Shown here one piece after another: positions 1-25,003 of a stretch of 25,003 nt of DNA. The notes under the pieces are model-generated. The model did no database searches, had not been told where the DNA came from, and worked only from the letters and a program-made list of their open reading frames with translations. The stretch is from a virus. Position 1 is the first letter of the stretch; the number at the start of each line of letters is the position of its first letter. The stretch covers positions 1 to 25,003 of IMG/VR virus record IMGVR_UViG_3300049596_000047, one strand, 5' to 3'. Position numbers and translations under genes: made by a program.

Positions 1-82
1 TAAGCGTGACCCACAGCGTCAGCTTTTCCTTTGTTTCTATCTGAGGTTTCTTGACCTGTCTGGGTATCGGCTTTCTGGTCAT
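1..82 (-). CDS. Partial small membrane protein, N-terminal part only
   Basis: The frame opens with ATG at 80-82 and runs off the left edge of the window, so only 27 residues are visible. They start MTRKPIPRQVKKPQ and end in a hydrophobic run, KLTLWVTL. A basic N-terminus followed by the start of a hydrophobic stretch suggests a small inner-membrane protein with the N-terminus inside. Its ATG overlaps the stop of the preceding gene as ATGA (79-82), the same coupling seen at several junctions in this cluster, which supports it being a real gene. A holin or other lysis protein is possible from its place at the end of the structural operon, but that is inference and the rest of the gene is not in the window. 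Confidence 0.6.
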   Translation of the reverse strand, partial: MTRKPIPRQVKKPQIETKEKLTLWVTL

Positions 83-318
83 ACAAGTTTGTCAATCTCG
101 CGTTTAAGGTTTGTGATGTCAATGTTCAGCGTTATCTGTCGCATCCTGTATTCATAAATCTCATACTCATACTGGTGAAACTTCTTCACCGTATTGTCAA
201 TCTGCACCTGCAAGGCGTGTTCAGCGTTTTGCTTTTCCACCCTCTTTATAAACAGTTCCTGTTGCACCATTGCTTGAGGCTGGACGACTGGATACCACTT
301 GTCGTAGCTGATCTTCAT
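79..318 (-). CDS. Small coiled-coil protein of unknown function (79 aa)
   Basis: I do not recognise a named family. The product is 79 residues, highly charged and predicted helical, with tyrosine- and glutamate-rich stretches (for example HQYEYEIYEYRMRQ) and heptad-like hydrophobic spacing towards the C-terminus, consistent with a coiled coil. There is no signal peptide or membrane segment. The start ATG overlaps the stop of the upstream gene as ATGA (315-318) and its own stop overlaps the next start at 79-82, so translation is probably coupled through the chain. It lies in the small-gene cluster after the adhesins. A role in late assembly or lysis is only a guess from position. Confidence 0.7.
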   Translation of the reverse strand: MKISYDKWYPVVQPQAMVQQELFIKRVEKQNAEHALQVQIDNTVKKFHQYEYEIYEYRMRQITLNIDITNLKREIDKLV

Positions 319-602
319 TTCTTCTCTCGCTCAAGTGCATCTTTGTATCCGTGAATGACTTTAGTTCTAAGCTCTGCCGAATCCGCCGCGCCAGCCCATT
401 CTGACAAGTTGTTCCACATCACCACATAATCTTGTGATCGACAATGCTGTGCGTTGTTTGTCAGCCACATTGACATCTGCTGATGGCGCTCGGACGGATT
501 GTGAATTGTCCAAGCAATTGACCAAAACTCTCGTACGTGACAGCCATTCTTGGCAACAGCGCCTACAAGCCCTAACAGCATTAATAGAATGAGCCAACGC
601 AT
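315..602 (-). CDS. Small protein with N-terminal hydrophobic segment (95 aa)
   Basis: The product is 95 residues and begins with a hydrophobic run at about residues 3-17 (LILLMLLGLVGAVA) after a single Arg. This could be a signal peptide or a membrane anchor, leaving a polar domain of about 75 residues outside the cytoplasm. That domain has several Trp and His residues and two Cys (NGCHVREFW and AQHCRSQDY). No lipobox is evident. The start at 602 sits directly after the stop of the 31-residue membrane protein (TAA then ATG). The family looks like a small hypothetical protein common in aquatic phages. Together with its neighbours it could belong to a lysis cassette, but there is no diagnostic motif for a spanin or endolysin. 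Confidence 0.7.
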   Translation of the reverse strand: MRWLILLMLLGLVGAVAKNGCHVREFWSIAWTIHNPSERHQQMSMWLTNNAQHCRSQDYVVMWNNLSEWAGAADSAELRTKVIHGYKDALEREKK

Positions 603-698
603 TTACCACGCCCAGCTCCATGCAATTATGTAAGTGCCATAAATAACAAAGGCCACTATACAGGCTGCGGCAATAAATGCTTCAGCCCAGTCCCACAT
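603..698 (-). CDS. Very small single-span membrane protein (31 aa)
   Basis: A longer reading of this frame starts at 800, but that extension overlaps a better-supported gene (700-840). The ATG at 696-698 lies one base after that gene's stop (TAG, C, ATG). The product is 31 residues, starts MWDWAEAF and is almost entirely a hydrophobic segment (AAACIVAFVIYGTYIIAW) ending SWAW. It therefore looks like a single membrane span with aromatic residues at both interfaces. Such mini-proteins can be holin-like or pinholin-like, or fill an unrelated membrane role. Position just ahead of the 95-residue exported protein is compatible with lysis, without proof. Confidence in the gene rests on tight packing and the clear membrane character. 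Confidence 0.55.
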   Translation of the reverse strand: MWDWAEAFIAAACIVAFVIYGTYIIAWSWAW

Positions 699-699
699 G

Positions 700-840
700 C
701 TACTCTTCAACCTTTGCAGGCTCTGGAGGCTTGGCGGCTTCTTGAACGGCTTGAATGATTTGAAACACCTCTTGGTAGGGGCGCGTTCCAAGGTAACCAA
801 GGACTTGGTTTACTACTTCAACGGGTAATTGCAGTTTCAT
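700..840 (-). CDS. Conserved small phage protein of unknown function (46 aa)
   Basis: The frame starts with ATG at 838-840 and ends with TAG at 700-702. It gives a 46-residue soluble protein beginning MKLQLPVEVVNQVLGYLGTR and ending in a Pro/Glu/Lys tail (PPEPAKVEE). Its start overlaps the preceding stop as ATGA (837-840) and the next gene begins one base after its stop, so it fits exactly into the coupled chain. The sequence resembles a small protein I associate with late regions of environmental phages, with a helix pair around LPYxEVFxxIQ. No function is known to me. It is short enough to be missed by ordinary gene-calling length limits. Confidence 0.65.
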   Translation of the reverse strand: MKLQLPVEVVNQVLGYLGTRPYQEVFQIIQAVQEAAKPPEPAKVEE

Positions 841-1160
841 GTCATTTCCTTTTCGGCTTTTTCCATAAGTTCTTTAAGTCTTGGGTCTTGCTCAACTTCT
901 GATCGCCTTTTATTTCTCATTGCTTTTTCTTCGTCAGTCAAGTCAACAACAACCAAGTCAACAACCCATTGACCATTGTTTTCGTATGGTGAGCCAAATT
1001 GCAATTTTTGATTTTGCGTGTCAATTGCTGGCTCTGGAGAAACGGTTACTGGTGCATATGTGCTTGGACATACAAACTCTTCACCAATCTCTGGATGGTC
1101 TAAGCGAATGTCACCCTCATACCTAGGAAATTCAAGAGTTAAAAGATTGATGTAGTTCAT
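837..1160 (-). CDS. Small tail-module protein, possible adhesin or fibre assembly factor (107 aa)
   Basis: The open frame extends upstream to 1262, but the ATG at 1158-1160 is preferred. It forms an ATGA overlap with the stop of the adhesin gene at 1157, and the upstream extension reads through that adhesin's own coding sequence. The product has a short beta-rich N-terminal part with LDHPEIGEEFV, a middle part with a conserved-looking GQWVVDLVVVDLT, and a charged helical C-terminus (LKELMEKAEKEMT). The phrase DHPxxGxxFV recurs in the 137-residue protein at 2551-2964, which also lies next to an adhesin, so the two may be distant relatives. By position each could help fold or attach the adhesin made just before it. 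That role is inference; no biochemical motif is present. Confidence 0.7.
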   Translation of the reverse strand: MNYINLLTLEFPRYEGDIRLDHPEIGEEFVCPSTYAPVTVSPEPAIDTQNQKLQFGSPYENNGQWVVDLVVVDLTDEEKAMRNKRRSEVEQDPRLKELMEKAEKEMT

Positions 1161-2554
1161 GCTATTTTTGCAGTCGTTGGTATGAATGTTGTGTTGGCAA
1201 TTGTTGGCGTTGATGTTGTTGATGTTACGCCTGACCCTGTTGAGTAAGAAGAGCCAGACCAAGAGCCAGATGCCCCACTGCTAATTGTGTAAGACGACGC
1301 GCTGTATGCCCAAGAGCCGTATGTGCCAGTAAGCGAACCATCCAAAGGCAAACGAATAACAACAGCCCGATTTGGTGTTGAATTCTGACCAATAGTCAAA
1401 ATAAACGCAGAGTTTGTGTTGTCAATTGCTATTGAAGTTGGGAGTATGGTTGCGCCTGTGTAAACCAAATTTCTTTGCCACTGCAAAGTTCCTGACGAAT
1501 TGAATTTCAAAATGGTCACAGTATTTGATGCGCCACTTGGCTGAGTAAAACTATACACATTACCACTTGAATCGCAATTCACTTGATGGTAGTAATAAAG
1601 CAAATCACTGCTGTACTTACTCCATGAAACGCTTGTTCCGTTACTTGCGTCGACTTTCCAAAGCGCCCATGCATAGGCGCTTGGGGCGTATGCGGCGACA
1701 TATGTAAACGAATAAGTTGGGTCAACTACCGCAGACAATAGCCCGCCACCATAACCAGTACCCAAAGTTGTAAAGTAAGTAACAGCGCCATTGTTTTGCA
1801 ATCTTATCAAGTAGGCTTCATAGAGGGTCTGACCTGCTCCTATGAAAATGCCAGATGAATTAACAGAACCATAAGACAGGTAAGCATAAGGTCGTGATGA
1901 TAAAATGGTGGTTGACGCTTGAATAGCGCCAGAACTGTTTGTTTTTACCCAAACCCCATGCAATGAACCGTTTTGACCTGTGATGTAATGATTATTGCTT
2001 GAATCAATGCCAGCAAAATTTATTAACGCTATTCCAGTATTGACGGTTTCAAAATTCCATTGAGCAACGCCAGAAGAATTAAACTTTGAGTAAAACCCCG
2101 GTTGACTTGATGTGCTTGAATACCCTTGATTAAGTACATTGCCTGAAGAGTCTACTGTGCCGTTGTACAAAGAGCCTTGGTCTGCCCCACCCCAATGGTA
2201 AGATTTTGTAAAAATCAAATTGCCATTGATGTCAATTTTTGCAATGTTCCATGCTTGGACATACGGCCCCGCCGCAGGCGACATACCAAACACTGGGTAA
2301 AAATTGCCAGATGAATCGGTATTAACATTGTTTTGTTGCGTGCTAATAGTAGTGTAACTACCAGCAACAGGTGGCGCAATCGTCATAATCCAATAAATCG
2401 GCGGATTGTTGCCAGCGGTAGGCCAGATGCCTTGCACTGTCAGTTGCGCTTGTTGAGTCAGCGTCCAAATGCCTTGTGCCGTACTGTTGTAGTACGGGCC
2501 TGATGGGGTTGGCGGGGTCTTAGTTACCCAGCCACCGGGGTACTGTTCGCTCAT
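1157..2554 (-). CDS. Beta-propeller-like tail adhesin or fibre protein (465 aa)
   Basis: The product is 465 residues, rich in Ser, Thr, Gly, Tyr and Asn, with no membrane segment. From about residue 75 to 400 it contains several approximate repeats centred on an Asp-x-Ser-x-Asn turn followed by a beta strand: VDSSGNVLNQG, IDSSNNHYITG, CDSSGNVYSF and IDNTNSAFIL. Each is followed by a strand such as LIRLQNNG or ILKFNSSG. This is the pattern of SBBP-type or similar beta-propeller repeats. The C-terminal 60 residues are a low-complexity Ser/Thr/Gly tail. The N-terminus carries GIWTLTQQAQ (residues 28-37), close to a segment near the N-terminus of the glycine-rich adhesin at 2974-3837, suggesting a common docking element. 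It is probably a receptor-binding or glycan-binding virion protein. The ATG overlaps the upstream stop as ATGA. Confidence 0.75.
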   Translation of the reverse strand: MSEQYPGGWVTKTPPTPSGPYYNSTAQGIWTLTQQAQLTVQGIWPTAGNNPPIYWIMTIAPPVAGSYTTISTQQNNVNTDSSGNFYPVFGMSPAAGPYVQAWNIAKIDINGNLIFTKSYHWGGADQGSLYNGTVDSSGNVLNQGYSSTSSQPGFYSKFNSSGVAQWNFETVNTGIALINFAGIDSSNNHYITGQNGSLHGVWVKTNSSGAIQASTTILSSRPYAYLSYGSVNSSGIFIGAGQTLYEAYLIRLQNNGAVTYFTTLGTGYGGGLLSAVVDPTYSFTYVAAYAPSAYAWALWKVDASNGTSVSWSKYSSDLLYYYHQVNCDSSGNVYSFTQPSGASNTVTILKFNSSGTLQWQRNLVYTGATILPTSIAIDNTNSAFILTIGQNSTPNRAVVIRLPLDGSLTGTYGSWAYSASSYTISSGASGSWSGSSYSTGSGVTSTTSTPTIANTTFIPTTAKIA

Positions 2555-2964
2555 ACCTTCACCTCAATCCAAGATATTGTTTGTTCATCCCAATCATAAA
2601 CCTTGCCATCATCTGGCTTAGGAATTGGGGGAGCAAACTGACAAATGTCTTCGTAAAAAATCCATGAGGCGGCAAACCCTGTATGAGTCCACTCCTCTTT
2701 GACTGCGTTTTGACGCGCTGTTTTTTCTTCTAAAGTCATTGGTCGAATGTGGTGGAAGTCTTGAAAATTGTTTCCAAACTTTTCGTAAGTTGTACCTTCG
2801 TAAATTTCGTAAACACCAAGAGGGGGAAACTCAAGGCGAACAAACTCAGCAAACTCAGGCGGTAAATTATTGGTGTCAATGTGTGGGAACGCTTGTACGA
2901 AGTTGTCGCCCATGATTGGATGGTCTACTGCAACACCGTTTTTAACGCGTATAAATAATTTCAT
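2551..2964 (-). CDS. Tail-fibre-assembly-like small protein (137 aa)
   Basis: The product is 137 residues, starting MKLFIRVKNGVAVDHPIMG and ending in a Trp- and Asp-rich segment (KVYDWDEQTISWIEV). The order of an N-terminal strand, DHPIxGDNF, a central PPLGVYEIYEG turn, an RPMTLEEKTARQ helix and a C-terminal DGKxYxWDE strand matches a group of small proteins next to tail fibre genes that are often annotated as tail fibre assembly or chaperone proteins. An AAGGAA Shine-Dalgarno-like sequence lies just upstream of the ATG at 2962-2964. Its stop overlaps the start of the next adhesin (2551-2554), so adhesin synthesis is likely coupled to it. The chaperone function is inferred from resemblance and context. 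Confidence 0.7.
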   Translation of the reverse strand: MKLFIRVKNGVAVDHPIMGDNFVQAFPHIDTNNLPPEFAEFVRLEFPPLGVYEIYEGTTYEKFGNNFQDFHHIRPMTLEEKTARQNAVKEEWTHTGFAASWIFYEDICQFAPPIPKPDDGKVYDWDEQTISWIEVKV

Positions 2965-2973
2965 GTTTTTCCT

Positions 2974-3837
2974 TTACACGGCGTTAGATGGGAAAGTCAA
3001 GCCACCCCATACGATTCGCACTCCACCAGCGTAACCTCCGCCAGATACACTTGCGCTTGTTCCTGCCGTACCTCCACCTTTAGACGCCGCGCCGTAACCA
3101 CCGCCAGTGTTTGACATAGACCCGTTGTTGCCATAAGAGCCACCACGACCACCACCGGGTTCCCAATCACTTGTTGCGCTGTAAATACCGCCAGCGCCAG
3201 TAGTGCCAATACCGTACGCGCTTACGCCGCCGCCACCTCCGCCAAACGAGCCTGAAGTACCTCCAGCGCCGCCACCACCGCCACCAGAATTTGTTGCCGC
3301 CGCAAATCCGTTATTTGCACCTTGAGTGCCTCCATTGCCACCATTGCCTGCGTAGCCTCCAGCACCACCACCACCAGCGCCAGATGTACCTGAACCAGAA
3401 CCCGCGCCGCCATCTCCGCCATTTCCGCCACCGTCACCAACATAAGTTCCGCCAGTAGAACTGCTTGTAGCCGCACCGCCTTTTACAGTGCCTGTAGAAA
3501 TGAAATATGAATCAAGACCATTATTGCTGTCGCCAACTACGACGGTGTAGGAATTCCCCGGTGTAACTGCAATGTTGTTCTTCCATCCCAAGCCACCGCC
3601 ACCGCGACCAATGTAAGCGTTGTTTGCCCACGCCAAAGTTGGGCCAATGCACACCACGCAGACCGAAGTAACGCCAGCAGGCGCGACAAATGAAAATGTT
3701 CCTACATTTTGAAAATATTGCGAACCGGGGCCACTACCAGTATTTGCCTGAAGTTGCTGACGCATAGTCCAAAGCCCAGTATCGTAACTTGTTGGCGCAG
3801 TATTTGATAACTTCGCACCTTTATATCGGAATGACAT
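2974..3837 (-). CDS. Glycine-rich tail tip adhesin (287 aa)
   Basis: Residues 1-45 form an N-terminal region with GLWTMRQQLQ (21-30). Residues 46-115 are a beta-rich domain with FVAPAGVTSVCVVCIGP and a VTPGNSYTVVVGD turn. Residues 116-275 are extremely glycine-rich, with several runs of four to six Gly separated by short polar linkers, and the protein ends GGVRIVWGGLTFPSNAV. This architecture is that of the glycine-rich domain proteins. In the known example of the T-even-like phage S16 adhesin gp38, polyglycine type II helices pack together and the loops between them bind the receptor. The variable loops (for example ATSDWEP, AATNS) would be the receptor-contacting parts. It is a virion protein at a fibre or tail tip. 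It lies in a run of adhesin and assembly genes and has an AGGGG ribosome-binding sequence. Confidence 0.8.
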   Translation of the reverse strand: MSFRYKGAKLSNTAPTSYDTGLWTMRQQLQANTGSGPGSQYFQNVGTFSFVAPAGVTSVCVVCIGPTLAWANNAYIGRGGGGLGWKNNIAVTPGNSYTVVVGDSNNGLDSYFISTGTVKGGAATSSSTGGTYVGDGGGNGGDGGAGSGSGTSGAGGGGAGGYAGNGGNGGTQGANNGFAAATNSGGGGGGAGGTSGSFGGGGGGVSAYGIGTTGAGGIYSATSDWEPGGGRGGSYGNNGSMSNTGGGYGAASKGGGTAGTSASVSGGGYAGGVRIVWGGLTFPSNAV

Positions 3838-3849
3838 AAGTCGCCCCTA

Positions 3850-4227
3850 TCAAGATGTGATTGCTTCGTATGATGCAGTCAGTTCAATCGCACTACCAGT
3901 ACCAACAGTCACCACGATGGATTGAGCCTCACCAAGGTAAATCGCTGTTGTCTTGTCAATGATAATCAATGACGCATTTGCTGGAACACTGATTTGGTAA
4001 GCAATACGGTAAGCCGTACCGCCGCCGCCAGTTGCGCTGTTAACAGATACTGTTACTGCAACAGCAGAACCGGTCACATTGGCCGCAACAATGTTGTCAA
4101 TCTTGTTGACTGTACCAACGGCAGGAGTCAGCGCAGTCCATGTGGTTGCGGAGCTTCCAGTACTTGGGATTAAATACGACGTGTTGCCGTAAATCGAAGT
4201 TACGTTAACTATGTTTGGATTTGCCAT
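3850..4227 (-). CDS. Small beta-rich virion protein (125 aa)
   Basis: The product is 125 residues and beta-rich. It starts MANPNIVNVTSIYGNTSYL and continues with alternating strands containing VNKIDNIVAANVTGSAVAVTVSVN and a small Gly run (TGGGGTAYRI), ending with the strand ELTASYEAI. It resembles small structural proteins that accompany tail fibres in environmental phages, with an immunoglobulin-like or similar sandwich character (an ANVTGxAVxVTVxV strand pair and a VPANASLIII strand). There is a good AAGGAG ribosome-binding site, and the gene starts about 10 bases after the fibre gene's stop. A role in the fibre or baseplate region is inferred from context; I do not know a specific function. 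Confidence 0.75.
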   Translation of the reverse strand: MANPNIVNVTSIYGNTSYLIPSTGSSATTWTALTPAVGTVNKIDNIVAANVTGSAVAVTVSVNSATGGGGTAYRIAYQISVPANASLIIIDKTTAIYLGEAQSIVVTVGTGSAIELTASYEAITS

Positions 4228-4237
4228 TTATTGCTCC

Positions 4238-5026
4238 TTAGAACCCGAAAATCATCGCCATAGCGATGGACTTGCCTGTTGTAATACCGCCTGAAGCGGT
4301 CTGGAATGTTGGCGCTACGCCTGTGCCATTTGATGTCAAAACTTGACCAGCCGTGCCTACAGCGGTTGTCGCTGGAGCGGCTCCTGCGCCACCACCATAA
4401 ACAATACCGTATTGCGTCAATTCGCTAGATGATGCCCATGCGCTTGCGCTTGAAAAGTAAGGGACGCCACCTGATGTACCAGCAACCGTCAAGGCTAAAG
4501 TGCCTGCGCCAGTAATAGGAGAACCAGCAACTGAAACGATGCCACCAGTAAATGACTGAGCAACGCTAGTTACTGTACCGCCTGTACCTGTAGCATTGAT
4601 TGTGATTGCACCCGAAGCGTTGGTAATGGTTACGCCTGTACCCGCAGTCAGTGTTGTACGAGTAAAACCTGTGCCGTTGCCAATGTCTAATTCACCGTTA
4701 GCTGGTGTGGTTGTAAGACCTGTTCCACCGTTAGCAACAGGCAACGCCGTACCTGACAAAGTAATCGCCAATGTACCGCTCGTGGTAATTGGAGACCCTG
4801 CAATGGATAGGAACGCTGGCACAGTAGCCGCTACGCTTGAGACTGTACCTGTAGAAGCCGCATTAGATGCCAATAACTTGACGGTGCCTGCGCTGTTTTT
4901 AAAGTACAGCTTCTCGTCTAACGTGTTTAGCGCCAACTCACCAGCGACTAAGTTACCAGAAGTAGGAACAGCAGAAGCAGTCGTGCTGTAGTACAGCGAT
5001 ATGGGTGTATAGCCTGCTTGAGACAT
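4238..5026 (-). CDS. Tail fibre protein (262 aa)
   Basis: The open frame extends to 5113, but the start is the ATG at 5024-5026. It overlaps the previous stop as TAATG and follows a strong GGAGG eleven bases upstream; the extension also overlaps the end of the 832-residue fibre gene. The N-terminal 50 residues (YYSTTASAVPTSGNLVAGELALN, then KLYFKNSAG; about residues 12-45) match a segment seen at the N-terminus of many phage fibre proteins. The middle is made of low-complexity Gly/Thr/Ser beta repeats such as SIAGSPITTSGTLAITLSG and SVAGSPITGAGTLALTVAG, typical of trimeric fibre shafts. The protein ends TTGKSIAMAMIFGF. It probably forms a thin fibre or a fibre extension attached to the virion. 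Confidence 0.8.
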   Translation of the reverse strand: MSQAGYTPISLYYSTTASAVPTSGNLVAGELALNTLDEKLYFKNSAGTVKLLASNAASTGTVSSVAATVPAFLSIAGSPITTSGTLAITLSGTALPVANGGTGLTTTPANGELDIGNGTGFTRTTLTAGTGVTITNASGAITINATGTGGTVTSVAQSFTGGIVSVAGSPITGAGTLALTVAGTSGGVPYFSSASAWASSSELTQYGIVYGGGAGAAPATTAVGTAGQVLTSNGTGVAPTFQTASGGITTGKSIAMAMIFGF

Positions 5027-7524
5027 TAGAAAGTTCCTCCTGAGATTCCGCCAATTGCGATGAATGCGCCTGCACCATCTAAACTTGCCACTTCGGTTGT
5101 AGCCCCATACCATTTAAATTTAAATGAAGCATTATTTTCTGGGATGCTAGACCACATTGTTGCGGCGTTAATACCCATAGCGTAATCAGCTACGCTACTG
5201 CTTAATGAAGGATATAACACCAGTTTAGTACCAGCGCTTCTTGTCGTAAATGCTGGCGCTCCTGTGCCGTTTGTATTGAAATCAATTCGGTTGCTAGTTG
5301 CACCGTTCAAATAAATCTGTCCAGCGCCATCTGTTGGGCTTCCAGTGCCAGTCGTAGTAACTGTCGTTGCTCTAACTGTAGATGCTGTTGTTGCGCCAAT
5401 TGTTGTGCCGTCAATCGCACCACCAGTCACTGCAACAGAGTTTGCATTTTGAGTAGACATCGTACCCAGACCAGACACCTGTGTATTAGCAATTGCAATA
5501 GCTGTGTTGCCAGCCAAAGTTAACTGACCTTGCGCATTGACCGTAAACGTACCAACTTGACTAGCAGAGCCGTAGGCTCCAGCAGTGACCGCAGTATTGG
5601 AGATGCTGAATTGGGTACCTGTCAGCGTGAGGCCAGTGCCAGCAGAGTAAATCTGAGCGGAAGAAAATTGAACAAATGTAATGTTGGTTACGCCGAAAAC
5701 AATAGTGCCAACAGTGTTGCAAATGTAAGTTTCGCCTGCACCTGTATTGCCAGCCTGCACAAAGAATGCGTCGCCTTGACCTAATGAATTAGGGCTGAAA
5801 GGTGCATATGTGTCTGCATCAGTTGCGCGAGTTAATACCCAGTTTGTCGAGCCATCACCCACCACAGTAACGGTGTACACGCCGTTTTGAGTTTGGTTGG
5901 TTTGGTTGTAAATCAACACACGCATACCAACGGTAGTCAAAACACCGTCAATGGTCAAAGCCGCTTGAGTGCCTGCATTGGTCAACGTAGCGCCTACGCC
6001 TACGCCAGCCCCGCCGGGTTGGTTATAGGTTGCATTTAAGTTTCCAGCCGTGTTTGGTGACTCAACATAAACAGGCGAGTGGAAGTGAATTCCAGATGCG
6101 GCAAGCGTATCCACATACTGCTTTGTCGCCAACTGCAATGCGGTTGTTGGGTCTTGCGTTACAGCAACAGAAGTCAAGCCACCTAGAGTTAATGCTGTAC
6201 CACCAAGCGCAACGTTGGTTGTACCAAGCGTAATTTGACTGTTGGTTAGCGCATTGTTTGGGATGTTTGTAAACGTGTTGGTCGCACCGCTCATTGACTT
6301 GCCTGTCAACGTTTGCGTGCCTGTCAATGTTGCAACAACTGCTGTATCGATTGCAATTGTTACAGCAGCAGAACCATTGTATGAAGTACCTGTTAGACCT
6401 GTACCAATAGTTAAAGCATTGGAAGCTGTTGCAGTAACCGTAACAGAACCGCCTAGACTAACAGAAGAACCATTGATCGTAATTGCGCTGTTTGTCAACG
6501 ACGCGTTAGCAATATTTGATAGCGTATTAGTTGAGCCTGAGATTGACGTACCTGCAAATGTGGTAATCGTAGAGCCTAAAGCTACAGACGTTGACCCAAT
6601 TGTAATTGTGCTATTTGTCAGACCTGCGTTAGGAATTGTTGCAAACGCAACCAGCGGATTAGTACCAGTGCCATACAAATAACCAGTTAAGGACGTTGCA
6701 CCAGTTCCACCAGACGAAACATTAAGCGTGCCGCCTAAAGTAATAGCGCCTGAAGTAGGCGTAGATGGCGTAAAACCGGTTGAACCCGCACTGAATGAAG
6801 TTAAGCCGCCTGCAACTGAAAACTGCCGCCATAAGCCTGCAGAGTACCCATCAAACGTTTGAGTATCAGTATTAAAGCGAAACTGACCATTAGCGCCTAC
6901 CGGTTGCTGTGCAGAAGATCCTTTAGGCACAGTCATACTTGACGTACCGGGAATCACAGGGTTGTCAGCAATGCTTATAGTGGGGTTGCCAGAACCATTA
7001 CCGTCTGTGACAGTAATTTGATCAGTTGTGCCAGTAATCTGGCGACCTGCTATGGTGGATCCACTAACAATTGCCAGCATGCCTGTGCCAGATGCATTTG
7101 CAATAGCCGCAGCAATGCCTGTCAGTTGAAACGTTGGATTACCTGATACGCCATTACCATCAGTAATCGAAATGCCGTTACCTGAAGCTGTTAATGTTCT
7201 AGGCGCAACGGTTGAGCTGCCTGTCTTTGCAATGATGCCATTGCCTGATGCTTCTAAACTACCAGATGCGCGGTTCAATGTTATTTGCAACGTTGACTGC
7301 GCGCCGCCATCAACTAATCCTATACCTGTGCCGCCTGATAGCGCACGGCTATTAGCCAGTTGCGGAGTCTGATTAAGCGTTAAGTATGTATACGGCTGAC
7401 TTGGCGACGCTGAAATGGCGCCTGTTGTCGTCTGAACCGTAACGCCGTTCTGCACAATAGGCACTGACTCTGTGCCTGTGATTGCACCAGCTGTTGGCAG
7501 TTGCGTAATTTGTATATTGGCCAT
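5026..7524 (-). CDS. Large tail fibre or tail spike protein (832 aa)
   Basis: The N-terminal 40 residues (IQITQLPTAGAITGTESVP, then VQNGVTVQTTT) look like a virion-attachment segment common in environmental phage fibres. Residues 41-290 are Gly/Ser/Thr-rich beta repeats, with FRFNTDTQTFDGYSAGLW at about 215-232. Three copies of a repeat with consensus LTNSxITI followed by SVxLG occur between residues 297 and 443. Residues 465-621 form a distinct module (QYVDTLAASGIHFHSPVYVE, later RVLIYNQTNQTQNGVYTV and GETYICNTVGT) that recurs in fibres of unrelated phages. The C-terminal 110 residues may be the receptor-binding or trimerising tip. It is probably the main receptor-binding fibre of the virion. 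The next fibre gene begins at its stop codon (TAATG). Confidence 0.85.
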   Translation of the reverse strand: MANIQITQLPTAGAITGTESVPIVQNGVTVQTTTGAISASPSQPYTYLTLNQTPQLANSRALSGGTGIGLVDGGAQSTLQITLNRASGSLEASGNGIIAKTGSSTVAPRTLTASGNGISITDGNGVSGNPTFQLTGIAAAIANASGTGMLAIVSGSTIAGRQITGTTDQITVTDGNGSGNPTISIADNPVIPGTSSMTVPKGSSAQQPVGANGQFRFNTDTQTFDGYSAGLWRQFSVAGGLTSFSAGSTGFTPSTPTSGAITLGGTLNVSSGGTGATSLTGYLYGTGTNPLVAFATIPNAGLTNSTITIGSTSVALGSTITTFAGTSISGSTNTLSNIANASLTNSAITINGSSVSLGGSVTVTATASNALTIGTGLTGTSYNGSAAVTIAIDTAVVATLTGTQTLTGKSMSGATNTFTNIPNNALTNSQITLGTTNVALGGTALTLGGLTSVAVTQDPTTALQLATKQYVDTLAASGIHFHSPVYVESPNTAGNLNATYNQPGGAGVGVGATLTNAGTQAALTIDGVLTTVGMRVLIYNQTNQTQNGVYTVTVVGDGSTNWVLTRATDADTYAPFSPNSLGQGDAFFVQAGNTGAGETYICNTVGTIVFGVTNITFVQFSSAQIYSAGTGLTLTGTQFSISNTAVTAGAYGSASQVGTFTVNAQGQLTLAGNTAIAIANTQVSGLGTMSTQNANSVAVTGGAIDGTTIGATTASTVRATTVTTTGTGSPTDGAGQIYLNGATSNRIDFNTNGTGAPAFTTRSAGTKLVLYPSLSSSVADYAMGINAATMWSSIPENNASFKFKWYGATTEVASLDGAGAFIAIGGISGGTF
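6196..6636 (-). repeat. Three-copy LTNSxITI protein-level repeat inside the large fibre gene
   Basis: The large fibre contains three related units of about 23 residues at residues 297-319, 338-361 and 421-443. Each reads Asn-Ala/Asn-x-Leu-Thr-Asn-Ser-x-Ile-Thr-Ile/Leu, then Ser/Asn-Val-x-Leu-Gly. The spacers between them contain a shared Ser-Gly-x-Thr-Asn-Thr motif (SGSTNTLSN and SGATNTFTN). This is a shaft-type repeat, expected to form beta-helical or triple-beta-spiral structure. Confidence 0.75.
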
Positions 7525-7525
7525 A

Positions 7526-7861
7526 TTACGGACTCAGGTTATCAAGGTTGCCATTATTCTCTGGATCATCAGTATTCTGCTCCGGCGAGATATTGTACGT
7601 ATTATACGGCCCAGTGATTAACGAGTCTTGCTCTACAGCAATATTAACATCAGGCCTTGGAAATCTAAGTGCAATCTTTTCAGGCTGCCGCGCAGGTAAA
7701 CGGTACGGGTCAAACTGATCTCTGCACCCATGATCACAGACTTTTAAGCCCGGGAAATTAGGATCGGGTCCCAGTTCAACGTACGCTCTCTTCATGTGAC
7801 AGCGGTCACAAATTGCAATACTTAATACAGCATTGCCAAGAGTATCAAGCGTACGTGGCAT
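7526..7861 (-). CDS. Small zinc-ribbon-like protein next to head-tail adaptor (111 aa)
   Basis: The product is 111 residues. Four cysteines at residues 18, 21, 42 and 46 (ICDRCHMKRAY and LKVCDHGC) form a C-x2-C, x20, C-x3-C pattern suitable for binding one zinc ion. The sequence between and after them (GPDPNFPGLKVC, then DQFDPYRLP) resembles small zinc-ribbon proteins encoded beside adaptor or tail genes in aquatic phages. The C-terminal 45 residues are acidic and Asn-rich (EQNTDDPENNGNL) and probably flexible. It starts two bases after the adaptor stop and ends one base before the fibre start. It may be a minor virion or assembly protein; the zinc site is inferred from cysteine spacing only. 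Confidence 0.75.
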   Translation of the reverse strand: MPRTLDTLGNAVLSIAICDRCHMKRAYVELGPDPNFPGLKVCDHGCRDQFDPYRLPARQPEKIALRFPRPDVNIAVEQDSLITGPYNTYNISPEQNTDDPENNGNLDNLSP

Positions 7862-7863
7862 AC

Positions 7864-8922
7864 TTACCTTGTATAGTAACTAATATTCGGAGCCCAGTAA
7901 ATAGGAGATTTGTCTCTTTCTTCCTGTTCCGCAATATTCCAATACTTTTCAGCTTGCCCTTCAAGATACTGAATACGTTCACCCGGGACTGTAGGCAGCT
8001 CCATAGCCATCTGGTGCGCAAGCATGTTCTGAACGGCAAGATACCATCGCTGAGGAATTTCTATCTCACCTGATAGATCACCTACATCTTGAATTTGCCG
8101 ATGTCTCCAGACCACGAGTTGTGGCGCGAATGATGACGGCGCGGGCCACAAGTACATTGCAGGCTGGGGAATGTTTCTGTCAAACCAATACTGCAAGGGA
8201 TAAAGGCTTGTAAAGTTCTTGTTAGGCAGGTTGGTGTAGTCATCACGATTCAAACGAGCCAGTGGAATTTCATTGGCATTTGAGCCAAATACCACCTGAT
8301 AGACACCCATGTTGGCGCCTGCTGTTTGTAAGATTCTCCAATATGGCGTGCTGGCTGAAGGCTCTAAGTCATAGTAAAGCCATGTGCCTGCAGCCCAAGT
8401 AACGGCTCCAGGGCTATAAACCGTTGTCCATGTTGACCCATTGGTAGAAGACTGAATTGAGATGGTCACTGAGCCGGATATTGCCGGTAGTATACCCACA
8501 GTCCCCATGTAGATGTCATTTCCAGACCCGTTATTGATACCAATAAAACCCGAGTTGTTGGTTAATTGACAAATATTGGTGTACTGGCCATCAAAAGCAT
8601 TGGCTGCATTGCCTGAAGAGCTATTTGCGCCGGTGTTATTAGCCGTCACTGTGCGGTAGTTGGCGTTCAGTACGTCCACCGTGCCAGTTGGCAAATAGTA
8701 AACGTACTTATCAGGATTAAGACCTACAACGGTCTTATCAATGCACCAATACTGAATTCCGCGATTGGCAAGGTTAGATAGCAAATAGTAGAGACTGTCT
8801 TTAGCCGCTGCTACTTGCTCATTGGTTAACTCTTCAGCCAGCTTGCCAGAACGACGCGCGCCATGATCAATTAGCTTTTGAACCGTAATTGTTGTCTGTC
8901 CAACTGTTCCACTAGTGCTCAT
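7864..8922 (-). CDS. Head-tail adaptor (P22 gp4 / T7 gp11-like) with inserted discoidin-like domain (352 aa)
   Basis: Residues 10-90 (TVQKLIDHGARRSGKL through LNPDKYVYYLPTGTVDVLNANYR) and residues 215-350 (IPLARLNRDDYTNLPNK, QYWFDRNIPQP, WPAPSS, IPQRWYLAVQNMLAHQMA) match the split body of the adaptor family that binds the portal and begins the short tail (P22 gp4, T7 gp11 type). Between them, at about residues 93-214, lies an extra beta domain. It carries NAANAFDGQYTNICQL, VTISIQSSTNGSTWTTVY, GTWLYYDLE and PYWRILQTAG, the order of elements in discoidin (F5/8 type C) folds. Family adaptors without such an insertion are nearer 200 residues, which explains the larger size here. It would sit at the neck of the particle. 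It lies three bases after the DUF6321 gene. Confidence 0.8.
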   Translation of the reverse strand: MSTSGTVGQTTITVQKLIDHGARRSGKLAEELTNEQVAAAKDSLYYLLSNLANRGIQYWCIDKTVVGLNPDKYVYYLPTGTVDVLNANYRTVTANNTGANSSSGNAANAFDGQYTNICQLTNNSGFIGINNGSGNDIYMGTVGILPAISGSVTISIQSSTNGSTWTTVYSPGAVTWAAGTWLYYDLEPSASTPYWRILQTAGANMGVYQVVFGSNANEIPLARLNRDDYTNLPNKNFTSLYPLQYWFDRNIPQPAMYLWPAPSSFAPQLVVWRHRQIQDVGDLSGEIEIPQRWYLAVQNMLAHQMAMELPTVPGERIQYLEGQAEKYWNIAEQEERDKSPIYWAPNISYYTR

Positions 8923-8925
8923 ACA

Positions 8926-9324
8926 TTACCACCCTGGGCAGTTCCAACGTTTAAGAGATGCGGCTTTACGCGTAAGCTCGCCTTTTTCATCACGCTTAGG
9001 CCCCGGCATTCCAGACATTCTGGCGCAGAATGAATCCTTACGGCCTTGATCGGCTTTAGTTTTTGGGTGCGGTGCAGGCGCTTTAAGATTAGAACCAGTT
9101 GCGCGATTGATTTTGTCACGGCCTTTTTGAGTTAAGCCAGCCCCACGACTTGTGGGTAGCTTCTCACCACGAGAGACTGAGAGTCTAGGGTCGCCGCCAT
9201 CTTTCATTTTTTTGTCTGCTTTCACAAACTCTTTGCCGACTTTTTGTGGCACACCACCAAAGCCGCCCTTGGTGTGAGCGGCGGCTTGCATCAAACGATG
9301 TTGGGCTGGTGATTTGCTTGGCAT
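8926..9324 (-). CDS. DUF6321-type small basic protein (132 aa)
   Basis: The open frame can start at a TTG at 9328-9330, but the ATG at 9322-9324 is chosen. It gives the family-like start MPSKSPAQHRLMQAAAH, and the gene is coupled to the stop of the previous gene at 9327. The C-terminal half contains LTQKGRDKINRATGSNLKAP, then KDSFCARMSGM and TRKAASLKRWNC. This is the hallmark sequence of the domain of unknown function I know as DUF6321, seen in many cyanophages and other aquatic phages. The protein is strongly basic with many Gly and Lys. Its biochemical role is not known to me. Its place between virion genes suggests a virion or assembly protein, possibly binding nucleic acid. Confidence 0.8.
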   Translation of the reverse strand: MPSKSPAQHRLMQAAAHTKGGFGGVPQKVGKEFVKADKKMKDGGDPRLSVSRGEKLPTSRGAGLTQKGRDKINRATGSNLKAPAPHPKTKADQGRKDSFCARMSGMPGPKRDEKGELTRKAASLKRWNCPGW

Positions 9325-9326
9325 GA

Positions 9327-9731
9327 TCAACCGTAAAATTTAACCATCTCTAGGACGACGGTGTAGAAGTCACCATTAGTAGCATCAGCAGTGCTAAACA
9401 ATACATCACCAGTTACGCCAGTGCCTGCGTTGTTAGTCAAACCGCCGAACTTATCAAAATCCATTGTGTATTGAGAATTTTGTGGCACACACCAACAAAA
9501 TACATCTGTGGTTGCATCCCAATAAATCTGTACTTCCAAGCCATGCGTTGCAGCATGGATCTTTGTAATCGTTACTCTGGTACAAGTTTTGCCAGAAGCA
9601 CTTGGTGTTAGCGCAGAAACATCTACCTTCAAAACTTTGCTTTCACCAGTACCGTCAGAAAGGTTGGTGAATTTCATAATTGCCATTCGCTCACCATCAA
9701 AGAGCGTTTGACTTGCGACTGCATCAGCCAT
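9327..9731 (-). CDS. Small beta-rich virion structural protein (134 aa)
   Basis: The frame opens at a TTG at 9741-9743, but the ATG at 9729-9731 is the likely start because the upstream TTG lies in a GGAG ribosome-binding sequence (TTGGAG, then ATG). The 134-residue product is beta-rich and starts MADAVASQTLFDGERMAIMKF. Further strands include KVDVSALTPSASG, RVTITKIHAATHGLEVQIYWD and the C-terminal VVLEMVKFYG. It resembles small structural proteins found next to coat genes in aquatic phages. It has three Cys (KTCTRV, FCWCVP). A virion location is likely from its neighbours, but I cannot name a specific function. Confidence 0.7.
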   Translation of the reverse strand: MADAVASQTLFDGERMAIMKFTNLSDGTGESKVLKVDVSALTPSASGKTCTRVTITKIHAATHGLEVQIYWDATTDVFCWCVPQNSQYTMDFDKFGGLTNNAGTGVTGDVLFSTADATNGDFYTVVLEMVKFYG

Positions 9732-9753
9732 ATTTTTCTCCAATTAAAAGGAA

Positions 9754-9767
9754 GGGGCCGAAGCCCC
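9754..9767 (-). terminator. GGGGC-TTCG-GCCCC hairpin between two genes
   Basis: On the transcribed (minus) strand the intergenic sequence contains GGGGC, TTCG, GCCCC. This is a perfect five-pair GC stem closed by a UUCG tetraloop, one of the most stable RNA hairpins. It is followed by TTCCTTTTAATT, which is U-rich but also runs into the ribosome-binding site of the next gene. It may act as a weak or partial intrinsic terminator, or as an mRNA-stabilising or processing element. The assignment is from sequence only. Confidence 0.45.
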
Positions 9768-9775
9768 GACCTTGA

Positions 9776-10228
9776 TTAGCAAGAACCGCCGTAAGCTTTT
9801 TTCATCTTACCACCGGTTTTGTACTTTTGAATTACGCCACCTGTAGCGTACTTCTCAATTACTCCACCAGTTTTCAGACCTTTATGCGCTTTAGACGCAG
9901 GCTTAGCAGCATGAGACTTAATGTCACCCTTAATGCCTTTAATAGCTGACATCTCAGCCTTATGCATCTTAGAAGACTCAACCTCACCGCCTTTTTTACG
10001 CATCATTGGCATTGGGCCGGTTTCCATTTTTGTAGGAATACCACCCATACCAATACCGCGTGAAGGCATGGCAGGAGCCATACCACGACGAGCTGCCATA
10101 GGGGCGCCACGTGCAGAAGCGCTTTCAGGAATAATACCCTTTTTAGCTACTGCACCGCCTTTTTTGAGCTTTAGCTCAACTGAAGGCTCAGTGGTTTTCA
10201 TCTTAGGCATTGGTTTAAATTGGCCCAT
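9776..10228 (-). CDS. Basic Gly-Gly-repeat protein with KYxTGG motifs (150 aa)
   Basis: The product is 150 residues, strongly basic and low in complexity, rich in Gly, Met, Lys, Pro and Ala, with no membrane segment. It contains KKGGAVAKKG (22-31), MRKKGGEVES (76-85), then a tandem repeat at 121-140: GGVIEKYAT followed by GGVIQKYKT, then Gly-Gly, and a terminal AYGGSC. An almost identical element, VIQKYKSGG, occurs in the unrelated 95-residue protein at 14652-14939, and a related GGPVRGYQAGGSV occurs in the giant protein at 17476-22935. It is probably disordered. Its function is unknown; it may bind nucleic acid or act as a virion packaging or scaffold peptide, which is inference. A GGAG ribosome-binding site precedes the ATG. 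Confidence 0.7.
   Translation of the reverse strand: MGQFKPMPKMKTTEPSVELKLKKGGAVAKKGIIPESASARGAPMAARRGMAPAMPSRGIGMGGIPTKMETGPMPMMRKKGGEVESSKMHKAEMSAIKGIKGDIKSHAAKPASKAHKGLKTGGVIEKYATGGVIQKYKTGGKMKKAYGGSC
9809..9868 (-). repeat. Tandem GGVIxKYxT repeat encoded in the basic protein
   Basis: Residues 121-140 are GGVIEKYAT followed directly by GGVIQKYKT and a further Gly-Gly. The same core appears in proteins at 14652-14939 and 17476-22935. Confidence 0.8.
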
Positions 10229-10230
10229 GA

Positions 10231-10920
10231 TTAACGCTCCTTCGCAGCAAAGATGTAATCAACTGTCATAGTCTTTGCGACTGCTTCACCATTCTGAATA
10301 GCAAAACTAATAGTTAAGTCTTCATCATCAGGCAAATTAGTCACAGCAGACGTGCCAGCTACAACACCGTTTACACAATATTGCATTACTGCACCACCAT
10401 CGTAGTTGAAGCCCAAGGTAATGAACGTGTCATTAGCCATGGTTGCAACTGAAGTAGTTGTAGCAGTGCCGTTCTTTTCAACCAAGAAGCTCACCGAAGT
10501 TGAGCCATCAGCCTTTGTGAAGAACACGCCATCACTGACGTCCAGTGGTGAAGTATCAGTAATTTGCAAACCAATTGAAAAGTCAGATTGGGTAGCATCA
10601 CTAATCTTGAAGCGAGCTTCAAAGTATAACTGTTTACCAGAAGAGAAGCGAAATGACTCGCCTTTTTTCTGGAGTGCAACCAAATCGTTATCAGCCGCAG
10701 TGTTGGTAATCAACAGTAAACCACCGTCGCCATCTGTCAGAGCTTGTGTAGCGCCTGCATCTGTCTCAGTTACTGTCCAGTCACCAGCCACGTAGTAGTC
10801 AAAATCTTCCATGTAAGAATGGAATTTAGTTGGCGAGGGCATGCCCAAGTCAGCCAAAGAGTTTGACTCTCCCACATTGGTCAAACCAAATGGGAAGCGC
10901 GTGTTATAAATATTAGCCAT
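10231..10920 (-). CDS. Lectin-like beta-sandwich protein downstream of coat (229 aa)
   Basis: The product is 229 residues with an N-terminal segment (MANIYNTRFPFGLTNV) that looks like a virion attachment region. The rest is predicted all-beta. The order YVAGDWTVTETDAG, GGLLLITNTAADND, GKQLYFEARFKISD, FSIGLQITDTSP, VSFLVEKNGT, TFITLGFNYDGGAVMQYCVNG and LTISFAIQNG is that of concanavalin-A-like or LamG-like jelly-roll domains, in which alternating strands frame a sugar-binding face. It follows the major capsid gene with its own AAGGAG ribosome-binding site. A capsid-decorating or host-surface-binding protein is the most economical reading. Which ligand it binds, if any, cannot be told from sequence. 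Confidence 0.7.
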   Translation of the reverse strand: MANIYNTRFPFGLTNVGESNSLADLGMPSPTKFHSYMEDFDYYVAGDWTVTETDAGATQALTDGDGGLLLITNTAADNDLVALQKKGESFRFSSGKQLYFEARFKISDATQSDFSIGLQITDTSPLDVSDGVFFTKADGSTSVSFLVEKNGTATTTSVATMANDTFITLGFNYDGGAVMQYCVNGVVAGTSAVTNLPDDEDLTISFAIQNGEAVAKTMTVDYIFAAKER

Positions 10921-10939
10921 TGTCTTTTCTCCTTAATGC

Positions 10940-10959
10940 GTAGGGGCCGGAGCCCCCAC
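10940..10959 (-). terminator. GC-rich hairpin after the major capsid gene
   Basis: Just after the coat gene stop, the transcribed strand reads GTGGGGGC, TCCG, GCCCCTAC. This is an eight-pair stem including one G-U pair, closed by a four-base loop. No T tract follows, so a simple intrinsic terminator is unlikely. It could protect or process the 3' end of the coat message or reduce read-through. It resembles the hairpin at 9754-9767 in stem sequence. Confidence 0.4.
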
Positions 10960-10965
10960 TTGGGT

Positions 10966-11880
10966 TTAGACGCCGGGTGTACCGTACATTGAGCGCCAGT
11001 CAGTCCAACCAATGTCATAACGCTCGGTGGCTTTATAACGCATTGAGTCGGTCTCAAAGTCGCCTTCCATGGTCTTTTCCAAGCCACGGCGCATCATCAA
11101 CTTCATGCCTTCAGGGGCATCAGTCTGAACCCACCAAGCTGTGGCAGATGTCAAACGAGAGATAACTGAAGCACCTTCAGGCATCAAACCAATAGACTTA
11201 ATTGGGTTGATGTCGTTGTTGGCTGTACCAGCACGAAGAACGCTCTTCAACAGAACTTCAGCTTGGAAGACATTACCAGGAGCAACCACCAACTTCAGGG
11301 GCTGCAAGCGGATCTTCTTGCCGTTGTTGTCCACTGCTTGACGAACTTGGATCAGCATCTGCTCCAAGGAAGTCTGGCTCAAGTTAGCAGCTGTGTTCAG
11401 CAAATTGCTTGCTGTACCGCTAACCAGTGGGTGTGTAGAAGCATTCAACTGAACGCCGTCGCCGCCAGCATACGCTGAGTTGAACGCTTGGTTCAACACG
11501 TTGGCTGCCAATGTCTCTTTGGTTTCCACCAAAGATTGGGCCAAATGCTTAGCGTAAACTTGACCAATACGGATGTGGTCGCCGTCTTCAACCAATACCT
11601 TGGTCAATGCAAAGGCCAAGCCATACACATTGTAGAGGTAACGCTTGAGGAACAGCACGCCACCTTGTTGGTAAGCAACAGGGCTGCCGTCAGGCAACTG
11701 AGGTGCTGCACCAAAGCCGTACAAGACAGGCTCTTCGTGGTAGTTACGTGGGATACCTTGTTGTTCACGGAAGACCGTGGACCATTCGTCCGAACGTTGA
11801 TCGTAGACACCGTCGAAGCATTCATTTAGAATGGGTTCGACGATACTACGAAAGTCGGTACTGCGCATTGGAGCTGCCAT
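10966..11880 (-). CDS. Major capsid protein (304 aa)
   Basis: The product is 304 residues and lies in the usual place after scaffold and decoration genes. It starts MAAPMRSTDFRSIVEPILNE. The central part includes ETKETLAANVLNQAFNSAY, STHPLVSGTASNLLN, SLEQMLIQVRQAVDNNGKK and LKLVVAPGNVFQAEVLLKS. This is the pattern of coat proteins related to Mu gpT-type major head subunits: a substrate-loop-like region, STHPL, and a P-domain helix followed by LxVxPxxxxxAxxLLxS. It ends with an ERYDIGWTDWRSMYG segment. It would form the HK97-fold shell. The ribosome-binding site is very strong (AAAGGAGGGAG, about seven bases before ATG), in line with high expression. Confidence 0.88.
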   Translation of the reverse strand: MAAPMRSTDFRSIVEPILNECFDGVYDQRSDEWSTVFREQQGIPRNYHEEPVLYGFGAAPQLPDGSPVAYQQGGVLFLKRYLYNVYGLAFALTKVLVEDGDHIRIGQVYAKHLAQSLVETKETLAANVLNQAFNSAYAGGDGVQLNASTHPLVSGTASNLLNTAANLSQTSLEQMLIQVRQAVDNNGKKIRLQPLKLVVAPGNVFQAEVLLKSVLRAGTANNDINPIKSIGLMPEGASVISRLTSATAWWVQTDAPEGMKLMMRRGLEKTMEGDFETDSMRYKATERYDIGWTDWRSMYGTPGV

Positions 11881-11895
11881 GGTTCACTCCCTCCT

Positions 11896-12468
11896 TTAAA
11901 CGGCAAGAACGGACGCATTGAACTGCGACTCGTTAATGGTTACGCGCACAATCGTGTACGCATCGCCCCAAGCATTGTCGGGGTACGGGGCCAAGTCACG
12001 AATCAACATTTGTGCGCTATTACCAGCGCCAGCCAATGTGGTTGACAAGGTGCAAGCAGACAAACCAGTTGTGGTTGAGCCAGCAGTGGTGTTGCTCAAG
12101 TCAGCCATGTCACCCACGGATGTTTGTGCTAACGAACCAGCAGCTTGGATCTCATACACAATGTTGGGATCGTTGTAGTAGTAAGCGACGCATGTGCCAG
12201 CTTGGTACGCAGTATTTGCGGGCCAGTTGTTGGATACACGAGCACGGCCGGTAGTGTCAGTCCACTGAACGCCAGCAAAGGCGCCTTGGAATGCATCACC
12301 GGCAGCGGCGACGACGATATTACCTGAAGTGTTCAACTTTACGGGTTGACCTTTTAGGATAGCCGTGTTATAGGCAGAAGCAATGCCATCCGCCAACGTC
12401 ACAGCGCGATCTAACCCTGAGGGATGATACGCGGGACGAAGACCAAACGGCGCATTAGTTGCACTCAT
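11896..12468 (-). CDS. Putative capsid decoration or stabilisation protein (190 aa)
   Basis: The product is 190 residues and all-beta, starting MSATNAPFGLRPAYHPSG. Features are ILKGQPVKLNTSGNIVVAA, GAFAGVQWTDTTGRARVSN, VAYYYNDPNIVYEIQAAGS, GDMADLS and a C-terminal DNAWGDAYTIVRVTINES. The sequence type (NAPFGLRPxxHPSG through NAWGDAxxIVxV) is one I associate with proteins encoded immediately before the coat gene in aquatic phages. Its small size, beta content and position fit a decoration or cement protein on the capsid surface. It is preceded by a 42-base AT-rich spacer with an AAAGGA ribosome-binding sequence. The alternative, a minor head protein, cannot be ruled out. Confidence 0.7.
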   Translation of the reverse strand: MSATNAPFGLRPAYHPSGLDRAVTLADGIASAYNTAILKGQPVKLNTSGNIVVAAAGDAFQGAFAGVQWTDTTGRARVSNNWPANTAYQAGTCVAYYYNDPNIVYEIQAAGSLAQTSVGDMADLSNTTAGSTTTGLSACTLSTTLAGAGNSAQMLIRDLAPYPDNAWGDAYTIVRVTINESQFNASVLAV

Positions 12469-12510
12469 GATTGAGTCCTTTCAAAAATTGAAATAAAAAC
12501 TTTGTCATGT

Positions 12511-13047
12511 TTACTCAAAAACAGGACGTGGTTTAACTTTTGCATCGAATCCTACGCCGCCGCCTTCAATTGAAACCAATGTCTTGCCATTGCTATCGCG
12601 TTCACCCAGCAATTGTTCTTGCTGAACTTTAATCTTTTCTTGCTCTTCCATAGGGGCAAGGTGATGAAGTTCATACATCAGCTCTTGATAAATGTCCATA
12701 GGCAATTTATACAAAAGCATCTCGTTGCAAGCAACAAAACCTGTGTGTTCGCCAGCTTTCACTTTCAGATGCTCAAAGCCGGGTAATTCTTCGGCTTTTA
12801 CTGGTTCGTAGCCCAGTCGCATACGCTTGTGAATTGGATCATATTGGTTGGTAGAAGACAACCAGCATAGGTGGTATCCCGGAATCTCGGGAGGGGTCGG
12901 AAGCGCTTCTTGAAGCCACTCCGAGCGGAACATCCTACGACGCTCCTCGGAAGAAACAAAGTTTTCTTCAGGTGCAGCACGCGATGCATCTTGCATAGCA
13001 CGATTCTCACGTCCTGCGTTGGTATTCTTTTTGATACGATCATCCAT
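12511..13047 (-). CDS. Unknown head-module protein (178 aa)
   Basis: I do not recognise a named family. The 178 residues have a basic, polar N-terminus (MDDRIKKNTNAGRENRAM), then SSEERRRMFRSEWLQEALPTP. A central compact region contains PGYHLCWLSSTNQYDP and LGYEPVKAEELPGFEHLKV, and the C-terminal part contains helices around PMEEQEKIKVQQEQL. It is encoded two bases after the scaffold candidate and before the decoration protein. This position and the absence of membrane or enzymatic motifs point to a small head protein or assembly factor, by inference. Confidence 0.75.
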   Translation of the reverse strand: MDDRIKKNTNAGRENRAMQDASRAAPEENFVSSEERRRMFRSEWLQEALPTPPEIPGYHLCWLSSTNQYDPIHKRMRLGYEPVKAEELPGFEHLKVKAGEHTGFVACNEMLLYKLPMDIYQELMYELHHLAPMEEQEKIKVQQEQLLGERDSNGKTLVSIEGGGVGFDAKVKPRPVFE

Positions 13048-13049
13048 GA

Positions 13050-14033
13050 TTATTTCCGTTTCTGTTGTTTGTCATATTCTGCGAACTTGCGAATCATTTT
13101 GTTTCGCTGCTCAACGTTATCCCACATGCCCGCCTCTTTAATGGCGGCAACGCGCTTAGGGTCAACGATGTATTCGTTGGCTCTTGTCGTCGCTGTAGTA
13201 TCACGTCCTGAACTTGTCACAACAGACCTCGGTCTCTGGTTTCTCGTACCATTACTATACCCCGAATTATATCGGTGTGGTAAATATTTTTGCAATCTGT
13301 CGTCGAGCTCATCCCAATAGTCGGGAAGTGCTGGGTCGTAGCCTTCTTCGGTCAACGCCACGTCAATGGTCTGAGCAATCTTAGAATCTGCGTCCTTCAA
13401 TTGGGGGTCATACCACTTATTCTTATCGATCCAATCTGAGGCCATTTTCTGGACCATTGGGTCGGGAAGTTTAATGTTCTGCGAGGATTGCGAAAGCTGC
13501 TTGTTAGCATTTTCACGCAATGACTGCAAAGACTCTAAATGCCGCTGGCTATCGTACCAGAGCTGCTGAGCTTTGGTAACTTCTTCACCATTTCGAGCAT
13601 TGACAGCCTCTTGTAGCTTCATTTTGGCGTACTCAAGCCTTGTACCAGCATCATCAATGGCCTTGTCGACCCTTGCTAGCTCGGCACCAGACGTGCGTTT
13701 CTCCAAAAGAGCTACTCGCTCCGCCATTTGCGAGTTTTGTTTTCGCAATGCCGTGATTAAATGATTAGATTCACGGGCTTTTTCACGATGAAGTTGCTTC
13801 TTAAGCTTTCTTTCTTCACGTCGAGCGGCACGAATGGCCTCTCTTTCCGGATCGTCTGTGGTAGAACCTTCACCATTGTCATCTCCGAGTCCCTCAGCAT
13901 CATCTGATGCATCAGATATGCCATCTTCGTCATCATCAGACTGGGGATTTGACATTCCTTCGGGTAGTTGCGCAATCGCAGACCCGTCTTTGGTCTCATC
14001 AACCTGCATTTCCAACTTTTCAGTTGCATTCAT
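13050..14033 (-). CDS. Capsid scaffolding protein candidate (327 aa)
   Basis: The product is 327 residues. Residues 15-65 are very acidic (SDDDEDGISDASDDAEG, then DDPEREAIRAARREERK). Residues 65-180 are strongly helical and charged with coiled-coil character (EKARESNHLITALRKQNSQM through HLESLQSLRENANKQLSQ). The C-terminal part is basic with an amphipathic helix (MIRKFAEYDKQQKRK). Acidic helical proteins with a basic C-terminal helix, encoded just upstream of the coat gene, are typical scaffolding proteins that guide procapsid assembly and then leave. Sequence families of scaffolds are poorly conserved, so the call rests on composition and gene order. An AAAGGA ribosome-binding site precedes the start. 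Confidence 0.75.
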   Translation of the reverse strand: MNATEKLEMQVDETKDGSAIAQLPEGMSNPQSDDDEDGISDASDDAEGLGDDNGEGSTTDDPEREAIRAARREERKLKKQLHREKARESNHLITALRKQNSQMAERVALLEKRTSGAELARVDKAIDDAGTRLEYAKMKLQEAVNARNGEEVTKAQQLWYDSQRHLESLQSLRENANKQLSQSSQNIKLPDPMVQKMASDWIDKNKWYDPQLKDADSKIAQTIDVALTEEGYDPALPDYWDELDDRLQKYLPHRYNSGYSNGTRNQRPRSVVTSSGRDTTATTRANEYIVDPKRVAAIKEAGMWDNVEQRNKMIRKFAEYDKQQKRK

Positions 14034-14046
14034 ATATCATCCTTTC

Positions 14047-14066
14047 AAAGCTTAAATAAAAGCTTT
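14047..14066 (-). other. AT-rich hairpin at the GroES-scaffold junction
   Basis: The transcribed strand holds AAAGCTT, TTATTT, AAGCTTT, a perfect seven-pair stem-loop that overlaps the last codons and stop of the GroES-like gene and ends about 13 bases before the scaffold ATG. It could influence translation of the scaffold by masking the region near its ribosome-binding site, or may simply be AT-rich coincidence. Low confidence. Confidence 0.25.
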
Positions 14067-14474
14067 AATGTCACGAGGATCGCCAGTGACTTTGCCAATG
14101 AGTTCATGATCATTGAAGAAGGTGAAAAGGCATTTGCCCTCTGCGCCTTGCTCGTCTTTGAAATCAATCTCCCATCGATCACCGCCCCACTTTGGTACGC
14201 GAACAAAGTCGCCTACCTGTGCCCATGCGCCTTCAGGCCAAGACTCCATGGACTCGCGTTTCTTAAAAGCAAGAGGCCCGATAGCAATGACTTTCCCAAC
14301 TTGGGTATTCCATTTCTCGGTCTCTTTAGTTTCTTGTGGAATAAAAATTCCAGCAGATGAGACTTTTTCTTTAACTGCTCGTAACTGCACAAGAATTCTC
14401 GCGCCATACGGTGCCATCAAAGGGTCTATGGTAGGGAACGCTTCTGCAAGCGTCTGTTCAATGTCATTCGACAT
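14052..14474 (-). CDS. GroES-like co-chaperonin (140 aa)
   Basis: Residues 20-135 follow the GroES fold. APYGARILVQLRAVKEKVSSAG is the first strand pair. GIFIPQET (42-49) is the mobile loop with a hydrophobic I-F-I triplet at the position that docks on GroEL, VGKVIAIGPLA follows, then VGDFVRVPKWGGDRWEID and a final FFNDHELIGKV strand. A roughly 15-residue insertion (KKRESMESWPEGAWAQ) sits where bacterial GroES has a short turn. Known phage co-chaperonins (T4 gp31 is the model) work with host GroEL to fold the coat protein. The position here, between portal and scaffold or coat genes, fits that job. Its start overlaps the previous gene by 11 bases with a GAGGAAA ribosome-binding sequence. Confidence 0.88.
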   Translation of the reverse strand: MSNDIEQTLAEAFPTIDPLMAPYGARILVQLRAVKEKVSSAGIFIPQETKETEKWNTQVGKVIAIGPLAFKKRESMESWPEGAWAQVGDFVRVPKWGGDRWEIDFKDEQGAEGKCLFTFFNDHELIGKVTGDPRDIKAFI

Positions 14475-14649
14475 TTTTTTCCTCTTCTAAAAGTTGGTTA
14501 ATGATAAACAAGGCTTCCTCCAAGCCTTGGTGCTGGCCAACTAAGCGCTGGTAGGCTTCAAATGTGACTGCGTTTCCCTGAACTAGGGATTCAGCAATTC
14601 GCTCTTGCCTTTGCTTAATAAGACCAATGAAACCTGCAAGTGTTGCCAT
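14464..14649 (-). CDS. Small helical protein between portal and co-chaperonin (61 aa)
   Basis: The product is 61 residues and mostly helical: MATLAGFIGLIKQRQERIAE, then GNAVTFEAYQRLVGQHQGLEEAL and a final acidic INQLLEEEKNVE. It has no membrane segment strong enough to be called. It starts two bases after the preceding stop without an obvious ribosome-binding site of its own, suggesting translational coupling, and its stop overlaps the GroES-like start. It is similar in type to small conserved proteins that follow portal genes in several phages. Its function is unknown. Confidence 0.7.
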   Translation of the reverse strand: MATLAGFIGLIKQRQERIAESLVQGNAVTFEAYQRLVGQHQGLEEALFIINQLLEEEKNVE

Positions 14650-14651
14650 GT

Positions 14652-14939
14652 TTAGCGGCCACGACCTGCAGACTTCTTCACGGGGATCGCGATGGTTACA
14701 GCAAAGCCAGACATCTTCTTGGCGGCTCCGCCTTTTTTCATCGTCGCAATTTTACCAGTAGGCTTAGGCAAAGGTGGGGGCGCAGAGCCACGTGCTGGTA
14801 AATTAGCCACACGAGACTCAGGCATCACACTGCCGCCTGACTTATATTTTTGAATAACGCTTTTGCCTTTGGCCATGGCTGTGGACTCGCCCATTCCCAT
14901 TGCCAAGCGCTTGTGCATGTTAATGCCTTCATCAGCCAT
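14652..14939 (-). CDS. Small Gly/Lys/Pro-rich protein with VIQKYKSGG motif (95 aa)
   Basis: The product is 95 residues, basic and probably disordered, with Met- and Gly-rich parts (LAMGMGESTAMAKGK). It contains VIQKYKSGGSV (28-38), a Pro-rich stretch (GSAPPPLPKPTGK), MKKGGAAKKM and a basic end (KKSAGRGR). VIQKYKxGG is nearly identical to the repeat in the protein at 9776-10228, although the two proteins are otherwise different. The start overlaps the portal stop by eight bases and has its own AGGAG ribosome-binding site. It may be a minor virion or assembly protein that carries a shared docking or packaging peptide. This is inference. Confidence 0.7.
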   Translation of the reverse strand: MADEGINMHKRLAMGMGESTAMAKGKSVIQKYKSGGSVMPESRVANLPARGSAPPPLPKPTGKIATMKKGGAAKKMSGFAVTIAIPVKKSAGRGR

Positions 14940-17472
14940 TTTGAGCTCCTAGAGTTTGTTGAATTAGATTCTGCGCTTCTAAAGCAGTTTTAACCTGCTC
15001 ATACTGTAAGTTAGCGGCATCGCGCGTAAGGTCCGCTGACTTAATTCTTTCTTGCGTAAGATTATTCTCAGTATTCTTAGCCATATCGGCTTGGAGTTTC
15101 TGAGTTGCAAGTTGCATGTCTTGCTGAAGCTTTGCAGCTTCCAATTGCATCTCGGCTTGATCTTTGGTAGCGCGGCGCTGTGTCTCTGCCATGCTGGTTT
15201 GGATGAATGCTTGAGTTGCGGGGTCGGTAGGCGGTTGGCCTGACAATTGCTTAATGGCAGCAATGGCGTTTTGGATGATAGGCGGCAATGCCTTAAAGGT
15301 CTCACCAGTATCCTTATGCACATGCTGCGCAACGGCTGCAAGCAACTGATCCGCGCCTTGTGGCAATGTTTGCTCTTTCAAAACATTAAATGGCCTATTC
15401 AACGCAGCGCTGCTATAAGAATCCACTTGGTTAAGGTACCATAACGTCAAGTGCTGCTTCAAATGCTCTAAACACAATGGAATGAAAGCCGGAGCCATGA
15501 TTGGATTGGCACCATACATTGGGTCTTGCAAATAATCCAAGTGAACCTGAATGTGAGCCAAGTGATCTTGCCGCGGGAACGCACCGGCGTGGCGACCAAA
15601 TGTCATGGCCACATTCTCCAATGCCGGATTCATTTCCTTCACCTCATTAGGATCGGGTAGAACCTCGTTAATGTCAGGCAACTTAATCTGCTTGAGGATT
15701 CGTTTCTCAACAGCAAGGCGGTTGTACAAGTCAGGGTTTTTCTCAGCTCGTGCAGCCAAAGTCTGGATCTGCGCGTACCGTTGCGTTTCAGCAAAGATAT
15801 GAGGGTCAGACACTGGAACAATGTCGGAGTTCTTGGCAAAGTCTTCTTTAGTGACTTCCAAGTCCTCAACCATGTCGCCCTTGACCTGCTCATCCAAGTA
15901 CCAGTTATTCAGCCTTGCAATAACTTTCAACACACGGCGTTGTGAGTCATGGAGTCTTGCATGCACAGCGCTAAACACCGCAGCGCCTTGCTCAATCAAA
16001 GCTTGCGTTGTGCCAACCGGCGCGTTAGATGTAATGTCTGCAATCTTTTCTTCGCTTGTGGTGACCACGCCCTTAGCGGCATTGGATAACCAACCAAGAA
16101 GTTCCAACAGCACAGGAGAGGGCTGGTTAAATGGCAATGGCATGGCAATCTTACGAATGTCATCCACACCCGGTGCGCCTTCAATCTCACTGACCTGCGT
16201 AGGCTCAATGGTTAATGACTGGCCTGATATCTTGGCGCCTTTGAGCTTAAGCATTGTGGGCGCCGTAGTAATATGCGCGGAATCCAGCAACGCCCGCAAT
16301 GCTCCGGTAAGCGCTGCAGATAAGCCACCAATAAGATGCGGTAAACCGATTGCATAAGCACCTCGCCATGGAATGAACTTAAACTCAATCAACCAGTCCA
16401 ACTTGGTCATGGTCTTATCACCGTCCGACCAGTTACGATACAAGCCAACAACCTCAGTTGTCAGGTCATCAATCATTAAGATGTACGGGGCGCGCTTGCC
16501 ATCTGAGTAATTGTCATCATCAAGGTTCAGCCAAGTGTAGATGTGGTATACACGGCGAACGCCGTCTACGTTATCCGCTTGGCTCTTACGACCCTCAATC
16601 TTATTGTTTGCCTTTTCAGCTTTGGACTCTTCAGGCTCCATGCTGGCACGAACAATATCAATGTCAATGTATAAACCACTATCAACGCGTTCTTCAAATA
16701 CTTCCTGCGTAATGTCTTGTACTTCCGTTACGCGGCCTGCGGTGTAGAAGTTTACAGCTGCAAAAGGCAAGTACACATTGTCAATAGGTACAAACTCAGC
16801 GCAAGGCCTACGCTTCTGCTCGTCATACCAGATCTTCATGTATTGGCTACCACCAAGCGGCAACTGCGTCAGCAACTGCTCTTCCTCGTCGCGGTATTCT
16901 TCAATCTGCTCCGTGAGCTGCCAGTTCATGTAGTCGCGCTTACGCTCGGCGCGTTCTACCTTCTCATCCGTAGTCTCGCCAATGATCTTGGTTTTAACCG
17001 GCCCATCGGCGGGGAATAGTTCCTTGATGGCGCGAGCTGAGAAGTCAACACAAGCCTCAGCCATAACAGGGTGGACAACCTTGCTGGCTCCGGTAAACTG
17101 CGCCCCGCCCGGCGCATCATGGCCTAAGCCCGTACGACGCAGACCTTCTTCATATTGCTTATCACGTTCTTCACGAGCTTCTTTGTCTTTCTCAATTAGC
17201 TCAACGTACTTGTGAGCTAATTTGCTGAGATCATAGCTGGTAAGTACATCAGCTAAGTTTTCATAAAAGTCAGGCTCACCCTCAGGCCCTTTGGAATCAT
17301 CTTCCATCCTTACGATAGCTGAGCCGTCGGGCAATTCTTCTACTTCCGGAGTCTCATCTTCCATCTCATCAAACATGGTGAGAGCAGAAGGCCCAGCGGC
17401 TTCGACTTCTTCGTCTGACATAGGCTCGATAAAGCGATCGAAGTCCGGTGGGATTGGCATCTGTGTGGCCAT
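14932..17472 (-). CDS. Portal protein (846 aa)
   Basis: At 846 residues this is a large portal, longer than P22 (about 725) or T7 types. The first 70 residues are acidic (FDEMEDETPEVEELPDG). The body includes KLAHKYVELIEKDKEAREER, FTGASKVVHPVMAEACVDFS, ARAIKELFPADGPVK, MNWQLTEQIEEYRDEEEQL and VPIDNVYLPFAA, the pattern of large podovirus-type portals (outer wing and helical stem). A glycine-containing hinge (AYAIGLPHLIGGLSAALTGA) is followed by the crown-side domain. Residues 765-846 form a long charged helix likely to be coiled coil (QMQLEAAKLQQDMQLATQK and beyond). It assembles as a dodecamer at the packaging vertex. It starts three bases after the giant protein's stop, with a GGAGAA ribosome-binding site. 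Confidence 0.88.
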   Translation of the reverse strand: MATQMPIPPDFDRFIEPMSDEEVEAAGPSALTMFDEMEDETPEVEELPDGSAIVRMEDDSKGPEGEPDFYENLADVLTSYDLSKLAHKYVELIEKDKEAREERDKQYEEGLRRTGLGHDAPGGAQFTGASKVVHPVMAEACVDFSARAIKELFPADGPVKTKIIGETTDEKVERAERKRDYMNWQLTEQIEEYRDEEEQLLTQLPLGGSQYMKIWYDEQKRRPCAEFVPIDNVYLPFAAVNFYTAGRVTEVQDITQEVFEERVDSGLYIDIDIVRASMEPEESKAEKANNKIEGRKSQADNVDGVRRVYHIYTWLNLDDDNYSDGKRAPYILMIDDLTTEVVGLYRNWSDGDKTMTKLDWLIEFKFIPWRGAYAIGLPHLIGGLSAALTGALRALLDSAHITTAPTMLKLKGAKISGQSLTIEPTQVSEIEGAPGVDDIRKIAMPLPFNQPSPVLLELLGWLSNAAKGVVTTSEEKIADITSNAPVGTTQALIEQGAAVFSAVHARLHDSQRRVLKVIARLNNWYLDEQVKGDMVEDLEVTKEDFAKNSDIVPVSDPHIFAETQRYAQIQTLAARAEKNPDLYNRLAVEKRILKQIKLPDINEVLPDPNEVKEMNPALENVAMTFGRHAGAFPRQDHLAHIQVHLDYLQDPMYGANPIMAPAFIPLCLEHLKQHLTLWYLNQVDSYSSAALNRPFNVLKEQTLPQGADQLLAAVAQHVHKDTGETFKALPPIIQNAIAAIKQLSGQPPTDPATQAFIQTSMAETQRRATKDQAEMQLEAAKLQQDMQLATQKLQADMAKNTENNLTQERIKSADLTRDAANLQYEQVKTALEAQNLIQQTLGAQNG

Positions 17473-17475
17473 AAA

Positions 17476-20400
17476 TTATTTTCTCCGCATCATAAGTGCA
17501 TACCGCATTTGGTCTGTAGTCGGATTTTGTTGGACTATACCACCATTTGCCTTCTTGATGAAGGCTTTATCCTGAGTTTGTGTACGAGATGCGCGTTCAG
17601 CTTCTTCTTGTACGAGATCTTCCAGCTCGGCCTGAGACTTGGCGCGTTGCCCCAACCTTGCTCCAATCGTGTTATTGTGGGTATCCATATCATAGTCAGC
17701 AGGCATTTTACCCGTAAACATAGATTTGACAGATTGGAGCGGTGAAGTAACGTACTCGTGTGCTTTGCCTAGAAACTCAGCAGTCTTAGGTCCGTACTTA
17801 CGTGAAAGCGTGCCTGCTGCCAACATATGCCTTGCAGCGTCCCGTTGGTCATTTTGACCTTTTTGTCCAGGGTACATCTCATAGGCCACAGTCTCCGAGT
17901 AAGTCGGGACACTGAACAAGTACGGCGTTTTGACTTCAGGTTTTTTGACTGATCCACCGGCTTGGTAACCACGAACTGGCCCGCCATCAGCGTTGCCTTC
18001 AGGTAAAGCGTCTATGTCATCAGCTCGACTTTCAAGTTCGTCGGCAACTAAGCGAAGAGTGTTGCTTTGCAAATCAGTTGTTCTAAGCGTAAAGTCGCCT
18101 AACGAGTCGCCGACGCCCATAACTTCTTCAAGAAACTCTCTAGCATTGCGCGAATCACGCAAAATGTTAGCAATTCGTCGATAGTCGGCAGAAGTCGTAA
18201 TAGGGTCATCCACGCTAAAATCAATCAGCATATTAGTAATTTGCGGCACACGAGCAATAATTGCTTGCTGTCGTGGCGTTACCGCAGGCGGTACGCCATT
18301 TGGATTCAGTGCTCTAAGTTGCGCGTCAGCCTGCATACCTTGCAGAATATGGTTTAGGTTCAATGCTGTACGCTGCGCAGCACGATCACGCTCCATGGGA
18401 GGCAATCCACGCAGTATCTCGTGATCAAACGTGCCATCATTCAATGCTTGAACAGTGTCACGCAGGTCAGCTATATCCGCACCCGCCTCGTTTGAAAGAC
18501 GTATTGCAAAGTCTGCAGGGCTAAACTCAATGTAGTTTGCGCGTTCACGAAGTGCTTGCGCATAATCGCGACGCTCAGTGTCCGTTAAAGAGATCCAAGG
18601 GCTATTTGCAGTTTGATCTACTGGGTTGCTTAAACCATTTGCCAAGAAACGCAAGTCATCAGGATTTAATTCTGGATCATTCAATGAATTTTCAAGTTGA
18701 ATCATAGCGTCATTGCGCTGATTATCAAGATCTGCGCCACGAAGTCTAAAATCTACAAGCCGTACATCAATTTCATTAATCACATTTTGAATTGCTGATG
18801 CCGCAGCTATGCCGGCAAACCCTTCTCGCTGAAGATACGGAATTTGAGCTGCAAGATCATCTCTATAGCCTTGCAAATAATTTCCAAACCTGTTAAGACT
18901 ACCGGGCGTATCGCCTATTTCGTTTAAATTGTTTTCGGTATAAAGTCTTCCTACGCTTGTTGCAAAAAGCTGAGTGATAGCTTCGTTATGCTCATCTGAC
19001 AGCAATCTAGCCTGATTCCCTATTTCCCTGTTAATTTGCATTAGTGCAACACTTGCCTGATCTTGAGTAGCAGGTCGATATTCTGCAGGCTGTTGCTGTT
19101 GTGGTGGCGCAATAGATTCTTCAATCTGCGTTGCAAGATCACGTAATGCGTCTAATACAGCTATATGCTCAAGTGCAGGGTCAGCTGCGCGCCTCAAAGC
19201 AAGTGCATAGCCTGCAGGATCTATCCGAGGTCTGTTGTTTTCGGCAACGCGTTGCGCAATAGTATCAAAGCGATCAGCAATAACAGGCGTAAAATTTGTA
19301 GCTACGACATCAGCAATTCTATCTACCGCACGAACCCAATCAAACGGTTGCGCAGGCGCATTAGCTGCAGGCCCTACTTCAGGCTCCCAATCGCGTATGT
19401 ACGCGGTATACATATCGTCAGCCAACTCATTTAGCGCAGTCTCAACAGACCCTCGTACAGCAACTTCAGCAGCACTTCGCAATGCTGTAATAAATGCGTC
19501 AGTATCGCGCACAGGATCAAGACCACTGCCTTCAGTAATCACGCGGAAAACTGAGCGCAGTTCATCGCCTGCATCAACACCCATTTGTCGATCAAGTTGC
19601 AATGCTGCGTCATGCGTCATTCGTAAATAATCAGGCACTTGCTCAGGTAGTAAACGATTAGCATCTCTCCAACGAGCAAACTCTTCAACCATGACTTGGT
19701 GAATACCTAAGCCTGCCGGAGAGTCGTCGACATCAGCTTCCCAACGTTGCGAAAAGTCTTGCAACCAGTTTACTTGCTCAGGCGATAAACGATCACGGTA
19801 TTGCGCAAGCAACTCTTCAGTATCCATGTTAGGTATTGGGTCACCTTGCACTGCAACAGCACGTGTGCGCGGTTGTTGCGCAGCTTCTGCAGCTTGACGC
19901 TCGCGTACATAAGTTGCTTGCAATCCTACAGTTTGCAGTAACTCAGTAATGCCATCAGCAACAATGTTAGCAGCAATGCTATGACTGTTAGCATACTCAG
20001 ATTCAAGATCATACAAGCGTTGATTCAAACGGTCCAACGCTCTAACAGGGCCTTCTGCTTGCAATTCGCGGGCAAAAGTTTGTTGAATGTCATTAAAGAA
20101 TGTTTCAGCAAGAGATATGCGGTTTTCTTCGCCAGCTTCAGTAAACGCAACACGCTGTGAGTCCAGAACATTGTCAATTGCCGATGATACAGCACCCGAC
20201 GTATACGCGCCTATACTTTCGCTAGGTCGCTGGCTCATAACTGCAGGTACTGAAGCTTGTGGCTCATTGGCTTTTAAGTTCTCAATATGATTGCGAATAT
20301 CAGCACGTGTAACAAACCTTGGCAAACCTGCAAGGTCGTAGCGCTCAAACTGCGATATAGGCATATCAATCATACCAGCCAAGGCGCGATTTTGCATACG

Positions 20401-22935
20401 CTTTCTATCATTAATGCCTGTGTGGTCATACAGGAAAGTGCCAACGTCGTGGATCGAGTCCGCACGGCTGTTAAGATACGACTTAATGCCTTCAACATAT
20501 TCAGGTTTGATCTTGCCATTTTTACGGCCTGACGCAAAGTGAATGTTGTACTTACCATCCAATGATGAAGGGTTAAGGTCAAAGATTGCAACAGGCTCAC
20601 CTGTTACTGTATCTCTAAAGCTTACCATTTGCGAGCCATTTGCAACAGCGTTAATGAAGCCCATCCTAGGGCTGGTTGCATCAGGGTTGCGCTGTCCTGT
20701 GACAATGTCGTAAATTGGAATGTACTGACGATCACCGGTGCCGGGATGCCAAGGGTTTGGCCTGTCTCTAACATTACCGCCTTCACCAATACAGACGTCC
20801 AACGCTAAGGTGTCTTCACTTACCAATTGTCCGACCTGCTCAGGCGTAAAGCGATTGGTGATCTCCAACGCGCCAACATTACCAAAGACTTTGTCATTAG
20901 GAATATGCGTATCTGCTGACAACTTAAACTGCGCGTCAGCATCCATCTTAAACTGCTTTTCTTTAGCTTGCGCAAGCTTTTCAGCAGCAATCCTACCTTC
21001 CGCAGTATCGCGTATGTACTTCTCAACAGTCATCTTAGGCACTTTGTCCAAATGTATTTTACGCGACATCACGTCGCTGTAAAAGCTTTTTGCAAGATCT
21101 TCAAAGCCAAGATTGCGCAACTGAACTGGGTTTGCAATGTATGCGCGCTCAGTATCAGGCGTTTGCATCAACGCAGGATAGAACTGCCGCTCACTATACT
21201 CAATTTCTTCTTTTAAGTTTTTGGCAAAAGGCGCATGAATTGCCTTGTCAGTTGCGTTCTCATACGCAGCACCTAAACGCAAATTGTCAACCACTTTTTG
21301 CTGTTTCTTGTACGCGGTGTTTGCTTTGTCAGACTCGCGTGATGCTTGAGCAAAAGGCTCATACCTTCCAAGGTTCATACCTTCAACAACAACGCCCGTG
21401 TTAGGGTCAATTGCCCCGTAGCCTAATTGCTTGGCAATTGCTTCTTGTTCGCGTTTACGAGTTGCTGCATCGCCTGATTGTTGTACCAAGTCAGCTAATT
21501 TCTGATCTGCTGCAACCAATGCCTCATCAGTTGGCGTTTTGGCAGGCATGCCTGCGGCGGTGCGTTTGGCGCCAATCTTGGAGCCTGACATATCTGCACT
21601 GTCAAATATTTCTGATGGCGGGTAAAACGTTAAGCCTTGACTTGCCAGCTTGGCTGCGGGCTCATTAGGCGTACCAACCTTTTCAACAATGTAATTGGTA
21701 AACTGAGAGTTAAGCCAGTTGGCCGCAGCTTCATGCATTGCAGGCAATTCTTCTGCAGAAGGCAAGTCAAGCGCCGCTCTGTACTGTATGCCATTGGGCG
21801 TTTGCAAGAACTGATCGTACATTTCTAGTGTGTGCGCTGCTGAAGCTTCTCTATCACCGAATCTGGCTTTATACGCCGACAACGCCGCGCCTTCTGATGG
21901 GGCGTCAGGGTACATCTCATTAGCTTTTTGCTTAAGGAAAGACTCAAACGCTCTGCGCGCAGACGCAGCTTCAGGCTTACGCAGGATGTTGTTTTGTATC
22001 TCATCCAACGCTTGCACGGGAGTCATTGTTGTGCTGTCAATAACGTTGTTAATGATCTCTTGCGCAGGGGCGTAAGTCGCGGCGTCTGCCTTTGCAGTTG
22101 CAGGCAACGTAGCAGATGTAACCCTTGACCCTTCAGGTCGCATGGCGTACAACTTAGGATTCATTGGCTGCATGGAAGCAGGGAGCCCAGGAATAGGCGG
22201 CAACCCTTGCATTTCCCTTTGCGCCATGATGTCACCAACACTTTCAGCCACGCCTTGGAGCTTAGCGCCATACGTTGGCTGACCTGTGATTGGGTCTACC
22301 CTTTGCATGCCAGATTGCGCGTTCACAAAGTCTGTAGGTATATCCTTGATTTGCCTGCCTACTCTTGTGGCCTCAGCGCCCATAACGCGGACGTCATTAG
22401 GGGTAATTGGCGGTCTAATTGGCTGGTTCAAGGCCATAGGCCAAACGGCAGGAATCTTGGACGCGTCCATCGCCTTGGTCACATCTGTCTCAAACTCTTT
22501 GCCTAGCTGCGTTATTGGTGCTTGGTAGAACCGTCCTGTAGTAACAGGCACATAGTTCTTTTGCATCTTCATAATGCCTTGCGGATCGCCAAGTATGTCG
22601 TACATCGCCTCTGCGCCGGCGGTCTGTATGTTTTGCGCCACGTCAGCCCATGCGCCTGCAACAGGGATTGCTGGGTTAAGAGCGCGAACAGACTCCTGCA
22701 TTGACTTGGCCATCATCAGCGGATTGAACTTGGTTGCCAACTCGGTGAAGTTACCTGCTGCTGCGCCTAAGGGGTCAGGCTTTGTTTGCGCAGGTGGGAC
22801 TGGTTTGCCATACCCTGGGATCTGCGAAGCTGCAGACGGCGGCGTAGGCGTAGGCTTATTCTGCTTGGCCAAAGCCAATCGCATCTTGTCTAAGTCACCG
22901 CTACCCCCGTCTTCACCAAATGGTACTTCATACAT
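17476..22935 (-). CDS. Giant putative internal (ejected) virion protein (1819 aa)
   Basis: The N-terminal 60 residues are Pro- and Gly-rich. Most of the protein is helical and charged, with no membrane span. At residues 608-830 there is a composite region: KIHLDKVPKMTVEKYIRD, then LALDVCIGEGG (710-720) and SFRDTVTGEPVAIFDL (772-787), then FASGRKNGKIKPEYVEGI. It is reminiscent of PcfJ-like regions in other large phage proteins. Residues 1651-1663 are GGPVRGYQAGGSV. Residues 1671-1760 form a compact domain with RDAARHM (1698-1704), KAHEYV (1724-1729) and DYDMDTHNNTIGAR (1747-1760). These conserved D, R, H, E, N positions resemble DUF6973-like domains and suggest an enzyme. The size, lack of tail-tube neighbours and place between terminase and portal fit an ejected internal protein rather than a tape measure. 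The function is inferred. Confidence 0.75.
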   Translation of the reverse strand: MYEVPFGEDGGSGDLDKMRLALAKQNKPTPTPPSAASQIPGYGKPVPPAQTKPDPLGAAAGNFTELATKFNPLMMAKSMQESVRALNPAIPVAGAWADVAQNIQTAGAEAMYDILGDPQGIMKMQKNYVPVTTGRFYQAPITQLGKEFETDVTKAMDASKIPAVWPMALNQPIRPPITPNDVRVMGAEATRVGRQIKDIPTDFVNAQSGMQRVDPITGQPTYGAKLQGVAESVGDIMAQREMQGLPPIPGLPASMQPMNPKLYAMRPEGSRVTSATLPATAKADAATYAPAQEIINNVIDSTTMTPVQALDEIQNNILRKPEAASARRAFESFLKQKANEMYPDAPSEGAALSAYKARFGDREASAAHTLEMYDQFLQTPNGIQYRAALDLPSAEELPAMHEAAANWLNSQFTNYIVEKVGTPNEPAAKLASQGLTFYPPSEIFDSADMSGSKIGAKRTAAGMPAKTPTDEALVAADQKLADLVQQSGDAATRKREQEAIAKQLGYGAIDPNTGVVVEGMNLGRYEPFAQASRESDKANTAYKKQQKVVDNLRLGAAYENATDKAIHAPFAKNLKEEIEYSERQFYPALMQTPDTERAYIANPVQLRNLGFEDLAKSFYSDVMSRKIHLDKVPKMTVEKYIRDTAEGRIAAEKLAQAKEKQFKMDADAQFKLSADTHIPNDKVFGNVGALEITNRFTPEQVGQLVSEDTLALDVCIGEGGNVRDRPNPWHPGTGDRQYIPIYDIVTGQRNPDATSPRMGFINAVANGSQMVSFRDTVTGEPVAIFDLNPSSLDGKYNIHFASGRKNGKIKPEYVEGIKSYLNSRADSIHDVGTFLYDHTGINDRKRMQNRALAGMIDMPISQFERYDLAGLPRFVTRADIRNHIENLKANEPQASVPAVMSQRPSESIGAYTSGAVSSAIDNVLDSQRVAFTEAGEENRISLAETFFNDIQQTFARELQAEGPVRALDRLNQRLYDLESEYANSHSIAANIVADGITELLQTVGLQATYVRERQAAEAAQQPRTRAVAVQGDPIPNMDTEELLAQYRDRLSPEQVNWLQDFSQRWEADVDDSPAGLGIHQVMVEEFARWRDANRLLPEQVPDYLRMTHDAALQLDRQMGVDAGDELRSVFRVITEGSGLDPVRDTDAFITALRSAAEVAVRGSVETALNELADDMYTAYIRDWEPEVGPAANAPAQPFDWVRAVDRIADVVATNFTPVIADRFDTIAQRVAENNRPRIDPAGYALALRRAADPALEHIAVLDALRDLATQIEESIAPPQQQQPAEYRPATQDQASVALMQINREIGNQARLLSDEHNEAITQLFATSVGRLYTENNLNEIGDTPGSLNRFGNYLQGYRDDLAAQIPYLQREGFAGIAAASAIQNVINEIDVRLVDFRLRGADLDNQRNDAMIQLENSLNDPELNPDDLRFLANGLSNPVDQTANSPWISLTDTERRDYAQALRERANYIEFSPADFAIRLSNEAGADIADLRDTVQALNDGTFDHEILRGLPPMERDRAAQRTALNLNHILQGMQADAQLRALNPNGVPPAVTPRQQAIIARVPQITNMLIDFSVDDPITTSADYRRIANILRDSRNAREFLEEVMGVGDSLGDFTLRTTDLQSNTLRLVADELESRADDIDALPEGNADGGPVRGYQAGGSVKKPEVKTPYLFSVPTYSETVAYEMYPGQKGQNDQRDAARHMLAAGTLSRKYGPKTAEFLGKAHEYVTSPLQSVKSMFTGKMPADYDMDTHNNTIGARLGQRAKSQAELEDLVQEEAERASRTQTQDKAFIKKANGGIVQQNPTTDQMRYALMMRRK
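17656..17925 (-). other. DUF6973-like C-terminal domain within the giant protein
   Basis: About residues 1671-1760 of the 1819-residue protein. The conserved pattern is Asp-x2-Arg-His in one helix, His-Glu in the next, and Asp-x-His-Asn-Asn followed by Gly-x-Arg in a loop. Similar spacing is found in a domain present in secreted and wall-associated bacterial proteins. Acidic and histidine residues in these positions suggest a metal-dependent or hydrolytic site, perhaps acting on the cell envelope during DNA entry. Confidence 0.55.
17947..17985 (-). repeat. GGPVRGYQAGGSV element in the giant protein
   Basis: Residues 1651-1663 contain two Gly-Gly units separated by V-R-G-Y-Q-A, matching the layout of the GGVIxKYxTGG elements at 9809-9868 and 14832-14858. 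It lies directly before the C-terminal enzyme-like domain, where a flexible linker would be expected. Confidence 0.6.
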
Positions 22936-22937
22936 AA

Positions 22938-24218
22938 TTATTTGCCCTTAGACTTAGGTTTTGCTGCTTTTGGTTTTTCTGCTTTTGGTTTTGGCGTGCG
23001 TTTGGGCTTAAGCGCATCATCAAGACGCTCATAAAAATCATCAAACCCGTATCCACTGTACTCAAGGCCTTGGTCAAACACACTAGATAACGACTCATCA
23101 AGCCAATCTTTTCCTGCCTTGAGTAGAACTTCGTCCTCAAAACTATACGCAGTAGGCTCAATGCTATTTATTGTCTTGCGCACGTAGTCATCATACGCCA
23201 AACCCACTGCGTGATTTGCAATTTCCCAACGCTCATCTTCATCAAAAGTTTTTTGTGTGCCAAATAACTCTGTAGCTGACGCCTTTATGTAGTCATCTAT
23301 AAGCCCAAGCTCCTCCAACGCAGTCATGCGGTACGCTTCTTTAGGGCGACCATCTTCCATAATCGCTGAAAGTCGTTCTTGTCTATTGCCTAATGACAAC
23401 GGTAAGCTTTGCAGCTCAACGTCAGATACATACTTCTTAAGTTCTTCAATCGGAATGCCTGAATGCTCTGACAACTTTTGAAGAGTAAAGTTGTCACGCA
23501 ACGTTGCAAGGCCTTCAGGGTGATCTTCGTCTCCGTATTGCGCGTATTCCCATGCCGTTGTAGCATCAGCCGCGTTCAGGTCTTCAGGTTCCCAAATACC
23601 GCGACCATATAACTCTTCGGCCAAGTCGCTTGATGTGTCAACCATCTTATCTGTTAAGAATGAAGACACAGCGCCAATGATTGCGCTCTTATCAAACGCA
23701 GGTGCAGCCTTTGCAACTTCTGCCAATGGCGACATAACCTGCGGTATGACATCTGTAACGCTAGGCATTGGTACGACTTGTTGCAATGCTGCTTGGCCTG
23801 CGCGCTTTAGTACATCGCGTCTTGACATTGGCGCGTTTAGTGCCTTGTCTGCCAAAGCCTGAAGCGGACTTGCGCTTGGTGCGGATGAAGGTGCTGCACT
23901 TGGCGCAGGCGTCGTAGGCTGTTGCTGCGGAACTGCTTGTTCAATTTGCTGAGGCGTAGGTCTTGGCGCCGATGGGGGAATCACAGCAGGCAGTTCAGCA
24001 GGCAAAGGCGTCAGGCCTAAGATCGATCGCCGTTGTAAGTTAACTGGGGGCGCGGTTGGTGGTGCTACCGGCTTCTTTGGTCGACCGAATAAGCCAACCT
24101 GCATCATGTTGGGGTCTTGGCCTAAGAATCTAGCGCCGTCGTCAAAGACAGGAGGCTCTTCATCTTCTTTAGCAAGCATCTGTGCTCGCATACGGGCCAG
24201 TTCTTCGTCATACTGCAT
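22938..24218 (-). CDS. Unknown virion-module protein with Pro-rich and Lys-rich ends (426 aa)
   Basis: I do not recognise a named family. Residues 45-130 are rich in Pro, Ala and Gln (for example PPTAPPVN, then QQQPTTPAPSAAPSSAPSAS). MSRRDVLKRAGQAAL occurs at 131-145. Residues 150-400 are acidic and helical (EELYGRGIWEPEDLNAAD, GFDDFYERLDD). Residues 404-426 are a basic Lys/Pro/Ala tail (KPKAEKPKAAKPKSKGK) like histone H1 or other DNA-binding tails. The start overlaps the terminase stop by 11 bases and has a strong AGGAGGG ribosome-binding site. It lies directly upstream of the giant protein, with which it may be co-packaged. DNA binding or internal-virion function is inferred from the tail and position only. 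Confidence 0.65.
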   Translation of the reverse strand: MQYDEELARMRAQMLAKEDEEPPVFDDGARFLGQDPNMMQVGLFGRPKKPVAPPTAPPVNLQRRSILGLTPLPAELPAVIPPSAPRPTPQQIEQAVPQQQPTTPAPSAAPSSAPSASPLQALADKALNAPMSRRDVLKRAGQAALQQVVPMPSVTDVIPQVMSPLAEVAKAAPAFDKSAIIGAVSSFLTDKMVDTSSDLAEELYGRGIWEPEDLNAADATTAWEYAQYGDEDHPEGLATLRDNFTLQKLSEHSGIPIEELKKYVSDVELQSLPLSLGNRQERLSAIMEDGRPKEAYRMTALEELGLIDDYIKASATELFGTQKTFDEDERWEIANHAVGLAYDDYVRKTINSIEPTAYSFEDEVLLKAGKDWLDESLSSVFDQGLEYSGYGFDDFYERLDDALKPKRTPKPKAEKPKAAKPKSKGK

Positions 24219-25003
24219 ATGGGTTTACCCTCCTTGGACGATCTTCTTCGTAGTCGTCATCAGGATTGTATACCGGGTCGATGGAAATTAACCCTAAGTC
24301 TCGCAAAAGTCTTAAAGCTTGAGATGTGGAGTCTACCAAGTCATCATGCCGAACTTCGGGGAAAGAGCATAGCTGGCTGATCAAAGGCTCGGCCCAATCA
24401 CGAGCCATGCCCGCATTGACCGAGGACTCGGGAATGTAAACTCGGCCCTTGGCGATGATGGGAGCCACGATGTTAAGGCGTGTAGTCTTGTCCGCGTTCC
24501 CGGGATTGTAGCTTCTCACAGGCAGACCGGCACGTTGCAAATCTTGGATAAGCTGCGTGCCGGCTGACTTGTCCTCGATCAGGATCATGTCCACCTTTTT
24601 CCCGTGACCAAACTCGTTCTCATCACCGTAGATGGCGGTGGACTCCTCGATCACCTTGGGTCGCAACTCGGGATACTGCATGTATTCCTCCCAGCAGTCG
24701 ATGAGCATGACACTCATAGCTTTGTCGGGACTTGGCCTAAAGATACCCCACACGGTGCAGGCAGTCGGGTCATTCTTGGTCTTGTCACTGGTCGCGCAGT
24801 CATAAGACTGAAGCACGTACTCAAATCTAGGCAGCGGCTTCTCGTTGTCCCACAGCTTGAACCAATCACGCTTGATGATGCCAGCCTCTTCAGGATCTAG
24901 AATCTCGGCGTAGATCTCTTGGCGTCCAAGCTTCGTGCCTTCGTACTGCAGGATCTGCGCTTTGAACGATGGAGCGAGGTTGTGGATGTTGTCGTACGTG
25001 CTG
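24208..25003 (-). CDS. Large terminase subunit, C-terminal part (cut by window edge)
   Basis: The frame is open from the right edge and ends with TGA at 24208-24210, giving 264 visible residues. They begin STYDNIHNLA, then QYEGTKLGRQEIYAEIL, the region between the ATPase and nuclease domains. The RNase-H-like nuclease domain follows: YDCA with the first Asp at visible residue 68, ILIEDKSAG with Glu143/Asp144, and RHDDLVDS with Asp221 and Asp224. These are the acidic metal-binding residues expected in the terminase nuclease that cuts concatemeric DNA during packaging. An in-frame GTG at 24814-24816 is an internal codon, not the start. The N-terminal ATPase part lies outside the window. It heads the structural operon seen here. 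Confidence 0.92.
   Translation of the reverse strand, partial: STYDNIHNLAPSFKAQILQYEGTKLGRQEIYAEILDPEEAGIIKRDWFKLWDNEKPLPRFEYVLQSYDCATSDKTKNDPTACTVWGIFRPSPDKAMSVMLIDCWEEYMQYPELRPKVIEESTAIYGDENEFGHGKKVDMILIEDKSAGTQLIQDLQRAGLPVRSYNPGNADKTTRLNIVAPIIAKGRVYIPESSVNAGMARDWAEPLISQLCSFPEVRHDDLVDSTSQALRLLRDLGLISIDPVYNPDDDYEEDRPRRVNPYAV

Follow-up and report, generated by a model that had tools for sequence, protein, structure and literature searches.

A discoidin-fold domain in the dock hairpin of a head-tail adaptor from a freshwater phage

Introduction

A beta fiber-dock domain is part of the adaptors of T7 (gp11), KP32 and SU10 (gp11); in T7 and SU10 this dock region lies between helices 2 and 3 and is the outward-facing site to which the fibres bind (PMC6702177, PMC9509320). 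The adaptors of P22 (gp4) and Sf6 consist of the portal-binding helix bundle and have no dock domain (PMC9509320). In the Schitoviridae, the adaptor of Pseudomonas phage DEV (gp83) has a 101-aa "lectin-binding domain" that points outward and is inserted between H2 and H3 (PMC10925440). Discoidin domains are known in other phage proteins (PMC7824862, PMC8451122), and no report of one in a phage adaptor was found in the literature searched, which took in few subscription papers.

Here we describe the head-tail adaptor encoded in a 25,003-nucleotide stretch of viral DNA (IMG/VR record IMGVR_UViG_3300049596_000047, positions 1 to 25,003; hereafter the window), whose source is a freshwater phage. 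The window adaptor shares its helix bundle and beta dock with SU10 gp11, T7 gp11 and KP32, and its flanks match the corresponding Pfam family (PF24175); with P22 gp4 and Sf6 it has the portal-binding helix bundle in common, but those proteins lack a dock. The docks of SU10 and T7 are small beta domains, none of which has been described with a discoidin domain inside, unlike that of the window adaptor. DEV gp83 and the window adaptor both have an insert between helices 2 and 3, a likeness of position; at 244 aa the DEV adaptor is short enough that its insert may replace the dock, whereas the discoidin domain of the window adaptor is nested within the dock region. An outward domain on a neck adaptor is thus already known from DEV gp83, and what is new here is a well-supported discoidin fold in an adaptor dock. 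The statement in a first-pass annotation of this DNA that known adaptors are compact and lack such an insert was too strong, given the docks of T7, KP32 and SU10, the domain of DEV gp83 and the insert of Pelagibacter phage HTVC027P described below.

Results

An adaptor of the SU10/T7 gp11 type and its gene neighbourhood

The adaptor gene (7864..8922, minus strand) encodes a protein of 352 aa and was assigned from its open reading frame together with Pfam, PHROG, annotation and Foldseek evidence. The gene order of the 25-kb window runs from the end of the large terminase through portal (PHROG 1216), GroES-like, major capsid and adaptor to fibre-like genes, and that of MW202545 is similar to the portal/capsid/adaptor/tail region of the window. 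The MW202545.1 homologue of the adaptor, 55% identical, carries the annotation "tail adaptor".

Profile searches bore out the earlier proposal of a gp4/gp11-type adaptor. When the two flanks were joined without the insert, the closest Pfam family, SU10_adaptor (PF24175), was matched at E 1.5e-5 and 26.0 bits, marginally under the cut-off of 27.0, whereas the intact 352-aa protein matched it at E 0.55. Among 83 adaptor homologues, 65 matched SU10_adaptor at E up to 0.1 (best 5e-15) and all 83 matched PHROG 12985, a family without assigned function. Searching with the model of the whole adaptor, Foldseek returned chains 9k09_d of cyanophage A4 (TMt 0.60) and 8jov_2 of the GP4 portal-tail structure (TMt 0.55); additionally, the BFVD model of a 350-aa uncultured phage protein matches the whole architecture of adaptor plus insert (TM 0.86, 23% identity).

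The AlphaFold2 model comprises four helices (14-24, 34-54, 291-308 and 314-335) with intervening strands: a bundle whose second and third helices are separated by a beta dock. Residues 1-60 (8743..8922, minus strand) form the N-terminal tail and helices 1-2 of the bundle in this model. Residues 61-92 (8647..8742, minus strand), delimited by AlphaFold2 and by alignment with insert-less relatives, are the first part of the beta dock, up to the outgoing hairpin strand (81-94). The second dock part, residues 215-290 (8053..8280, minus strand), was recognised by its conservation and carries NRDDYTNLPNKN, QYWFDR and LWPAP; it is among the most conserved parts of the adaptor, with dN/dS values of 0.050 and 0.025 in clades A and B, respectively, of the insert-bearing homologues described below. 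Residues 291-352 and the stop codon (7864..8052, minus strand) complete the protein with helices 3-4 and a C-terminal arm in the AlphaFold2 model.

Several neighbouring genes were also characterized. Between the portal and capsid genes lies a GroES-like co-chaperonin gene (window 14052-14474; PF00166, E 1.6e-7), which is likewise present in Pelagibacter phage HTVC027P and in MW202545. A 229-aa protein (window 10231-10920) has a weak match to Laminin_G_3, a concanavalin-like family (E 2.4e-4), and a protein of 1819 aa (window 17476-22935) is almost without family match, with one weak PHROG. Just upstream of the adaptor, at window 8926-9330, a 134-aa protein matches DUF6321 at E 3.7e-20; at one related locus (L330) a DUF6321-like sequence and the adaptor occur in one open frame, which may be an assembly or sequence error.

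A discoidin/CBM32 domain hangs from the dock hairpin

The first-pass annotation held that the adaptor body is split at residues 93-214 by a domain of discoidin type. These residues correspond exactly to 8281..8646 (minus strand), and the motifs on which that claim was built, NAANAFDG, VTISIQSSTNGSTWTTVY, GTWLYYDLE and PYWRILQT, are all present. The domain was assigned to the discoidin / F5-8 type C / CBM32 fold from Pfam PF00754, AlphaFold2, Foldseek and the insert-less relatives. By sequence, F5_F8_type_C (PF00754) matched the insert alone at E 2.5e-4 and 21.6 bits, under the curated cut-off of 28.2; of 44 homologous inserts, 27 reached E 0.1 or better against this family, the best at 2.7e-7, and 14 matched F5_F8_type_C_2. 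A single-sequence phmmer search of the PDB yielded nothing useful.

In the AlphaFold2 model of the whole protein, most of the insert has a pLDDT of about 90-94, placing it among the best-predicted parts, and the insert modelled alone has a mean pLDDT of 91.3. Discoidin/CBM32 structures dominated the structural search with this isolated model, upholding the fold proposed earlier: nearly all top Foldseek matches in the PDB were CBM32 or factor VIII C2 domains, with best TM scores of about 0.7-0.8 (up to 0.81 by query length) and E-values of about 1e-6 to CBM32 and 1e-5 to FVIII C2 structures. Because of the AlphaFold2 confidence and the Foldseek matches, the fold assignment is firm even with modest sequence scores. 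The insert shares its fold, and weakly its sequence, with the CBM32 domain of AlyB (5zu6), a chitosan-binding module (4zxe), CBM32-6 of CpGH89 (4a42) and the C2 domain of FVIII, but differs from them in sitting inside a phage neck protein.

The strands that flank the insert in the AlphaFold2 model span residues 81-94 and 206-220, and the domain therefore hangs from a beta-hairpin in the region between helices 2 and 3. In the alignment, the insert-less relatives have their gap after the strand that ends near residue 92 and before the NRDDY segment. Within the domain, residues 101-125 (8548..8622, minus strand), which include the AFDG motif, form the putative far-side (ligand-side) loop region, as judged from strand topology, and are largely deleted in the Caulobacter phage clade (clade C, below); this placement of the ligand-side loops follows from the AlphaFold2 strand order and general knowledge of the discoidin fold.

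The presence of the segment in every close homologue could be taken to mean that residues 93-214 simply belong to the normal adaptor fold instead of forming a domain of their own. We consider this extremely improbable, and indeed refuted, since insert-less homologues align across the site, the SU10_adaptor match of the flanks goes from E 0.55 to 1.5e-5 once the segment is removed, and the segment folds alone at high confidence and matches free-standing CBM32 modules. We are nearly certain that the window encodes an SU10/T7 gp11-type adaptor with a discoidin/CBM32-fold domain in its dock hairpin, between helices 2 and 3, to which the domain is joined via its adjacent termini.

Other phages show what else occurs at this site. 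The homologous adaptors of Roseobacter phages CRP-901 (gp54) and CRP-902 (gp54) are 226 aa long, about 31% identical to the window adaptor, and have no hairpin insert. In HTVC027P gp64 (L088:5458-6396), roughly this hairpin carries a different beta insert, which is similar to PHROG families of tail fibre and virion structural proteins; the hairpin site therefore tolerates inserts. For adaptors of the short-tail type, the window protein means that the dock hairpin accepts whole carbohydrate-binding-type domains.

Distribution, inheritance and selection of the insert

Relatives of the window protein occur in 392 viral-contig stretches, and a scan of genome contigs placed one relative (L330) on a betaproteobacterial MAG contig. 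Two further insert-bearing clades were recognised, one around MW202545 and one around the Caulobacter phages RW, RLK, KcrB and GB2A (clade C). The insert-bearing homologues number in the hundreds, and the insert was present in all of the approximately 238 full-length adaptors read from the three clades; the sequences of clades A-C are the best 80 matches per clade to insert-bearing queries, so that this count does not independently exclude insert-less members inside them. Insert-less homologous adaptors were identified by alignment in CRP-901, CRP-902, MW202785, MW202675 and Alcaligenes phage QDWS535.

In a tree of the adaptor core, which is unrooted and has some very long insert-less branches, all 47 insert-bearing rows fell on one side of a branch with support of 99/94. 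This topology is consistent with one gain of the insert and, on that reading, a single such insertion would have been retained in a large set of environmental phages. Within clades A and B, nucleotide distances of insert and core were correlated across all distinct sequences (r 0.80-0.93). A Mantel test on 85% cluster representatives within the same clades gave r of about 0, which, given the correlation across all sequences, we attribute to too narrow a range rather than to domain swapping. Judged from these distances, the insert is inherited together with the adaptor and not swapped.

The insert diverges faster than its host protein: between the window-like adaptor and MW202545, identity is 63% in the core and 39% in the insert. 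Values of dN/dS were 0.099 (clade A) and 0.075 (clade B) for the insert, 0.055 and 0.046 for the core, and 0.117 and 0.089 for the putative ligand-side loops. The insert is thus under purifying selection, with dN/dS of about 0.1, and dN/dS gave no sign of diversifying selection in the insert or in these loops in clades A and B. AFD and nearby residues are conserved in clades A and B, and clade A also conserves loop residues around TNICQ. The AFD region is the one deleted in clade C, where about 26 residues are gone after the AFDG position, including most of one ligand-side loop, and the later strands are kept.

Discussion

Possible roles of the neck domain

By analogy with T7 and SU10, the window adaptor would form a 12-subunit ring under the portal with its dock region facing outward; in such a ring, twelve discoidin domains would therefore stud the neck with their loop side away from the ring. 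The reading that we favour, at roughly even confidence, is that these domains would serve as a fixed structural or docking module, either bracing the neck or holding a partner in the virion (the base of the tail fibre or a further collar protein). The retention of the domain and the purifying selection on it support such a role, and the loss of a loop in clade C with the strands kept suggests a role for which that loop is dispensable. We consider such a fixed module more likely than a variable site for binding a host receptor. What counts against docking is that discoidin/CBM32 domains are generally best known as binders of glycans or lipids.

Two genes downstream of the adaptor encode candidate partners for such a module. 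The adjoining gene (7526..7861, minus strand), identified at other loci by phmmer and alignment, encodes a 111-aa protein with CDRC and C...C motifs that matches no Pfam or PHROG family and resembles the N-terminus of CRP-901 gp53 only weakly at profile level (hhalign probability 32%). By phmmer it was present at 79 of 80, 80 of 81 and 78 of 81 insert loci in the three clades (237/242) and at none of 82 loci in the insert-less clade, a co-occurrence that may be shared descent alone. The second gene downstream (5026..7524, minus strand) encodes an 832-aa tail-fibre-like protein (PHROG 30390, 6002 and 2647), whose homologue in MW202545 is annotated tail fiber. Its N-terminus is not kept alongside the insert, with 0 of 81 matches in clade C, and at one clade A locus (L055) the insert is kept with a different gene in the fibre's place; a one-to-one fibre-docking role is doubtful because of these two observations. 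As an obligate partner, the neighbouring fibre N-terminus is weakened by its absence from clade C.

Two other roles would explain the same domain differently. The insert could be a genuine glycan-binding module of low affinity, whose twelve copies would provide avidity for host polysaccharide, particles or mucus and keep the phage near cells before the fibres engage. Discoidin-domain proteins of other phages have been proposed as host-surface binders (PMC8451122, PMC7824862). Most of the fold matches are to CBM32 modules that bind sugars (alginate lyase, chitosan-binding, galactose-binding); the ligand-side loops would be exposed in the deduced geometry, in which both termini lie at the base; and the conservation of the TNICQ-area loop residues within clade A would fit a binding surface. 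The window's insert, however, contains neither His nor Lys, the loops lack diversifying selection, and clade C lacks the greater part of one ligand-side loop. His/Arg residues are used by many CBM32 sites of the galactose type. We therefore regard glycan binding as a tentative possibility, and its extension, in which a 12-copy discoidin lectin ring at the neck would be a second, avidity-driven glycan site apart from the tail fibres in several environmental lineages, Caulobacter phages included, as doubtful. Were the domain to bind glycans, the neck would provide these phages with a site of adhesion in addition to the fibres.

Alternatively, the insert may be a decorating or passenger beta-sandwich on a tolerant hairpin, comparable to Ig-like domains of other phage structural proteins, and do little of a specific nature apart from adding stability or touching the capsid rim. 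The different insert of HTVC027P at about the same hairpin fits this idea, as do the widely varying lengths of the adaptor matches in BFVD, which suggest a tolerant site, and the faster evolution of the insert relative to the core. Its occurrence in about 238 full-length adaptors of three clades (in a sampling that favoured insert-bearing sequences) and the purifying selection on it speak against a passenger, which we consider unlikely. For the docking or structural module as for the other roles, the function of the domain is testable in the cultured Caulobacter phages RW, RLK, KcrB and GB2A.

Gene assignments in Caulobacter phages

The comparison also bears on the annotation of phage RW. RW_GP076c (L083:9001-9987), annotated as hypothetical, is assigned here as a head-tail adaptor with a shortened discoidin insert. 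The major capsid protein had not been identified in the paper on the Riverwalk phage (PMC11053796). RW_GP086c (MK929790.1, L083:2137-3051) and the window's capsid protein (10966-11880, Pfam Phage_capsid_4) share 75% identity over 304 aa, which makes RW_GP086c very likely the major capsid protein.
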